Notes under the pieces: model-generated
What the model was told of the DNA's origin: nothing
What the model saw: only the letters and a program-made list of their open reading frames with translations
Databases searched by the model: none
Translations under genes and position numbers: made by a program
Part shown: piece after piece, positions 1-64,000 of the stretch
How positions within the stretch are numbered: position 1 is the first letter of the stretch
Layout: the number at the start of each line of letters is the position of its first letter
DNA from: an uncultured Pirellulaceae bacterium
GTDB taxonomy: Bacteria; Planctomycetota; Planctomycetia; Pirellulales; Pirellulaceae
Direction: 5' to 3'
Length of the DNA: 64,000 nt
Assembly: GCA_938083195.1 (NCBI GenBank)
Contig: CALKCK010000043.1
Location: forward strand, 1 to 64,000

Positions 1-1
1 A

Positions 2-889
2 GCCTTTATTGACGCGTTGGCGGATTTGACTCGTTTTCGATTTCGGGTTCGTTCAATAATCGTAATGGGTGCTGTGGTGGTTTCTGCGGGAATCGGAATT
101 CTGTTGCTTGCCGGTACACTGAAAGAGTTGGTCGTCCATCAACGGTGGATGATGTACAGCATTTTCATCGGTTTGACGTTGGGGGGGATTCCAATCGTGT
201 GGAAACTGGCGCGCCCCGCATCCCCGGTTCTGGTTGGGGCAGCGTTGCTCTCGTTTTTCGCGATGGTTGTTCTGGCGATTTTGCAGTCAAGCGGAATTGT
301 TGGCCAAGGCAATTCCAATATCTTAATGTTGTTCATCGCTGGGTTGGCTGGTGCAAGTGCGATGATTTTGCCCGGATTGTCGGGTGGATATTTACTTCTA
401 CTGTTGGGGCAATATGTGCCGATCCTAGGAGCCATTGATCAATTTAAGGATGCGCTCTCGAGTCGAGATTTGGCGGCAGCGGTCTCTCCCGGGTTGACGG
501 TTTTGTTGCCCGTTGGGCTTGGCGTCGTTGGTGGAGTGTTGATTGTTGGGAATTTGCTAGAGTGGCTGCTGCGGAAATATCAAAAGGCGACACTGGGAAT
601 GCTACTTGGTTTGCTACTAGGCTCAACCGTGGGGTTGTGGCCTTTTCAAGAAGGCGTGCGGCCGATTCCTGGCGATCTGATCAAAGGAAGGGTGGTGACC
701 GTTGAAAACCAAGCTGAGATTGATCCGGAGGACTGGAGTATGGTCTGGGTGCGACCTCGATGGGGGCAGGTAGCGGTATCGCTACTGCTGATCGGTGGTG
801 GCGTCGCGACCACAATGGGGGTCGCTAAAATGGGGGCCTATCTCGACTCAGATAACGGCAACCGTGGAAACGAGGCCTCCGGTCAATAA
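2..889 (+). CDS. DUF368 family membrane protein, putative undecaprenyl-phosphate transporter (5' truncated)
   Basis: Polytopic membrane protein of the DUF368 family. Some members (PopT) have been shown to recycle undecaprenyl phosphate across the cytoplasmic membrane for cell-wall and polysaccharide synthesis; that role is inferred here from the family. The visible part has about seven hydrophobic segments and the conserved second-half signature P-G-L-S-G-G-Y followed by LLLLLGQY. The equivalent N-terminal PGVSGGT repeat is missing. The reading frame is open to the first bases of the window, so the true start lies upstream and the TTG at 17 is not the start. A soluble insert of about 40 residues (near VENQAEIDPEDW) precedes the last transmembrane segment. 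The gene ends at a TAA 77 bp from the convergent STAS gene. Confidence 0.8.
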   Translation, partial: AFIDALADLTRFRFRVRSIIVMGAVVVSAGIGILLLAGTLKELVVHQRWMMYSIFIGLTLGGIPIVWKLARPASPVLVGAALLSFFAMVVLAILQSSGIVGQGNSNILMLFIAGLAGASAMILPGLSGGYLLLLLGQYVPILGAIDQFKDALSSRDLAAAVSPGLTVLLPVGLGVVGGVLIVGNLLEWLLRKYQKATLGMLLGLLLGSTVGLWPFQEGVRPIPGDLIKGRVVTVENQAEIDPEDWSMVWVRPRWGQVAVSLLLIGGGVATTMGVAKMGAYLDSDNGNRGNEASGQ

Positions 890-965
890 ACCGAAAGGGT
901 CGTTCCTGCTGGGAAATTGGGTTGGAAGCAGCCGGATTCCGGGAGGAAAACGTTGGCAAGCTAAC

Positions 966-1316
966 TTACTTTTTGATTTTCTTGATCGAGGTTTCTTCAT
1001 TTTTATCAATGTCGAAAACCTTGTTCAGTCGCATCAGCTTAAAGACTTCTTCTACGTTATCACCGATAGTGCAAAGGCGAAGTTTCACTTTTGCTTCTTT
1101 GCATTTTTTGCCAAACAGGACCAGTTTTCCGATCATTGCCGAAGACATAAAGCCGACGTTTTGGAAATTCAATATGATACGAGAGTTGCTGGTGTTGTTG
1201 ATCAGTTCACCGAGCTCTTGTCCGAGGCTGCTGATTCTCGAATCATCGATGATTCTAACATCCTGAAAGTAAACGATAAGGACGTTGTCGCCTTCGAAGC
1301 GGTTGATCAATGTCAC
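966..1316 (-). CDS. STAS-domain protein (anti-sigma factor antagonist-like)
   Basis: Small cytoplasmic protein of 116 aa made of a single STAS domain. Such proteins bind or release an anti-sigma or switch kinase depending on phosphorylation of one Ser/Thr. The conserved segment NVGFMSSAMIGKL (residues about 53-65) carries the expected serine pair (S58, S59) at the start of the phosphorylatable helix. The start is GTG at 1316, chosen because AAGGAAGA lies just upstream at good spacing; the frame stays open further upstream but has no better start. The C-terminus is a lysine-rich tail. The gene is monocistronic and convergent with the DUF368 gene. A second STAS gene lies at 7453 beside an anti-sigma kinase, so the two may share a partner, but this is inference. 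Confidence 0.85.
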   Translation of the reverse strand: MTLINRFEGDNVLIVYFQDVRIIDDSRISSLGQELGELINNTSNSRIILNFQNVGFMSSAMIGKLVLFGKKCKEAKVKLRLCTIGDNVEEVFKLMRLNKVFDIDKNEETSIKKIKK

Positions 1317-1461
1317 GATTTCTTCCTTCTTGATTTTCAGGCCGTTTGTAATTTCGAACTGATTTAAATGGATACCGGATTGTACGGTTTTTGTGTGGGT
1401 TGTAAAGCAAATCTAAAACCACTGAAGTATATAGCTTCGAACTTTAAGTTGGGCAAGTTAA

Positions 1462-2418
1462 ATGCAAATTCTAATATTTGAATGGTTGACTGGAGGTGGG
1501 CTCTGGATAGATGGGGTTTCCTTCCATTGCGGGGCGGCAATTCGGTCCCAGGGGAAGCGTATGTTGCAGGCAATTGCTCAAGATTTCCTTATTGCAGGGA
1601 TCGAAGTGATTTTGCCGATTGACGAACGGTCAATTGGCGATTTCCCAGCGGTAGATGGGCTGACCCTGTGGCCTGTTTCTAGTCAGGTAGACCTCGGGGA
1701 TTTCCTGAAAAATTTGGCGAAAGACGTTGATCGGATTTTACTGATTGCTCCGGAAACAGGAGCACGCCTGTTAAATTGTGTTCAATGGCTGGAGTCGTTT
1801 CGTGAGAAGTTTCTGAGTCCAGTGGAGGAGTTTGTAAGGATCGCCTCAAGCAAACAAGCTTCGTTTAATTTTTTACAAGCTCAAGGATTTGATGGAGTTT
1901 CGAGGGGAATGGAATTTGCTGATTTTTTGAATGGGCCGATGGACAATTTCGGATTTCCGATGGTGATTAAGCCAATGGATGGGGTTGGGGGCGAGGGCCT
2001 GAGGCTAATAAAGGACTGCGGAGAGTTGGAGCAGTTGGAGGGTCAGTTGGCTGGTTCGGACTACTGGCTAGAGCCATTTTATCAGGGGGTTCCGGTTAGC
2101 GTGTCGGTGATCTGTCACGGGGATAGGTTCACCTTTCTGCCGGCGACAGAGCAGGTGTTTGATCGCGAGCCGTTTGGTAATTTTATTGGTTCGCGTTTTC
2201 CCGTGCATCAGGATCTTGAATGCAGGGCGCGTCGATTGGCGGAAAAAACCATTCGGTTGTTGCCGCCCACCCAAGGGTATGTCGGTTTAGATATGGTGCT
2301 TGGAGCCGAGGGAGATCAGTTGATCGAAGTTAATCCACGGCTGACCATGTCCTATTTAAAGCTAAGGCAGGTTTGTGCCTTTAATCTCGCCACGAGAATG
2401 TTAGGCCCAAGTTCGTAA
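1462..2418 (+). CDS. ATP-grasp ligase, MfnD/OrfY-like
   Basis: ATP-grasp enzyme of 318 aa that would join a carboxylate to an amine using ATP. The N-terminus (MQILIFEWLTGGG) and the ATP-grasp core (FPMVIKPMDGVGGEGL near residues 165-180; IEVNPRLTMSY near 290-300 for Mg-ATP binding) resemble tyramine-glutamate ligase MfnD of methanofuran synthesis. They also resemble the ATP-grasp ORF (OrfY type) in C1-transfer gene sets of methylotrophs and planctomycetes. No other tetrahydromethanopterin or methanofuran gene is visible in this window, so the pathway link is inference. The ATG at 1462 has no strong Shine-Dalgarno sequence. The gene stands alone, convergent with the large acyltransferase fusion 41 bp downstream. 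It could instead be a general D-Ala-D-Ala-ligase-fold enzyme of other specificity. Confidence 0.7.
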   Translation: MQILIFEWLTGGGLWIDGVSFHCGAAIRSQGKRMLQAIAQDFLIAGIEVILPIDERSIGDFPAVDGLTLWPVSSQVDLGDFLKNLAKDVDRILLIAPETGARLLNCVQWLESFREKFLSPVEEFVRIASSKQASFNFLQAQGFDGVSRGMEFADFLNGPMDNFGFPMVIKPMDGVGGEGLRLIKDCGELEQLEGQLAGSDYWLEPFYQGVPVSVSVICHGDRFTFLPATEQVFDREPFGNFIGSRFPVHQDLECRARRLAEKTIRLLPPTQGYVGLDMVLGAEGDQLIEVNPRLTMSYLKLRQVCAFNLATRMLGPSS

Positions 2419-2459
2419 ATAGTTGTCCGCCAGCAGCACTTTTCAGGTGCTGCCGGGAA

Positions 2460-5400
2460 CTAGGTTCCAGCTTTTTCGATCGCGATTTCTTTGATTCCAC
2501 GGAGATCAAGTTTGCCAGTTCCGAGGATAGGTAGGTGATCTACTTGGATAAAGCCTGCGGTCATGGGAATGAAGATGTTGGGCAATCCAGCGTCCTTAAG
2601 TGCCTGTTGCATTTCATCTACCGTCTTCGTGGTTTTTGTGTAGAGAACAATTAATCGCTCTCCCTTTTTTTCATCTGGTACGGCGGTCACGGCAACAAGT
2701 AAATGGTCATCGGAGTCATCGTTGGGCGTCGAATCGAGAAACTCTGAGAGGACTTCTTCAATCTTAAGGTGCGGTACCATTTCACCACCGATCTTAGAAA
2801 ATCGGCTCATTCGACCAGTGATTTTAATGAAACCGTCATCATCGATGATGGCGACATCCCCTGTCTTGTACCATCGCCCATCGAGAACTTCGGCAGTCGC
2901 TTCGGGTTTGTTGAGGTAACCCTTCATCACGCTCGGGCCGCATATCCAAAGCATACCTGGCTGGTTGGGGCCAAGTACTTCGTCCGAATCAAGGTCGGTA
3001 ACTCGAGCTGCCATGTTGGGCATCGGTCTGCCGACGGTGCCTTCTTTCGCGTCGATTTGGAACTCTTTCTTTGTTTGTCGCGAGTAGGGAATATTAACCG
3101 CCGCGACTGGTGAGAGTTCGGTCGTGCCGTATCCTTCTACCGGTCGAACGCCAAATTTGTTTTCAAACTCTTCACACAGTTCGGGTGGAAGTCGCTCAGC
3201 CCCTGCAATGACCATGTTCAGTGATTTGAATTGGTCTGGAGTGCAACGTCTCATGTAGGAGCGCAGGAAGGTCGGCGTGGCGACGATGATGGTAGCCGAA
3301 AATTTCTTCGCAATTTTGCCGACAATTTTAGCGTCGAGTGGATTGAAATGATAAACTCCCCGCGAGTCAGTCGTCATGGGGACCCAGAGTGTTACGGTGT
3401 AGCCCATCGAATGGAAGAACGGCAAGACGCCAACTAATGTGTCATCAGCAACCAGCGAACCAACGCGTTCGATTCCAAGCACGTTGCTCATAATGTTCCT
3501 GTGAGTGAGCATCACGCCCTTGGGGACTCCGGTGGATCCCGAGGTAAACACGATCGTCAAAGTATCGTCAGGTTTAATTTGATTGAGGCCGAGACTCAAG
3601 TTGAGAAGGGCACTTGGTACCACGAAGCTTTGAAATGCTCCAATCAGTTTGTCTAATCCACTCACTTTGTCTTTGAGGTCATCGAGATAGAAAATGTTGC
3701 AGTCAAAGTCAAAGTTGAATTTGTCAGCAACCTTTCGGGTCGTCAAAACGGTTTTGATATCCGCTTCTTTTACGCAGTGATTAATAAGATCATTTGAAAG
3801 GGAGTAATTCAGGTTGATCGCTACGCGTTTGTCGAGCGCTAAAGCGAGGTTGACAATCGCACCGCCGACGGATGGCGGAATGAGAACGGCCACATTTTCT
3901 TCTTGATTATTGAGCACGTGTTTTTTTAGCAGGCGTCTCAAGATTAATGCGCGGGTAAGAAGTTTTCCACCGGTTTCCTCTTGGTTGGTGGAATCACCAA
4001 TTTTCGAGCGAAACTTATTGCGTTTACAGGCTTTGATAAATGCCGAAGGGGCAGAGACGAATTTTCCAGCGGGATTGTCCATGGTAGTTGCGCTAAGCTC
4101 TTGAACAGATTGACGAATTGCAAACATCGTATCAGCTTTTTCAATCGGTTTGCCAATGTGAACCGAAAGCGGGCGACGAAATGATCGTGGCCACTTTTTT
4201 ATACTCTTTCCCTGAGAGAAACTGAATATGCTTCCCCAGAGCTGGTCAAAGTAAACTGGGATGACGGGGGTTTGGTTTTCTTTTAAGTTAATGATTTTGG
4301 TAAGGCCGGGCTTGAAATTTTTAATTTGGCAATCCCGAGAGATTCCTCCTTCGGGGAATAATCCAACGACCTCTCCTTGGTCAATCGTCTGTTTTGCCGT
4401 TTTCAGTCCGCTGCGAATTGATTTTGGACCACCGGCAATCAGGATGATTCCACAGAAGGCCGCCCATTTCTGAAGAGCCCAGTGCGAGAAATTACCTGCC
4501 CATGCGATCACACGAGGTAGACGGGGGACTAAGACGAGAAGGATCGCTCCGTCGAGCCACGAGGAATGGTTCGCGACCACCACGGCGCCGCCTTCTTTTG
4601 GAAGATTCTCGATACCATTGATTCTGACTCGGTAGAGTGTCTGGAATGCAACGTAGAACAGCAATCGCACGGTTTGTTTAATTAATAGGTAAAGTGAGTA
4701 TGCGATGACGGGCAACGTCAAAATACACATCACCAAAAATATTTGGCGGGAGTTAAGCAAAGGTAGTGGGCGAATTTGCAGTTGAACTTTGGAGATTTGG
4801 CGTTGTAGAGCGATCGCCTGTTGTTCATCTAAGTTGGAATTGTCGGGATTGAATTCGGCAATATAATCTTCGAGCCTCAGTGGTTTTGAGACGGCGGCTC
4901 GGCGCTCAGTATCCTTGGCGATTAAAAGTGTCAGAGTCGCAGGGCGTAGTGAATTGGCGGTTTGACTGACGAACTCTTCGATCCCGGGTTGATCGCCAAT
5001 TGGCGTTTTTTCGAAACGGCCAACCGTAAGATCAAGTTCTTGTCTTTGAGGTTCGCTCAAACTCTCGGGTCTAAGTTCAGCGGGTAATTGAGCGATCGTT
5101 CCTGGTTCAGTGGATTGCGTACAAAACAACATCACGCCAAAGAAGATGAGGATGCTGCTGAAAGCTAGACAGTTAGTGGCGGCGAGTATTGAACCGCGTT
5201 TCTCAATTGGGCTGTGGTGTTGCAAGTAGGATGCCAAGGGGACGTCAAAGACGCCGGCACTAAATCCAAGACCTGCAAGGAAAATGAAGGTCATAATTTT
5301 GTCGAAGTTGTACGGATCACCGTTGATGAAATCGGGAGGCGAAAACCACAATAAAAACGAGAAAATTGCAACTCCAGTCGCTCCAATGGGGACGAGCCCC

Positions 5401-6323
5401 AGTTCAATTCTGCCGGCAGAAATGAATCCGGCGGCGACGCTGCCAAATCCAATACCTAAAACGACAGCAATCAAAAGTGGTGTTCGATCCGACTCAATAA
5501 TGCCACCACTCTCGGTAGCAAACACATCGATGTTGAGTTGAGCAAGGGCGGCAATTGCCCAGAAAAAGGAAATGCCTAAGGCAATGCGGAAAAGCGTGCG
5601 GTACGAGAATAGCTGCAAAATGTCTTTGATTGTTTCACCAACCAAAGTGATTGGGAATTTGGCTTTTGCATTGGCTGCCGGTAAAGACCAGACTAAAAAG
5701 CTCAATAGGGTCCCGACAATAGCTATTCCAACTAGCATGCCTGCGGCTAAACCGATGTTGTCCTGTCCACGATTCGTAATATCCGAAAGTGCGCCGCCGA
5801 GGGCCATGCCGATGACGGTGGCAGAGAGGGTGGCGAGGTTGAAAACTCCATTGCCAGCGGCAATCGTTTTTTCATTCAATAGCTCCGGGATCGTGCCAAC
5901 TTTCGCTGGCGAAAAAAGTGCACTTTGAAGTCCCATCAGAAAAACAGCAGCGAGCAATATCCAGAAAAAGGGATCAATCCCAGCAGCTGGATCTGGCTCA
6001 CCCAGTAAACTCACTGCGATGACTCCGATAATCATGATTGCAATTTCTGCAATCTTGCAGCCAATAATGACGGTTCGTTTTCGGAACCGGTCAGCGAGCC
6101 AGCCAGCGACTGACGCAAATAGGATATAGGGAATGATGAAAAAGGAAGAGCCAATGATTAGAAGCGTCCCTTGGTCCTCAGGAGCAAATTGATTTTTGCC
6201 GACGCCAATCACAAACCAGCGAAAAACATTATCGTTGATCGAAGTGAGCCACTGGGTCCATAACAGGCCTTGAAAGCTGGGGGACCAAATTCCGTGGGAG
6301 GAGGGTTCGGTTGGTTGGCTCAT
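2460..6323 (-). CDS. Trifunctional LplT-Aas-like fusion: MFS lysophospholipid transporter + acyltransferase + acyl-ACP synthetase
   Basis: A 1287-aa inner-membrane protein with three modules in the order seen in LplT/Aas systems. Residues about 15-400 form an MFS transporter (LplT-like, flipping lysophospholipids). Residues about 400-525 are a hydrophilic insert not typical of either partner, followed by a transmembrane helix (about 527-549). A PlsC acyltransferase follows, with the H-x4-D motif NHSSWLD at 585-591 and FPEGG at 656-660. The C-terminal AMP-binding synthetase has the P-loop FTSGSTGVPKG (about 925-936), GYGTTEL (1064-1070), TGD (1154-1156) and a late lysine in GTGKLDL (K1271). 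Predicted role: import and re-acylation of lysophospholipids to remodel membranes. In E. coli the two functions are separate genes, lplT and aas. Monocistronic. Confidence 0.88.
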   Translation of the reverse strand: MSQPTEPSSHGIWSPSFQGLLWTQWLTSINDNVFRWFVIGVGKNQFAPEDQGTLLIIGSSFFIIPYILFASVAGWLADRFRKRTVIIGCKIAEIAIMIIGVIAVSLLGEPDPAAGIDPFFWILLAAVFLMGLQSALFSPAKVGTIPELLNEKTIAAGNGVFNLATLSATVIGMALGGALSDITNRGQDNIGLAAGMLVGIAIVGTLLSFLVWSLPAANAKAKFPITLVGETIKDILQLFSYRTLFRIALGISFFWAIAALAQLNIDVFATESGGIIESDRTPLLIAVVLGIGFGSVAAGFISAGRIELGLVPIGATGVAIFSFLLWFSPPDFINGDPYNFDKIMTFIFLAGLGFSAGVFDVPLASYLQHHSPIEKRGSILAATNCLAFSSILIFFGVMLFCTQSTEPGTIAQLPAELRPESLSEPQRQELDLTVGRFEKTPIGDQPGIEEFVSQTANSLRPATLTLLIAKDTERRAAVSKPLRLEDYIAEFNPDNSNLDEQQAIALQRQISKVQLQIRPLPLLNSRQIFLVMCILTLPVIAYSLYLLIKQTVRLLFYVAFQTLYRVRINGIENLPKEGGAVVVANHSSWLDGAILLVLVPRLPRVIAWAGNFSHWALQKWAAFCGIILIAGGPKSIRSGLKTAKQTIDQGEVVGLFPEGGISRDCQIKNFKPGLTKIINLKENQTPVIPVYFDQLWGSIFSFSQGKSIKKWPRSFRRPLSVHIGKPIEKADTMFAIRQSVQELSATTMDNPAGKFVSAPSAFIKACKRNKFRSKIGDSTNQEETGGKLLTRALILRRLLKKHVLNNQEENVAVLIPPSVGGAIVNLALALDKRVAINLNYSLSNDLINHCVKEADIKTVLTTRKVADKFNFDFDCNIFYLDDLKDKVSGLDKLIGAFQSFVVPSALLNLSLGLNQIKPDDTLTIVFTSGSTGVPKGVMLTHRNIMSNVLGIERVGSLVADDTLVGVLPFFHSMGYTVTLWVPMTTDSRGVYHFNPLDAKIVGKIAKKFSATIIVATPTFLRSYMRRCTPDQFKSLNMVIAGAERLPPELCEEFENKFGVRPVEGYGTTELSPVAAVNIPYSRQTKKEFQIDAKEGTVGRPMPNMAARVTDLDSDEVLGPNQPGMLWICGPSVMKGYLNKPEATAEVLDGRWYKTGDVAIIDDDGFIKITGRMSRFSKIGGEMVPHLKIEEVLSEFLDSTPNDDSDDHLLVAVTAVPDEKKGERLIVLYTKTTKTVDEMQQALKDAGLPNIFIPMTAGFIQVDHLPILGTGKLDLRGIKEIAIEKAGT

Positions 6324-6732
6324 GGATTTACCGGATTTTGCTCGGAATGGGTTCGACAGCCACTCAGGATTTCAAGCTGAGCTAGTCAAATGTAAGTACT
6401 TCACCGTCAGTTTAAAAGGTGATTCTGTACCCCGATACCCGAATCGTTGGAATTGCCGAACCAATCGTTAGACGTGGGATAACTTCTGCTTCCTTCCAGA
6501 GATCGCAAGAGCGACAAGAGTTGTTTTCAATAAAACCCAAAAAAACGGAACTGATTCTTTTTAGGGGAGATATTTGTGGGTCACTGATTCAAGAAGAAAA
6601 CATCAGAAAAACGATAAGATAACCAGGTTAAATTGCTCTCGTCAGATGCGATGCTTGTTAATGAGACGATGTTTCATGGGGCATAGGCATTCGCGAATTG
6701 CAATTCTTTTCCCAATCTTGGATGGAAAAATA
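6324..6732. other. Intergenic region between divergent genes, nothing firm seen
   Basis: About 400 bp between the divergently transcribed acyltransferase fusion and the small membrane protein. It must hold promoters for both. A short frame continues upstream from the small membrane protein to 6574, but it is basic, low in hydrophobicity and lacks a convincing start, so I treat it as non-coding. A GAATTGCAATTC palindrome lies near 6696-6707. No convincing -35/-10 pair or RNA structure was found. Confidence 0.4.
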
Positions 6733-7074
6733 ATGCGACGTACTTCAATCATGACGCTGGGGCTTGTGCTGATTTTTATCGGGATTCAGTTGAACTTGGT
6801 TGATACCTACGTGTTGACGCCCCGGTTTTCAAATCTTCTCGCGGACCATGCGACCGTGGAGCGAGAAGTGGCGACCTTGGGGACACCGGTGGAAACCCGT
6901 TCTAGTCCCTATTATCGAGCGTCCTATTCGAATAATAACCGAGCCGAATCCAAGCTGGGGAAATCTGGCTTGGGGGTTCAAAAAAAGATTACAACGCCAA
7001 CATGGCTGTGTTGGCCCATTCTGTTTTTAGGAACAGTTGTATTTCTGAATGGATTTTCTATTAGGAGAGAATGA
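6733..7074 (+). CDS. Small two-transmembrane protein of unknown function
   Basis: Not recognised. The ATG at 6733 gives 113 aa: a first hydrophobic helix (about residues 8-27, IMTLGLVLIFIGIQLNLV), a soluble loop of about 55 residues rich in Arg, Ser and Asn, and a second helix (about 88-105, LCWPILFLGTVVFLNGF). It ends in a basic IRRE tail. Both termini are predicted cytoplasmic, with the loop outside. The start was chosen because the hydrophobic core begins right after it; the open frame upstream lacks protein-like character. It stands alone, with 378 bp before the STAS/anti-sigma unit. Confidence 0.5.
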   Translation: MRRTSIMTLGLVLIFIGIQLNLVDTYVLTPRFSNLLADHATVEREVATLGTPVETRSSPYYRASYSNNNRAESKLGKSGLGVQKKITTPTWLCWPILFLGTVVFLNGFSIRRE

Positions 7075-7371
7075 TCGTTTTAGGAGTTTCCAATGAAAGT
7101 GACCTAAACGCTGACCACGGACTGGTTGGTTGGAGTAGCTTAATGTTGGATCGTGGGCCCGCAAATTGAAAACAAAAATGCTAGTTTGATGCGTAGACGG
7201 ATGAGATTCTGGTCGATCATTCGGGGACGTGTCAGCTAGTGTTTTTTATTTAAAGATTGAGGCAGGAGTTGCTTCGCAAAAGAATTTGCTGATTTCATTG
7301 AGAAGCAGTTTTAGTCAGAGAACCTCGGGAAATCACGGGGAATAATAGATTGAAAAGGTGCTGATTTATTT

Positions 7372-7399
7372 TTGACGCATTGGATTGGCGAGGTATGAT
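7372..7399 (+). promoter_or_regulatory. Sigma-70-type promoter for the STAS/anti-sigma unit
   Basis: TTGACG at 7372-7377, a 16-bp spacer and TATGAT at 7394-7399 form the best housekeeping promoter match seen in the window. Transcription would start near 7406, about 47 nt before the STAS start codon. The rest of the 7075-7452 gap shows no coding character. Confidence 0.6.
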
Positions 7400-7452
7400 A
7401 AATAATCAAAACCAGTTGTATGTTTTTAAGTTTTCCCTTTCGAGAAAATGTA

Positions 7453-7812
7453 ATGTCAGAATTTGAGTGCATTGCCACAGAAGTTCTCGAAAACGCGACG
7501 GTCGTCAAGTTTGTCGATCAAAGAGTGATGGATCCGGCTCGGATTGAATCGCTTGGTCGAGAGTTGCTTTCTCTGGTGGATGCGACGAGGGCGACGGGGA
7601 TTGTCTTGAATTTTGATGGTGTTAGTTTTTTTTCTAGTGCTGCGATCAACAAGTTGATCAGGCTGGAGAGTGAGATCAAAAAAAATGGACTGCAATTAAG
7701 GTTGAGTAACTTGCGTCCTGAGGTGCGGGATTTGTTTAGCTATACAAATCTCGATTCATTGTTTGAGATAAGAGATAATCAATTCGATGCAATTGAGTCA
7801 CTCGAAAGTTAG
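7453..7812 (+). CDS. STAS-domain anti-sigma factor antagonist
   Basis: A 119-aa single-domain STAS protein of the SpoIIAA/RsbV type. The core GIVLNFDGVSFFSSAAINKL (about residues 49-68) has the conserved serine pair (S61, S62) where the switch kinase phosphorylates. The start was set at the ATG at 7453 (MSEFECIATEVL) rather than the in-frame ATG at 7420, because the upstream 11 residues fall outside the family and the -10 box ends at 7399. It is followed 66 bp later by a RsbW-like kinase, the usual partner. Together they form a promoter-to-terminator unit (7372-8345). By family knowledge the unphosphorylated form would bind the kinase and free a sigma factor or other target. The target is not in this window. 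Confidence 0.87.
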   Translation: MSEFECIATEVLENATVVKFVDQRVMDPARIESLGRELLSLVDATRATGIVLNFDGVSFFSSAAINKLIRLESEIKKNGLQLRLSNLRPEVRDLFSYTNLDSLFEIRDNQFDAIESLES

Positions 7813-7878
7813 TTGGTTTTGAGGACGAGCTTAGGTGTTCAGACGAGTTTTTGAATAGATTGAAGATTCAGGTTAATC

Positions 7879-8310
7879 ATGGAAAGTACAACTCAGCATT
7901 GGCGGTACGACGATCACATTCCGAGTGAGCCAGATTGCTGCGCGACGATAGTTGGCATGGTTCTTGAGCAATTGGAAAAGAACGGTTGGGGTAACAAAGA
8001 TACGTTTGGTATTCACATGGCCATGGAAGAGGCGGTGATGAATGCAATCGACCATGGGAATGGTCGAAGTCCGGATAAGACCGTTCACTTGGTGATTGAG
8101 ATTTGTGGTAATCGATTTTATTCTAAAATCACTGACCAAGGTGAAGGGTTTGATCCGTCCAAAGTTCCTGACCCAACCGAAGAGGAGAACCTCGAAAAGG
8201 ATTGCGGTCGAGGTGTGATGCTCATTCGGAATTTTGTTGATGTCGTGCTTTACAACGACAAAGGAAATTCACTCGAATTGACAAAGCAAAACACAGAGTC
8301 CAACGGGTGA
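7879..8310 (+). CDS. RsbW-like anti-sigma factor / serine kinase (HATPase_c_2)
   Basis: A 143-aa GHKL ATPase of the RsbW/SpoIIAB type, which phosphorylates STAS antagonists and sequesters a sigma factor. The N-box reads MEEAVMNAIDHGN (about residues 49-61, catalytic E51 and N55), the G1 box DQGEGFDP (86-93), and the G2 box C-G-R-G-V-M-L-I near 113-120. It starts at the ATG after AGATTCAGGTTAATC and ends in TGA just before a strong palindromic terminator. It sits directly downstream of its likely substrate, the STAS protein at 7453. No PP2C phosphatase (RsbU/RsbP/SpoIIE type) or sigma factor gene is nearby, so the input and the output of the switch must be encoded elsewhere. Confidence 0.88.
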   Translation: MESTTQHWRYDDHIPSEPDCCATIVGMVLEQLEKNGWGNKDTFGIHMAMEEAVMNAIDHGNGRSPDKTVHLVIEICGNRFYSKITDQGEGFDPSKVPDPTEEENLEKDCGRGVMLIRNFVDVVLYNDKGNSLELTKQNTESNG

Positions 8311-8312
8311 CA

Positions 8313-8345
8313 AATCACGTGTTAGCTAACACGTGATTGCTTTTT
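8313..8345 (+). terminator. Rho-independent terminator, 26-bp perfect palindrome plus T-tract
   Basis: AATCACGTGTTAG is immediately followed by its exact reverse complement (8313-8338), then GC and five T residues. It lies 2 bp after the anti-sigma kinase stop codon, so it ends the STAS/kinase transcript. The stem would close on a tight AGCT loop. Confidence 0.8.
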
Positions 8346-8378
8346 GAAATAGGAACTAGGCTTTGGGCGTTTCGCCAA

Positions 8379-9965
8379 TCAGTCATCCCGGGTTGAAAAG
8401 ACCGAAGCTGGCAGGTTTTCTGAGTTAACTAAGTTCGCCCCAGCTGGATTCGCTGCCCAGGCGTAACGAACTGCTGTCGGTTTCAGCACTTTTGCGCAAC
8501 TGACGATGATCGTGTTGTTGCTGATTTTTGCGTCTGCCCAATGCCACGTTTGGTTGTCACCGGTTATTTCGAAACGTTGGAGGGGTTTTCCATCGCTTGT
8601 TTTTAATCCATTTCCGGTGTGCGCAAACTCAATGATCATCTTTCCATCGTCTACCCGAGAAGATTTGTAGAGTGGGCCACTTACGGTAACTGGTTTTTGG
8701 TAATCATTGTTTAGTGCCCAGCGGGCTAGTCGAAATCCAACGGTCTTTTTGTTTTTTGGATGAATGTCCTTGGCGTCTCCAACATCGTTAATGGTCGCCA
8801 TGCCAGTGCCGACTAGTTCAAGAGTTTTCCTTTGTTGGTCTTGTACGGTCGCCCAATCACTTTGTTGTCCAGGATCGGATGTGACTGATTTAAAGTTTGC
8901 CAATTGGACGAAGTAGAATGGGAAGTCATCCCCCCAGCGATTTCGCCAGTCCTGGATCATGAGGGTAAACATTTCTTGGTAAATTTCAGCTAAACCCGCC
9001 TTGGCATTTGCTTCGCCTTGGTACCAGATCGCTCCGCGCATGGTGTAGCCAACGAAAGGGTGGATCATGCCATTGTAAAGAACCGTCGGGTTGCGCTCGT
9101 TTTCGTAGGTTGGTTTTGTAGGTTGCGGGCGTCGAGGAATTCGAGCGCGTTCGGATGTTTCTTTGTTTTTATTTTGGGTCCGAACTTTGGCGACTCTTTT
9201 CTCCCAGGATGCCATTGCCGCGTCGTGTTTTTTCTTGGCCGCGACGGGATCAAAAGATTCAGCCGCGCGGTCTAGTTCGGCAATCATCTTTTTTCCGTGC
9301 GTATTAGAGAGCATGGCTTCTCTACTCGTATAACATTCAGATCTTTTGCCACCCCAGCAAGATTGGATAATGCCGACAGGAATGCCTGTTTCTTGATTGA
9401 TTTGTTTGGCAAAGTAATAGGCCACAGCGGAAAATTTCCCTGAGGTTTCAGGGGAGGAGAGGTTCCAGGTACCTGTGATGTTGGTCTGAGGTTGGGAGGC
9501 AGGTGTGTTTGTGGCAAGGAAAAATCGAATCGCTTGGTTTTTGGATTTTGGCAAATCTGTTTTGGCATCGAGGGAGCTTTGCAGCTTGAATGCCATGTTG
9601 GACTGCCCACTCGCAAACCAGACTTCACCTATCAGGATGTTTTGGATTTCAACTCTGTCTTTTCCATTTTCAATCACCATGTTCATTCCCTGATCGCTGG
9701 CCTTCATCGCTGGTAGCGTGACTTGCCATCTTCCGTCCCCATTGGCTTTTGTGGAAACTGCATTTCCCTTGAACGCAACATCGACTTGCGTGTTGGCGTC
9801 AGCCCAACCCCAGATGGATACAGGTTTATTGCGTTGAAGTACCATTTGGTGATTGAAGAATGATGGTAATTTCAATTCCGCCAATAGTTCGGTGCTTGGT
9901 AGGATGAACCAGATTAAACTGGCAGCGATGATGGAGAGATGGCGTGGTCGCATGAGTGGCCTCAA
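8379..9965 (-). CDS. Sialate O-acetylesterase (SASA/DUF303 family)
   Basis: Secreted or periplasmic carbohydrate esterase of 528 aa. It removes O-acetyl groups from sialic acid or other acetylated sugars. An N-terminal signal peptide (hydrophobic core about residues 10-28) is followed by the family opener HQMVLQRNKPVSIWGWA, the nucleophile block GEVWFASGQSNM (Ser about 122), QSCWGGKRSECY, the block GAIWYQGEANA and a DIHPKNK segment supplying the catalytic Asp/His. There is a lysine/arginine-rich insert near residues 235-290. It is the last gene of a minus-strand run (dprA, xthA, this gene), 30 bp after xthA. In planctomycetes this family accompanies sulfated and acetylated polysaccharide use, consistent with the sulfatase at 51216. 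Confidence 0.88.
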   Translation of the reverse strand: MRPLMRPRHLSIIAASLIWFILPSTELLAELKLPSFFNHQMVLQRNKPVSIWGWADANTQVDVAFKGNAVSTKANGDGRWQVTLPAMKASDQGMNMVIENGKDRVEIQNILIGEVWFASGQSNMAFKLQSSLDAKTDLPKSKNQAIRFFLATNTPASQPQTNITGTWNLSSPETSGKFSAVAYYFAKQINQETGIPVGIIQSCWGGKRSECYTSREAMLSNTHGKKMIAELDRAAESFDPVAAKKKHDAAMASWEKRVAKVRTQNKNKETSERARIPRRPQPTKPTYENERNPTVLYNGMIHPFVGYTMRGAIWYQGEANAKAGLAEIYQEMFTLMIQDWRNRWGDDFPFYFVQLANFKSVTSDPGQQSDWATVQDQQRKTLELVGTGMATINDVGDAKDIHPKNKKTVGFRLARWALNNDYQKPVTVSGPLYKSSRVDDGKMIIEFAHTGNGLKTSDGKPLQRFEITGDNQTWHWADAKISNNTIIVSCAKVLKPTAVRYAWAANPAGANLVNSENLPASVFSTRDD

Positions 9966-9995
9966 TTGGAGTTTTGTGAGCCATTTATTCTGGCG

Positions 9996-10763
9996 TTAAT
10001 TATTGTCGATTTCAAGCAAAACTGGGCAATGGTCAGAATAGAATATGTTTTTTAAGTGAGATACGTTTCTGATTGACGATTGAAGCGGCTTGCTAATCAA
10101 TTGGTAGTCAATGCGCCAGGCGCCTCGGTCAGTTCTTGTTGGATTGGTGGGGGGCCACCAGGTAAAGCTTTGCCCGTCTGGATTCTGGTCTCGGAATGAA
10201 TCGACAAAGCCATCTGCAAGCCACTGTTGGAGCCATTGGCGTTCGTCCGGACGAAAACCGGACGACCCCGCATTCGCTGAATGCTGAGGGATATCTAGCG
10301 GTGATCGCGCGATGTTGAAATCTCCTGCTACGATGACTCGAGATTGCTCTCTTCTAATTTCTTCCACCCACTGAGTGAAGTCCTCGAGGAATTCAAGTTT
10401 GAAATTGTGTCGAATTTGGCTTGCCGAGCCATTGGGTATGTAGCAGTTTACGACCGTCAAGTTTTCAAAATCAGTGCGAATGACTCGGCCTTCCACATCG
10501 TATTTGTCGAGACCCATTCCGAGCTCCACGTGACGTGGTTTCTTTTTGGAAAATGTAGCAACTCCGCTATAGCCTTTCCGCTTGGCTGAATGCCAACAGT
10601 GGTGGTAGCCAATGCTGTCGAGCAGTAAAACTGGCACGCTTCCGGAGTGGGCTTTGGTTTCTTGTAGGCAAATCACATCGTAGTCGTGATCTTCCAGCCA
10701 ATCCAATAGTCCTTTTTTAATTGCTGAGCGAATGCCGTTAACGTTATACGTGATGATCTTCAT
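9996..10763 (-). CDS. xthA: Exodeoxyribonuclease III
   Basis: A 255-aa AP endonuclease and 3'-5' exonuclease of the EEP superfamily, acting in base-excision repair. Motifs in order: KIITYNVNGIRSA at the N-terminus, the metal-binding glutamate in ICLQETKAH, YSGVATFSKK, VAGDFNIA (catalytic Asp/Asn), TWWPP with the DYQLIS segment, and the terminal SDHCPVLLEI histidine. The ATG at 10763 was preferred over the TTG two codons upstream because MKIITYN is the family N-terminus. It lies 28 bp after dprA and 30 bp before the sialate esterase, so the three are probably co-transcribed. Full length for the family. Confidence 0.95.
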   Translation of the reverse strand: MKIITYNVNGIRSAIKKGLLDWLEDHDYDVICLQETKAHSGSVPVLLLDSIGYHHCWHSAKRKGYSGVATFSKKKPRHVELGMGLDKYDVEGRVIRTDFENLTVVNCYIPNGSASQIRHNFKLEFLEDFTQWVEEIRREQSRVIVAGDFNIARSPLDIPQHSANAGSSGFRPDERQWLQQWLADGFVDSFRDQNPDGQSFTWWPPTNPTRTDRGAWRIDYQLISKPLQSSIRNVSHLKNIFYSDHCPVLLEIDNN

Positions 10764-10791
10764 GGTCAAAATAATCGAGCGAAAAATTGTT

Positions 10792-11883
10792 TTACCGACG
10801 AACTACTGAAGTGCCTGAGACGCGTTTGATTAATGACCGCATTTCAAGAATGCTGATAGTTGACATGACTCTAGCGGCAGGCACGTTGGTTTGTTCAATG
10901 ATCGAGTCAATCAACGTCGGAGTTGTCTCGATGGTGTTTAAGATTTTCCGTTCCTGTTCAGTGAGCCTAAGTTCAGCGGGGTTGCGGATTTCTCCAGCAT
11001 CGCCTGTTTGAATAGGTGTAGCGAGGGGGCCGAGTTCTTCGAGTACATCGTCGACAGAGTTTACCAGTTTCGCTCCATCTTGAATTAATTTATGACACCC
11101 TTGGGACATGCGGTTGTCGATTCTTCCAGGCACGGCGAACACTTCCCTGCCCTGCTCCATTGCCAGTCTAGCTGAAATTAATGCGCCGCTTCTTTGGGCG
11201 GCTTCGACGACGATCACTCCTAAGCTTAGGCCCGAGACGATTCGATTGCGTCTTGGGAAAGATCCGCTGCGAGGCGGTGTATCTGGTGGTGATTCGGAAA
11301 TGACAGCGCCGTTGTGAGCGATTTCATTGGCCAGCGCAGCATGGTCAGCGGGATACAGTTTCAAATGACCGCCTCCAAGAACAGCGATTGTTCTTCCGCC
11401 AGCCTCGAGGGCAGCTTGGTGGGCAGCGGCATCAATCCCTCTTGCTAATCCGGAGATAATCGTGATGCCCGCCATTGAGAGTCCTCGGGCGAGTTGAGAC
11501 GCAATTTTAATTCCATATCTTGTTGCATGTCGGGATCCCACAATGGCGATGCTGAGGTTATCGGCAGGCATCATTTTACCGCGAGAAAACAAGATAGAGG
11601 GCGGATCGTAAATTTCTAAAAGACGTTCTGGATAAGCATTTTCGAACCTTTCGATCACGTCAATCTTGTGCGTCTGACATGTCTTGATGATCGAATCGAC
11701 CGTTGCTGAACCGCTGGAGTTTAAGATAGCGTAAATTAGTTTTGGCCCAACCCCAGGAAGTTGTCCAAGTTCAGCGCCGGTGGCTGTAAACACGTTGGAA
11801 GCAGAGCCGAAATGTTGGATTAATTCCGAATAGACGATCGGCCCAACACCTGGGGTCCGGCTCAGGCGAAGCGTCGAGTTCAC
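10792..11883 (-). CDS. dprA: DNA-processing protein DprA
   Basis: A 363-aa protein that loads RecA on incoming single-stranded DNA during transformation. It has an N-terminal helix-hairpin-helix region with two PGVGP motifs (residues 11-15 and 43-47). A Rossmann-like core follows with IVGSRHAT (about 114-121), ISGLARGID (143-151), VLGGG, YP, S-x-x-PP, FPRRNRIVSGLS, and RSGALISARLA. A C-terminal winged helix (about 300-363) ends at SVVRR. The assigned start is GTG, without a clear Shine-Dalgarno sequence. The frame is open further upstream and a GAGGAGA lies about 45 nt upstream, so the N-terminus could be longer. Followed closely by xthA. Confidence 0.93.
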   Translation of the reverse strand: MNSTLRLSRTPGVGPIVYSELIQHFGSASNVFTATGAELGQLPGVGPKLIYAILNSSGSATVDSIIKTCQTHKIDVIERFENAYPERLLEIYDPPSILFSRGKMMPADNLSIAIVGSRHATRYGIKIASQLARGLSMAGITIISGLARGIDAAAHQAALEAGGRTIAVLGGGHLKLYPADHAALANEIAHNGAVISESPPDTPPRSGSFPRRNRIVSGLSLGVIVVEAAQRSGALISARLAMEQGREVFAVPGRIDNRMSQGCHKLIQDGAKLVNSVDDVLEELGPLATPIQTGDAGEIRNPAELRLTEQERKILNTIETTPTLIDSIIEQTNVPAARVMSTISILEMRSLIKRVSGTSVVRR

Positions 11884-12088
11884 GTTGTTCTGCTGCGAAG
11901 AGAAGGTGTTGTTGTCGATCGAATTCTCCTCAGTTTTGAGTACTTTCAGATCGGTGCGTTTCGCTTAGTATTATCTGGTACCGGCCTCGAAACAAGTCGC
12001 GGAGCGGGATCGGACAAAACATCTCCGAATTGCTTGCTAAATTCAAGTATTAGCTGTGCCAGCGTTTCTGCAAACTGAGACTGGCGTT

Positions 12089-14179
12089 CTAGTTTCCAGC
12101 GACGTAAACCTTCAGGGATTTCAGAGGCAGAGGGCAAGCTTGCTCGCTTTCGAGAGCGGGGCCGTCCAGATTGGGGTAAATGTCATGAGGAGATTCTGCA
12201 GAGGTATCAACAAAGAGTTGCCATCGTCTCGATTTGGCGATCTCTGGAATTAAAAATTGCGCCGGTTCGTGGCTTGAGTTAAACATCAAAAGGACATCTC
12301 GCCCCGATGTTTCCAGGGCATCGTGTTCGAGTGGGGCGGCGAGCAAGCATAGGATAGGTAGGGCATCGCCGTGCCAATCGATTACTGATCCTTGTGGGTT
12401 ATACCAGCTGACGTCGGGCCAACAATCTTTGCGGTCGGGAACCCCGGTTAAAAAATGGTGACGTCGGACCGTTGGCTGGTGGCGTCGAAATTCGATCAAT
12501 GAACGGCAGAACCGAATAAGCTCTGCATTTTCAGAAACTAAATTCCAGTCCAGCCATGAGATTTCATTATCTTGGCAGTAGGCATTGTTGTTCCCTTTCT
12601 GGGTCCTTCGGAATTCATCACCTGCGACTAGCATTGGCACACCCTGGCTGAGCATCAGTGTGGTTAGCATGTTTTTTATTTGGCGAAGTCGAAGTTGATT
12701 GATGAGTGGTTCATCGGTGGGGCCTTCAATGCCAAAATTCTCACTGTAGTTATTGTTATCGCCGTCGCGATTGTTTTCACCGTTGGGAAGGTTTTGTTTT
12801 TCGCAGTAACTAACCAGATCGTTGAGTGTGAATCCATCGTGCGATGTGACGAAATTGATGCTGCAGCAGGGAGGTCGGCCTCCGGGTTGGTAAAGGTCGG
12901 CCGAGCCTGCCAAGCGAGTGGCAAGCGGGCCTCGAGTGCCATGGTCACCTCGCCAGTATCCTCGAATGTCGTCGCGGTAACGACCATTCCATTCTGCCCA
13001 GCGATCATCTCCAAAAGAGCCAACTTGGTAGGCGCCGGCTGCGTCCCAGGCTTCTGCAATGATCTTGGTGTCAGCTAATAGAGGGTCCTCGCCAATCGCT
13101 TCGACGAGCGGTGGATTGGGGACTAGCTCGCCGTTGCGGTCACGACTGAGGATGGATGCCAGGTCGAATCGAAATCCATCGACGTGATAGTTGTGCACCC
13201 AGTGGCGAAGGCAGTGAAAAATCATTTCCCGAACGATGGGATGATTTCCGTTAATGGTATTTCCGCATCCCGAATAGTTTTTGTAGTTCTGTTTATCGTT
13301 TTCCAGCATGTAGTAGACTGGATTTTCAAGTCCTTTAAAACTTAGAACTGGTCCGTGGTTATTTCCTTCGCAGGTATGGTTGAAGACCACATCGAGGATG
13401 ACTTCGATTCCTGCTTCATGCAGAGACTTTACCATTTGTTTAAATTCAACAACCTGGCAGCCCGGTTCTGAGCCGGCAGCATAGCCTCGGTGAGGGGCGA
13501 AGAAAGCGAGCGGGTCATAGCCCCAGTAGTTGGGTTGACTTGAGGCGGTACCGTCCATTGCTAAGATGGGGAATTCGTGAACTGGCATTAGTTCGACGGC
13601 AGTAACCCCCAAAGATTGTAGATAGGGTATTTTCTCGATGACTCCCAGATAGGTGCCGGGGTGCGAGACGCCACTGGAGGGATGTTGAGTAAAGCCTTTC
13701 ACATGCATTTCATAAATGATGGACTCGGACATGTCCCGACGGAGATGACGATCTCCGCCCCAGTCGAAATGGTCATCGACGACCACGCATTTGGGAGGGC
13801 GAATGATTCCATCGTGACGATGCTGAAAGGTGCCTGCGAGCGCTTTGGCGTAAGGGTCGATTAGCCGAGCATGTGGTTGGAAGCGGAGGCCGCGGTCCGG
13901 GTCGTCAGGGCCACTGGCCTGAAAGTGGTAGAGTTGGCCGACAGAGATCTGAGGAACGAAAACACTCCAAATGTCACCCCATCGATCACTGTCCGGGTCA
14001 AACGTGATGATTTCTGTAGGTTCTGTATCTTCAACTGTATTGTAGAGGAGCAGTCTCATTTCGCTGGCGTGGCGACTGAAGATTACAAATTGAACCCCAT
14101 GGTCATGGACGACCGCACCATAGGGTAGTTGGTGCGTGAATTGAAATTTTTTTAATGGGCGACGCATGGAAGTAAACAT
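12089..14179 (-). CDS. glgX: Glycogen debranching enzyme GlgX (isoamylase family)
   Basis: A 696-aa GH13 alpha-1,6-glucosidase that removes branches from glycogen limit dextrin in the cytoplasm. An N-terminal CBM48 region (about 15-120) is followed by the catalytic barrel. It contains DVVFNHT (about 263-269), HVDGFRFDLAS with nucleophile D339, KIIAEAWD with the acid/base E376, and FVTSHDGFTLNDL with the transition-state Asp near 448. NGENNRDG is typical of GlgX. The C-terminal beta domain ends near ALESEQACPLPL. The start is the ATG at 14179; an in-frame ATG at 14167 is possible. No glycogen synthase or branching enzyme gene is nearby. It is divergent from purM across about 300 bp. Confidence 0.93.
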   Translation of the reverse strand: MFTSMRRPLKKFQFTHQLPYGAVVHDHGVQFVIFSRHASEMRLLLYNTVEDTEPTEIITFDPDSDRWGDIWSVFVPQISVGQLYHFQASGPDDPDRGLRFQPHARLIDPYAKALAGTFQHRHDGIIRPPKCVVVDDHFDWGGDRHLRRDMSESIIYEMHVKGFTQHPSSGVSHPGTYLGVIEKIPYLQSLGVTAVELMPVHEFPILAMDGTASSQPNYWGYDPLAFFAPHRGYAAGSEPGCQVVEFKQMVKSLHEAGIEVILDVVFNHTCEGNNHGPVLSFKGLENPVYYMLENDKQNYKNYSGCGNTINGNHPIVREMIFHCLRHWVHNYHVDGFRFDLASILSRDRNGELVPNPPLVEAIGEDPLLADTKIIAEAWDAAGAYQVGSFGDDRWAEWNGRYRDDIRGYWRGDHGTRGPLATRLAGSADLYQPGGRPPCCSINFVTSHDGFTLNDLVSYCEKQNLPNGENNRDGDNNNYSENFGIEGPTDEPLINQLRLRQIKNMLTTLMLSQGVPMLVAGDEFRRTQKGNNNAYCQDNEISWLDWNLVSENAELIRFCRSLIEFRRHQPTVRRHHFLTGVPDRKDCWPDVSWYNPQGSVIDWHGDALPILCLLAAPLEHDALETSGRDVLLMFNSSHEPAQFLIPEIAKSRRWQLFVDTSAESPHDIYPNLDGPALESEQACPLPLKSLKVYVAGN

Positions 14180-14485
14180 AGGTCGATTTTGACCTCGCTG
14201 GCAATCCCACCCCTTTTTTTCAATTGTTTCTTGTGATGTTCGGCTCGCTTAAGGGAGTGTTTCACCCGCCGTTGACGGTTGCATGGGGGGGATTTTTTCC
14301 GCGATTTCGTTTAAATATTTCATTGGATTTTTTGAAAAATGTCTTACGGATTCGGTCTGCACGTGGTTTCAGTTGTCCAATTCGGCATGGTTGCCGGAAT
14401 CGGACGAATCGAGGAAACTATAGAGCAGTGAATTCATCCGAAAACAATCCAACTCGCTGAGTTGGCCAAACTGATCCGCGAGCTA
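14180..14485. other. Divergent promoter region glgX/purM
   Basis: About 306 bp between divergent glgX and purM. It holds A/T-rich stretches (ATTTTTTCC, TTTTTTGAAAAA) and a run of seven G residues near 14286, but no clean -35/-10 pair or RNA structure could be picked by eye. A GTG-started 10-codon mini-frame at about 14427-14459 ends just before purM; I do not claim it is translated. Confidence 0.35.
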
Positions 14486-15559
14486 ATGACAGGCGTTTCC
14501 TATAAAGATTCCGGCGTTGATCTCGAAGTCTACAACGAGGCGATGAAGCGACTTCCCAAGTTGATGCATCGGACGTTCTCACCCCGTGTTCGTCAGCTTG
14601 ATGGCGGATTTGCCGGGCTGTTCCAGTTGGACTTTGAAAGTAAACTTTTTCGACGTAATTATCAGGACCCGATGTTGGTTGCCTGCACCGACGGTGTGGG
14701 GACTAAATTGAAGTTGGCGCAAATGCTCAACAGTCATCGAACGGTGGGAATCGATTTGGTGGCGATGTGCGTTAACGACGCTATTTGCTGCGGAGCGGAG
14801 CCGCTGTTTTTTCTAGATTATGTGGCGATGTCCCACGACGATCCGGTTGCTCTCGAGCAAATCGTGAGTGGTATCAGTGACGGTTGTTTGGCTGCTGACT
14901 GTGCCTTGTTAGGTGGAGAGACCGCTATTATGCCGGACCTTTATCAGCGAGGCGATTACGATCTCGCTGGTTTTTGCGTTGGCGTGGTCGAACGAAATCA
15001 TGTCATTGACGGCCATTCCATCGCTGACGGAGATGTGGTGATTGGCGTTGCCTCAAGCGGTGTACATTCCAATGGTTTCAGTCTCGTACGTAAAATAGCG
15101 TTTGATGTTGGCAAGAAGAAACCAGACGATTTAATGGAAGGCACGGATCGCTCGATTGGCGACGTGCTAATTGAGCCAACCTTGATTTATACAAAAGCGA
15201 TTCGCGATGTACTAAGTCATTACAAAGTCAAAAACGTCGTCCATGGAATTGCTCACATTACCGGTGGTGGTCTGGAAGAGAATATTGAACGGATCACACC
15301 TGAGGGAATGGAGATTGATATCGACGGCCAAGCTTGGGAACGGCCGCCTGTTTTTGAATGGCTTCAAAAATTAGGAAAAGTGGAAACCGAAGAGATGTTC
15401 CGCGTGTTCAATATGGGAGTTGGACTGGCAATGATTGTTAGTCCTTATTACGCCGAGTCAATTCAGCGATCATTGAGCAAACATGGACACGAAAACTGGG
15501 TGATCGGTACGGTTAAGTCGGGTGAAAAACGAGTTACCGTTCACGACAAAACGGTATAG
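14486..15559 (+). CDS. purM: Phosphoribosylformylglycinamidine cyclo-ligase (AIR synthetase)
   Basis: A 357-aa enzyme that closes the imidazole ring in purine synthesis: FGAM + ATP to AIR. Family signatures are [15 protein letters not shown] at the N-terminus, [72 protein letters not shown], and FNMGVG. The ATG at 14486 was chosen over the TTG at 14462 because the family starts directly before the YKD(S/A)GVD motif. It is slightly unusual in its extended N-terminal helix ([11 protein letters not shown]). A lone gene here, convergent with the dsbD-like gene 90 bp downstream. Confidence 0.94.
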
Positions 15560-15649
15560 CGGAATACTTGCTTAACCGGTTCGAATCATCTGGCACGGTT
15601 GGCGTGCTGGAAAATCGAAGTGATCACTGGTCTGTTGTCTTTCCCTTAA

Positions 15650-18238
15650 TTACTTTGACGCTTCCATGACTTCTTGAATTCTATCGAGAATTTTCAGTGC
15701 CTCAGTCGGTCCGAATAGAGTATCGATCATGATGGCTGGCTCCTCCGGATAGTTCGGCGGATAGATGACATTGACCGGAATGATAGATCGGCCTACTCGT
15801 AACAAGTCCAGGGCTATCTCAGGTCTTCGCTTGGTATCGTCCACTGAAATAAACTCAAAATTTAGTTCTTTTAATTTTGCGAGAACAGCTTCGTCCGAAA
15901 AGACACGCTTTTCGTTTACTTTACAAGTCGGTCACCAGTCCGCCGTGTAATCCACCCATATCGGTCGACCATTGTTCTTCAATGTGTATTCGACCTTCCC
16001 GGGGTTCCACTCTTGCCAACCGAGTCCAGCGACGTTGTTGGCACCAGTCGATATCAGGTTTTTAGATTCCTCGACCGCTCCGTAACACATCCAGACACCA
16101 ATAGAGGCGATGATTAGCGGCAAGAGATATCCGAAGGTTAATCGTTTTGAGAATTTCATGCTCGGTTCGCTCCACTGTCCATAGCAATAAGCAGCGAGTC
16201 CGATTACTACGAGTGCCATCACAAGCCAGCTAAGGCCGCTGACTCCGGTTTGACCGCCGAAAGCTTGCATGAAGAATGCTACGGTTGCGAAGAGAGTGAA
16301 AGCCATGGTGGCTTTGAAGGTTTCCATCCATGGCCCCGGTTTGGGCAGCTTGTTAATGAGTGATGGAAAGAATGAGAGGACTACGTAGGGAGAAGAAATC
16401 CCCAAGGCAAAAACGGTAAAGAGAAACATGGAGGGCAGTGGATCTTGGGCAAGCGTGTAGCTCATTGCCGCGCCCAAAAATGGACCTGAGCAAGGTGTCG
16501 CAATTAAGGTAGTGAGGACACCTGAAAGAAAGGATCCGAGGTAGCCTTTTTTCTGGCCCCCGCCGACGCTGGAAAGTGATGTACCGATCTCAAAAATTCC
16601 CGCCATGTTCAATCCCAAAAGGAATAGCAAGACGATGATGCCGCATACGAAATAGGGGTTGCCCATTTGGGCTCCCCAATTAATTGCCTCTCCGAACCAA
16701 AGCTTGATGAATAGAACGGTTCCCCCGAGGATCCACATGGAGACGACCAGTCCAAACGCGAAGGCAATTCCGTGCTTGCGAATTTTTGCTGGTTCGCTGC
16801 CGGCCTGCATTACAAACCCCATCACTTTTAATCCAAGGACAGGGAATACACACGGCATTAGATTAAGCAGCATCCCGCCAAAAAATGCTCCGAAGAGTGC
16901 GGTAATGAAGGTTGTTTTCCCGAGTGAACTACTGCCTCCGGAGCCGACGGGGAATTCATCGAGATCTTCAAACAAGATGACCTTTTGTTTTTCGTTAGGG
17001 TCATAAAGGCTGTTCATGATTGCGATTTGTTCGGGCGAATCGGCAAGCAAGGTGACCGCCTCGTCTTCCGCTACGTTCTCATCGTCGACTCCATCATCAA
17101 CGGGGATTGAACCCCCTGAAATTTCGTGGGGTTTGTTTGCGTTCTCGGCGGCTTCGTAGGTAGAGTCACTCCAAATAAGCGGAGCTGCGGCGGCTTTCCC
17201 AAGATTGAGCAAAGCAGAGAATGCGATCCCAGTGGGAGGATCACAATGGGTTTCGTCACAGGTTTCGAGACCAATGACTCCGCTAAATTGAAAAGGCTGA
17301 TTCTTTTTAGCATTGCGAGGAATGGTAATGAAAAATTCAAGTGTGACGGGTTCGTAATAGGCGTACATGGGAGCCCCAAACGCTTCGCCAGCCTCGGGTT
17401 CTTCCGAGAGTTTCGGCCCCACAACGCTCCAGCTGTTTGTTTGAGTCAGGCCAAGGATGGTTGACTTAATTTGTGTTTTTTCGAGCGAGTAAGCATAAAC
17501 GTGCCAGTCAATCTCGGGTGTAATTGTAAGTTCCAAGCGGGCGACGTCACCTGGTCGGAGCGGTTTGTCGGTGCCGGAGTTTCGAATGATCTGTCCACGT
17601 ATCTCCGCGTGAGCTCCACGGATTTTACGGTCCTCGATTTTCAATTTCGGCTGAATGAAATCGGGCGTAATGGTAAGTTTGTCGCTAACGCCGTTGAAAC
17701 TGCTTTCAAGGTTGTATTCGAATTGTTTGCAATTGCCATTCGTTTGACACGTTTGCCCATTGATTACCAAATTAATTGCTAATTTGTCGGGGTTGATTTC
17801 GGTTGTCATTTCAAAGGGAGCGGACCAAGACACACTGTCTTCGAATTCTTCGCAAGGATTGTCGAATCCCTCTTCATTTACGATGTGTGGCTTTCTGTCC
17901 GGGCGAAATTTTCCAATTAATTTAAAATCATCAGATTCACCCACGCTGATATTCGTGGGGATGGGCCCGTCTGTATCCTTCATAGAAAAGACATGCCAAT
18001 TTGGAATGATGTCGACAGTGACTTTTAGAATGCCCTGACGTGTACCCGTCAGTATTTGAAAGCTGGAATTTACAGACACCGGATCGCTCGACTGGATGTC
18101 GCCAAATTGATCTAGTTGATCTTGCAGGAAGAGACCCTGTTCTTGCCCTTGGCAAAGTTGGGAGTTTCCAAGGCCGCTCAGAGCGAGCGCGAAGAATGCG
18201 AAGCAGAGAATGTAGTGACGGTTCAATAGTGACTGCAT
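15650..18238 (-). CDS. DsbD-type thiol:disulfide interchange protein, candidate selenoprotein (UxxC)
   Basis: Transmembrane reductant conduit passing electrons from cytoplasmic thioredoxin to the periplasm. With the ATG at 18238 the protein is 862 aa: a signal peptide; two tandem DsbD N-terminal domains with cysteine pairs C164/C170 and C327/C332; eight membrane helices with the two conserved DsbD cysteines in NLMPCVFP (C463) and ATPCSGPF (C583); then a thioredoxin domain. In that last domain the frame reads VDYTADW, TGA, PTCKVNEKRVF, so TGA sits exactly where the first Cys of CxxC belongs. After it the frame stays open for 93 codons of normal DsbD thioredoxin-like sequence (about a 1% chance at random), ending EVMEASK. 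Selenocysteine (U769-P-T-C772) is the simplest reading. A nonsense mutation or base-call error is the alternative; a conventional caller would stop at 15932. An upstream TTG at 18262 is a second possible start. Confidence 0.85.
15887..15909 (-). promoter_or_regulatory. Candidate SECIS hairpin downstream of the in-frame TGA
   Basis: Beginning 23 nt after the TGA, the mRNA can fold as AGC / G / UGUC, loop UUUUCG, GACG / AA / GCU. This is a short two-part stem of about 7 pairs including one U-G. An alternative inner stem CGU/ACG gives a 10-nt loop starting with G (GUCUUUUCGG), closer to bacterial SECIS loops. The distance is in the range known for bacterial SECIS elements, but the hairpin is weak and judged by eye. 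Confidence 0.35.
15932..15934 (-). other. In-frame TGA, putative selenocysteine codon
   Basis: TGA at the first cysteine position of the thioredoxin CxxC motif (W-TGA-P-T-C) of the DsbD-like protein. Both TGT and TGC Cys codons differ from it by one base. TGA acts as a normal stop elsewhere in the window, for example at the anti-sigma kinase, PhyH and kinase genes, so a global recoding is excluded. Confidence 0.75.
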
Positions 18239-18262
18239 TGAAAAATGTCTTCCCGGGTTCAA

Positions 18263-18533
18263 AGCTTAAAACGAAGGTTTGGCAAGTCTAACGTTGTTTA
18301 CGTGTAATCTTTTGCAACAAGTCAGTTAATCGAAATTCACGATTAAGAAAGTATCTACAAGGGCGAAATCTGAGTCGGCCTGTCCGGCATTGACGCGACA
18401 TTTATCGTACCAAAAATAGGTGAAATGCTCCAACTGTCCCGAAACGCGAGAGGTGAATAAATTACCTTGAAAGCCCAGTGACGAGAACTTGTGTAACGAA
18501 GTACACATTATTTTTGGTAGGGCACACCCTGCC
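18263..18533. other. Spacer between the DsbD N-domain gene and dsbD
   Basis: About 270 bp separating two minus-strand genes of related function. It presumably contains the dsbD promoter. No strong hairpin or promoter pair was picked out, and the small open frames here show no family resemblance. Confidence 0.35.
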
Positions 18534-19205
18534 TCAATTTTTCTTAGGATTCGCTTTTTTGGGAATGCCAGTTTTTTTGTCGGTCGGATCGAAAAATCCA
18601 GCGAATTTCGCTGTGGTTTTCTTGCGGGAGATTGGGAGGCAGGTCGTCTCGTTACAGACTTGCCCGTCGATCTCGATTTTGACCTGAAGTTCGTTCGCGG
18701 TGATTGTTTTATTTATTTTTATGGGAGCAAAAAATTGAACTACTCCAGAGTGCTTCTCTAGTCGCACTCCAAAATCAGGGTCGCTTTCGATGACCTTTGG
18801 GTTTCGATCCGGTGTGAATCGCTGTTTGCCGGTCAGTGAGAAGTGAGGGGAAGGAGCAACGGTTATTTTTGTTTTCGGGAATAGCTCAGGTTGAGTGAGT
18901 GAGTAGATGTAGCTCTTTTTTGGGAGCTCGAATTTAACAATTAAATACCCCTCATCCGTTCCCTTTTTTAAATGAAATCGAGATGAAAGTCGAAAAGGTT
19001 TACGGGATTCGTCGGTTGTCTTTTCTTCGCTCTGAGTAGTAGGGCTTTCCTGAGTCGTGAGGGTCACTGCGGTGTAGGGGGTGGCGACCGTTTTAAGAGT
19101 GGGTGATTCGGCGGAATCTGTTCCACTTTTAGTAGATTGGCAGTAAAGCAAGACGATCGCGGTTAACGCGAAAGCGATGGGGGATATCAATGATTGAAAC
19201 CGCAT
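18534..19205 (-). CDS. Stand-alone DsbD N-terminal-domain protein (periplasmic)
   Basis: A 223-aa exported protein with a hydrophobic N-terminal segment (about 8-22) and a Thr/Ser/Glu-rich linker (about 25-70). One immunoglobulin-like DsbD alpha domain follows (PF11412-type), recognised from its similarity to the domains in the adjacent dsbD. It shares FTPDRNPKVIESDPDFG with the RPDRKPHIVNEEGFDNP region, and it ends with a cysteine pair Q-V-C-N-E-T-T-C-L-P that matches C-D-E-T-H-C in dsbD. It has no transmembrane or thioredoxin part. It may accept electrons from the DsbD-like protein and deliver them to periplasmic targets; this is inferred. A Cys at the end of the signal region (LLYC) is not a good lipobox. 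It has a Lys-rich C-terminus. Confidence 0.7.
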   Translation of the reverse strand: MRFQSLISPIAFALTAIVLLYCQSTKSGTDSAESPTLKTVATPYTAVTLTTQESPTTQSEEKTTDESRKPFRLSSRFHLKKGTDEGYLIVKFELPKKSYIYSLTQPELFPKTKITVAPSPHFSLTGKQRFTPDRNPKVIESDPDFGVRLEKHSGVVQFFAPIKINKTITANELQVKIEIDGQVCNETTCLPISRKKTTAKFAGFFDPTDKKTGIPKKANPKKN

Positions 19206-19579
19206 TAGATCATCCTTGACCGTGACGAAATTCGCCTTTTATGCATTAATTAAACTGCCATTACTGGCGGCGGAGGGTACCAAGGAGCAAGTTGTTGTCT
19301 CAATGGCACTTTAGAGTGAATCTATGAATTCTCTGAAATGGGCTGGGCAGATTGGTTTTTGCTATCACCTTTTAATTGAATTCCGGCGGCTAAACGCCCC
19401 GTTTGCTCTTGGCTTCCGGTTCTCGCTGGGAAAAGTTGCTCTAAATTACTACGACATGTCTAGCAGCCGTCTATGAAGCCAGCAAGTTTTGGGTGTAGAT
19501 TATTGCGGATGGGTTGGCTGAGATTGACAGAGCCATGAAGAGAACAATTAGGAGGTGACTTGAAGTCATCGAGGGGCAT
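19206..19579. promoter_or_regulatory. Divergent upstream region with tandem ribosome-binding sites and a mini-ORF
   Basis: This 374-bp divergent region has TTGACA at 19524-19529 without a convincing -10. At 19550-19558 lies AGGAGGTGA, a perfect match to the 16S anti-Shine-Dalgarno sequence, followed by TTG at 19560. That opens a 7-codon frame whose TGA (19581-19583) overlaps the ATG (19580) of the receiver gene. A second site, GAGGGG at 19571-19576, serves that ATG. A translationally coupled leader is possible. Confidence 0.4.
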
Positions 19580-19933
19580 ATGATTATTTTTCTTACAGCG
19601 GACCTAATGATGGCCTCTACGGCGAGTTCATATGCGAGGCAAAAAAAAGTTACCCTGCAAACGGCTACCAGTGCTGAGTCGGCAATCACGTTGGTTAAAG
19701 AAGCCCGCCCTCATTTATTTTTAGTAGACTTGCAGACTCCGGGGTTGGAGATTGCTGCGTTGGGCGATGCGGTGCGAGGCTTACCGGATGCAGTTTGCCC
19801 AATGACAATTGGTTATGCTCAACATGTCAACCTAGAGTCGTTGGACGAAGCACGTCGAGCGGGGTTTGATCAGGTTCTGACGCGCGGTCAGTTTAATCAG
19901 CAAGTTGGTGCAATCATCGCTGAGGCAAAATAA
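19580..19933 (+). CDS. Degenerate response-regulator receiver domain protein
   Basis: A 117-aa single receiver-like domain. The fold is suggested by the pattern IIFLTAD at strand 1, HLFLVDLQTPGLEI around the usual phospho-acceptor (Asp near residue 50), and alternating strands and helices to GFDQVLTRGQF. Key residues are missing: the N-terminal acidic pair that binds Mg is replaced by TAD, and the conserved Lys of strand 5 is replaced by R-G in LTRGQ. Phosphorylation is therefore doubtful, and it may work as a phosphorylation-independent binding module. It has a good RBS (GAGGGG, 19571-19576). No histidine kinase or output domain is adjacent. It is convergent with lpxI 28 bp downstream. Confidence 0.65.
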   Translation: MIIFLTADLMMASTASSYARQKKVTLQTATSAESAITLVKEARPHLFLVDLQTPGLEIAALGDAVRGLPDAVCPMTIGYAQHVNLESLDEARRAGFDQVLTRGQFNQQVGAIIAEAK

Positions 19934-19961
19934 GGTTGATTGCAGAACTGCGTTGGTGCGG

Positions 19962-20864
19962 TCAATTGTCTTGATCGAAGAGGTTGTCGCTATAGGCGAA
20001 AACTGCGACCCCGAGTTTTTCCGCCATTTGGATGGTTTTGCTTTGCTCAAGGACGATTGTTCGATCTGCTTCAATCGCAAGAACGCGCCCACCTTCGCGA
20101 GCGATGGTTTCAATGGTTCCTACCCCGATGGTTGGTACATCGAATCGCATGTCTTGATTGGGTTTGGAAACTTTGACTACTGTAAATCCACCGGCACATA
20201 GTTGACCAGCACGGGCGATGCATTGATCGGTTCCTTCGATGGCTTCGACCGCCAGGACTGCTTGATTTTTTACAACGACGGTTTGTCCAATATCTAAAGC
20301 TCCCATCGCTTTGGCCATTTGCCAGCCGAATCGAATGTCTTTCAATTGGCTGTTGTTGGGTTGATTCTTTGTCAGTGGCCCTGCTTTCACCAGTAACTCC
20401 GGAGCAAAATCAGTTGCGGGGGAAAAAGTAATTCCTTCTGATTTATACAGTTCAACAACCGTACTGAGGAGTGTATCGTCCCGCCGATCCTTCGATTTCG
20501 AAATAATGATTGGGTAGAAATGTCGCCAGAATACTAAATCGGGGAAGTGCGTTATCAATCTGGATTTTTTTTGGAACAAAAGTGTTTTGAATATTTTGCC
20601 AGCCATGGTTGCGTGAACCACACCAGCTTTGCGGAAAAAGCGGCATTGGGCTCCCATTCGTGCCATTCCGAATACGCGATAGGATGTGCAAATTTCTTCT
20701 AATACAGGGTCGGCATGGTCTTTGATTCCGGTGCAGTGAACTTCGTAGCCTTGGGCGATGAGTGTTCGAGCGATGCAGACGGGGAAGTGCCCCCAGCCTG
20801 CAACCAATCCAATTTTTTTGGTGGCGAGTTGAGGTAGATTGAGATCTTGGGTGACAGTAGCCAT
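19962..20864 (-). CDS. lpxI: UDP-2,3-diacylglucosamine pyrophosphatase LpxI
   Basis: A 300-aa DUF1009/LpxI family enzyme that hydrolyses UDP-2,3-diacylglucosamine to lipid X and UMP in lipid A synthesis; it replaces LpxH in many phyla. Recognised from KKIGLVAGWGHFPVCIAR at the N-terminus, R-R-D-D-T-L-L in the middle, TVVVKNQAVLAVEAIEGTD, GFTVVKVSKPNQDMRFDVPTIG and the closing ALEA-like segment VLAIEADRTIVLEQ. It lies 27 bp downstream of lpxD on the same strand, forming an lpxD-lpxI operon. With lpxD it indicates that this planctomycete makes a lipid A-like molecule. Confidence 0.92.
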   Translation of the reverse strand: MATVTQDLNLPQLATKKIGLVAGWGHFPVCIARTLIAQGYEVHCTGIKDHADPVLEEICTSYRVFGMARMGAQCRFFRKAGVVHATMAGKIFKTLLFQKKSRLITHFPDLVFWRHFYPIIISKSKDRRDDTLLSTVVELYKSEGITFSPATDFAPELLVKAGPLTKNQPNNSQLKDIRFGWQMAKAMGALDIGQTVVVKNQAVLAVEAIEGTDQCIARAGQLCAGGFTVVKVSKPNQDMRFDVPTIGVGTIETIAREGGRVLAIEADRTIVLEQSKTIQMAEKLGVAVFAYSDNLFDQDN

Positions 20865-20891
20865 GGGGTTGTTTTGAAAGCGAAATAGGGG

Positions 20892-21938
20892 CTAGGCAGC
20901 ACGCGATCCGTTGTCTTCAGAATCGTTTAGTTGATCAAATTGTTTGGATAACTTTTTGACCGTGCGTCGAAGTTCTGGAAGCTTGGAGGTGACCGCCTGG
21001 ATTTGCATTTCCGTTCTGGCCGGTCTTGCCGGGATCCCAAAAATTCGCTGGTTACTCTCGACATCGTGCATCAAGCCAGATTTAGCACCGATTGAAACGT
21101 GCGATCCGATGTTTAGGTGATCGGCCAATCCAACTTGGCCTCCCATGATGACATAGTCGCCTGTTGAGCAACTCCCGGCTATTCCAACTTGCGAGCAAAG
21201 CAAATTGTGTTCTCCGATTGTGCAGTTGTGACCCACCATTACCAAGTTGTCAATTTTGGTTCCCGCGCCGATAGTCGTCGAGTCGTAAGTTCCTCGATCA
21301 ATCGTCGTGTTCGCGCCAATCTCGACGTCCTCTGCAATGACGACATTTCCAATTTGTGCGGAGAGAATGTGGCGACCGGTATTCGATTGGTAGCCGAATC
21401 CGAAAGCCCCTAGGACTACACCGGCATGAATGATGGAGCGGTCGCCGATGATGGTGTTTTCATAGAGCACTGCATTGGGGAAGATCTGGACGTCCTTACC
21501 GATGTTGCAGTTTTCCATGATGGTGACGTTAGGGAAAACGACTGACCCTGAGCCAATTTGGACGTTATCCATGATGACCGCCCCAGGATGTACGCAGGCT
21601 CCTTCGTCAATGATCGCATTGGGACTGACAATTGCCTGAGCGCTGACGCCCGACTGGGTTCGCTGTACGGTTGGTTTAAAACGCTCGGCAATCTCAACAA
21701 AAGCTTGCGTGACATCTTCAACGATCAGGCATGCCTTTTCCGGAGGGTCCGCATCGAACCCAATCACCGCAGCAATCGCAGGGCTGTTGAGAAAGTCATC
21801 GTAATATTTGGGGCTGGATACAAACGTAATGTCACGCGCTGTGGCCCGAGATATCGATGCTGCCCCGAAAATTTCGAGGTCTGGGTTCTTCGTTAATCGC
21901 CCACCAATAATTTCGGTGAGATCGCCTAAAAGCATCAT
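20892..21938 (-). CDS. lpxD: UDP-3-O-acylglucosamine N-acyltransferase LpxD
   Basis: A 348-aa trimeric acyltransferase adding the second acyl chain in lipid A synthesis. The N-terminal uridine-binding domain (about 1-100) is followed by a long left-handed beta helix of hexapeptide repeats (about 105-310; e.g. IGSGSVVFPNVTIM, IGDRSIIHAGVVLG). The catalytic-histidine segment is DNLVMVGHNCTIGEH, and a C-terminal helix (about 315-345) follows. It starts at the first of two ATGs, with AGGAAAGGA upstream. It is first gene of the lpxD-lpxI operon; the 280-bp upstream region carries the terminator of the convergently placed DUF1501 gene's transcript. Confidence 0.94.
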   Translation of the reverse strand: MMLLGDLTEIIGGRLTKNPDLEIFGAASISRATARDITFVSSPKYYDDFLNSPAIAAVIGFDADPPEKACLIVEDVTQAFVEIAERFKPTVQRTQSGVSAQAIVSPNAIIDEGACVHPGAVIMDNVQIGSGSVVFPNVTIMENCNIGKDVQIFPNAVLYENTIIGDRSIIHAGVVLGAFGFGYQSNTGRHILSAQIGNVVIAEDVEIGANTTIDRGTYDSTTIGAGTKIDNLVMVGHNCTIGEHNLLCSQVGIAGSCSTGDYVIMGGQVGLADHLNIGSHVSIGAKSGLMHDVESNQRIFGIPARPARTEMQIQAVTSKLPELRRTVKKLSKQFDQLNDSEDNGSRAA

Positions 21939-22143
21939 GATTCAGGCATCCTTTCCTGAGAATCCAGCACGAGTTACTAAACCGAGTTTGAAGTTCTAAA
22001 TGTAAGCCAAAGGCAGCTTCCGTGGCTATACTAATTTTTGATAGCAACCGTTGGAAATGTTCGCAGCAGTTCACCGCCAGTTCACGGGGGCAGATTTCAT
22101 CTTCAGGAAGATCGAAATCCGGTCTGTTCCAGTAAAATCCAAT

Positions 22144-22180
22144 AAAAAAGCGAGCGCTTCGGGAAATCGAAGGCTCGCTT
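22144..22180 (-). terminator. Strong rho-independent terminator of the DUF1549-DUF1501 operon
   Basis: Read on the minus strand, AAGCGAGC + CTTCG pairs with CGAAG + GCTCGCTT around a 6-nt loop (one bulged base). A run of six T residues follows directly. It lies about 40 bp downstream of the DUF1501 stop codon. The 21939-22143 stretch beyond it is the lpxD upstream region. Confidence 0.85.
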
Positions 22181-22218
22181 GTCTCGTTTTACTCACGCGA
22201 ATGAAATCGCGTTTGTTT

Positions 22219-23487
22219 CTAGGAAACCAGCTCTTTAATGACCTTACCGCCATTGGCGATTTTCATTGGCCGGCCACTTTGGCTTGTGAAGGTTGTTTCG
22301 AGTGAAATCCCCAGTGAGTGGCAGACGGTTGCCATCAAGTCTTCTGACGAGTTCGACGGACCCACAACACTGGTTCCATCTTCATTGGTAGCACCAACGG
22401 CGATTCCAGAATTCATTCCGGCGCCACCGACGACTGCACTCCAACTTCTTGCCCAGTGGTCACGCCCATTATTTCCATTAATTCTTGGGGTTCGGCTAAA
22501 TTCGCCCATCCAGATAACGGCAACATCATCGAGCATGTCACGTGCGGCCAAATCTTCCATCAAAGCACTCATTCCGCGATCAAGTTCTGGAAGTTTTGTG
22601 TTTTCGAGAGTTTGGAAAATGTTTTGGTGGTTATCCCAACCGCCAAGGCCAACTTCTACGAACGGGACGCCTGACTCAACCAGGCGACGAGCCATCAAAC
22701 AGCCGCGTCCAAAATTGGTTTGGCCGTAACGCTCTTGAACGTCTTCTGGTTCTTGCATGACCTTGAACGCCTTCATTTGCTCACTCGTCATGAGGCTTAG
22801 CGTCTTGCTGAGCACTTTTGCGTGCTCGCCCGCGGCAATCCCGCGATTGGAATCGATAAAGCCGGACTCCATCATTTTGAGTGCCTGCATTCGTTGGGTC
22901 AGTCGATCTGGCTCGATTCCCATATCTAAGTTGCGAACTTGTCCGTTCGAATTTACTGAGAATGGAGCCCAGGCCATGCCGAGAAATCCAGGGCCTTCGC
23001 TGTTGCCGCCGACGGAAACAAAAGGTGGGATTTCAAGGTCTTCACGTGTTGCAGAGAGTTCGTGAGCAATCACGGAACCGTAACCGGGGTGTTTCACGTT
23101 TGGATTCGGGACGTACCCGGTGTGCATGTAGTACCGGCCTCGCATGTGATCGGCTTCCCGCGTGCTCATTGAGCGTACGATCGATAGCTTGTCCATGTTC
23201 TTTGCCATCATGGGCATGTGCTCACAAATTTGCACATCTCCGGCAGTTGAAATTGGTCGGAACGGGCCACCGTTGTTGGACCCTGGTTTAAGATCCCAAA
23301 TGTCCATGGTCGACGGTCCGCCTCCCATCCAGAGTAGGATCGCAGCCTTCTTATTTTTCTTAAGTTGATTCGTACTTGCTTTGAGTGTGTTACCCAGTGC
23401 GAGTGCGGTACCGGTCATGGCTGATGCACCTGCGAGGTGACGCATGAAGTGGCGTCGGTTCATGCCCTGGGGTGTTTTGAAGTTCAT
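22219..23487 (-). CDS. DUF1501 protein (Tat-exported, sulfatase-fold)
   Basis: A 422-aa DUF1501 protein of the alkaline-phosphatase/sulfatase superfamily, abundant in planctomycetes. The N-terminus has a twin-arginine signal (MNRRHFMRH, then AGASAMTGTALALG) for folded export. Core motifs are LWMGGGPSTMDIWDLKPG, a segment around MSTREADHMRGRYYMHTGY, VGGWDNH-type GLGGWDNHQN, and IWMGEFSRTPRINGNNGRDHWARSWSAV. Its biochemical role is unknown, but members are nearly always encoded next to DUF1549/DUF1553 proteins, as here (upstream gene at 23591, 103 bp away). The RBS AAAGGA sits 8 nt before the ATG. Confidence 0.93.
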   Translation of the reverse strand: MNFKTPQGMNRRHFMRHLAGASAMTGTALALGNTLKASTNQLKKNKKAAILLWMGGGPSTMDIWDLKPGSNNGGPFRPISTAGDVQICEHMPMMAKNMDKLSIVRSMSTREADHMRGRYYMHTGYVPNPNVKHPGYGSVIAHELSATREDLEIPPFVSVGGNSEGPGFLGMAWAPFSVNSNGQVRNLDMGIEPDRLTQRMQALKMMESGFIDSNRGIAAGEHAKVLSKTLSLMTSEQMKAFKVMQEPEDVQERYGQTNFGRGCLMARRLVESGVPFVEVGLGGWDNHQNIFQTLENTKLPELDRGMSALMEDLAARDMLDDVAVIWMGEFSRTPRINGNNGRDHWARSWSAVVGGAGMNSGIAVGATNEDGTSVVGPSNSSEDLMATVCHSLGISLETTFTSQSGRPMKIANGGKVIKELVS

Positions 23488-23590
23488 GGCGTCGTCCTTT
23501 GTGAAAAAATCAGTTGCTGTTTTATTTTAATCGAATTGAAGGGCGTAGGGTGAATCCAAGGAAAACTCTTTTGGCTCGCCCAAGGAATGT

Positions 23591-25297
<1,707 letters not shown>

Positions 25298-25386
25298 TGA
25301 TTGTCCTTGGTGGTGGATTGGAGTTGTACGGTTAGGAACAACCCGCTGTGTGGTGAAGCGTTTATTGTTACTGATTTTCTTACAGT

Positions 25387-25416
25387 ATTTTAGACTAGGC
25401 TCTATTTTCGATCCAA
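25387..25416 (-). promoter_or_regulatory. Candidate promoter of the DUF1549-DUF1501 operon
   Basis: On the minus strand TTGGAT (25416-25411), an 18-bp spacer and TAAAAT (25392-25387), giving a leader of about 80 nt. Just upstream (25440-25459) the plus-strand heptamer GGTGTAT occurs twice, 13 bp apart, which could be an activator site. Confidence 0.4.
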
Positions 25417-25531
25417 CTTGAGTGTTTTATTATTGCACAGGTGTATCATTTTGGTGTATTTAAATTGAACACCCCAGGGAGGTCTCTTTTGTCTTCCCCG
25501 CTTTGTTCAGTCTCGAATCCCAAGAAAAATG

Positions 25532-25565
25532 GCCTAGACTGCTCGAAAAAGTGAGCAGTCTAGGC
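25532..25565. repeat. Perfect 13-bp inverted repeat, likely minus-strand terminator
   Basis: GCCTAGACTGCTC (25532-25544) and GAGCAGTCTAGGC (25553-25565) are exact complements around an 8-nt loop. On the minus strand the stem is followed by CATTTTTCTT, so it could terminate a minus-strand transcript coming from the release-factor-like gene or from an unannotated RNA. Confidence 0.75.
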
Positions 25566-25580
25566 ACTGCCTCGTCTCTT

Positions 25581-25616
25581 TTCGCCAAAAGTAGGAGTTA
25601 AACAACTTTTGGCGAA
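25581..25616. repeat. Perfect 12-bp inverted repeat with a CUCCU-bearing loop
   Basis: TTCGCCAAAAGT (25581-25592) and ACTTTTGGCGAA (25605-25616) pair perfectly around a 12-nt loop. On the minus strand the loop reads TGTTTAACTCCT, exposing an anti-Shine-Dalgarno-like CTCCT. No T-run follows on either strand. It lies 15 bp from the 13-bp inverted repeat. The rest of the 617-bp gap (25298-25914) contains no convincing gene. Confidence 0.7.
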
Positions 25617-25914
25617 CCACTTCCGATTCTTACTTAAGCAATCTGTGTGCCAAATCTAACCAGACTGTTTGAGCGTTTCTCAGGAGTGGCGAAAAACTCA
25701 CTTTTTGTCGTTGCTCGCCAGAAACCACGTTTTTCTCGGTTGTTTCACAGTGAGCGACGTCTGCGATCTAAATCATTCTCTAGTAGTAGTTCATGGAAAG
25801 ATACTACATAAGACGCCTGACAGCGCGTTGAAATTTAAAAATATGCGGTTGTAATTGCGAAATTTTGGGTTTGTTGGCACTGGTTTGCTGGAGAATTGAG
25901 CCACGCGTTCAATT

Positions 25915-26421
25915 TCAGGCGATTTTCTTTAGGCCGAGAGCCTTTCGTTGCGTGTTCACCATTGAGATGGCTTGGGGGCTGCGTTTGATGAATTTGACTA
26001 ATTGCGAGGTAGAGCAACCTAGGGGCTGTGCTGCTGTTGCTGGGTTAAAATCATGAAAATGCAGGAAATCGAGTGCTTCGGCAAGAAGTGCTGGAAATTC
26101 AGAGTGCCTGTGGCTGACTTCAATTTTCCTCTTCTTCAGCCGAGAATTCCATCGTTCGCTTGGAACCGATTCTTTCGATTTTTTGGTGCGAAAAGCAATT
26201 GCGAGGTTGGTTCTCAGTCTTCCAGTTGCCACGGTTTTGTTTTTATTCTGGCTTCTTGCTTCGCTGGCCTGACCGGATATCCCCGTGGGAAGGTGTGTAA
26301 TTACGATTGCGGTTTCTACTTTGTTTCGGTGTTGTCCGCCTGGGCCGCTTCCCCGGGTTCGTTTCACCGAGCAGTCTTTAAGCAGCGATAGATCGGATTG
26401 GCTTGCGGGATGTTGAGACAC
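25915..26421 (-). CDS. Release factor-like protein with GGQ domain
   Basis: A 168-aa protein with an RF-1-type peptidyl-tRNA hydrolase domain. The signature R-G-S-G-P-G-G-Q-H-R-N-K-V-E-T-A (GGQ at about 28-30) is followed by a helical basic tail with RLRTNLA and a long C-terminal extension (about 95-168) ending in RKALGLKKIA. It lacks the codon-recognition domains of RF1/RF2. By family knowledge such proteins hydrolyse peptidyl-tRNA on stalled or damaged ribosomes (ArfB/RFH-like). The extension is longer than in ArfB and is not recognised. GTG start at 26421 with weak RBS. It is divergent from the Ser/Thr kinase; its 3' side faces the tandem hairpins. Confidence 0.82.
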   Translation of the reverse strand: MSQHPASQSDLSLLKDCSVKRTRGSGPGGQHRNKVETAIVITHLPTGISGQASEARSQNKNKTVATGRLRTNLAIAFRTKKSKESVPSERWNSRLKKRKIEVSHRHSEFPALLAEALDFLHFHDFNPATAAQPLGCSTSQLVKFIKRSPQAISMVNTQRKALGLKKIA

Positions 26422-26694
26422 TTTACTAATCGGCTCGATATTAAAATTTGGTCGTTTTTCGAAGTCTAGTTAGCAACGTTTATGAAGACAGGGTTAGTTA
26501 ACGGCATGTGCGGTAGAGAGGTCGGTTCTGGAAAATATGATTGTACACAACCGGCATTCCGTAAAGGTAATTTCAATATACTGAAGTTTACAAACTTGGA
26601 TTCTGGCTTTAAACAGGTGGGGTTTGCTGTATTGAGAGTCTACAATAACGGCAAAATCTCGTTTGATTCGTCAGCACGAAAGACTGAGCTCGAC
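26422..26694 (+). promoter_or_regulatory. Upstream region of the Ser/Thr kinase gene
   Basis: The frame of the kinase is open back to an ATG at 26482, but the 71 extra residues look non-family and the region must carry promoters. A possible -35/-10 pair is TTTACA and TAAACA with a 17-bp spacer near 26587-26615. By-eye call only. Confidence 0.3.
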
Positions 26695-28500
26695 ATGGCA
26701 CTTGAAAAAATTGGCCCTTACGAATTCAAAGGTGTATTAGGCCGTGGTGGGATGGGTTCGGTTTTTCGTGGTGTCCACAAAGACACGGGTGAAATACATG
26801 CAGTCAAGGTATTGGCTCCCAACTATGCGAACGACGATCACTTTCGCGGCAGGTTTGAAGCTGAAATTGAATCACTGCTTAAGCTCAATCACCGTAACAT
26901 TGTCCGAATCTTAAGCTTTGGTCAAGAAGATGGAATGTTGTTTTTTTCCATGGAACTGGTGGAGGGAAACAGTCTTTTTCAAATGCAAAAAAATGGCTAT
27001 CGGTTTGATTGGCGAGCCGTATTGCAGATTGTCAAAGATGTCAGTGCTGGTTTGCGGCACGCTCATGATCGAGGGATCATCCACCGCGATCTAAAGCCGG
27101 GTAATTTATTGATGACCTATGACGAAAATTCTCAGCCTGACTTTGTAAAGATCACAGATTTTGGAATTGCAAAACGATTTGGTTCATCGCAGAACACTGG
27201 GCAAAATGTTTTGGGAACGATGGATTTTATGAGCCCGGAGCAGGCGAAGGGGGAATTGGTCACGATTCGGAGTGATCTTTACAGTCTTGGTTCTGTGATG
27301 TTTGCCTTACTCTCGGGCAAGCCTCCATTCCGAACGAATTCGGTCGAGGGTTCCTTGAGCAATCTTTTGCGGGCGCCGGCGCCGAGTATTTCAGCTTCGC
27401 TTCCGGAAGTTCCGGCTGAAATTGACCTTTTGATACGTCGGTTGATGGCGAAGCGACCTGAGGATCGAATTCCAACTTCATTGGCTTTATTTCATCAAAT
27501 TGAAGAGGTCGAGTCGGCTTTGCGTGAATGCAGCGAAGCGAGAACGACGCATCGGCCAGAAGGTAAAGAGCATCTTGATACTTTTGACGTCGGGATTCCG
27601 GCGACACGTGAAAATACTAGACGCGCTGATTCTAAGAAGTCAACCGGCAAGGTCGGCGTTGTAAATTCTGATATGCAGACTGTTGAGTTCACCGATCATA
27701 AGAGCCAGCAAATTGATGCGATGCCGGTTCGGGAAGATTATTTTGAAACCGTCACGGATAAGACGAGAGAAAAACCTTATGTCGCTGATTTTGAGCCTCG
27801 AGAAAGCAAAGGCGTGTGGCGACTGCTCTTCGCTTTTTTGTTTGTGGTTGCGATTGGTGTCTACGGTGTTTGGCAGGCCTTCAAGCCGCCCAGTGCTGAG
27901 GAGTTGTACGGTGCAATAGAGCTTGGATCGGTTAAGCCGGACACGGTGCTCCTGGAGATTAATCAGTTTTTAGAGCTCTATCCTGACGAGGAACGAGCGG
28001 AGCAGGTTTTGGAATTGGGCCGTGTCGGAGATGCGATAAGGCTATACAAAAGTCGTCGAAATTTTCTAACGGCCAAAGGCTCGTCACGGCTGACCGACAT
28101 TGAACAGCGTTTCCTTCGCATTGTCGATGGAGCGGATGAAAATCCCATCAAGGCAAAAGAAGAAATGGATGTTTTTGTCAATTTCCTAAACGGAGTGGAG
28201 CTTGAACCACGTGATCAGGAATGTTTCGAAGCAGCAGTGGCCTATCGAATTAAGATCAAGCACGATGCGATAAGCGAGTTGCGAGGAAATCTGAATCGAA
28301 TTCGATCGGTGCTCGATACTGCCTTGCAGACGACGGATGTCGATGAGCAGATCCGGTTGTACAAGTCGATTGTCAGCTATTCAAAAGATATTGATTGGGG
28401 ACGGTTTCCAGATTCGAGGCAGGGGAGCGACATGGTGCAAAAGGCTCAAAGAATGTTGTTGCAACTGGAGTCGACCCATCCTGAATCCTTTGAGCATTGA
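26695..28500 (+). CDS. Membrane-anchored serine/threonine protein kinase (PknB-like)
   Basis: A 601-aa Hanks-type kinase. Kinase domain (about 8-270): glycine loop GRGGMGSVF (16-24), VAIK-equivalent HAVKVL (K38), HRDLKPGN (130-137), DFGIAK (155-160), and MSPEQAKGE. A charged linker of about 100 residues is followed by one transmembrane helix (about 374-396). An external domain of about 200 mostly helical residues has no recognised family. The start was set at MALEKIGPYEF, the usual opening just before the kinase fold; an in-frame ATG 71 codons upstream exists. The extracellular part could sense an envelope signal; unproven. Ends in TGA, with an ACCGG/CCGGT mini-hairpin at the stop. The 28501-28782 gap shows no gene. 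Confidence 0.93.
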   Translation: MALEKIGPYEFKGVLGRGGMGSVFRGVHKDTGEIHAVKVLAPNYANDDHFRGRFEAEIESLLKLNHRNIVRILSFGQEDGMLFFSMELVEGNSLFQMQKNGYRFDWRAVLQIVKDVSAGLRHAHDRGIIHRDLKPGNLLMTYDENSQPDFVKITDFGIAKRFGSSQNTGQNVLGTMDFMSPEQAKGELVTIRSDLYSLGSVMFALLSGKPPFRTNSVEGSLSNLLRAPAPSISASLPEVPAEIDLLIRRLMAKRPEDRIPTSLALFHQIEEVESALRECSEARTTHRPEGKEHLDTFDVGIPATRENTRRADSKKSTGKVGVVNSDMQTVEFTDHKSQQIDAMPVREDYFETVTDKTREKPYVADFEPRESKGVWRLLFAFLFVVAIGVYGVWQAFKPPSAEELYGAIELGSVKPDTVLLEINQFLELYPDEERAEQVLELGRVGDAIRLYKSRRNFLTAKGSSRLTDIEQRFLRIVDGADENPIKAKEEMDVFVNFLNGVELEPRDQECFEAAVAYRIKIKHDAISELRGNLNRIRSVLDTALQTTDVDEQIRLYKSIVSYSKDIDWGRFPDSRQGSDMVQKAQRMLLQLESTHPESFEH

Positions 28501-28782
28501 CCGGTTTCCGGTTTAAGCAGTCGAATTTTTTGGCGATAGACTCCTCAGCCCAAGGATTCGAGGAGCATTGCCTCTAAGCGACGAACTCGAAAAAACGAGC
28601 GAATCGAGATTATAATTTTCATGAGCACGTTTTACACAAAGATGCGGTGATTATGCAATCCAATGAAGTCCATCTGGGATATCATAAGTTCGCATAATTC
28701 ATCATCCCGATCTGCGGGTGAACCGTCACCGGTTGATAATTACTTATATTCTATGTTTCGTATTTGAGCTAAGTGAAATTCA

Positions 28783-29655
28783 ATGAGCATCGAGGACCTA
28801 TCAGCGATACATCGTTCGATTACTTCTCTATTTCCAAGCTTGAAGGATGATGATTTTGATCGCTATTGCCTTTCCAGCGACGACGTGGAATTCTTTCACG
28901 AGCAAGGATACCTGGCCGGAGTGAAATTGCTGGACTCCACTCAGATCGAAGTTTTAAAGGGTGAGTTGGCGGAGTTTTTTGATCCAAAACATGACGGCCA
29001 TGATTTGTGGCATGAGTACCATACTAACGAGTCGGGGGATCCAGAGAGAGTGCTTTTTCATGCCTTAGGGGCGTGGCGGTTGCGATCTGGTTTTCACGAT
29101 CTGCTGTGGAATCCGGCCTTCTTGATCCCTGCGGGGCAGTTGCTCGGTGGCGGGGTGCGATTTTGGCATGATCAATTGTTTTGTAAGCCAGCGAAGCACG
29201 GGGGAAATGTCGCGTGGCATCAGGATTACTCTTATTGGATCCGAACTCAACCGATGGCCCATTTGACCTGCTGGACGGGCTTGGACCGGGCGACGAAAGA
29301 GAACGGCTGTTTGCAGTATATTCCGGGGAGTCATCATTGGGATCTGCTTCCAATTACTGGTTTGGCGGGAGATATGGGTGCGATTCAAGACGTGCTGACG
29401 GACAAGCAGTGGGAAGTATTTCAGAATCCTGTTGCAATCGAACTTGAGCCTGGGCAATGTGCGTTTCACCATCCATTGATGGTACATGGTTCTTTTGGTA
29501 ATCAGACGGAACATCCGCGTCGGGCAGTTGTGCTTAACGTGATGCGCGATGGCGTCCAATCGGATACCAATGATGAGTTATTGCCAGGGGTGCCAGTCAT
29601 TCCAAGTGGCCAGAAGATGGCAGGGCAGTTTTTTCCACTGCTTTATGCTCCGTGA
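28783..29655 (+). CDS. Phytanoyl-CoA dioxygenase (PhyH) family protein
   Basis: A 290-aa non-heme Fe(II)/2-oxoglutarate dioxygenase fold. The iron triad is visible: H146 and D148 in [10 protein letters not shown], and distal H235 in [12 protein letters not shown], with R247 placed to bind 2-oxoglutarate. PhyH members hydroxylate very diverse small substrates such as phytanoyl-CoA, ectoine and other secondary metabolites, so the substrate is not predictable. The N-terminus ([17 protein letters not shown]) is the usual PhyH opening. It lies 63 bp upstream of aroB on the same strand; co-transcription is possible, but a functional link is not obvious. Full-length, nothing missing. Confidence 0.9.
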
Positions 29656-29718
29656 TGAGAGATTCTATTCTGCGATTTATTTGAGTGGTTTTTAAAAAAG
29701 CAACGTGAGGCAAGACAG

Positions 29719-30822
29719 TTGAAAGATAATGTTTCCGAGCCCGACAATCAGGTTACCGTGAATTTGGCTAGTCGAAGCTATTCGATTGAAATTGTGCCAG
29801 GTTTGTTAAGTCGGCTTTCGGGGGCGCTGGAGAAATTTGTTGCCGACGAGCATGTTATTTTGGTAACAGATAATAATGTCGCCGGTTTGTATCTCGAATC
29901 GGTTGTTTCACAGATTTCCGAGATTGCGCAACGGGTGGACGTGATTTGTGTTGCTCCCGGGGAGGTTTCTAAATCAATTTCTGTGTGTGACGAACTTTGG
30001 CAGCAGATGGTCAGTTTTAATACGGATCGTCAATCCATCGTCATTGCGTTAGGAGGAGGGGTGGTCGGTGATCTCGCCGGCTTCTTGGCCGCTTCGTTTG
30101 CGCGTGGAATACGATTTATTCAAATCCCAACAACGCTGTTGGCGCAGGTAGATAGTAGCGTTGGCGGTAAAGTGGGGGTCAATTTGCCGAGTGCAAAAAA
30201 TATGGTTGGCGCTTTTTGGCAACCTGAGGTGGTCTTGATAGACCCCTTGGTTTTGGAGACTTTGGACGAAGCGAATTTCAGGGCGGGGCTTGCCGAAGTA
30301 ATCAAATATGGATTGATTATGGATATGGATTTCTTTGAGTTTCTCGAGTCATCGGTTGACCTGATCGAGCGGCGGGATCCAGAGACGCTTACCCGATGTA
30401 TCGCTCGCTGTTGTCAATGTAAAGCGGCGATTGTTGAGGAAGATGAGCGAGAAACTTCGGGACGTAGAGCGATTTTAAATTACGGGCATACCTACGGGCA
30501 TGCAATCGAAGCGGTGTTTGGTTTTGGGCGTTTTCTCCACGGCGAGGCCATCGCAATTGGGATGACCTGTGCGGCTCGATTGGCTCGTGATCTTGAAATG
30601 GTGCAAGACTCTTTTGTGGCAAGGCAAACTGAGCTGTTTCAAAAAATGAAGCTTCCCGTCGACTGCCCTGCTGAGCGTCACGATGAATTGGTCGCATCGA
30701 TGAAACACGATAAAAAAGTTGCAAGAGGGGAGTTGAAGTTGATTCTTCCTGTACGCGTGGGTGAGGTCGTGGTCTTGGCGGCGCCTGAAGATCAGATGAT
30801 TTTCGACAGTCTTAAGAATTGA
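29719..30822 (+). CDS. aroB: 3-dehydroquinate synthase
   Basis: A 367-aa second enzyme of the shikimate pathway, converting DAHP to 3-dehydroquinate with NAD and a divalent metal. Signatures: ALGGGVVGDLAGFLAASFARGI (NAD-binding glycine-rich loop), PTTLLAQVDSSVGGKVGVN, KNMVGAFWQP, RAGLAEVIKYG, the metal ligands in NYGHTYGHAIE and LHGEAIAIGM, and MKHDKKVARGELKLILP. The start is TTG at 29719, supported by GTGAGGCA nine bases upstream. Family-typical length. It follows the PhyH gene and is convergent with the polysaccharide operon 52 bp downstream. Confidence 0.96.
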   Translation: MKDNVSEPDNQVTVNLASRSYSIEIVPGLLSRLSGALEKFVADEHVILVTDNNVAGLYLESVVSQISEIAQRVDVICVAPGEVSKSISVCDELWQQMVSFNTDRQSIVIALGGGVVGDLAGFLAASFARGIRFIQIPTTLLAQVDSSVGGKVGVNLPSAKNMVGAFWQPEVVLIDPLVLETLDEANFRAGLAEVIKYGLIMDMDFFEFLESSVDLIERRDPETLTRCIARCCQCKAAIVEEDERETSGRRAILNYGHTYGHAIEAVFGFGRFLHGEAIAIGMTCAARLARDLEMVQDSFVARQTELFQKMKLPVDCPAERHDELVASMKHDKKVARGELKLILPVRVGEVVVLAAPEDQMIFDSLKN

Positions 30823-30874
30823 TGAGTGAAATTTTCTGTTTGGGCAGTATTCTTTTTTAAGCTTCCTATCCATT

Positions 30875-32137
30875 CTATATGGATCTGCTTGAGTCGGCTG
30901 GTTCCGCGATAAAGGGCTGATAGGTCAGCCTTTTGAAACTTGGTGCTGAGCTCAAGTCGTATTCGATTTGACGCCAGCGGACTCGCTTGCAGCCCAGTGA
31001 CATGATTGAAGACAAGCCATAGATTAATTGGCATGCGGGAACCAATAGTAACACCTTGGTGGTTCGCCAAAGAGTTGTCGTTCCAATGGCATCCCCGCGT
31101 AATTGGGCGCTTCTCGCAGCGACCTTTCTGGAAACAAAATAGGCCCATGTAGAGAGGCCGCCACTCAGAATTAACGCTGTCGTGCAGGCAAACAAAGCGG
31201 TCGGATTTCCAAGCAAAATAGCCAGAATTAAAATTGTGAAATTGGCCAGCATGACAAGGTTACTGAAGCACGAGTGAATTACGGAAAGAAAGAAAGTGTC
31301 TTCGTAAAGTCGAGACCATGTCAGCATTCGAGTAACCCATCGATTGGCGTACGAGACTGAGCAGTGCTCGCGATTGATCATGATAAGTGATGGAGCAAAT
31401 TCAATTCTTAAGCCTTGATCTTGAATCGCTTTTTTAAGAGGACCATCGTCTACGATCGAATTTGACCAAATCGAAATTAAATTGGTGGCTTCTAGAGTGG
31501 ATCGCCGCATTGCGAAACTGCCAGCCCACGGGTTGGCAAAGTAAACTGAGAAGACGAGCGCTCCAGCGTTCCAGGCACTTCGAATTAACGAACCGGGGCC
31601 GGTCGGAGTGGGTGGTTCAAACCATTGGCTGCCTGTGACTCCGCCAATTTCTTTGTCTTGAAGCGGCCCAGTTAATTCCGCTAACCAAGTCGAGTGAGGC
31701 GCTACATCAGCATCCAAAAACGCAATGAATTCCGTATCTTTTGACAGATGCTCAATGGCTTGGGTGATGGAATGGCATTTGAGGCTGCAGGTCTCTCGTG
31801 GTGATTCCATTACGTGGATGCGAAGGCGATCGTCACGATCGAATTTCGATTTGATTTGAGTTGCAATCCCCCAAGCCGGGTCTTCTCGATGGTCGATGAC
31901 TAAGTGGACTTGGTAGTGGGCGTACTGTTGCTGGAGAATACCCGTGAGAGAAGCTTCGAAGGTGGGGTCGCAACCCCGCACGGACATAATGACTGCGGTC
32001 ATCGCTTGGTCGGATTCGGGCGTGAGGGTGCCAGTTTTTCTTGAAAACCAGCGTCCGAATGAAATTGCGATTGAGAGCTGAATTAACGCCGCTGCAAAAA
32101 TAATTTGGCCGGCAATGATTGCGGTAATGGTGAGCAT
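30875..32137 (-). CDS. Family 2 glycosyltransferase, membrane-bound
   Basis: A 420-aa GT2 enzyme with an N-terminal transmembrane helix (about 3-25) and three or four C-terminal helices (about 290-385). The catalytic motifs are visible: VIMSVRGCDP at the nucleotide-binding strand, FLDADVAPHSTW (DxD-type metal site), NSIVDDGPLKKA (acceptor-activating Asp) and ANRWVTRMLTW, an (R/Q)xxRW-like motif. The architecture recalls ceramide glucosyltransferase and HpnI-like enzymes. It probably adds a sugar to a lipid-linked acceptor at the inner membrane. It is the last gene of a six-gene minus-strand operon, beginning 3 bp after the preceding gene. Confidence 0.85.
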   Translation of the reverse strand: MLTITAIIAGQIIFAAALIQLSIAISFGRWFSRKTGTLTPESDQAMTAVIMSVRGCDPTFEASLTGILQQQYAHYQVHLVIDHREDPAWGIATQIKSKFDRDDRLRIHVMESPRETCSLKCHSITQAIEHLSKDTEFIAFLDADVAPHSTWLAELTGPLQDKEIGGVTGSQWFEPPTPTGPGSLIRSAWNAGALVFSVYFANPWAGSFAMRRSTLEATNLISIWSNSIVDDGPLKKAIQDQGLRIEFAPSLIMINREHCSVSYANRWVTRMLTWSRLYEDTFFLSVIHSCFSNLVMLANFTILILAILLGNPTALFACTTALILSGGLSTWAYFVSRKVAARSAQLRGDAIGTTTLWRTTKVLLLVPACQLIYGLSSIMSLGCKRVRWRQIEYDLSSAPSFKRLTYQPFIAEPADSSRSI

Positions 32138-32140
32138 GGG

Positions 32141-33076
32141 CTATCTCACCAACAGATCAAACACTAGTCGAGTGAATCGCGGTGCATCTGCCCAAAAACT
32201 TGGATTGATAAGTTTGGGTAGCTCTTTTTTTAGGCCGTCGCGCGTCAGTTTCCAATTGGCGGTCGAGCCTGAAATGATATGACTACCTCCCCCTAAACGT
32301 CGATTCTCTTTGGCTTCTGCGCCGGAGACATAGCAACCCCAGCGATTGAGCGAGGCGTGCGAGTAATCATGAGATTGGTGAATTGCCGTTACCATTTTTG
32401 ACAGATTAATTACGGGGACTCGATTTTGTTTTGCCGAATGAATCATCCAGTTGTCCCAATTACCCCGCCCAACGGCAAAGGGTGGAATGGTTTTATAAAG
32501 TTGGCGATTGAAAATGAAATATTCTTTACAGACATTGGAGGATCGCACTCCTTCGCTTTGACATTCTTTTAGCAGACGTTCGACCTGAATCGACTGATCG
32601 AAATCAATGGCGCGATCCACGTTTAGATCGGTCCGCTGACCAAAAGCAACGAATTGGCCGAAGTGAGCTTCGTCGGAAAGTCGCTTGATAGAATTAGGGA
32701 AATCTCTTGTAAGGATGACGTCACAATTACAATAGGCAAGATAGTCGGTGGTTGATTCCTGATGGGCAAGTTGGAAGGCGGAGTTAAGCAGGGGCGTTCC
32801 GTGTTCATTGCTCTTTAGGCCACTGGCGTGACGGACGCCAAGTTCTTCTGCTGTTTCTTTGATTCCCGCTTCATCACCCAGTAGCAGGACTTCGACGTCT
32901 GGTTTCAAGCGAGCCCACGATTGAATTGCGTTTCTTTGGATTAGGTCAGTTTTCCCGCCGAAGGGTTTGGGGAGGGCAAAAATAGTGACTGCGGGCAGGG
33001 ATTGATTGGCGGAAAGCTCGCGGGCTTCGGTGCCGGAGTCATTCATTAATGCGGCTTGCGGATTGGAATCAAGCAT
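32141..33076 (-). CDS. GT-A-fold glycosyltransferase-like protein
   Basis: A 311-aa soluble protein with a nucleotide-diphospho-sugar transferase-like pattern. VTIFALPKPFGGKTDLIQRN at the start, VEVLLLGDEAG, HGTPLLNSAF, and DYLAYCNCDVILTRDF resemble the UDP-binding core with a C-D-V metal site. Similar proteins occur in bacterial polysaccharide loci. The second half has GRGNWDNWMI and AIHQSHDYSH segments, which are likely acceptor-side histidines. I assign the fold with moderate confidence and not the donor or acceptor. It sits 3 bp upstream of the GT2 gene and 21 bp after the GT8 gene in the same operon. An alternative start is the ATG at codon 11. Confidence 0.65.
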   Translation of the reverse strand: MLDSNPQAALMNDSGTEARELSANQSLPAVTIFALPKPFGGKTDLIQRNAIQSWARLKPDVEVLLLGDEAGIKETAEELGVRHASGLKSNEHGTPLLNSAFQLAHQESTTDYLAYCNCDVILTRDFPNSIKRLSDEAHFGQFVAFGQRTDLNVDRAIDFDQSIQVERLLKECQSEGVRSSNVCKEYFIFNRQLYKTIPPFAVGRGNWDNWMIHSAKQNRVPVINLSKMVTAIHQSHDYSHASLNRWGCYVSGAEAKENRRLGGGSHIISGSTANWKLTRDGLKKELPKLINPSFWADAPRFTRLVFDLLVR

Positions 33077-33097
33077 GGATCAAATCACGGATTAACG

Positions 33098-34153
33098 CTA
33101 AGCGAAGAGCGAACGCGCCTTTCGATAATTAATAACCCATTTTCGAATCCAATACACGGCAGTTAGGTCCCACCATCGCTTGAGACTGAATTCTGGCCGT
33201 TCTGGTCTCCAGCCCGCCCATGCTGTTTGATCAAGGCTCTCGTAGAACTTTTCACGAAGCGGGTGGAACGGGTGGAACTTCCATGGCTTAAATTCGGTTG
33301 TGAAGTGAATGAGTGCAGGACTGTCTCGCATTTGGGAAAATTCAGCCGGATTGATGGGGCAGTGGTCGTTGTCCGGGAATTCAAAAACGTGGGCTCCTTG
33401 GTTCCAGCGTGGTGGCAGTTGTCCCCATTGACCTGCGAATACCACGTTGAGTGCGTACTGGTCCCAACACCAAACAAAGTTTGAATTGTCTCGGAGGCAA
33501 GTTAGTAATTTTTGGTCGATCGATTCTTTTCGCCAGCGATCTAAATTTAGAACCATCACCCCGCTGTTAAAATAAGGTGCGGAACCGTCTAGATTTAGTT
33601 GCCGCCAATTGGGAATGGGTGAGATTGCAGCTAAGTGAGGAATGGCTTTTTTTAGCGTGCCGAGTTTTGCTTGTGCCTCATAGGCGTCAACAAACGGGCA
33701 CGCAATATCAACCGCTGCGAGGCAGTAGTGTTCACCTACGTCAAAATTCCAAAGTTCAGTTAGGTCACATTGGACCAGAACGTCGGAGTCTAGATAGATC
33801 ACTTTCTCGATCGTGTCAGGCAGGAGTCGGGCTGCCAAAAGTCGAAAGTATGCTGCGTGAGTGATGTGATGAGAGACACTGAGGTCGCTTAATTCTCTGA
33901 GATTGGGTTGCAGGACGTGAATGGAAATTGGGAGATCGACCAGTGTTTCTCGCAGGCCCATCCAGTTGGCTTCCGAGATGCCACCATCCATCAGTATCAC
34001 GTGAAGGTGGTTTCCATTTTTGAGTGATGAGGCCGCGGAGTAGAGAGTGACCGCAAGTGGTTTCACATAATTATCATCCGAAGCGCAGAGGACAATCGGA
34101 TCCTCCACGGGAATGGTTGAAAGCGTTTCGGATTGAAGGAGTTCTTGGATCAT
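33098..34153 (-). CDS. Family 8 glycosyltransferase
   Basis: A GT8 enzyme of 351 aa from the ATG at 34153. A TTG 26 codons upstream would add residues outside the family. Motifs: DPIVLCASDDNYVKPLAVTLYS (nucleotide site), AAYFRLLAARLLPDTIEKVIYLDSDVLVQCDL with the DxD metal site, YFNSGVMVLNLDRWR, WCWDQYALNVVFAG, and HFTTEFKPW. GT8 members transfer galactose, glucose or glucuronate in LPS core and glycogenin-like reactions. The last 70 residues (FSLKRWWDLTAVYWIRKW) form a basic amphipathic tail probably touching the membrane. It is part of the polysaccharide operon. Confidence 0.88.
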   Translation of the reverse strand: MIQELLQSETLSTIPVEDPIVLCASDDNYVKPLAVTLYSAASSLKNGNHLHVILMDGGISEANWMGLRETLVDLPISIHVLQPNLRELSDLSVSHHITHAAYFRLLAARLLPDTIEKVIYLDSDVLVQCDLTELWNFDVGEHYCLAAVDIACPFVDAYEAQAKLGTLKKAIPHLAAISPIPNWRQLNLDGSAPYFNSGVMVLNLDRWRKESIDQKLLTCLRDNSNFVWCWDQYALNVVFAGQWGQLPPRWNQGAHVFEFPDNDHCPINPAEFSQMRDSPALIHFTTEFKPWKFHPFHPLREKFYESLDQTAWAGWRPERPEFSLKRWWDLTAVYWIRKWVINYRKARSLFA

Positions 34154-34252
34154 TAAGGGCGTCGATTGGGTGTTTCGTTTCTTCTCTGCTTTTAAGTGCC
34201 AACGGAGGTTGCTCTTTTCGGTTCTCAGCAACCTATTATTGCACGGATTAGC

Positions 34253-35659
34253 CTAACTGGTGTTATTCGTTGCAGAATCTGCGTTTGAATTCGATGGATT
34301 GGGTTCGATAATCGGACAAGTACCATCCAGATTGTTTTTACGTTTGCCCATTTTTTCCATTAAACCGAGCATCTTCTGACGAACGCGCACAATCGGGCCA
34401 GCAATCGGGTGTTTTTCGATTTGTTCGAATATTTGGTGGGCTTCCTCTAACTCGGCGCGGAGTTGAGATTGCTCCGACTGGAGGTGGGATATTTCTCGTC
34501 GCGAGTGTGCGAGTTGTGCTTGAGTTTCGACTTGCTGGTCTTGTTGGAATTCAGGGACATCTGGATAGAGTTGTTGGTGAGAGAACAGTGGGGATGCAGT
34601 TTCAGCCGGCTTTAGAATTGCGTCAGGAAAGGAGAGTGAGTTTTCGGCCAGTCTGGGTGAGGTTGTTAACTGCGTACCAGCAATGACAAGCATTTGTTCA
34701 ACAAGATCGACGAGTCGGTCGGTCGCATTGGCTACGTTAAGTAACGCGTCGCAAAGTTGTGTCTGTTGGTAAAAGAGGTGTTCAGGTGTTGGCTGGGCGA
34801 GTTGCATGATGGTTGATGAGATTTGCTCGGGAGCTGAAATTGTCCAGCCAGCGTTCACGTAGCGCGGGCAATTGTGGTAGTCCAATAGCGCCGTGGGAAT
34901 CCCCCGCCGCATTGATTCGAGCATTGCGGTGGAGGCGGTTGTGATCACGGCATCAACACGAGCGAGTTCCTCGTTCAGTTCTTTGCCAGTGAAGTCGTTT
35001 AACTCGTTGGTGACGCCCAGTTCGTCTTCCAGGCCTCCCGTTAAACGCCAGACGAGTTTTGTATTGAGGGATTCAGCGGGAGCGAAGGCGCCGTTGAAAT
35101 CAAGTTTGGCGTTTTCGTTCGCCCACTGTTTAAGGTCTTGAAGGCTCTGCTTGACGATGTTGATCTGAGTCGGTGTGAACCCGGGAGTTTTTGCGGTCAT
35201 CACCAAGATTCGAAACTCTTGATCATCGCGGGGAGGGACGGGTTGGGCTGGGACGGAATCTAGCCGCGGGATCCCTACGATTTCTGTTTTCCCTAAATTG
35301 CCCCACTGGTTTAGAACATGGGCCTGAGACGCCCCAATACAAGCAGCCTTATGAGCCAGGATGGGCCGCATGGTATAGGGACAAGCTACTTCGTCGGGCA
35401 GATTATCCCACGCGTTTCGCCATTCCAAAATGCCGTCTATTAAATAAAGAGTCGCTACGTTGTTGCGTTTTAATTCCGTGCAGCACTCCCGGAACCGATC
35501 AAAATGCTCCGAATAAAAAATTGCGAGATCGCCGGGATTGGCTTGTTGGATTACATCAACCGAAGAGGCAATTTTAACGTTTAGCCGTTCCCTAAAGGGG
35601 GCGGCGTGGTGGGAGACCTCGGTGGGTTCGCCAACAAAATATACCGAGGGTTCATTCAT
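34253..35659 (-). CDS. Uncharacterised GT-B-like protein with coiled-coil tail
   Basis: A 468-aa soluble protein. The first 330 residues look like a two-domain GT-B or CDP-glycerol-transferase-type fold: SVYFVGEPTEVSHHAAPF, GDLAIFYSE, NVATLYLIDGILEWRN, CIGASQAHVLNQWG, IVGIPRLDSVPAQ, FRILVMTAKTPGF. ARVDAVITTASTAMLESMRRGIPTALLDYHNCPRY resembles the donor-phosphate helix of GT-B enzymes. Then a Gln/Glu-rich coiled coil (about 375-420) and a basic C-terminal region follow. I do not recognise a specific family. In an operon with four glycosyltransferases it is likely a surface-polysaccharide enzyme or an organiser of it. It lies 49 bp downstream of the DUF1559 gene. Confidence 0.55.
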   Translation of the reverse strand: MNEPSVYFVGEPTEVSHHAAPFRERLNVKIASSVDVIQQANPGDLAIFYSEHFDRFRECCTELKRNNVATLYLIDGILEWRNAWDNLPDEVACPYTMRPILAHKAACIGASQAHVLNQWGNLGKTEIVGIPRLDSVPAQPVPPRDDQEFRILVMTAKTPGFTPTQINIVKQSLQDLKQWANENAKLDFNGAFAPAESLNTKLVWRLTGGLEDELGVTNELNDFTGKELNEELARVDAVITTASTAMLESMRRGIPTALLDYHNCPRYVNAGWTISAPEQISSTIMQLAQPTPEHLFYQQTQLCDALLNVANATDRLVDLVEQMLVIAGTQLTTSPRLAENSLSFPDAILKPAETASPLFSHQQLYPDVPEFQQDQQVETQAQLAHSRREISHLQSEQSQLRAELEEAHQIFEQIEKHPIAGPIVRVRQKMLGLMEKMGKRKNNLDGTCPIIEPNPSNSNADSATNNTS

Positions 35660-35708
35660 GATCGTTTGGGAGTGGACTTGAAAATGAAGTTGATGGAATT
35701 CGACCGAC

Positions 35709-36653
35709 TTAATCGAGGTTTACAGAAAGGCCATCCTTGCGAGAGCAGAGTCGAAATAGAGACTCCTCATCGGTGTCGATGGGAAGCGAGTGCACGCTGC
35801 CGTCTCCGAAGGCAAAATTAACGACCGCTGCGTGGCCGCTGCCAAAGATTGGGTATTCGCCCGGCGACAAAATAAGTGTGCGGCTGGCAGCTAATCCCAT
35901 TGCGAAACCTCCAATGCGCATGAAGGTCTCTGGTTCGTCGCCATTGTAAATTGATCCATCGCCCCAGCCTTGTGATTTTAGTTCACCGTAGGTGCTTACG
36001 TATTTTTCGCCAATGAAAATTGTATTAGACAATCCGTCTGTAATTTCAGCGTGTCCATACCGGCCACGTTCGGTGCCTTCCAGTTTACCGTTTACAACCG
36101 GGTTTTGGCTTGCCAGGCCTGAGTTGAAAACGCCATCGACGGGGTCTTGGAATTTTGCCCAGACATCGAAAGGGAAAAATCGTGGAGTACCGGCATTTCC
36201 GGCGTAGTCTCCAATTGCGCCAACGGGGCCTTTGGTTTCACTGATGCTAATATTGCTTCTTCTCGGTCGTGCCGGGCAAAGCATGACTGGCATGGTGTTT
36301 TGGACAATCGCGGGGTCTTGGAATTGGTATTTTTCTTGGATCTTGAACTGGTCGTAAAGATTGTTCATCTCGAGGAATGGCATCAGGTAAACTGGCCAAG
36401 TCAAGAATTCATCTGCAGCGCGTGAAGGCGGATAAAGTTGCTTCGCAGATTCGTAGCTATGAATTGCCAACGCAATTTGATGAAGGTTGTTTTTACAGGC
36501 AGTTCGTCGTGCTGCCTCACGTACCATTTGAACCGCTGGTAGCAGCATCCCAATCAAGGTGCCAATGATTGCAATGACGACTAATAATTCGACCAATGTG
36601 AAGCCGTGTTTGCGGTTCATGCGTGGACTCTGGTAAAACGGTGATTCGCTCAT
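35709..36653 (-). CDS. DUF1559 protein with prepilin-type N-terminus
   Basis: A 314-aa pseudopilin-like protein of a family hugely expanded in planctomycetes. It has a type IV prepilin signal [13 protein letters not shown] with cleavage after G17 and F18 and E22 (glutamate at +5 of the mature form) conserved. The hydrophobic helix is [17 protein letters not shown], followed by the family opener [23 protein letters not shown]. The C-terminal H-x9-DG motif is [19 protein letters not shown]. The in-frame ATG at 36620 would give the short 6-residue leader usual for the family and may be the real start. Its location between glycosyltransferase genes is uncommon. Function unknown. Confidence 0.92.
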
Positions 36654-36762
36654 GGTCTATTATGACGCACGTTAAGTAGGACTGTTCCCATAAGGATAGG
36701 AATTTGCCTGAAAATCCAACCCCGCGGGGTTTCAGGATGTCGACTGCGAAGCCGGTAGACCC

Positions 36763-38073
36763 CTATTTTTTATTGCGCAACGCGACATCCAGCTCGGAAT
36801 AAACTTCTTGGTCCGAAAATCCCGTTTGGGACAGTTTTGCGGCAGCCTCTTGGAGGGAGAGTCGCTTCGATGGGTTCTGGGCGAGTTGAGCTAGGCAATT
36901 GATCCATTCTTTGGGTGAGTTGCAAACCATCAAGGATTCGCCTGATTCGCCCGAAAGACCGTCCATCCCCGTGGTTGTTGTGACTAACGGTTTTCCGAAA
37001 AAGATCGCCTCGCAATTTTTAATTTTAAGACCTGTGCCAAATTCTACTGGATTAATTACTACATCGATCTGATGGTAAAATTCTGCCAATTCATCGACAC
37101 TGCCAATGGCGGTGATATTGCTATGTTCTCTTAGTAGATTGGGAGAAGTCTCGGAGATTAATTCACAGATCATGCCGGCAATGACGAGGCGAATATTGCA
37201 TCGGTCAGAGATTGTCTTCCAGGATCGGCTGATGAAATTAGTAAAGGATTGAAGGTTAGATGCGTTGGCTGAAGCGAGATAGCCAACCGTAAGGATTTCC
37301 GAAGTCGATCGTTGATCTTTTGAGGAGGGCAGTGGAGCGGGAGCATGTCCGCAAACCAATACATTTTGCTGCGGGGCTAGGTCGCGAAATAAATTTGCTT
37401 CTTCATTTTGAATCGCGAGAATTGTGTCGAAGAGTTGAACCTCTTTGGCTTCTTCTTCCCGGCTGATGTCGAGCCAGTGAACAAGTCCGCGTTCCTGGAA
37501 TTGTTCGTTGCGAAGATGAAGGATGTCGTGAGTGTCGAGAAGGCAATGGGTTTTTTTCCGTTGACTGACAGAAAGAGCTTCTAGGAGGTAGCTTAGTTTG
37601 ACGTATTCGATGATAACGGAATCCGGTTCGAAGGATCGGATTGAGTCCTGAAAGGCATTGATCGCCCACGGCCAGCGATAATCAGCGAGAGTTGTTGAAG
37701 TTTCGAATGGTTGGGTTGCGGGGGTGTCGGCAGGTAGTGCAGGTGACGATTCGCGTTTTTCGAATCCAGCATCACTGAGACGATGCTTAATCGCTTTGCA
37801 GTACCACGCAATCTTTTTGCTTAGTTGAGCCGGAGGGTGGCTCGACCGATTCACCTCAACGTCGAGTTTCTGCACTTCAATGGTCTGTCGGTCTTTCTCC
37901 GTCAGTTCTGAGTTTTCGTGATTGATTTGCGGGGTGGCACACAGGAAAAAAACACGGACGCAGTACCCGGAGCAATTCAAGAATTCAACTAAGCGGGCGA
38001 TTCGTTGTTCAGCGCCGGTCGATTGCCGCCAAAACGGTAAATCGGTAGCGAGCAGAATGCGGTGCGGAGTCAA
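36763..38073 (-). CDS. Glycosyltransferase family 4-like (GT-B)
   Basis: A 436-aa enzyme with a GT-B fold. The N-terminal acceptor domain (RILLATDLPFWRQSTGAEQRIARLVEFL) contains DTHDILHLR, and the C-terminal donor domain has LTVGYLASANASNLQ, VIAGMI, NITAIGSVDELAEFYHQIDVVINPVEFGTGLKIKNCEAIFFGKPLVTTTTGMDGL. The E-x7-E-like region (E in NCEAIFFGKP) is the donor-binding signature. A Ser/Pro-rich insert lies near residues 105-135. It is probably the first gene of the six-gene operon running to 30875. The start is TTG at 38073, with no better codon upstream. The sugar transferred is not predictable. Confidence 0.85.
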   Translation of the reverse strand: MTPHRILLATDLPFWRQSTGAEQRIARLVEFLNCSGYCVRVFFLCATPQINHENSELTEKDRQTIEVQKLDVEVNRSSHPPAQLSKKIAWYCKAIKHRLSDAGFEKRESSPALPADTPATQPFETSTTLADYRWPWAINAFQDSIRSFEPDSVIIEYVKLSYLLEALSVSQRKKTHCLLDTHDILHLRNEQFQERGLVHWLDISREEEAKEVQLFDTILAIQNEEANLFRDLAPQQNVLVCGHAPAPLPSSKDQRSTSEILTVGYLASANASNLQSFTNFISRSWKTISDRCNIRLVIAGMICELISETSPNLLREHSNITAIGSVDELAEFYHQIDVVINPVEFGTGLKIKNCEAIFFGKPLVTTTTGMDGLSGESGESLMVCNSPKEWINCLAQLAQNPSKRLSLQEAAAKLSQTGFSDQEVYSELDVALRNKK

Positions 38074-38238
38074 GGAATCGCCAAAGTGTGAGACAGTGGG
38101 GTGGAGAGTTTATTGGTGTCAGTGCCGTTGTCAAATTTTATCGAGCAAAGCTGCTGTTAACAACTTTAATTCAAAATTGATAAGGCGGCTTGTTAAAGCG
38201 GGGGTTCAATAGAAAATGGGACTTTTAATATCAATCGC

Positions 38239-39294
38239 TTGACTGCGGGGCAGAGTACTTTGAAATCTTATCAACCGGACATTAACCGATACGACGGGCG
38301 CATGGTTTACAGACGCTGTGGTCAATCTGGCTTGAAATTGCCAGCGGTAACTCTCGGCTGTTGGCACAATTTTGGCGGCGATGCTCCGACGGCGAATCAG
38401 CGGCAAATGATCTACACGGCCTTCGATGCCGGCATTACCCATTTTGATTTGGCAAATAACTACGGTCCGCCCTACGGAAGTGCTGAGAAAAATGTCGGTC
38501 GAATCTTAACTGACCTACCACGGGATGAAATATTGATTTCCTCGAAGGCGGGCTACGACATGTGGCCTGGGCCTTATGGTGAGTGGGGTTCACGCAAATA
38601 CATGTTGGCCAGCCTCGATCAGTCTTTGCGACGGGTGGATGTTGATTACTTTGATATTTTTTATAGTCATCGTTTCGACCCCGATACGCCTTTGGAAGAG
38701 ACATTGGGAGCTTTAAATACGGCCGTTCAGCAAGGCAAGGCGTTGTACGTTGGCATTTCAAGTTACTCGACTCAGCAGACAATTGAAGCGGTGGAAATTT
38801 GCCGGACCAATGGGTGGGAGCGCCTGTTGATTCACCAGCCAAATTATTCTTTATTTAATCGTTGGGTTGAGGATCGGCTCACCGGAGCCTGCGAGGAAAA
38901 TGGGATGGGAATGATTGCTTTCTGTCCACTTTACCAAGGCTTGTTAACGGATAAATATTTGTCCGAAATCCCCGATGGCTCTCGCGCGGTGAATTCTCCC
39001 AGTACGTTGCGTCCGGAGGAATTGTGCAGCGAAGTCCTGGAGGTTGTTTCGAGTCTTAATACACTTGCTATAAATCGAGGGCAAACGCTTGCTCAAATGG
39101 CAGTGGCATGGATTTTGAGGTTGCCGCAAATTACGAGCGTACTTTGCGGAGCGAGTCGTCCCGAACAAATTCTGGAAAACTGTGCCGCCTTGGAGAATTT
39201 GCATTTTTCGGATGATGAAATAGAGGAAATTGATGGCTTAACGAAAGCGATTGAGCTACCCGCGTCGCTTTGGGCGAAGGAAAATGATAGCTAA
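38239..39294 (+). CDS. Aldo/keto reductase, YghZ/Gpr type
   Basis: A 351-aa NADPH-dependent aldo/keto reductase most like E. coli L-glyceraldehyde-3-phosphate reductase YghZ (Kv-beta-like AKR14). Catalytic tetrad positions are visible: DLANNYG (Asp, Tyr), LISSKAGYDMW (Lys) and IFYSHRFDP (His). NADP-binding segments are GISSYS, QPNYSLFNR, CPLYQGLLTDKYL and CGASRPEQILENC. The family N-terminus includes PDINRYDGRMVYRRCGQSGLKLP, so the start must lie before the ATG at 38302. TTG at 38239 or 38260 are the candidates, and GGGGCAG favours the latter. It may detoxify methylglyoxal or L-glyceraldehyde 3-phosphate. It is divergent from the glycosyltransferase operon. Confidence 0.92.
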   Translation: MTAGQSTLKSYQPDINRYDGRMVYRRCGQSGLKLPAVTLGCWHNFGGDAPTANQRQMIYTAFDAGITHFDLANNYGPPYGSAEKNVGRILTDLPRDEILISSKAGYDMWPGPYGEWGSRKYMLASLDQSLRRVDVDYFDIFYSHRFDPDTPLEETLGALNTAVQQGKALYVGISSYSTQQTIEAVEICRTNGWERLLIHQPNYSLFNRWVEDRLTGACEENGMGMIAFCPLYQGLLTDKYLSEIPDGSRAVNSPSTLRPEELCSEVLEVVSSLNTLAINRGQTLAQMAVAWILRLPQITSVLCGASRPEQILENCAALENLHFSDDEIEEIDGLTKAIELPASLWAKENDS

Positions 39295-39356
39295 TTGGGC
39301 GGAACGCATTAAAATTTTATCGGATGCTGACTTTTGTTGATTTCTTGGAGATAAGA

Positions 39357-39713
39357 ATGGAAGAACAACCGATGGCGCGTTTGATGGTAACGGAGACCGA
39401 AGTTGACGCTGGTTTTTACAAAGCCGCACTCGAGGGGAGCGGCATTACAGTTTTTGTTAATGGCATGGAGGGATCGGCATTCGGAGCGGCGTTGGACGGT
39501 CCTAGTGAGATTGAAATTATCGTCTACCGAAAAGACCTTGAGGCCAGCCAAGCGATCATTGCGGAGTTGGAGGAAGAGACCGAAGACGAAATCCCTGCTT
39601 GGAATTGTTCGTGCGGTGCGGAGGTTGACGAGGGATTTGGTGTTTGTTGGTCTTGCGGTGGTGAGTACGATGCTGGTGCTGAGTCGTCCAATAGCGATAG
39701 TACTTCAAGCTGA
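39357..39713 (+). CDS. DUF2007 + zinc-ribbon protein
   Basis: A 118-aa two-part protein. Residues about 6-78 form a DUF2007 module (small ferredoxin-like, putative signal-transducing; DAGFYKAALEGSGITVFVNG, EIIVYRKDLEASQAIIAEL). Residues about 83-102 form a four-cysteine zinc ribbon, C-S-C-G-A-E-V-D then C-W-S-C-G. The tail is Ser-rich. The start at 39357 is set by GGAGATAAG just before the ATG; an in-frame ATG 11 codons upstream is less likely. A paralogue with the same arrangement is at 44016. Function unknown; the ribbon suggests protein or nucleic-acid binding. Confidence 0.8.
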   Translation: MEEQPMARLMVTETEVDAGFYKAALEGSGITVFVNGMEGSAFGAALDGPSEIEIIVYRKDLEASQAIIAELEEETEDEIPAWNCSCGAEVDEGFGVCWSCGGEYDAGAESSNSDSTSS

Positions 39714-39747
39714 AAAAAAGATTTGTAACTTATTGATTGTTGATTGA

Positions 39748-40632
39748 ATGGCAAAGAAAAAACCAAAGCGACGCACTGGATTTCCTCCCGCTGCCGAGGC
39801 TCCGGTGGCACAGAGAACAATTAGCAGCACTGAACAGCGCCCGATGCGTTGGGGGTTGATTGTGTTGTTTCTGGTGATTTCTATCGGTGGCACCTACCTA
39901 GCTGTATGGCTTCGACAAAACGATACATCCCCTCGTTACACGTTTAAGTTGATTAAAAAATATCCTCATGACGAGCAAGCGTTCACTCAAGGGTTGCTGT
40001 ACCACGACGGGTTTTTGTGGGAAAGCACCGGTCGCTATGGAGAATCGACAGTTCGCAAGATTGATCTCGAAACTGGTGAGATCATTCGTCAGCACTCGCT
40101 TGATGATAACTTGTTTGGCGAGGGGATGGTGCAGTATGGAGATCGCCTGATTCAGTTGACCTGGAAGGCTGGCAAGGCTTTGGTTTATGACATGGATTTA
40201 AACCCAATTGAAGAGTTCAGCTATCCGGGGGAGGGTTGGGGTTTAGCGACCGACGGTAACGATCTGATTTTGAGTGATGGCAGTTCAGTCTTGAAGTTTA
40301 TTGACCCCGAGACTTTCGATATAAAAAAACCTCTTCGGGTTTTGCGAAAGGGTGGCGTCCAGGTGGGGCAGCTTAACGAGTTGGAATATGCGGGTGGGAA
40401 AATTTATGCCAATCGATATCAATATGATCAGATTTATGAAATCGATATAAATACGGGTAACGTCGTCGGAGTTATCGACCTAGCGGGTTTGTGGCCCATG
40501 AGCGAGCGTCCCGCAGACGGCGTTCTTAATGGGATTGCAGTCACTCGAGATATGCCTCCTCGGATGTTTGTGACCGGGAAACTATGCCCGTTTATCTATG
40601 AAATCGAACTGGTCCGAATGAATGCTCCCTAG
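39748..40632 (+). CDS. Glutaminyl-peptide cyclotransferase (glutamine cyclotransferase)
   Basis: A 294-aa enzyme that converts N-terminal glutamine to pyroglutamate, of the plant/bacterial beta-propeller type. It has a short basic cytoplasmic N-terminus (KKKPKRRTG), one transmembrane helix (about 34-53) and a five-bladed propeller outside. Diagnostic stretches are YPHDEQAFTQGLLYHDGFLWESTGRYGESTVR, NLFGEGMVQYGDRLIQLTW, GEGWGLATDG, LNELEYAGGKIYANRYQYDQI, and DGVLNGIAV. Starts 34 bp after the DUF2007 protein, so the two may be co-transcribed. In planctomycetes many exported proteins could be substrates. Full length. Confidence 0.93.
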   Translation: MAKKKPKRRTGFPPAAEAPVAQRTISSTEQRPMRWGLIVLFLVISIGGTYLAVWLRQNDTSPRYTFKLIKKYPHDEQAFTQGLLYHDGFLWESTGRYGESTVRKIDLETGEIIRQHSLDDNLFGEGMVQYGDRLIQLTWKAGKALVYDMDLNPIEEFSYPGEGWGLATDGNDLILSDGSSVLKFIDPETFDIKKPLRVLRKGGVQVGQLNELEYAGGKIYANRYQYDQIYEIDINTGNVVGVIDLAGLWPMSERPADGVLNGIAVTRDMPPRMFVTGKLCPFIYEIELVRMNAP

Positions 40633-41033
40633 GTAATCGTTGGTCGAGTTTTCTTCTGGCTCCGCCTTCGGCCAGCGAATGGATTTGCTGCGACACCGTA
40701 GGTTCATCACGGGTTTAAATTCATTTCGGTTGATTGAAAGACGCGCCGGGAAGTTTGCTTTTGATTAAGCTCGTTTTTCATGGCAGGCCTACGGTTGTCC
40801 AGTAAATCAATGCGGTTGGTTTCTGGGAGACATCGATACGAGTCAAAATTTCCATTGAGGTTGGATTAAATGGGTTTTGAGGGTTGTGTGTCAGGAATTC
40901 TTAATCGAACCCCAAGATACTATTGGACGATGGTAATTCATGACTAACACTTGAACGGCCTCTTGAAATTCGGGTGTTCTCGTTTGTTTGGCAAGGTCAA
41001 CAATGCTGATTTAATCCGGCCTGATTTTGCAAT
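40633..41033. other. Intergenic region without gene
   Basis: About 400 bp. A weak inverted repeat CTGGC/GCCAG lies near 40656-40675 and could be a terminator remnant for the cyclotransferase gene. The motifs GGAATTCTTAAT and AATTCATGACT found here (40896, 40935) recur upstream of plsC (42022, 41999). Otherwise no coding or RNA signal was seen. Confidence 0.3.
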
Positions 41034-41975
41034 ATGACATACTGGAAATCCAAACTTATTGACGCCTATCGGTTTGCGTCGTGGCCTTATCGGTGGTCGA
41101 TGCACCGTCGCATGGCACGCTCAGGAGAAGTGCCAGTGTTGGCTCTGTTCTACCATCGCGTAGCTGACGATCATCAGAACCCCTGGACGATTGGGTGCGA
41201 TGATTTCCAGCGTCAAATTGATTGGCTGCAGGATCATTTTGAGATCGTTGATTTGCAGGAATGTCAGCGGCGTATTCGCAGCGGATTTAATAAACGCCCC
41301 ACGGTCGCGATCACATTTGATGATGGCTACGCAGACAACTGTGACTTTGCTTTGCCGATGTTGATTGAAAGGCGAATTCCAGTAACTTATTTTGTTACCA
41401 CTCAGCACACGCTTCATCAGCAAGCCTTCGAGCACGATCTCAAGATTCAAAAGCCTTTGCCAACAAATTCGATTGAGTCGCTTCGGGCGCTTGATTTGGC
41501 GGGAGTCGAAATTGGCGCGCATACTCGATCGCACCTCGACCTTGGTAAAGTGACATGTGAAAAAACATTGATCGATGAAGTCATTGCATCTTCGAGGGAG
41601 CTCGAGTCTGCCATTGGACGTAAAGTCAGGTACTTTGCATTTCCATATGGCTTACATTCCAATTTGAATGCGAATGTGTTTGCGATGTTGAAAGAGGCGG
41701 GGTTTCTGGGCGCTTGTTCGGCGTATCAGGGGTGGAATGAAATCGGTTTGGATGAATTTCACATACAGCGAATTCACGGTGACCCTAATTTTTCTCGCTT
41801 CAAAAACTGGATGACCTATGATCCACGGTTTGCCAGGGTCAAACGATTCGATTACTCGGCCGGTGAGTTTGAAAAATCCAAATTGGAATCCCCGCCTACG
41901 AAGCCGACCACTGGAATTCCGCTGGGTGAGATTAATTTGATGCCAAGTACCTACCAGCATCCGTCGGCCCAGTGA
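41034..41975 (+). CDS. Polysaccharide deacetylase (NodB homology)
   Basis: A 313-aa carbohydrate esterase family 4 protein. Motif 1, TFDDGYADN (catalytic base Asp and metal Asp), lies near residues 98-106. Motif 2, GAHTRSHLDL (two metal His), lies near 165-175. Further segments are RYFAFPYG and GACSAYQGWNEI. The N-terminal 30 residues are basic and lack a classic signal peptide. YHRV at the N-terminal edge (FYHRVADD) is typical of the PgaB/XDH-like polysaccharide deacetylases. It probably removes N-acetyl groups from an exopolysaccharide or lipid-linked sugar. The substrate is unknown; the nearby glycosyltransferase operon and the downstream plsC-cdsA pair suggest envelope work. Confidence 0.9.
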   Translation: MTYWKSKLIDAYRFASWPYRWSMHRRMARSGEVPVLALFYHRVADDHQNPWTIGCDDFQRQIDWLQDHFEIVDLQECQRRIRSGFNKRPTVAITFDDGYADNCDFALPMLIERRIPVTYFVTTQHTLHQQAFEHDLKIQKPLPTNSIESLRALDLAGVEIGAHTRSHLDLGKVTCEKTLIDEVIASSRELESAIGRKVRYFAFPYGLHSNLNANVFAMLKEAGFLGACSAYQGWNEIGLDEFHIQRIHGDPNFSRFKNWMTYDPRFARVKRFDYSAGEFEKSKLESPPTKPTTGIPLGEINLMPSTYQHPSAQ

Positions 41976-42148
41976 CCGAGGTGCGATTAGTTTCGAGGCA
42001 AATTCATGACTGTGGCGTCCTGGAATTCTTAATTGCTTTAAGTAATTGAGTGGAGAAGTGGCCTCTTGGTCTTGAAATCGCTTGTATCTTAAGAACAATG
42101 CTGGGATATTTAGTGCGACTGGTTGTCGATTGTTTAGGGTGAAGTTGA

Positions 42149-42757
42149 ATGAAGCAAGTCACGGTTCCCGTATTAGCAGCACTCGCGAAAGTGTTGAGTG
42201 GGGCGACCGTGCGCTGGATTGGGTGTGAACCGGAGGCATGTCAGCGAATTTATTTTGCTAACCATACCAGTCATTTAGACGCTCTGGTTTTATGGGCTTC
42301 GCTTCCCAAGAATATTCGTAATTTGACCCGGCCGGTTGCGGCGGTGGATTATTGGCAGAGCGGTCCGGTCCGAAGATATATGGCGACCGTTTTTAATGTC
42401 CTGCTGATTGATCGAAAGAAAATCAAAGTTCACAACAGCCCGATTGACATGATGTTGAGAGAAATTGGAGACGTTAATTCGCTGATTGTATTTCCTGAGG
42501 GGAGTCGCAATTTGTCAGGGAAGATGGGTGAATTTAAAAGTGGTTTATTTCATCTGGCCAAAAAGAGGCCCGATTTGGAATTGATGCCCGTCTATATCGA
42601 TAACCTCAACCGCGTGATGCCCAAAGGTGAATTTTTGCCGGTGCCGCTCCTTAGTTGTATCTCAATTGGGGCGCCGATTTGGCTGGAATCGGGAGAGAGC
42701 AAAGCGGAATTTCTCCAGCGAGCCCGAAAGTCGGTACTTAAAATGAAAGATTCTTGA
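42149..42757 (+). CDS. plsC: Lysophospholipid/1-acylglycerol-3-phosphate acyltransferase (PlsC)
   Basis: A 202-aa acyltransferase making phosphatidic acid. The H-x4-D catalytic motif is N-H-T-S-H-L-D near residues 34-40. The acceptor site is F-P-E-G-S-R-N near 116-122 and a late P-V-Y motif reads LMPVYIDN. There is only a weak membrane segment, so the protein is probably peripheral. It precedes cdsA by 128 bp on the same strand, giving a phosphatidic acid-to-CDP-diacylglycerol pair. It is distinct from the PlsC module inside the large fusion at 2460. Confidence 0.88.
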   Translation: MKQVTVPVLAALAKVLSGATVRWIGCEPEACQRIYFANHTSHLDALVLWASLPKNIRNLTRPVAAVDYWQSGPVRRYMATVFNVLLIDRKKIKVHNSPIDMMLREIGDVNSLIVFPEGSRNLSGKMGEFKSGLFHLAKKRPDLELMPVYIDNLNRVMPKGEFLPVPLLSCISIGAPIWLESGESKAEFLQRARKSVLKMKDS

Positions 42758-42885
42758 ATTCTTCGAGGGGTTCTGGTGGGAATGCCTATCAATCCACCGC
42801 AAGCCCTCGCATAATCTAGTCACTGCCGCCCTCTTCGTTGCTGGGCCAATAATTGATTCGACGAAAATTGACGACGTGAAATGTG

Positions 42886-44010
42886 ATGGACGCGACGCTT
42901 ACAACCTTACTTGCGATTCAAAACGAAACCGCGTCTTCTTTTGGAGAAGGACCGGGAAGGTGGACGATAGGTTTAGTGCTGGTTGTTTTGGTGTCGCTGG
43001 GCGCTTTGTTGGCGGCGGGGCAAACCCTCAAACGACAACCTGAATCGCACATTGATCCAGCAATTCTCCGAAACTTTAACAAACGAGTCACGTCTTGGTT
43101 GACGATTTGTGTGATGCTCGTCATTGCGTTGATGCTGCATCGCAGCGTAACGATCGCTTTGTTTGGGGTCGTCTCCTTTTGGGCGCTTCGTGAATTTATA
43201 ACGATGACTCCAACTCGCCGTGGGGATCACCGGACGCTGTTCTGGGTCTTATTCGGTTTCACGCCACTTCAGTATGTTTTGGTTGGAATTGACAACTATG
43301 ATCTTTTTACGATCGTGATCCCGGTTTACGCGTCGCTATTCATTCCTGCAAGGATCGCTTTTGCTGGGGATCACAAACGATTCCTCGAGCGGACTGCCAA
43401 AATTCAATTTGGGTTATTGATTTGTGTTTACTCATTGAGCCACGCCGCCGCCTTGTTAAATTTAGACTTGGCGAAATGGAATTCGGCTAAGGGTGGATAC
43501 GAGCCATGGGAAAGCGACACCTACGGATTGCTATTCTTTTTCATCGCGATTGTCCAGGTAAGTGATATTTTGCATTTCCTGTGGGATCGATTGTTTGGTC
43601 GGCACGTGATTGCGCCCGCGGTCAATGCAACCAAGACGTGGGAAGGTCTGCTTGGTGCTGCCTGTTGCACGAGCTTGGTTGGTATGGTCATTCAGGTTGT
43701 ATTGCCGGTCACGCCCTTTACGTGGTGGGGCGCCGGGTTCATGGCACTGATCATTAGTATTATGGCGTCCTCAGGAAGTATGACGATGTCTGCAATTAAA
43801 AGAGACCGTGGTGTCAAAGAGCATGGCACATTGGTCCTCGGGCATGCCGGAGTGTTGGATCGCATCGATTCGATTTGTTTTTCCGCCCCTATCTTTTTTC
43901 ATCTGACACGCTTTTTCACAGATCGTGAGAATTGTGATTTAGGTGCTGCCGTTGAGCAATCGGTTGCAGCGGTCACAACGGGAATGTCTTGTGTTTCATT
44001 CATGGTCTAG
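42886..44010 (+). CDS. cdsA: Phosphatidate cytidylyltransferase (CdsA)
   Basis: A 374-aa polytopic enzyme (about eight helices) making CDP-diacylglycerol from CTP and phosphatidic acid. The family signature is A-I-K-R-D-R-G-V-K-E-H-G-T, then GHAGVLDRIDSICF at the C-terminal end, with a preceding VNATKTWEGLLGA segment. The N-terminus is longer than in E. coli and ends in a soluble stretch with ALREFITMTP, as in the YnbB-type branch, where a plsC-like gene also precedes. The ATG at 42886 was preferred over the GTG one codon earlier. The DUF2007 protein at 44016 starts 5 bp after the stop codon. Confidence 0.92.
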   Translation: MDATLTTLLAIQNETASSFGEGPGRWTIGLVLVVLVSLGALLAAGQTLKRQPESHIDPAILRNFNKRVTSWLTICVMLVIALMLHRSVTIALFGVVSFWALREFITMTPTRRGDHRTLFWVLFGFTPLQYVLVGIDNYDLFTIVIPVYASLFIPARIAFAGDHKRFLERTAKIQFGLLICVYSLSHAAALLNLDLAKWNSAKGGYEPWESDTYGLLFFFIAIVQVSDILHFLWDRLFGRHVIAPAVNATKTWEGLLGAACCTSLVGMVIQVVLPVTPFTWWGAGFMALIISIMASSGSMTMSAIKRDRGVKEHGTLVLGHAGVLDRIDSICFSAPIFFHLTRFFTDRENCDLGAAVEQSVAAVTTGMSCVSFMV

Positions 44011-44015
44011 ATTGG

Positions 44016-44339
44016 ATGAAATCTTCGGATCGACTCGAGAAAGTTGCGGAATTTAATAGTTCCATATCGGCCCATTCTGTCCGGATTCTGCTTGAGGCAA
44101 ATGGAGTGAAGGCGATGGTGGTGGGCGATGTCATGAACGAGACCGGGCTTGAGCTGGTATCGGTTTATATCCACGCTGAGCAGGTTGAGACGGCGCGGGT
44201 GATCATACGTGATATTCCTGCTGCATCGGAGGTGCTGATTCCGTCATGGGTATGCTCATGTGGAGCGGAGGTCGACGCGGGTTTTCATTGTTGTTGGTCT
44301 TGTGGTGAGGAGACTGAAGACCCTTCGAGCGAGGAGTGA
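44016..44339 (+). CDS. DUF2007 + zinc-ribbon protein (paralogue)
   Basis: A 107-aa paralogue of the protein at 39357: a DUF2007 module (VAEFNSSISAHSVRILLEANGVKAMVVGDV, VSVYIHAEQVETARVIIRDI), then a four-cysteine ribbon (VCSCGAEVDAGFHCCWSCGEE). The ATG at 44016 is 5 bp downstream of cdsA, so the pair is probably co-translated. The extra cysteine inside the ribbon (H-C-C-W) is a difference from its paralogue. Function unknown; linkage to cdsA hints at membrane or envelope regulation, but this is guesswork. Confidence 0.8.
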   Translation: MKSSDRLEKVAEFNSSISAHSVRILLEANGVKAMVVGDVMNETGLELVSVYIHAEQVETARVIIRDIPAASEVLIPSWVCSCGAEVDAGFHCCWSCGEETEDPSSEE

Positions 44340-44467
44340 TTGACAATGCTTCGGCATTTGAGCCGGCACGTAGGGTTAAAAGAATGGCCAGAAGCGATTT
44401 CAGATAGTTTAGGATTCTGTTAAAGTGTGCCGACAAGCATCAACCAAAATTAAGGTAAAAAGATTTC

Positions 44468-45100
44468 GTGGCTAGTTTAAAAAAAACAATTGAGATGTAC
44501 GAGTTGGAGGTCCCGTTCGAGGCTTATCCACGGTTGAAGCATTACTGTCAGGCTTTGTGGGAAATTAACCAAGACCTTAATCTTACGCGACACACCACCC
44601 ACGAGTTGTTTGTGACTCGGGATCTGCTGGATACGATTGAATTATCTAAGCTAATTCCTGAGGGCAAGGAGGTGTTGGATATTGGCTCTGGTGGAGGAGT
44701 GCCTGGATTAGTACTGTCCGTTCTTCGCCCAGATTTAAAGATTTCCTTAACCGATTCGGTAGGAAAAAAAGCTGCGGCGTTGGGGCAGATTGCTGAGGTA
44801 ATCGATGCAAGCGTAGAGATTTACCATTGTCGAGCGGAAGAGCTGTTAGAAGATTTTCGTTACGACTACTCCATCGCGCGAGCGGTTGGCCCGCTGAAAA
44901 AAATGGGTACGTGGTTTGCTGATTGCTGGCCGTCACTTGGTCGGTTACTCGCAGTGAAGGGACCGCAGTGGATCAAAGAGAAATCTGAAGCCGATGAACT
45001 GGAGTTGCTTAAGCAGGTTGATGTGCGTGTCTTGACTGAATACGAAGTCCCGGGCGTCGATTGGAAAAGTGTAATTTTGCAATTGAAGGCAAGCAATTAA
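44468..45100 (+). CDS. rsmG: 16S rRNA (guanine(527)-N7)-methyltransferase
   Basis: A 210-aa SAM-dependent methyltransferase (GidB). It has the N-terminal helical region with NQDLNLTRHTT, the SAM loop VLDIGSGGGVPGLVLSVLRPDLKISLTDSVGKKAAALGQI, and the motif IARAVGPLKKMGTW. The product is m7G527 in 16S rRNA, important for ribosome fidelity. It starts at GTG 44468 with AAGGTAAAAAG upstream. Slightly short for the family but complete. Convergent with the DUF4190 protein, only 12 bp apart. Confidence 0.94.
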   Translation: MASLKKTIEMYELEVPFEAYPRLKHYCQALWEINQDLNLTRHTTHELFVTRDLLDTIELSKLIPEGKEVLDIGSGGGVPGLVLSVLRPDLKISLTDSVGKKAAALGQIAEVIDASVEIYHCRAEELLEDFRYDYSIARAVGPLKKMGTWFADCWPSLGRLLAVKGPQWIKEKSEADELELLKQVDVRVLTEYEVPGVDWKSVILQLKASN

Positions 45101-45112
45101 TTGTCAAATGCC

Positions 45113-45592
45113 TTAAGAAAGAGCAAAAGCAATTGCGTTTAAGATAAAGATAGCGGCCGCGGATAAGAGGTAGAAGATGGTCATGACCATTCCCATGATC
45201 ATTCCAACCTGTGTCAGCGAGCGTCCTTCTGGATCCATGATGCCCTGATCAATTTTTCGCATGTCTTGTTTGCCAAAAATCCAAGCCAGAATGCCGGGGA
45301 GGTAACATAAATTGCAGACTATTGAGGCGATCCCAAACGCTAGAATTAATCCCCCTCGGTGAGGTTGCCAGTTCGGGGTTGTAGTTGAGGGTGTTGGAGA
45401 AAACTTCTTCGAGAAGGGGTTGGGAAGCGGAGTGGAAGGTTCATCCTGTTCGGAATGGGAATCGGAAAACTGCATGTTCTCTGTGACAAGATTTAGCGTT
45501 TGACATTGCGGGCACCTGGCTTGCTTGCCAATGTGCTCATCGTCAATTCGAAGGATTGTTTTGCAATGAATGCAGGGGAATTGAATGGCCAT
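45113..45592 (-). CDS. Zinc-ribbon DUF4190 membrane protein
   Basis: A 159-aa protein. N-terminal four-cysteine ribbon C-I-H-C ... C-P-Q-C (residues 7-30), a Ser/Pro-rich linker (about 40-78), then a DUF4190-type module with two transmembrane helices: LILAFGIASIVCNLCYLPGILAWIFG, then GMIMGMVMTIFYLLSAAAIFILN. The loop between has DPEGRSLTQVG, typical of the family. Function unknown. Very common in planctomycetes. The gene is alone, divergent from the KDG-kinase region. Confidence 0.82.
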   Translation of the reverse strand: MAIQFPCIHCKTILRIDDEHIGKQARCPQCQTLNLVTENMQFSDSHSEQDEPSTPLPNPFSKKFSPTPSTTTPNWQPHRGGLILAFGIASIVCNLCYLPGILAWIFGKQDMRKIDQGIMDPEGRSLTQVGMIMGMVMTIFYLLSAAAIFILNAIAFALS

Positions 45593-45729
45593 GTCTGTCT
45601 TTTATGCATTTAAGGGAGAGAGCTGCAGCGACGGTTGTTCGAAATTGTTTTTGAAAATACACCAAATGCAAGTCCGTAAAACAGAAGTAATCGAGAATCG
45701 TATCTTATTCAATTGAGCATGTCCAAGCT

Positions 45730-45756
45730 GGCTTTGTTTCCCATTGAAACAAAGCC
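45730..45756. repeat. Perfect 11-bp inverted repeat
   Basis: GGCTTTGTTTC (45730-45740) and GAAACAAAGCC (45746-45756) pair around CCATT. A small CACC/GGTG stem and TTTT follow at about 45757-45770 on the plus strand. It lies far from any upstream plus-strand gene stop, so it is more likely part of a small RNA than a gene terminator. Confidence 0.65.
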
Positions 45757-45833
45757 ACCGTCGGTGTTTTCCAATTGGTCGTCATGCTTGAAATCAATGG
45801 CGAGTCGTAATGGCTTGTACTTTCAGGCAACGC

Positions 45834-45863
45834 TTGGTTCTAGATCCCCTTAGATCCTAATAT
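45834..45863 (+). promoter_or_regulatory. Candidate promoter upstream of the KDG-kinase gene
   Basis: TTGGTT, 18-bp spacer, TAATAT. About 260 bp before the kinase start, leaving a long leader. TTAGATCC-like words repeat around the -10 box. The 11-bp unit GAGTGTCTTGG occurs twice in tandem at 45899-45920, just downstream of the expected start site, where a repressor could bind. Confidence 0.35.
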
Positions 45864-46125
45864 AAATCTTAGATAGATGGAAACTTGTACAGAGTGTCTT
45901 GGGAGTGTCTTGGGAATAGAGCGTGCGATTCTGATGGAAACAAAAGCGAGTTGTTTTTGTTCACAAATAACCGGCTCAATTTTTTCAAATCCAGTAAAAT
46001 TTTAGCTGTGGGTCTCAGCGAGCGGTGTTGAGGGCATCATATTTGTGTAAAATCCTGCTCTCTTCAGCGAGAAGAGACCATGTGAATTCTGTTTATTCCG
46101 TTCCTGTTTTAGTTTTGATAATGCT

Positions 46126-47217
46126 ATGCAATTTAAATCCGCAGACTCGTGCCGTTTTGATATTTTGTCTTTGGGTGAAGTGATGTTGCGGCTTGATCCA
46201 GCTGATGGTCGCGTGAGAACGGCTCGGAGCTTTGATGTCTGGGAAGGGGGCGGCGAGTACAATGTTGCCCGTGGATTGCGTCGTTGTTTTGGGCTGCGGG
46301 CCGGACTTGTTTCAGCCTTTGCCAAAAATGAAGTGGGGCGTTTGTTAGAGAATTTAATCCTCACCGGCGGTGTGGATATGGAGTTCGTCAAATGGATGGA
46401 ATTTGACGGAGTTGGTCGCTCGTGCCGGAATGGATTGAATTTTACCGAACGCGGTTATGGCGTTCGTGCGGCGTTAGGCACCTCCGATCGTGGTGCGACA
46501 GCGGCATCTAAATTAAAACCCGGCGATATTGATTGGGAGCACATCTTTGGTGAACTGGGAGTTCGTTGGTTTCACACGGGTGGAATCTATGCGGCACTGT
46601 CCGAAACGACACCCGAAGTGATCGCCGAGGCATTGCAGTGCGCGAAGAAACACGGCACGGTGACTTCTTACGATTTGAACTTTCGCAGTTCACTCTGGTC
46701 TGCTTTTGGCGGAAAAGAGAGTTGTCAACGCGTGAACCGTTCTCTAGCGCCCTTCGTCGACGTCATGATTGGCAACGAAGAGGATTTCACTGCCTGCTTA
46801 GGTTTGAAGGTCGAGGGACTCGATGAGCAAATGACAGAATTGCCGATTGAAGGTTATACCAAAATGATTGAGCAGGCGATTTCTGATTTCCCCAATTTCC
46901 AAGCGATTGCGACAACCTTGAGAACCGTCAAAACAGCATCTGTCAATGATTGGGGTGCGTTATGTTGGAGCGATGGGAAATTATGTCAGGCAGTTCATCG
47001 AAAGAATCTTGAAATATTTGACAGGGTTGGAGGTGGCGATAGCTTTGCATCGGGTTTGATTTACGGATTCCTCAAGACGGGTGATCCCCAACAGGCGGTT
47101 GAGTATGGGGCTGCTCACGGGGCTTTGGCAATGACGACCCAGGGTGACACTACGATGGCAAGCGTAGAGGAAGTGGAGGCCTTAATGGCTGGAGATAGTG
47201 CGCGTGTTAAGCGTTAG
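46126..47217 (+). CDS. kdgK: PfkB-family sugar kinase, probable 2-keto-3-deoxygluconate kinase
   Basis: A 363-aa ribokinase-fold kinase. The N-terminus SLGEVMLRLDPADGR with EGGGEYNVARGLRRCFG is typical of KDG kinases (PfkB signature 1), and the catalytic loop FDRVGGGDSFASGLIYG gives the general base Asp. It would phosphorylate 2-keto-3-deoxygluconate from uronate or pectin-type sugars. The C-terminus is longer than in E. coli KdgK. No aldolase is adjacent, so the assignment to KDG rather than another ketose is a family-level inference. It is followed at 47356 by two small genes likely linked to carbohydrate use. Confidence 0.85.
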   Translation: MQFKSADSCRFDILSLGEVMLRLDPADGRVRTARSFDVWEGGGEYNVARGLRRCFGLRAGLVSAFAKNEVGRLLENLILTGGVDMEFVKWMEFDGVGRSCRNGLNFTERGYGVRAALGTSDRGATAASKLKPGDIDWEHIFGELGVRWFHTGGIYAALSETTPEVIAEALQCAKKHGTVTSYDLNFRSSLWSAFGGKESCQRVNRSLAPFVDVMIGNEEDFTACLGLKVEGLDEQMTELPIEGYTKMIEQAISDFPNFQAIATTLRTVKTASVNDWGALCWSDGKLCQAVHRKNLEIFDRVGGGDSFASGLIYGFLKTGDPQQAVEYGAAHGALAMTTQGDTTMASVEEVEALMAGDSARVKR

Positions 47218-47355
47218 CGAGTGCGAATCGTTACAAATTCAAGTTGAGTTCGACGTTTAAGAGGGTGACTGTGTTGCGGATGTTCTGCTGGGTCGGTAGG
47301 TAGAAGGCAGGACGGGGTGTTTTAATTCGGCTAGAAAAACCAACTTGGAGTTAAT

Positions 47356-47541
47356 GTGCGACGTTATCAGGGGTTAATGCGGGATACATGGTGGGCTTGG
47401 TTGACGATTCTTTCGTTTGGGATTTTGGGCGGTTCTTTCGTTTCATACATATTTCTCTCAGCAATCCCGATCGCTATTTTTGCTTTTTTTTACTTCGGTT
47501 TGATGCGGTACGATGCCAGTGGTAAACCTAAAGAGATGTAA
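47356..47541 (+). CDS. Small membrane protein
   Basis: A 61-aa protein starting GTG with TTGGAG just upstream. Two hydrophobic stretches (about 12-32 and 33-49, LTILSFGILGGSFVSYIFLSAIPIAIFAFFYFGL) end with RYDASGKPKEM. The stop TAA is 6 bp before the start of the next gene, so they are probably translationally coupled. Not recognised, but the tight spacing and good ribosome-binding site support that it is real. Confidence 0.6.
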   Translation: MRRYQGLMRDTWWAWLTILSFGILGGSFVSYIFLSAIPIAIFAFFYFGLMRYDASGKPKEM

Positions 47542-47547
47542 GTTTTG

Positions 47548-48699
47548 ATGAATGAAAACACGTTTGGACAGGATCTTGAGTTTCTCAATCGGCACGTTGA
47601 GACGATCGTATTGTCCAATTCAGAGGGTGCTTCGGCGATTGTTGTTCCGGCTTATCAAGGTCGCACGATGACATCGACATCATCGGGGATGTCTGGGGCC
47701 AGTTACGGTTATTTGAATTACGATGCGATTGCTGCGGGGAACCGCGATCCCCAAATCAACCTCTATGGAGGTGAAGACCGGATGTGGATCTCACCTGAAG
47801 GTGGCCAGTATTCGGTGTTTTTTGATCCTAACGTGGAGATGCTCTATGAGAACTGGCGGACGCCGGCGTGTTTAGACACCGAGCCATTTGTTTTAACGAA
47901 GCAGGACGAGACTTCCGCGTCATTCGAGCGGGTTGCCAGGCTGACCAATTGGAGCCAGTTTGAATTTAATCTAAAAATGGAACGCACGGTGACGCTGCTA
48001 GATACAGCGATGGCCGCCGAGCATCTTGGCTGCCCTTTGGATGGTCTATCCGTTGCTGCACATGAAAGCAGGAATCGATTAGGTAACATCGGCGAATCGC
48101 CATGGGAACCGGAGACCGGCTTAATTGGGATTTGGATGTTGTGTATGAATAAACCTGCTGCCGGCGCAACATTACTGGTTCCTTTTAAAGTCGGTAGTGA
48201 GAGTGATTTAGGTCCCATCGTTAACGCTGACTATTTCGGTAAGCTCGATCAGTCGCGGTTGCAGATGGATGAGTCCAGCGGGATGCTGTATTTCCTTGGT
48301 GATGGAAAAATGCGCAGCAAACTGGGGCTGACATACAAACGGGTCGAGCCTTATCTGGGGAGTTGGGATCGGGATCGTGGTGTTTTGTCGGTCGTCCAAT
48401 TTAATTTGCCCGACGCGGCACCTAACGGCTACAACAACAATCTGTGGGAAATTCAGAAAGAACCTTACTCTGGAGACGTCATCAACGGCTATAACGACGG
48501 CCCCAATGAGTCAGGCGGCCAGTTGGGTGGGTTCTTTGAGTTGGAAACGATCAGTCCAGCATTGGCGCTTAAGGCCGGTGAATCTTACACTCATCTTCAT
48601 CGCACTATTCGAATGGAAGGCGACCGTCAGACACTTTCACAGGTTTCCGTCAATGTATTCGGTGTCGATCTCGACGAGATCGAGCGTCGTTTTCACTAA
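47548..48699 (+). CDS. DUF6786-like protein, galactose-mutarotase-type fold
   Basis: A 383-aa soluble protein. The first 240 residues carry beta-sandwich patterns of the aldose epimerase/mutarotase superfamily: GASAIVVPAYQGRTMTST, QINLYGGEDRMWISPEGGQYSVFF, and WSQFEFNLKMERTVTLLD. The name DUF6786 is from memory and not checked. A late HLHRTIRMEGDR is the usual histidine pair region. The start is the ATG at 47548 following a TTG one codon earlier. It is coupled with the small membrane protein and lies downstream of the sugar kinase, so a sugar-binding role is plausible. Confidence 0.6.
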   Translation: MNENTFGQDLEFLNRHVETIVLSNSEGASAIVVPAYQGRTMTSTSSGMSGASYGYLNYDAIAAGNRDPQINLYGGEDRMWISPEGGQYSVFFDPNVEMLYENWRTPACLDTEPFVLTKQDETSASFERVARLTNWSQFEFNLKMERTVTLLDTAMAAEHLGCPLDGLSVAAHESRNRLGNIGESPWEPETGLIGIWMLCMNKPAAGATLLVPFKVGSESDLGPIVNADYFGKLDQSRLQMDESSGMLYFLGDGKMRSKLGLTYKRVEPYLGSWDRDRGVLSVVQFNLPDAAPNGYNNNLWEIQKEPYSGDVINGYNDGPNESGGQLGGFFELETISPALALKAGESYTHLHRTIRMEGDRQTLSQVSVNVFGVDLDEIERRFH

Positions 48700-48744
48700 C
48701 AGAAACCTGTAATCGTGTGCGGAATCGTTGCAATCGATGCGGTT

Positions 48745-50934
48745 TTACTTGTTCTTTCGATTCTCCTTTTTCGCTTTGGTTGCTGCTCGCCGTTGCTGAG
48801 TCTCTTGATCACGACGAACCTTGTCCGCTTGACGTTGAGCTTCCTTGGCTCGGTCTTTCGCGGCTCGCTGCGATTTTTCCTGAGCTAGTTTTGCTTGAAG
48901 TTGAGCTCGGCGACTAGCCGACTCCCGATCTCGCTGTACTTTCTCCGCTGCTCTTTGTTGCTCTTTGATCTGAGCCGCTCGTTTCGACTCGGCAATTTTC
49001 TGTTGAGTTGCCGCGCGACTTCGCTCCCGCTCAGCATTCGCTTGAGATTCACGTAGCCTTTTGTTTCGCTCATATTCCTGGCTGGCGATTCTCGACTTCT
49101 CATCCCGCTCGGCTCGCTGTTGCGTTAGAGATCGCTGCTGTTGAGCACGTTTGAGTTCATCTGCTTTCTTCTTCGCCGTCTTTTCAATTTCTCGTTGTTG
49201 AGCGCGAGACGTGCTGTTGGTTGGAGGGCGAGTGTTGGAAGATGCCGTTTGAGAAGGTGTCAATTTCTTATTCAATTTTGCTTGTCTCTCCAACTCTTGC
49301 TTGCGTTTTAACTCGGCAGATCGTGTTTCACGAGCTAACTTGTTGTCCGCTGATTTTTGCTTGATTTCAGCAAGCTTTCGCTCGCGTTCGAGATCTCGAT
49401 TTTGTTTTTCCAAATCTCGCTCACGCTGTTTTTGTGCAGCCTGGGCACGCGCTTCATTGGCCGCAAGTTGATTTTCAGCCGCTCTTGCTTCTGATTTTTT
49501 GCGGCGATCTGATTTTTGTTTCGCGATTTGATTGGCCTGAACATGCTGCTGATGATCGCGGTCATTAACACGGATTGGCTTAGTCGAACGGTTGTCCCTA
49601 TCTCGTTGTCGCTGTGTTTGATTGCCGGCATGGCTGCGGTCGGTCCCGTGGTCATGTCCGTCATGGCGCCCGTCATCGTGGTCACGATCACCATAACGAT
49701 TGGCTAGTTTCGAGCGGCGAAAATAGTCATCGTGATTGCGGTCGTGGTGATTGGAGGAGCCGGTCAAGTTGATGTGGGCACTCAGAGAAATCTGAGGACG
49801 CAAGTTTCGATAGGTTTCGTAGTGGCGGTGTTGATTGTCAATCCAATTCAGAAGTGGAAAGTCGTTATAGCGATGGCTACGTCCGCAATAATGAGCCATG
49901 AGTGGGTCATACTGGTCACGAAGATTTCGGCGGTTCACCCACGAATGATAGTGGTTGTCGTGGATCTGGTTTTCGTAGTAGTCGCCAAAATAATACTGGC
50001 TACAGTTGTCGCGGAAAAAGAGGTGAACGAAAAAGTTAGCACCTGTGTCAATGCAATAGTCGGGGCGGTAGCGATACGTGTCTTGAAAGTGCCAATTGTC
50101 ATCAAAAGCGACTGGCGCGAAGACTGTGCCACGTTTTTCAAATTCATAATCCCAGTACCCTCGCCGATAAACGCATCCTCGAGGTGTCCAAACATAGCGG
50201 GAGGGGATCCAGATCCAGTTTTTTTCACGAGGGTGCCAGTGACCCGATCGCCAGAAATACTCTTGTCGATCTGTTTGGAATTCCCAATGACCTGGGCAGT
50301 AAAAATAGTTTTCGTTGGGAGCTTCGGCTGACGGGCCACTTTCAAAATTACTAGGTGGCTCAGGTAGGTAGCTCAGTTCTTCTTGGTCTTGGGTTTCGTC
50401 AAGCCAGAATCCAGAGATCCAGCGGGCTCCATCGCCAAGTTCTTCCCAGTACCCTGGAATCCAATTTCGTTTGGGGGGCGCATCTCGCCAAACGCCACTG
50501 ATCCAGATGAAATCATTTTTAGCTTCATCCCAAGACCAGTATCCCGCAACCCAGATTATATTTTTGCCCTCTGGTCGAAACTCCGGAGGCAGTTCTTTAA
50601 TATCAGCCGGCGGTTTTTGGTCGATGACTGGATTGGGTTGGGGGTCGGCGAGATAGGCTTCGGCGAAAGCTTCGTGAAGTGGCCCGCGCATCAAGACCTC
50701 GGGTTCGGGGCTTGTTTGAGGCTCTTCCTGTTGGAGTTCAGTCTCAGTTTCTGAATCTGTCGTGGATAAAGGCGGGTTCAAAAGAACGGAATAGCTCTTT
50801 TTTGATTCCAAAGGCGATTCCTGCCCTTTTGATTCCAAAGGAGTTAAGACTGTGGCAAGCATGGCCAAGGCAAACAAGGTGGAGGAGAGCCGCGGAGTAT
50901 CGAATCGGCGACAGGGTGTTATCATTTTGACCAT
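48745..50934 (-). CDS. YXWGXW repeat-containing exported protein with highly charged tail
   Basis: A 729-aa secreted protein. Signal peptide about 15-35. A low-complexity acidic/Pro region runs to about 115. Then (128-262) come at least five W-x-x-G-x-W repeats (WVAGYW, WISGVW, WIPGYW, WISGFW, W-R-S-G-H-W), typical of the planctomycete YXWGXW family. An Asn/His/Tyr/Asp-rich segment follows (about 265-440), then a 280-residue Arg/Lys/Glu/Gln-rich coiled coil (about 450-729) with many repeats such as RERELA, QAERERSRA and QRAA. Function unknown; probably an outer-envelope scaffold. The signal-peptide junction carries a 27-bp in-frame duplication (PLESKGQES/PLESKKSYS). Confidence 0.85.
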   Translation of the reverse strand: MVKMITPCRRFDTPRLSSTLFALAMLATVLTPLESKGQESPLESKKSYSVLLNPPLSTTDSETETELQQEEPQTSPEPEVLMRGPLHEAFAEAYLADPQPNPVIDQKPPADIKELPPEFRPEGKNIIWVAGYWSWDEAKNDFIWISGVWRDAPPKRNWIPGYWEELGDGARWISGFWLDETQDQEELSYLPEPPSNFESGPSAEAPNENYFYCPGHWEFQTDRQEYFWRSGHWHPREKNWIWIPSRYVWTPRGCVYRRGYWDYEFEKRGTVFAPVAFDDNWHFQDTYRYRPDYCIDTGANFFVHLFFRDNCSQYYFGDYYENQIHDNHYHSWVNRRNLRDQYDPLMAHYCGRSHRYNDFPLLNWIDNQHRHYETYRNLRPQISLSAHINLTGSSNHHDRNHDDYFRRSKLANRYGDRDHDDGRHDGHDHGTDRSHAGNQTQRQRDRDNRSTKPIRVNDRDHQQHVQANQIAKQKSDRRKKSEARAAENQLAANEARAQAAQKQRERDLEKQNRDLERERKLAEIKQKSADNKLARETRSAELKRKQELERQAKLNKKLTPSQTASSNTRPPTNSTSRAQQREIEKTAKKKADELKRAQQQRSLTQQRAERDEKSRIASQEYERNKRLRESQANAERERSRAATQQKIAESKRAAQIKEQQRAAEKVQRDRESASRRAQLQAKLAQEKSQRAAKDRAKEAQRQADKVRRDQETQQRRAATKAKKENRKNK

Positions 50935-51215
50935 TGCTTTTCTGCTTTCGTGAAAAGTGCTTTCCGCGTTAACGGCTGTTCTATTAGCTTTTTCGGCTTA
51001 TTCTTGCTGGGAATTGACTACTGTTGGTAAGTCACTGGGCCCGCAAAGGTTATAGAAAGCGAATGGCGTGCCAAAAACGGTCAAATGTACAATAAGGCGA
51101 AATTTGGACGACCGTTGAGCGCGCAGAAAGAAACGCAGTATTGCGATGATTTGGTCATTGGCCGAGCCGCTGTGAATCGACTCAGAGGGAGTTCTTTTAA
51201 CGAAAGAGACGCAAA
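50935..51215. other. Intergenic region, nothing specific
   Basis: About 280 bp between two minus-strand genes: downstream of the sulfatase and upstream of the YXWGXW gene. It should hold the promoter for the latter. No clear hairpin or -35/-10 pair was found. Confidence 0.3.
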
Positions 51216-52655
51216 TTAGCGGACGTTCTTCCATAGTTCCGAGCTGTTAAAGCCATCTCGAATTCGCCATTCCCTGAGGCGACCCAATAGCTCTTGCTTA
51301 ACGGGGTCGTGCTCGGGAGCGTTCCACAAGTTGTTTACTTCGGTGGGGTCTTGTTTTAGATCGAACAGTTGCCCAAACGATTCTTCTAAAAAATGCACGA
51401 GCTTCCAGTCTTTTGTTCGAACCATCGTCATGAAATCTGTTTCGGTTAGATTTCCATCACGGGCTTGCTCAGCGAAAACAATATCGCGAAAACACTGATC
51501 TTGAGCTGCTGAGTTTTGTAAGACTGGGAGAAGCGACTGGGCGGCCATTGGGTAATCGACGGTTGCCCCAGCGAGTTCAAGGATAGTTGGGCCAAGATCA
51601 AATTGCTGGCATAGTCCTTCAATTCGCCGCCCCCCTTCAAATCTACCGGGCGCCCAAACGATGGTTGGCATTTTGGTGATGGTGTCGTACATCGTCCACT
51701 TTTGACTATGCCCGTGATCGGTCAGACAGTCGCCGTGGTCAGAGGTAAAGATGACGATCGAGTTTTCCGCATAACCAGATGTTTCGAGAGTTGAAAGTAT
51801 CTCGCCAATTTTTTCATCAATCATTGTCACATTGGCGAGATAAAAAGCTCGCTGCCGATGCCGTTGCTCTGCCGTTGGTTCTAAAAGATAGTGAACGGAG
51901 TCATGGTCAACTTCAGTATTATGAACTCGCATTCCTTTGAAGGGTTGTGGTTGCGAATCGAGTTCTTGCTGGGTGACTGGCAAAATATTGAGATCGTTTT
52001 GTGCTAAATAGCGTTCGGTGTAGCGTGGGATAGGGTCGTACGGTGGATGGGGCCCAGGGAAGCCAATTTCGAGAAAGAGCGGCTCTGTAACTGGGTAGTT
52101 ATTTAGCCACCAAGTTGCGAGGTCACCGACAAAAACATCCGGGTGCATGTCTTCGTCCAGCAACCACTCAAAAGCTCCGAGGCTTTCTTTGTAGTCACTT
52201 CGTTGGCGGTATAATTCTCGTTGTTGTTTGACTAAGCCTCTGGCGCGAAGGGCTTTGTCCCACTCGTCAAAATACCACCGAGCTTCGAGGTAGCGGTCTT
52301 TATTCTCAACGACATATCGTTGGTCAAATCCCATGGGGGTGTTGTACGGCCACGTGTGCATTTTTCCGACGTTGACCGTGTGGTATCCAGCTTTTTGCAA
52401 ATCGGAAGTCCAGCCACGTGTCCAGTTGTCAGCGTTTCGTAAGATGCCTGTGGTGTGCGGGTAATGGCCAGTGAAAAGGCTGGCTCGAGCCGGCGCACAG
52501 GATGCTGCAGTGATGAAGCAATTTTCAAATGTCACACCTTCTCGCACCAGGCGATCTAAATTGGGAGTCTCCATATAATCAAAACCAAGTTCGGCGATGG
52601 TGTCGAAGCGTTGTTGATCGGTGATGATGAAAATAATATTCGGTTGATCGGTCAT
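51216..52655 (-). CDS. Sulfatase (type I, cytoplasmic)
   Basis: A 479-aa formylglycine-dependent sulfatase. Metal-binding NIIFIITDQQRFDT at the N-terminus, the modification site S-C-A-P-A-R-A-S with C53 converted to formylglycine, VGKMHTWPY, FTSDHGDCLTDHGHSQKWTMYD near the second metal site, and a late RTKDWKLVHF. There is no signal peptide, so it acts inside the cell, unlike most planctomycete sulfatases. It is third in an operon with tctA and tctC-B, 65 bp after the transporter. This suggests desulfation of an imported small sulfated acid or sugar, an inference from context. The anaerobic/aerobic sulfatase-maturing enzyme is not in the window. Confidence 0.92.
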   Translation of the reverse strand: MTDQPNIIFIITDQQRFDTIAELGFDYMETPNLDRLVREGVTFENCFITAASCAPARASLFTGHYPHTTGILRNADNWTRGWTSDLQKAGYHTVNVGKMHTWPYNTPMGFDQRYVVENKDRYLEARWYFDEWDKALRARGLVKQQRELYRQRSDYKESLGAFEWLLDEDMHPDVFVGDLATWWLNNYPVTEPLFLEIGFPGPHPPYDPIPRYTERYLAQNDLNILPVTQQELDSQPQPFKGMRVHNTEVDHDSVHYLLEPTAEQRHRQRAFYLANVTMIDEKIGEILSTLETSGYAENSIVIFTSDHGDCLTDHGHSQKWTMYDTITKMPTIVWAPGRFEGGRRIEGLCQQFDLGPTILELAGATVDYPMAAQSLLPVLQNSAAQDQCFRDIVFAEQARDGNLTETDFMTMVRTKDWKLVHFLEESFGQLFDLKQDPTEVNNLWNAPEHDPVKQELLGRLREWRIRDGFNSSELWKNVR

Positions 52656-52720
52656 AAATGCGATTGTGAAAAAAGGCTGAAGTTACTTAGGGCTTAATGA
52701 AAAATAAACCAAAGGGTTAG

Positions 52721-54076
52721 TTAGGGAAGTGCAACTGAAAACAATTGTGTAAAAACAATTTCTAAGGTTAAGCTAAATCCTAGCCCAATGATTCCGAGAA
52801 TTAACCATTGTTTTCGTTTGGCTTTGGAAATCGATAATCCCATTAAAAATATTGTCAAAGGTGTCGCGATCCCAAACGGAATATTAAATTGCAAGGCAGC
52901 AACGTAGGCAATCAGGATGGCCAGGCAGGTTGCGCCGAGAATCGAGGTTTCTTTTCCGTGCAAATTATTGGAGGGAATTGATGTCTCCGAAGCATCGGTG
53001 TTGAAAACAAGAACCGCTGCCAGTAGCACTGCCACAATTCCAATTATCCATAGGGGGAAATTGGGCAGCTCAGTTTTTGCATCGACAGAAAGTTTTTGAA
53101 ATGCTTCCACGCGGACTGCCAAATGTTTTCGCAAGTCCTCTCCGCTGCGAAACGTTGGGTCGATCGAGAGCTTTTGTAATTCTTGGTTAATCTCGGGTGA
53201 TTTTAGAGAGTCGTGAAAGGTGCTTGCGAGAATGTTAGCGATGTGGTCGGGCGTGTCTTTGGGAGCCCAAATGTAATAGGCGTTTTCAGCGCGAGTTTTT
53301 AAGTTTTGCTCGGTCGATGTGGCAACCTTTGGAATCGCAGGGTGTCGCTTGTCTCCAAAATTGCCGATCGCGAGAATGTTATCTGATGCGGGCGTGTCGT
53401 TGGAATTTCGAAAGGAAACGTATTCTGCGAGTGAGAAAATTCCCGCTTCGAGCTTACCGCCAAGGAGATAGGTATAGCGTTTCGCTCCGCCGGCAGAAAT
53501 GAAATTAAAGTCCGCTCCGGGGTATTCACCAAGAAGTTGTTTACAGATGAAATAAGCCGGAGAGCCCTGGTTGGCGCCAACACGAATCGTATTTGGGTTT
53601 TCTTGAGCTGCTTGAAGGAGATCGTTTAAATTGCGATATTCCGAGTCGGCTCGGACGACCATCAAAAGGACGATGCTTCCTGTTTGAGCGATCGGGCGAA
53701 ATGCCTCGGGTCCGTAATCGACAACTCCCGCAAGCTGCGTTGCGATGATACCTTCGTGATGGCAGAGGAGTTGGTATCCATCGGGTGGGGCATCTTTGAC
53801 CTGCCGACTTCCAATTGTTGCCGACCCACCGTCTTTGTTGGTGACGACAAACTCTTGGCCGAGTGAGTCTTCTCGGTTCAATGATTTTTGAAGAATGCGC
53901 GCGAACGTATCAGTCCCTCCCCCTGCGAGATAAGGGACAACGATTTGAATTGGCTTTTGAGGAAATTGACTTGGCTGATCAATTGAGATCGCGTTGATCA
54001 GCCGCCAGACTGTAATGAGCAACAATACGAGAAATGCGATTGCCTGGATTTTCGTTCGGTTTACTGGGGCTTTCAT
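52721..54076 (-). CDS. TctC-TctB fusion: solute-binding + small membrane subunit of a tripartite tricarboxylate transporter
   Basis: A 451-aa protein. N-terminal membrane anchor (about 10-30), then a TctC/Bug-type solute-binding domain (about 40-330). Segments include IQIVVPYLAGGGTDTFARIL (start of the Bug fold), VTNKDGGSATIGSRQV, and IWAPKDTPDHIANIL. A C-terminal module of about 110 residues has four hydrophobic helices (345-363, 383-400, 405-420, 426-446), matching a TctB subunit. In classic systems TctC is periplasmic and separate from TctB; here they are one polypeptide anchored in the membrane. The ATG overlaps the stop of tctA by ATGA, showing translational coupling. Confidence 0.8.
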   Translation of the reverse strand: MKAPVNRTKIQAIAFLVLLLITVWRLINAISIDQPSQFPQKPIQIVVPYLAGGGTDTFARILQKSLNREDSLGQEFVVTNKDGGSATIGSRQVKDAPPDGYQLLCHHEGIIATQLAGVVDYGPEAFRPIAQTGSIVLLMVVRADSEYRNLNDLLQAAQENPNTIRVGANQGSPAYFICKQLLGEYPGADFNFISAGGAKRYTYLLGGKLEAGIFSLAEYVSFRNSNDTPASDNILAIGNFGDKRHPAIPKVATSTEQNLKTRAENAYYIWAPKDTPDHIANILASTFHDSLKSPEINQELQKLSIDPTFRSGEDLRKHLAVRVEAFQKLSVDAKTELPNFPLWIIGIVAVLLAAVLVFNTDASETSIPSNNLHGKETSILGATCLAILIAYVAALQFNIPFGIATPLTIFLMGLSISKAKRKQWLILGIIGLGFSLTLEIVFTQLFSVALP

Positions 54077-55551
54077 GATTGGCTCCTCCTGTCTCGTAGG
54101 CGACCGCGATAGATTGGGATTGCCAAGAGTAGGACTGCAATGATCAGAAAGGCAAGCGATTTGGGTTCAGTGAAAATCGGCATCCAGTCCCCTCCCGATC
54201 CCATTAGGCCAGCCGACAGATTTTCTTCTGCAATGGGACCTAGGACGAATCCAATAACGAACGGAGCCAGGGGGATCTTTTTGGATTCGAGGAAAAGCCC
54301 AAGTAGTCCAAAACTGATCATCACCCAAACGTCAAACAGGCGGTTCGACATAGCAAAAGAACCGACAACGCAAAACGTTAAAATGATGGGTAGCAAAAAA
54401 GCGCGAGGGATTTTAGTTAGCCAGGCAAGCGTACGAATTGAGCAACACATGATGACTGCCATCGCAATGTTTGCAAAAAGGCAGGTGAAAATTATTGTAT
54501 AAACCAATTCAGGGCTTTGTTCGAACAGTCGAGGGCCAGGTTGGAATCCATGAATTACCAAGGCGCCCAAGAGAACGGCTTCGACAACCGAGCCCGGGAT
54601 CCCCATTGCGACTAATGGAATCAGAGCTCCCCCAATTGTCGCGTTGTTTGCGGCTTCGGCGGCGACAATTCCATCCTCACAGCCGGTCCCAAATTTCTCA
54701 GGGTTGCGGGATGTTGAACGAGCAACCGAATAGGCCGTGACCGAACCAATGTTTGCTCCAATACCCGGTAAAATTCCAATCCAGGTCCCAATCAATGAAG
54801 AGCGAATTAAATTCAGGCCATGCTTTTTTATGTCCGAAATTTTTAAAGCGAGGCCCTGAGTTGCGATTGGTTTCGCAGATTGCGGTTTTGCAGAATCGAT
54901 GATGTCTCGGAGGATTTGATTGACTGCGAACATTCCGATTAATACTGGTAGCAACTGAAACCCATCGTTTAGTTCCGTGATGCCGAATGTCAAGCGCGTT
55001 TCACCCGTGGCAACTGCGATCCCTGGCATCGCCAGTAAAATGCCGAGAAATCCAGAGAGCAGCGAACGTAGAATTGATTTTCCACCGATCGTGGCAATTA
55101 GCACCAACGCCATCATCACGAGGGAAAAATAATCGAAGGGGCCAAATTCTTTTGAGTATCTCGCAATCGGTTGAGCGAGTGTTAGTAAGAAACACCAGGA
55201 AATTAATCCGCCGGTAACGGAAGCCATGATACCCAATCCAAGGGCGCGCTCTGGTTGCCCATTTTGAGCCATAGGGTAACCATCAAACGTAGTCACGATC
55301 GATGCGGGAGTCCCGGGCATGCGTAACAAAGTAGCCGAAATCATGCCGCCACTAATTGCCCCCACATAAATGCTGATCAAAAGTGTCATCGCGTATTGGG
55401 GGTCGGCCCCAAACGTTAGTGGAAGAGTTAGTGCAATCAGCATCGTTCCGGTTAGCCCCGGAATCGCGCCTACGAAAACGCCAAGCGTCGTTCCAAAAAC
55501 AATTAGAATGAGCCCGGTTGGCGTGGCGAGTTGGAGGAGAGCTTCTTGCAT
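54073..55551 (-). CDS. tctA: TctA, large membrane subunit of a tripartite tricarboxylate transporter
   Basis: A 492-aa polytopic permease (about 11-12 helices) driving uptake of carboxylates by an ion gradient. Family motifs: GAIPGLTGTMLIALTLPLTFG, VGAISGGMISATLLRMPGTPASIVTTFDGYPMAQNGQPERALGLG, and LPGIGANIGSVTAYSVARSTSRNPEKFGTGCEDGIVAAEAANNATIGGALIPLVAMGIPGS. It is the first gene of the tctA - tctCB - sulfatase operon. The substrate is unknown; members carry citrate, tartrate, terephthalate and sulfonated or sulfated acids. Confidence 0.95.
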   Translation of the reverse strand: MQEALLQLATPTGLILIVFGTTLGVFVGAIPGLTGTMLIALTLPLTFGADPQYAMTLLISIYVGAISGGMISATLLRMPGTPASIVTTFDGYPMAQNGQPERALGLGIMASVTGGLISWCFLLTLAQPIARYSKEFGPFDYFSLVMMALVLIATIGGKSILRSLLSGFLGILLAMPGIAVATGETRLTFGITELNDGFQLLPVLIGMFAVNQILRDIIDSAKPQSAKPIATQGLALKISDIKKHGLNLIRSSLIGTWIGILPGIGANIGSVTAYSVARSTSRNPEKFGTGCEDGIVAAEAANNATIGGALIPLVAMGIPGSVVEAVLLGALVIHGFQPGPRLFEQSPELVYTIIFTCLFANIAMAVIMCCSIRTLAWLTKIPRAFLLPIILTFCVVGSFAMSNRLFDVWVMISFGLLGLFLESKKIPLAPFVIGFVLGPIAEENLSAGLMGSGGDWMPIFTEPKSLAFLIIAVLLLAIPIYRGRLRDRRSQS

Positions 55552-55645
55552 AGGCTGAGTGTCTGCGAATGCCGATTGAGGTGATCGTAGACAGTGAGTT
55601 AGGTTTTAGGGCGGGATCGAATGCTGAAGCTGATTAAGCCAGGCG

Positions 55646-57499
55646 TTAGTGGTCGACTGTAACAGTTTCGGAATAAGCTAATTCACCAGTGCGTCCGTCA
55701 AAGTACTGAAAAATAACTTGAGGATGAGGGTAAGCAACGAGTCTTTTACCTCCCAGTTGTTTGGGCATGTTGAAAACATTATTGACCTGCACCACACAGT
55801 AATGTGGATAAAGCCTTTCAAGTCGAGGGAGGTCGGGCAGGATGTAACTGCTCCATCGAATGTCACACTCGCGTGGGCCAAATTTAAATTTGCCTGTTGC
55901 CGGGCGATCCATCTCATCATTTTTGGGGACATGGTTAACGCTGTTGTGGGGTCCGCAACAAAATTCCCATACATTGTCGGTAACTTTGATTGCAAAGCTG
56001 TTGTGAAGATCCCCTGTCATTACAAAGACTTTTTTTCCAATTTTATCCCATTCGTTGATTAACATTTCTCGTTCGTCAAAAAAGGCTGTCCATGCCTCTT
56101 CCTTATTTCCTGCGACTTCGAATCCTCCAGCCCCACTATGAGGAATCATGAATGGAACGGATGAAATGACAAAAAAGAAATCGGCATCACTTTCTCGCAT
56201 CGACTGAAGGAGCCAGTCTCGCTGGTATTTACCGAGCATCGAGATTCCTTTTTTATCTCGTTGCGTGACGTCGTGCATGTCTCGCGAACCGCGGGTGTCG
56301 ACGAGAAAGTACTCGCAGTTGGCGACTCGGAATTTGCTGTAAGATTGTCTGCCAATTGAGTAGCTTGTGGTGTCGGAAATTTTTGCGTTGGCGGTGAGTT
56401 CAAGCGTATTGGCATCGATTACCTTTGCGATTTCATAGACGTACGAATTCTTATGACCGGAGTCATCGTCATATTGAATGTCATTGACGCCTGCCTGGGG
56501 AGTGCCCCAATGAACATGGAGGTTGAGCATTTGCTTGAGAGGCAGTTTGGTGAAATCCGCATTGGGGTCAACGAGGAATTTGGAGCCAGCCTTCATGGTG
56601 CCTTTTCCGAAATGAACCCGTTGTGGTTTGGCAATTGGATTGGCCCAGCCAAGATAGTTGTGCCACGCGTAAGTACCGATATCCCTAAAAACGGTACGGC
56701 GATGGCGTTTCCCTGTTTCTCCGGCGCCCCAAATGTCATTGACGAGTTCGTGATCGTCAAATGTGAAATAAGAAGGGACGTTCCGGTGCCACCTCGCTAA
56801 TTCGCTCCCCCTCGAAAGATAAAGTTTGTAGTTTTCCCACACGCCAACGACGGTTGGCATGATCTCGACGACGCTTGGTAAACGATTGATTCCCTGAGTC
56901 AGTCGCCAAGCTTCTGCGGGAAACTCTCGCTGCTCTTCGTAAAGCCAATCTCCATTCATGATATGGAAGTTAACCTTGTCTGCCCAATCGCGATTTAGGT
57001 TCTCATACGTTGGCGTTCGGTGGCCGATTCCATGCAGCGGGTTTTGATTTGCGCAGGATCCTATTTCAAAACGAAAATTAAACAGGCCCTGAGGATTGTA
57101 TTTTTCGTTTTTAGATTGTTCTTTGCTCGGCAAAGTGCGAAAGGAACCAGGCAGTCCATGAGGACGTTCATTCACCCAAACTTGGTAATGATATTTTGTA
57201 TCCGGAAGAAGGCTGGAGATTTCCAGAGTCCCCGTATTATCGTCTTCGATCTTGGTCAGCGCGACTTGTTGGTTCTCGGCAAGTGAATCCGATGTCGTTC
57301 CAAGGCGGACTTTAAATGCACCGGGCTTCGATGTGCGACACCAGACTCTAACCGAGTTATCGGTGACGTGGCCCAACATGGGCCCGTGGGACAGTCGAAT
57401 GGGATCGCCTTGGGGTGAACCAAGTACGGCGTAGGGAGATAGTAAACTCCCGACAAGAAAAAGGACCGATGTTAGATAGCGAGAGATTTCGTTGTACAA
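55646..57499 (-). CDS. PhoD-like alkaline phosphatase
   Basis: A 617-aa exported phosphatase/phosphodiesterase. Signal peptide about 10-28, a fibronectin-like PhoD N-terminal domain (about 33-125; NSVRVWCRTSKPGAFKVR), then the metallophosphatase domain. FRFEIGSCANQN, HIMNGDWLYEEQRE, SYFTFDDHELVNDIWG (the PhoD hallmark), VDTRGSRD, FFFVISSVPF, and VMTGDLHNSF follow. An insert of about 110 residues between FDDHE and VDTRGS (KGTMKAGSKFLVDPNADF, HWGTPQAGVNDIQ) is not typical of Bacillus PhoD. It probably scavenges phosphate from phosphodiesters or teichoic-type polymers, or acts on other esters. Separate from the tct operon, same strand. Confidence 0.88.
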   Translation of the reverse strand: MYNEISRYLTSVLFLVGSLLSPYAVLGSPQGDPIRLSHGPMLGHVTDNSVRVWCRTSKPGAFKVRLGTTSDSLAENQQVALTKIEDDNTGTLEISSLLPDTKYHYQVWVNERPHGLPGSFRTLPSKEQSKNEKYNPQGLFNFRFEIGSCANQNPLHGIGHRTPTYENLNRDWADKVNFHIMNGDWLYEEQREFPAEAWRLTQGINRLPSVVEIMPTVVGVWENYKLYLSRGSELARWHRNVPSYFTFDDHELVNDIWGAGETGKRHRRTVFRDIGTYAWHNYLGWANPIAKPQRVHFGKGTMKAGSKFLVDPNADFTKLPLKQMLNLHVHWGTPQAGVNDIQYDDDSGHKNSYVYEIAKVIDANTLELTANAKISDTTSYSIGRQSYSKFRVANCEYFLVDTRGSRDMHDVTQRDKKGISMLGKYQRDWLLQSMRESDADFFFVISSVPFMIPHSGAGGFEVAGNKEEAWTAFFDEREMLINEWDKIGKKVFVMTGDLHNSFAIKVTDNVWEFCCGPHNSVNHVPKNDEMDRPATGKFKFGPRECDIRWSSYILPDLPRLERLYPHYCVVQVNNVFNMPKQLGGKRLVAYPHPQVIFQYFDGRTGELAYSETVTVDH

Positions 57500-57650
57500 G
57501 TGACTTCCTCGTTAGTGAAGGAATCGCAATAGATTTCGCAGTCTTAATGTAAACCCAAGTTTCATTGGAGGAAAGTCTATTGGCCCCTTCTGAAACCTGC
57601 AGTTAATCGGCTAGGAATTGCAATATTTTTGATATCGAGCAAGGGAAGGT

Positions 57651-57680
57651 TTGCAATGCTCCGGTTTCTGCCGGTAAACT
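57651..57680 (+). promoter_or_regulatory. Candidate promoter of the DUF1080-ThuA gene
   Basis: TTGCAA, 18-bp spacer, TAAACT, placing a transcription start near 57687 and a leader of about 45 nt. The spacer contains a CCGG-TTTCTG-CCGG direct repeat. By-eye call. Confidence 0.35.
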
Positions 57681-57731
57681 AGAAGGGCAGCAAAGTTTAG
57701 TCATTTCAATCGCACTCAACGGAAAACAAAT

Positions 57732-59309
57732 ATGCTTCGGGCTTTTTTATTATTTGCGTTCGCCTCTTTGGTCCTTCAGTTTGGTCCTGTTTCAGATGTT
57801 TCCGCCCAAGATGATGGGTTTAAACCAATTTTTGATGGCAAGTCACTCGCTGGTTGGGCGGGGAATGAGAAATTCTGGCGTGTCGAGGATGGCGCAATTG
57901 TTGGGGAATCAACGGAAGACAATAAGGTCGATGTTAACCGTTTTCTTGTATGGGATCAGGGCGAGGTTGATGACTTTGTATTGCGGTTGAAATTCAAGGT
58001 CTCTGGAACCGATCGAGCCAATAGCGGTGTTCAGTTTCGGAGTGCATTATTCGACGGTGAGAAAGACCGGCTTTCGGGTTACCAAGCGGATATCGACAGG
58101 TCTGGAAAGTTTATCGGGATTCTCTACTCGGAAAGAACTGGCCGTGGAATTCTCTGTCAGCGCGGAGAAAAAGTGACTTTGCGGGGCAAAAAAGACAAAG
58201 ACGTTGAAAAGGTCTCGGATCCCGCTGAGTTATTAAAAGCGATTGATATGGACGATTGGAATGAGATGGAAATCTCGGCTCGCGGGAATCATTTGGTTAC
58301 GCGAATCAATGGAAAGGTTACTTCTGACGTTACGGATGAGGACAAGCAGCAATATAAAAAATCAGGCCTCCTCGGGTTTCAGATTCATGTTGGTCCGCCA
58401 ATGAAAATTGAATTTAAGGATATTCATTTAAAGCGATTGCCGTTGCAAGACAAGACGAAGAAGGTTGTCTTTGTCGCGGGCAAGCCAAGCCACGGTTATG
58501 GATCTCACGAACACAATGCCGGTTGCATGTTATTGGCAAAATCACTGGAACAGGCTGCGTCAGAAACGGGGCTCGCAGTGTTAACAACCGTTTACAAGAA
58601 TGGCTGGCCTGCCGATCCGACGGCCCTTGATAATGCGGACACCGTGGTCGTGTATTGTGATGGTGGAGGGCGGCACTATTTACATAAAAATGGAGAAGCA
58701 TTCGAAGATATTATGCGACGCGGGGTCGGTTTGGCCTGTATTCATTATGGTGTTGAGGTTCCTAAAGGAATGTCAGGTCAGCGGTTCTTAAATTGGATCG
58801 GCGGATATTTTGAAACTGACTGGTCAGTTAATCCCCACTGGTTAGCTAAATTCGAGTCGTTCCCTGAGCACCCAACAACCAATGGAGTGAATCCCTTTGA
58901 GATTCAGGATGAATGGTATTATCACATGCGATTCTCACCTGAGATGACACGAGTTACGCCACTGCTGACAGCGATGCCACCCAATGAGACCCTGTCTCGC
59001 AAGGACGGCGCTCATAGTGGGAATCCTGCAGTCCGAGAAGCTGTTTTAAAAAATAAACAGCCGCAGCATGTTGCCTGGGCTTTTGAGCGAGGTGATGGGC
59101 GTGGTCGTGGGTTTGGCTTTACCGGGGGACACTTCCATAACAATTGGAAAAACGATGACTTCCGAAAGTTAGTTTTGAACTCGATTGTCTGGACTGCCCA
59201 TGGGGAGATTCCGGATTCTGGTATCGAGTCCACGACTCCAACCGAGTCCGATTTAGAGGCGAACCAAGATTATCCGGAGAGAAAGCCTAAGGCCAAATCG
59301 AAAGGTTAA
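57732..59309 (+). CDS. DUF1080-ThuA fusion protein
   Basis: A 525-aa exported protein with two carbohydrate-related domains. A signal peptide (about 1-25) is followed by a DUF1080 (3-keto-disaccharide hydrolase-like) concanavalin-type domain, about 30-238: FKPIFDGKSLAGWAGNEKFWRVEDGAIVGEST, with NSGVQFRSALF and SGYQADID. Then comes a ThuA class-I-glutamine-amidotransferase-fold domain, about 243-495: KVVFVAGKPSHGYGSHEHNAGCMLLAKSL, GLACIHYGVEVP, and GFTGGHFHNNW. Both domains occur in planctomycetal sugar metabolism, often linked to oxidised glucosides (3-keto sugars); fused here they may act on one substrate. A strong terminator follows. Confidence 0.9.
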   Translation: MLRAFLLFAFASLVLQFGPVSDVSAQDDGFKPIFDGKSLAGWAGNEKFWRVEDGAIVGESTEDNKVDVNRFLVWDQGEVDDFVLRLKFKVSGTDRANSGVQFRSALFDGEKDRLSGYQADIDRSGKFIGILYSERTGRGILCQRGEKVTLRGKKDKDVEKVSDPAELLKAIDMDDWNEMEISARGNHLVTRINGKVTSDVTDEDKQQYKKSGLLGFQIHVGPPMKIEFKDIHLKRLPLQDKTKKVVFVAGKPSHGYGSHEHNAGCMLLAKSLEQAASETGLAVLTTVYKNGWPADPTALDNADTVVVYCDGGGRHYLHKNGEAFEDIMRRGVGLACIHYGVEVPKGMSGQRFLNWIGGYFETDWSVNPHWLAKFESFPEHPTTNGVNPFEIQDEWYYHMRFSPEMTRVTPLLTAMPPNETLSRKDGAHSGNPAVREAVLKNKQPQHVAWAFERGDGRGRGFGFTGGHFHNNWKNDDFRKLVLNSIVWTAHGEIPDSGIESTTPTESDLEANQDYPERKPKAKSKG

Positions 59310-59344
59310 TCCAAAAAAACATCTGTCAATGATTGTCAAGAGAT

Positions 59345-59378
59345 GCCGTGGTTAATTTGTTTTAACCACGGCTTTTTT
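59345..59378 (+). terminator. Rho-independent terminator of the DUF1080-ThuA gene
   Basis: GCCGTGGTTAA and TTAACCACGGC form an 11-bp perfect stem with a TTTGTT loop, followed at once by six T residues. It lies about 35 bp after the stop codon. It could also work weakly in the opposite direction for rsfS. Confidence 0.88.
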
Positions 59379-59426
59379 ATGATTCGGACGAGAGCAGTGA
59401 GCGATCTTTGAAAGAATGCTGGGTAA

Positions 59427-59867
59427 CTAGCGTACCTTTTTTAGCAAATCTGAGATGTCGACTTTCTCGGCATCTCCCCAGAGAGCCTCGAGGCTATAGA
59501 ACGTGCGCGTGTCTTCGTCGAATAGGTGCACAACGACAGTACCGTAGTCAAGTACGATCCACTTGCTGTCATCGTAACCGTCGATATTCATGCGTTTATC
59601 TTTAAGCACCTTCTCTAGGGTGTTGTCGATTTCTTCGCTGATGGCATGTAATTGTCTACGACTGGTACCTGTGGCGATAACAAAGTAATCGAAAATGGCA
59701 GTGTGTTTTGACATGTCGAGGACGACTACGTCAGTTCCACCATTTTCAGCAGCAGTTTTAGCCGACGCGCGTGCGAGTTCCAAGCTGCGATCAGGATCGA
59801 CGCGTTGGGCCGCTGCACCGGAAGGGGAATCTTCATTTTCAGGTTCAGTAGAACTAGATTCGTTCAC
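59427..59867 (-). CDS. rsfS: Ribosome silencing factor RsfS (Iojap)
   Basis: A 146-aa protein that binds uL14 on the large subunit and blocks subunit joining under starvation. Family motifs: ELARASAKTAAENGGTDVVVLDMSKHTAIFDYFVIATGTSRRQLHAISEEIDNTL, DSKWIVLDYGTVVVHLFDEDTRTFYSLEALWGDAEKVD. The start is GTG at 59867, after which an acidic N-terminal tail of about 30 residues is followed by the core. A longer open frame from a GTG at 60020 adds 51 residues without family resemblance and is not favoured. It is divergent from the threonine-dehydratase-like gene; the 59868-60195 gap shows no other gene. Confidence 0.9.
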   Translation of the reverse strand: MNESSSTEPENEDSPSGAAAQRVDPDRSLELARASAKTAAENGGTDVVVLDMSKHTAIFDYFVIATGTSRRQLHAISEEIDNTLEKVLKDKRMNIDGYDDSKWIVLDYGTVVVHLFDEDTRTFYSLEALWGDAEKVDISDLLKKVR

Positions 59868-60195
59868 GAAGTTGTCCAGGTAAGTCAGAGAGCAGTATTG
59901 AAGTAAAGTTTGAGATTTTAACCAGATGCGGGAAAATATCGACTCGTTATTGTAAGATTCTAAGACGTTTCTACCAACCAGTGGGTTCGCTAGAATGTCC
60001 AGAAGGTGAGCGTTTCGCACCAGAAAATCGGTAAAAAGATGTTTTTCTGGTCCCGTTGGCCAAGTTGGCTTTTTTCGGTGGCGTAGATCGAAGTCGGGTG
60101 AACCGATTTAATGGAGCCCGCGAGCTGTATCCGCCCCAGGTTTTTACCTGCTTATTTCACATACTTAGCTACGCTTTATCGAGGATGAGAGTCGG

Positions 60196-61218
60196 ATGAA
60201 TCAAGATACCGTTTCAGATGGCAGCGCAGATTCGAATGCAACCTCCGTCAGGTTTGCGGACGTTCTGGAGGCTGCTGACCGGATTCGCTCCTTCATACAC
60301 CGTACACCGGTTCTGACCTGTGCGGCGATTAGCGATCGGGTGGGGTGCAATGTTTTTTTTAAGTGTGAGAACTTTCAAAAGTCTGGCGCATTTAAATTTC
60401 GCGGTGCTGTGAACTCAGTGGCGCAGCTTAGCGAAGCGGATTTGGCCAGTGGAGTTGTGACTCATAGCTCAGGTAATCACGCCGGTGCCTTAGCTTTGGC
60501 AGCTCGACAGTTTGGAGCGAAAGCACATATTGTGATGCCCTCCAACTCATCAGAGATTAAAAAATCGGCAGTGCGTGAATATGGAGGATTGATCACAGAG
60601 TGTGAACCGACGCTTGCCTCGCGAATTTCGGAGGCGGCTCGCATACGAGGGGAGACAGGAGCGGTTTTGATTCCTCCGTTTGATCATCCTCATGTGATTG
60701 CTGGACAAGGAACCGCGGCCTTAGAGTTGATTGAGCAAGTTCCAGAACTAGACATGATCGTTTCACCGATTGGTGGCGGCGGATTGATGTCGGGTACCTG
60801 TTTGGCCGCCAGAGCGTTAAAGCCTGGGCTCAGGATTGTCGGTGCTGAACCGGTGGGAGCGGACGATGCGTTTCAATCCAAGAAGGCGGGTAAGTTCATT
60901 CCGCAGTTGGCTCCAGATACAGTGGCAGATGGGTTGCGAACGAGTCTTGGTCAGTTGACTTGGCCGTTCATTCGGGATGAAGTTGACGAGATATTACTTG
61001 CCGATGATTTGGCGACGATATCGGCAATGAAGTTTTTTTGGGAGCGAACCAAAGTCATGATTGAGCCTAGTTGTGCAGTGCCGATAGCTGCCATCATTAA
61101 TCATTTTTCAAAGTCGATTCACAATGATTCTTCCCGCAAATTCCCCCAGAATATTGGGATAATTATTAGCGGTGGGAATGTTGATTTGCAGGCGCTCCCG
61201 TGGTTGAAAGAGCGGTGA
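60196..61218 (+). CDS. Threonine/serine dehydratase-like PLP enzyme (fold II)
   Basis: A 340-aa PLP enzyme of the serine racemase/catabolic threonine dehydratase group. The lysine that binds PLP is K67 in SGAFKFRGA, the substrate loop is SSGNHAGALALAARQ, and the phosphate-binding tetraglycine loop is PIGGGGLMSG. It lacks the regulatory ACT domains of the biosynthetic enzyme, so it would make 2-oxobutyrate or pyruvate, or interconvert L/D-serine. The order is normal and the length is full. Stands alone between rsfS and the DUF4159 gene. The symbol is withheld because tdcB and serine racemase cannot be separated by eye. Confidence 0.88.
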   Translation: MNQDTVSDGSADSNATSVRFADVLEAADRIRSFIHRTPVLTCAAISDRVGCNVFFKCENFQKSGAFKFRGAVNSVAQLSEADLASGVVTHSSGNHAGALALAARQFGAKAHIVMPSNSSEIKKSAVREYGGLITECEPTLASRISEAARIRGETGAVLIPPFDHPHVIAGQGTAALELIEQVPELDMIVSPIGGGGLMSGTCLAARALKPGLRIVGAEPVGADDAFQSKKAGKFIPQLAPDTVADGLRTSLGQLTWPFIRDEVDEILLADDLATISAMKFFWERTKVMIEPSCAVPIAAIINHFSKSIHNDSSRKFPQNIGIIISGGNVDLQALPWLKER

Positions 61219-61225
61219 TTGCCGG

Positions 61226-63733
61226 TCAGTCACTGAGTAGACTGTAAAGGATTACATTGGTGCTGATTTTCAGTGAGTCCTCGCGAGTATATCCGCTGCA
61301 TTGTGATTTCCCCGTGTTCTCCAAGGCACAACTAAGGTCGTTGGGGGAAAAGACAACGGCGAGTCGACCGTCGATTACGGCTCCTTCAAATTTCGGTTTT
61401 GTCTTGATCTCGGAAAAAGTTCCATCCGGTTTTCGTGTTCGCAGGGTGACGGAGTCAATTTTGAATCCATACATTGGATTCGTCCAAATCTCATGATTTG
61501 GGGGAATTGAGATCATTGGTTTATCACCGAGGATGGCAGTCATTTCTCTTCGGAACGCTTTTGTAAATTCTTCTGAAGCACAGATGGAATCGGCAAAAAT
61601 AAACCCGCCATACTCAAGATGCTGTCGCAGGGCGGTTCGTTCCTCGGGCGTGAAGGAAAATCCACTTCGTCCATGCATGAAGATGAATGGGTGATCAGCG
61701 AGGTTGGCATTCGTGGGAGAGATTAATTTCTTGTCCATTTTGACTTCAAGGCCAGTCGTCTCGATTTTACGCAGGACATTTCGCCACGCATTGGGTGCGT
61801 CGTCAGATCCTCCCTGATGATCGAGTTTAGGGAAAACCAAAACGCGGTCGTTGAGTAATTGCCGGTTAGTTTCCGCGAGAGTCGGTGTGTCCCCTTTTTC
61901 TTTCAAATTGGTTCGATCTGTAGCGTAAGCCATTACGTTGATCCCAATTTTGGTGCAATATTCGACTCGCCTTTTCAGTCGCTGATTGACATTGGGGGAA
62001 TCGAGAATTGCCGGTCGATCGAGGTTCCAATAGCAGCTAAGGTTAGCTGGGCAGTAGACCACGCTCGTTCGACAACAAGCTTGAAGGCCGAGGAGTGGCC
62101 GCTCCTTACTGGCGACAATAGGATACTGCGAATTCCAAATTGGGTGATTGGGGGGCAGCGGTTCAAGTCGGCTGTCGGGAAACAGGTCGAGCATTAATAG
62201 TTTGAATTCACGGTCGTAACGACCGTTATTACCGCATCCATCGCCTTGGCAGGCTTCGGCGAAAAGAAAGCCTCCATTTTCCAAATATTCTTTTAGATTG
62301 TCTTTTTGTTTTTGATCGAGACCAATCAGATCTTTGCCTGACATGAATAAAACTGGAGCTTCGATTAAGTCGTTGACGGTTGAGTTTTCAGCAGTGACCG
62401 TTTGCCAGTTCAGTTTTGTATTCCATTCTTTTTCCAATCGTCTGGTTAGGTAGTGAACTCCGTTAGGGTGCAAATCCCAGTCTTCCGCTCCATGGTCGTA
62501 TTTGCCGATGACAATGGGGCGTTTTCCCTTCGATAGAAAGAGCAGTGCGAAAGAGGTGGCGACGAGTTCGTTGTTTTCCCCTTGGCCTCCAGGGGTAAGC
62601 CAGTAGTGATTGAGTGGGTGCTGAGTGCGAAGCAGTTGTTTTGCACCATCCCGGTACCAGTCGTTGGCCCCCACGAATCTTCGTCCCGAAAGTCTTCCGG
62701 CTCGTTCTAATCCATAGAGAAAATAAAGACGTGTTCTGGGGTCGGCACGTTGGAGTAACGGATTGGCCCGGACGGTATAACGTTTAGCCAGCCAGTTGAA
62801 TCCGGCGTCGACCATTTTCTTAAGGTCATCTTCGACACAGCAGTTTGCGAATTCGCCATTGATCAATTTGGAAGGTTCCACCAGATTTTCTTCAGCAATA
62901 ATGACGGATGAAATTCCAGCGCAGGTCATGCTCCCTTTGGGGTCTTTTGAGCCGGGATAATAAGTGAACCCACCGGATCTTTCGATGTAACATTTTTTCC
63001 AGTAGCTTAGGGCGTTTTCCCAAGTTGCTTTGGGGACTTTAATGCCAATTTTACTCGCTTCGTGCAACGCTAAAATTGCGAATTGACTATTGGAGGAATC
63101 GCCCTGCCCTTTTCTCAGCCCATAACTCCAGGCGCCGGCGACGTATCCAGAAGCATCGGTCTGCTGCGCTACAAGCCAATTTACATCACTCTGAACTGTT
63201 TGACGATATTTTTGTCCACGGGGGTCGGCGGTCGTCAACGCCATGATTCTGAGGGACACGACATAAGTCGATTCCTGAGGAATGTCGACCAGATAGTCTA
63301 GAGATTTGAGAATGCGAGGCGCAAAATTTGGGTTGTTCGTCGCTTCGGCATTGAGCAGAGCCAGCGTACACAGGGCGGTCGTGTCGCCAGTAAAAGTGAG
63401 TTTGTTCCATGAGCCATCTTCTTTTTGCCGGCTCATGAGGTACTGCACCGCTCGCGTGATCGAGTTATTGACCTTCGCAGCATTAAGCGGAGTCTTGTCG
63501 ACTTTTTGACTTTTGGAAAAAAGGGACAGACCGGGGCGTTCTTGCACTGCGGTGGGGAGCAGCATCGGACGCTCAAGAACAGACTTGAGGTCGGACGGCT
63601 GGCCTGAATTCTGGACTGAATTTGGTAGTCGCTCTTGGCTTTTCGACGAATTCTGGCTGAGACTCGACCAACTGACCAGTATTGTCAAAAACAATATTAA
63701 TTTTATCTGCAACGAGCGCATTTGTATTTCCAT
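61226..63733 (-). CDS. Double DUF4159 protein with N-terminal terpene-cyclase-like helical domain
   Basis: An 835-aa exported protein common in planctomycetes. Signal peptide about 8-28. Residues about 88-360 form an (alpha/alpha)6 prenyltransferase/squalene-cyclase-like fold with ITRAVQYLMSRQKEDGSWNKLTFTGDTTALCTLALLNA and QFAILALHEASKIG; it lacks the DxDD catalytic motif. Then two DUF4159 domains (class-I-glutamine-amidotransferase-like) appear in tandem: about 430-590 (VLFMSGKDLIGLDQ, YLENGGFLFAEACQGDGCG) and about 645-835 (PFIFMHGRSGFSFT, HLEYGGFIFADSICASEEF). Function unknown. Starts with ATG at 63733; an in-frame ATG at 63721 is also possible. Confidence 0.88.
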   Translation of the reverse strand: MEIQMRSLQIKLILFLTILVSWSSLSQNSSKSQERLPNSVQNSGQPSDLKSVLERPMLLPTAVQERPGLSLFSKSQKVDKTPLNAAKVNNSITRAVQYLMSRQKEDGSWNKLTFTGDTTALCTLALLNAEATNNPNFAPRILKSLDYLVDIPQESTYVVSLRIMALTTADPRGQKYRQTVQSDVNWLVAQQTDASGYVAGAWSYGLRKGQGDSSNSQFAILALHEASKIGIKVPKATWENALSYWKKCYIERSGGFTYYPGSKDPKGSMTCAGISSVIIAEENLVEPSKLINGEFANCCVEDDLKKMVDAGFNWLAKRYTVRANPLLQRADPRTRLYFLYGLERAGRLSGRRFVGANDWYRDGAKQLLRTQHPLNHYWLTPGGQGENNELVATSFALLFLSKGKRPIVIGKYDHGAEDWDLHPNGVHYLTRRLEKEWNTKLNWQTVTAENSTVNDLIEAPVLFMSGKDLIGLDQKQKDNLKEYLENGGFLFAEACQGDGCGNNGRYDREFKLLMLDLFPDSRLEPLPPNHPIWNSQYPIVASKERPLLGLQACCRTSVVYCPANLSCYWNLDRPAILDSPNVNQRLKRRVEYCTKIGINVMAYATDRTNLKEKGDTPTLAETNRQLLNDRVLVFPKLDHQGGSDDAPNAWRNVLRKIETTGLEVKMDKKLISPTNANLADHPFIFMHGRSGFSFTPEERTALRQHLEYGGFIFADSICASEEFTKAFRREMTAILGDKPMISIPPNHEIWTNPMYGFKIDSVTLRTRKPDGTFSEIKTKPKFEGAVIDGRLAVVFSPNDLSCALENTGKSQCSGYTREDSLKISTNVILYSLLSD

Positions 63734-63786
63734 CGTTTGCCCAACTTGACTTTCCCCCGGATTCTATAAGTCCGGTTGAAACATGA

Positions 63787-63806
63787 CAACGCGAGCTTTC
63801 GCGTTG
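63787..63806. repeat. 8-bp hairpin in an intergenic region
   Basis: CAACGCGA and TCGCGTTG pair around GCTT. A nearby CCGGA/TCCGG repeat lies at 63758-63776. In the 239-bp gap between the DUF4159 gene and the gene starting at 63973. Its role is unclear; it could be an operator or part of a divergent promoter. Confidence 0.4.
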
Positions 63807-63972
63807 CTGTCAATTGCTTACCAACCTACAATCCAGAGGCAGATCATCGAGTTCTTGCGGGATGATGGCAATTAGCGAATTCAAAAGAGTTTCCTGGTAG
63901 CCCGTCGCGACAAATTGGATGGTTGGCGGATTCCGAAATAATAGTCTGAAAAAAATCGATCAAGAGGACAGT

Positions 63973-64000
63973 GTGAGCGGAAAACAACGAAGTCTCGGAG
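63973..64000 (+). CDS. Possible start of a gene running off the window
   Basis: GTG at 63973 with AAGAGGACA upstream opens a frame VSGKQRSLG that reaches the window end. The fragment of nine codons is too short to identify, but the ribosome-binding site is good. The opposite-strand DUF4159 gene is about 240 bp away. Confidence 0.35.

Follow-up and report, generated by a model that had tools for sequence, protein, structure and literature searches.

A planctomycete DsbD/ScsB-type gene with an in-frame UGA at its active site very probably encodes a selenoprotein

A gene for a DsbD/ScsB-type electron conduit in a planctomycete genome carries a single in-frame TGA at the codon for the attacking residue of its C-terminal redox domain. 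We conclude with high confidence that this gene encodes a selenoprotein in which UGA-769 is read as selenocysteine (Sec): the genes for Sec insertion and a suitable hairpin were identified by sequence, from these we infer insertion itself, and the export of reducing power through the conduit would probably depend on selenium. Annotated with TGA as a stop, the product would seem to break off at its active site, while the gene very probably specifies a complete, selenium-dependent enzyme. In many bacteria, the oxidising periplasm is supplied with electrons by conduits of the DsbD type; were such a conduit to require selenium, protein folding, metal tolerance or the maturation of cytochromes would become linked to the selenium supply.

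Reading frame, domain layout and neighbouring genes

The gene lies in a 64,000-nucleotide stretch of DNA (the window), on the minus strand. Its frame opens with an ATG at 18238 and runs for 768 codons to the TGA (codon 769), which is followed by 93 codons and a TAA; no other in-frame TGA occurs within 15653-18238. An earlier note on this DNA had placed one TGA between VDYTADW and PTCKVNEKRVF and had seen the frame run on with thioredoxin-domain sequence. Translation reproduced the former, with WVDYTADW ahead of the TGA, and the latter agrees with a Pfam match to Thioredoxin_7 that extends across the TGA. The features of the locus, all on the minus strand, are as follows.

15653..18238, minus: coding sequence of the putative Sec-DsbD (ScsB-like), 862 residues with UGA as Sec; TAA stop at 15650-15652
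17684..18091, minus: first Ig-like domain, residues about 50-185, with Cys164/Cys170 (predicted model; 27% identity to the upstream gene product)
17204..17608, minus: second Ig-like, DsbD-alpha domain, residues about 211-345, with Cys327/Cys332 (Pfam DsbD_N; model pLDDT 70-91 per block)
16268..16897, minus: DsbD_TM transmembrane domain, with Cys463 (MPCVFP) and Cys583 (TPCSGP), both invariant in alignments A1 (9 rows) and A2 (14 rows)
15653..16036, minus: C-terminal thioredoxin-like (gamma) domain, residues 735-862 (Pfam PF13899; solved DsbD gamma chains)
15950..15952, minus: Asp763, six residues before Sec, by position the counterpart of E. coli Asp455; invariant in A1 and A2
15932..15934, minus: UGA codon 769, first residue of the UPTC active site, aligned with the first Cys of CVAC in solved DsbD gamma domains
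15923..15925, minus: Cys772, second residue of the redox pair and presumably the resolving Cys; invariant in A1 and A2
15911..15913, minus: Glu776, seven residues after Sec, by position the counterpart of E. coli Glu468; invariant in A1 and A2
15896..15914, minus: candidate bacterial SECIS-type hairpin CGAAAAG-CGUGU-CUUUUCG, apical loop 24 nt past the UGA
18534..19205, minus: upstream companion gene for a 223-aa DsbD-alpha-like probable lipoprotein (PF11412, E 4e-4, below the cut-off)

Pfam assigned three domains to the window protein above their cut-offs: DsbD_N (PF11412, residues 229-337, 28.2 bits against 25), DsbD_TM (PF02683, 448-657, 56.9 against 27.1) and Thioredoxin_7 (PF13899, 752-828, 52.2 against 27). 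The two membrane cysteines and both positions of the pair 769/772 are invariant as Cys or Sec in A1 and A2. An alignment of the gamma domain to solved DsbD gamma chains puts the TGA at the first Cys of ADWCVACK, corresponding to Cys461 of E. coli. Foldseek matched the predicted model to CcdA (5vkv; 25% identity, E 3e-3), and among solved structures it ranked highest the Proteus mirabilis ScsB N-terminal periplasmic domain (6c29; E 1.3e-5), although the two superpose poorly (rmsd 19 over 314 columns). Based on the Pfam domains, the fold matches and the gamma alignment, we therefore assign the protein to the DsbD/ScsB-type conduits, with an attacking residue that is encoded by TGA.

The model, which is poor for the protein as a whole (mean pLDDT 63, pTM 0.32), predicts two N-terminal beta domains (about 54-185 and 211-345), followed by a helical membrane part and the gamma domain. 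Both Ig-like domains contain a Cys pair, and judging from the weakly superposing fold match, this tandem arrangement may be closer to ScsB than to E. coli DsbD. The NCBIfam DsbD model NF001419 scored 113.3 bits, below its curated cut-off of 330. The best NCBIfam match, at 140.8 bits over the membrane and gamma regions, was TsoB (NF045694), a rhodanese/DsbD fusion-like selenoprotein. Membership of that family was rejected, as the score lies far under the cut-off of 805; Pfam finds no rhodanese domain in the window protein, and the motif listed for TsoB is UxxxxU, with two Sec residues (PMC13188914).

The product of the gene directly upstream shares 27% identity with the first of the Ig-like domains in the window DsbD and may be a partner of it. 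A separate alpha-like copy precedes dsbD in 12 of the 16 relatives' loci examined; it was not seen in L028, L030, L032 and L034, some of which are cut by a contig end. Further upstream of the dsbD pair lie LpxI and LpxD-like genes for lipid A synthesis (19962-21938, minus strand).

Evidence for a selenocysteine codon

The earlier note had proposed that the TGA is read as U-P-T-C, and the refuting conditions that it had set came out in favour of that reading, as did its suggestion that relatives be inspected for Cys or TGA at this codon. Our search covered 60 genomes including that of the window, and a TGA-bearing DsbD was found at the same column in 26 of the 59 others, in matches of 31-92% identity, some of them full-length and 85-92% identical. 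Fifty loci were examined: 30 came with the search itself, and 20 further stretches were picked to cover every match flagged for TGA that still had no locus; the matches outside these 50 were all flagged "none". Among the 47 aligned rows, the column holds TGA in 28 and TGC or TGT in 19, and no other codon. Because of how these rows were chosen, 28:19 is not a prevalence, which is instead given by the 26 of 59 relatives. The 47 rows exclude L062, which duplicates the gene of L029; L059, another TGA-bearing piece of G013; the leading half of the split L029; and L035, where the gamma region is missing. A frameshift, genuine or introduced in assembly, splits the dsbD of L029 (G021, contig C127) between two frames; the TGA motif and the hairpin are retained. 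A separate scan of 80 named loci gave the same dichotomy, with TGA in 14 and TGC or TGT in 66; of these, four TGA loci (L071, L072, L073 and L080) and two Cys loci (L074 and L120) repeat genes of the first set.

Purifying selection acts on the codons that follow the TGA. Across seven near relatives (21 pairs), Ka/Ks was 0.077 over the 90 codons after the TGA and 0.040 over the 376 codons before it, and the decay beyond the stop that the earlier note had named as a sign of a nonsense mutation was not observed in this set.

A hairpin accompanies the TGA. In the TGA rows compared, its apical loop lies 23-25 nt past the TGA and contains GU. Requiring at least 5 contiguous pairs and a loop of that position and GU type, we recovered it in all 28 TGA rows and in none of the 19 Cys rows; synonymous shuffles would lead one to expect 3.5 of 28. 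As the hairpin is visible only across relatives, this first geometry was set post hoc, after the 28 TGA rows had been viewed; it was therefore applied unchanged to the loci of the later scan. There, the hairpin was present in all 10 new TGA loci, in all 4 overlapping TGA loci, and in 3 of the 66 Cys loci. Covariation was analyzed in 13 distinct sequences of the window lineage, three of them from Akkermansiaceae, out of the 18 TGA sequences that share this register; the remaining five (L019, L020, L022, L023 and L034) carry the stem letters of the window and were excluded. Standard pairs make up 94.5% of the pair cells, and both sides have changed in 5 of the 7 pairs, a result matched by 0 of 500 shuffles. 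Slid controls were 37-62% paired, a comparison that is somewhat biased in favour of the stem, since the stem had itself been spotted by visual inspection of such sequences. The second DsbD lineage showed no covariation when a single fixed register was applied to the stem; its subgroups use different registers.

Published rules for bacterial SECIS elements call for a loop of 3-9 nt with a G in its first two positions, a stem of 4-16 bp, a spacing of 16-37 nt, and a model free energy of -7.5 kcal/mol or lower (PMC13188914). The window hairpin agrees with the rules on loop, stem and spacing (CGUGU, 7 bp and 24), while its apical stem alone is weak at -4.4 kcal/mol; 8 of 38 TGA genes reach -7.5 through a contiguous stem. 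The loose published geometry, with at least 4 bp, is also satisfied by 33 of 83 Cys genes and is too unspecific on its own. Folded alone, the 56-60 nt that follow the TGA in the window adopt a different fold, no better than shuffles (z +0.77). Likewise, a test for the longest hairpin in single sequences was not significant, with synonymous-shuffle p values of 0.09-0.58 in TGA rows; as a group, the TGA rows had longer stems.

The genes for Sec insertion, which the earlier note had listed as something to look for, are all present in the window genome (4.8 Mb in 68 contigs, 92% complete). Matches above curated cut-offs were obtained for selA (591 bits), selB (366 bits) and selD (259 bits), and tRNA-Sec scored 67.4 bits, above its cut-off, and was also called by ARAGORN. 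The selD match (L069; contig C40 of the same genome, 5264-6172) lies inside an open frame of 740 residues, and SelD is therefore probably fused to another domain; fusions of NADH dehydrogenase with SelD are known (PMC2398784). Among the relatives, selB was found in 23 of 26 genomes with a TGA-DsbD and in 18 of 33 others (Fisher p 0.005, uncorrected for kinship), and 24 of the 26 contain selB or tRNA-Sec. Neither was found in the TGA-DsbD genomes G004 (80% complete) and G023 (71%). Taken together, the machinery, the column that holds only TGA or Cys, the hairpin and the Ka/Ks ratio strongly support a Sec reading of the TGA, on sequence grounds.

Other readings of the codon and of the protein

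Mechanically, the open reading frame stops at the TGA (15932-18262), as it would in a pseudogene or after a miscalled base. The same TGA in 26 other genomes means that a read error is not its cause, and neither the wide range of identities among those matches, nor the low Ka/Ks past the TGA, nor the hairpin that accompanies it fits a nonsense mutation; we regard a mutation or sequencing error as extremely improbable. A changed or leaky code, in which TGA is decoded as Cys or Trp without selenium, would be in line with the Cys found at this position in all examined homologs that lack TGA. The Sec machinery is complete in the genome, however, and the hairpin occurs in TGA genes and is nearly absent from Cys genes, including those of the same-genus loci L031 and L033. 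In addition, TGA acts as a stop elsewhere in the window, as the earlier note had observed: it ends 15 others of the 46 tallied ORFs (out of 63, with overlapping ORFs excluded), with 0-23 open codons beyond. One of these, 39324-39713 (plus strand), has a hairpin match by chance, with 4 open codons beyond. We consider decoding as Cys or Trp highly unlikely, and pseudogene, sequencing error and altered code were all rejected. Across the window, 36 TGAs have at least 60 open codons before and at least 40 after them, and the hairpin was found at two, 15932-15934 (minus) and 9691 (plus). The latter, with 67 open codons before and 47 after, sits opposite the long ORF 8379-9965 (minus), and its hairpin is probably due to chance.

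Two further readings concern the products and the role of the gene. Termination generally competes with Sec insertion, and the UGA falls after the entire membrane domain; at low selenium, the gene might then yield a membrane protein of 768 residues that lacks the gamma domain and has a role of its own, and at ample selenium the full Sec protein. Such a membrane domain would be without an electron acceptor, and we think a dual product of this kind unlikely. Somewhat better placed, though still doubtful, is a specialised enzyme that serves metal (e.g., copper) stress or supports an isomerase, as ScsB does with ScsC, rather than general DsbD work. The ScsB N-terminal domain as best fold match (with the E value and poor superposition given above) and the two Ig-like domains of the predicted model point towards this role, but a Pfam scan of the seven neighbouring proteins revealed no ScsC-like gene. 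We retain the reading of the gene as a full-length Sec-containing conduit of the DsbD/ScsB type.

Electron path, known relatives and exchange between Sec and Cys

In the mechanism that we propose, the ribosome would decode UGA-769 as Sec, steered by the downstream hairpin and by SelB with Sec-tRNA. By analogy with E. coli DsbD, electrons from cytoplasmic thioredoxin would pass to Cys463/Cys583 in the membrane, then to Sec769/Cys772 of the gamma domain, and from there through the Cys pairs in both Ig-like domains to periplasmic substrates. The separate Ig-like lipoprotein encoded just upstream could possibly receive electrons as well. The protein shares with ScsB and DsbD the order alpha-alpha-TM-gamma, the two membrane cysteines, the Cys pairs of the alpha domains and the redox pair of gamma, and differs from them in having Sec for the first gamma Cys and an extra upstream gene for an Ig-like lipoprotein. 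It is the only DsbD_TM-family match in the 92%-complete assembly, which suggests that export of reducing power is probably selenium-dependent, although a second conduit could be missing from the assembly.

With the gamma domain of E. coli DsbD (2fwe, 1uc7 and 7aye), the window protein has in common the ADWC..CK context and the acidic pair Asp455/Glu468, whereas Sec would replace the attacking Cys461. The pKa of that Cys is 10.6, raised by the two acids, which guards the reduced domain from side reactions (PMC3961690). Their counterparts here by position (Asp763 and Glu776) are invariant among the 9 and 14 aligned sequences, Sec and Cys alike; the codon for Glu776 sits within the hairpin stem. 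As the pKa of Sec is lower than that of Cys (PMC11431864), the Sec form would either operate as a selenolate within an acidic pocket or carry a Sec of elevated pKa.

Sec-containing proteins with a related active site have been catalogued. A survey from 2006 lists three Sec "thiol:disulfide interchange proteins" with UxxC, one from Syntrophus and two from Geobacter (PMC1794560), and an ocean survey from 2008 (GOS) lists 22 sequences of "Trx-like 2", cd02953 (PMC2398784). Reviews give the Sec thiol:disulfide interchange protein as PF13098 and credit it to a paper from 2004 (PMC9312934, PMC13188914), and planctomycete selenoproteins were reported in 2016 (PMC4807772). The thiol:disulfide interchange entries, WP_011366075.1 among them, and Trx-like 2 share with the window protein the UxxC motif in a thioredoxin-like domain, but in the parts of the sources consulted they are listed by domain, from ocean reads or from Syntrophus and Geobacter, with no full-length membrane DsbD and no planctomycete stated. 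We take cd02953 to be the DsbD gamma family, and Sec at this site of this domain has thus most likely been observed before. The earlier note had left undecided whether a Sec-containing DsbD was already described: the UxxC domain most likely was, while no description of a full-length Sec-containing membrane DsbD or ScsB was found in the portions consulted of the selenoproteome, planctomycete and DsbD literature, a body that did not extend to the 2004 and 2025 sources or the 2016 candidate table. We class the window protein as the Sec form of an already known family; should the older catalogue entries turn out to be full-length DsbD, it would be a further example of what they describe.

Sec-DsbD was found in Planctomycetota, Verrucomicrobiota and Kiritimatiellota. 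At least 6 changes between Sec and Cys are needed on a tree of 120 regions that span the membrane and gamma domains (37 Sec, 83 Cys), compared to about 32 for shuffled labels. The tree was built with a quick method and with the trait column masked, the direction of change was not inferred, and nine duplicates or fragments (L034, L059, L062, L071-L074, L080 and L120) as well as L035, which gave no match, were excluded. Sec is present in both of the most deeply separated DsbD groups. The window protein groups with those of Verrucomicrobiota and Kiritimatiellota, apart from the group that holds most of the sampled planctomycete DsbDs, a placement that suggests transfer between phyla at some time.

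We consider it an evenly balanced proposition that PVC bacteria have repeatedly shifted the attacking residue of the conduit between Cys and Sec in two DsbD lineages, with the Sec form as sole conduit in the window organism, whose periplasmic reducing power would then depend on selenium. The retained acidic pair would, on the same proposition, reflect selection to keep a site that restrains or gates a selenolate which would ordinarily be ionised. Within one genus, relatives carry either Sec or Cys at this codon, with the hairpin tracking the residue, and thus offer a natural experiment: L031 and L033 (from G020 and G010) have Cys and no hairpin and lie inside a mostly Sec group, and their genomes keep selB and tRNA-Sec. 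The single-contig genome G025, of the same genus, carries both a Sec-DsbD (L054) and a Cys paralog (L045). Together with the measured pKa of the E. coli Cys, such pairs of relatives make the reason for a swap from Cys to Sec directly testable.
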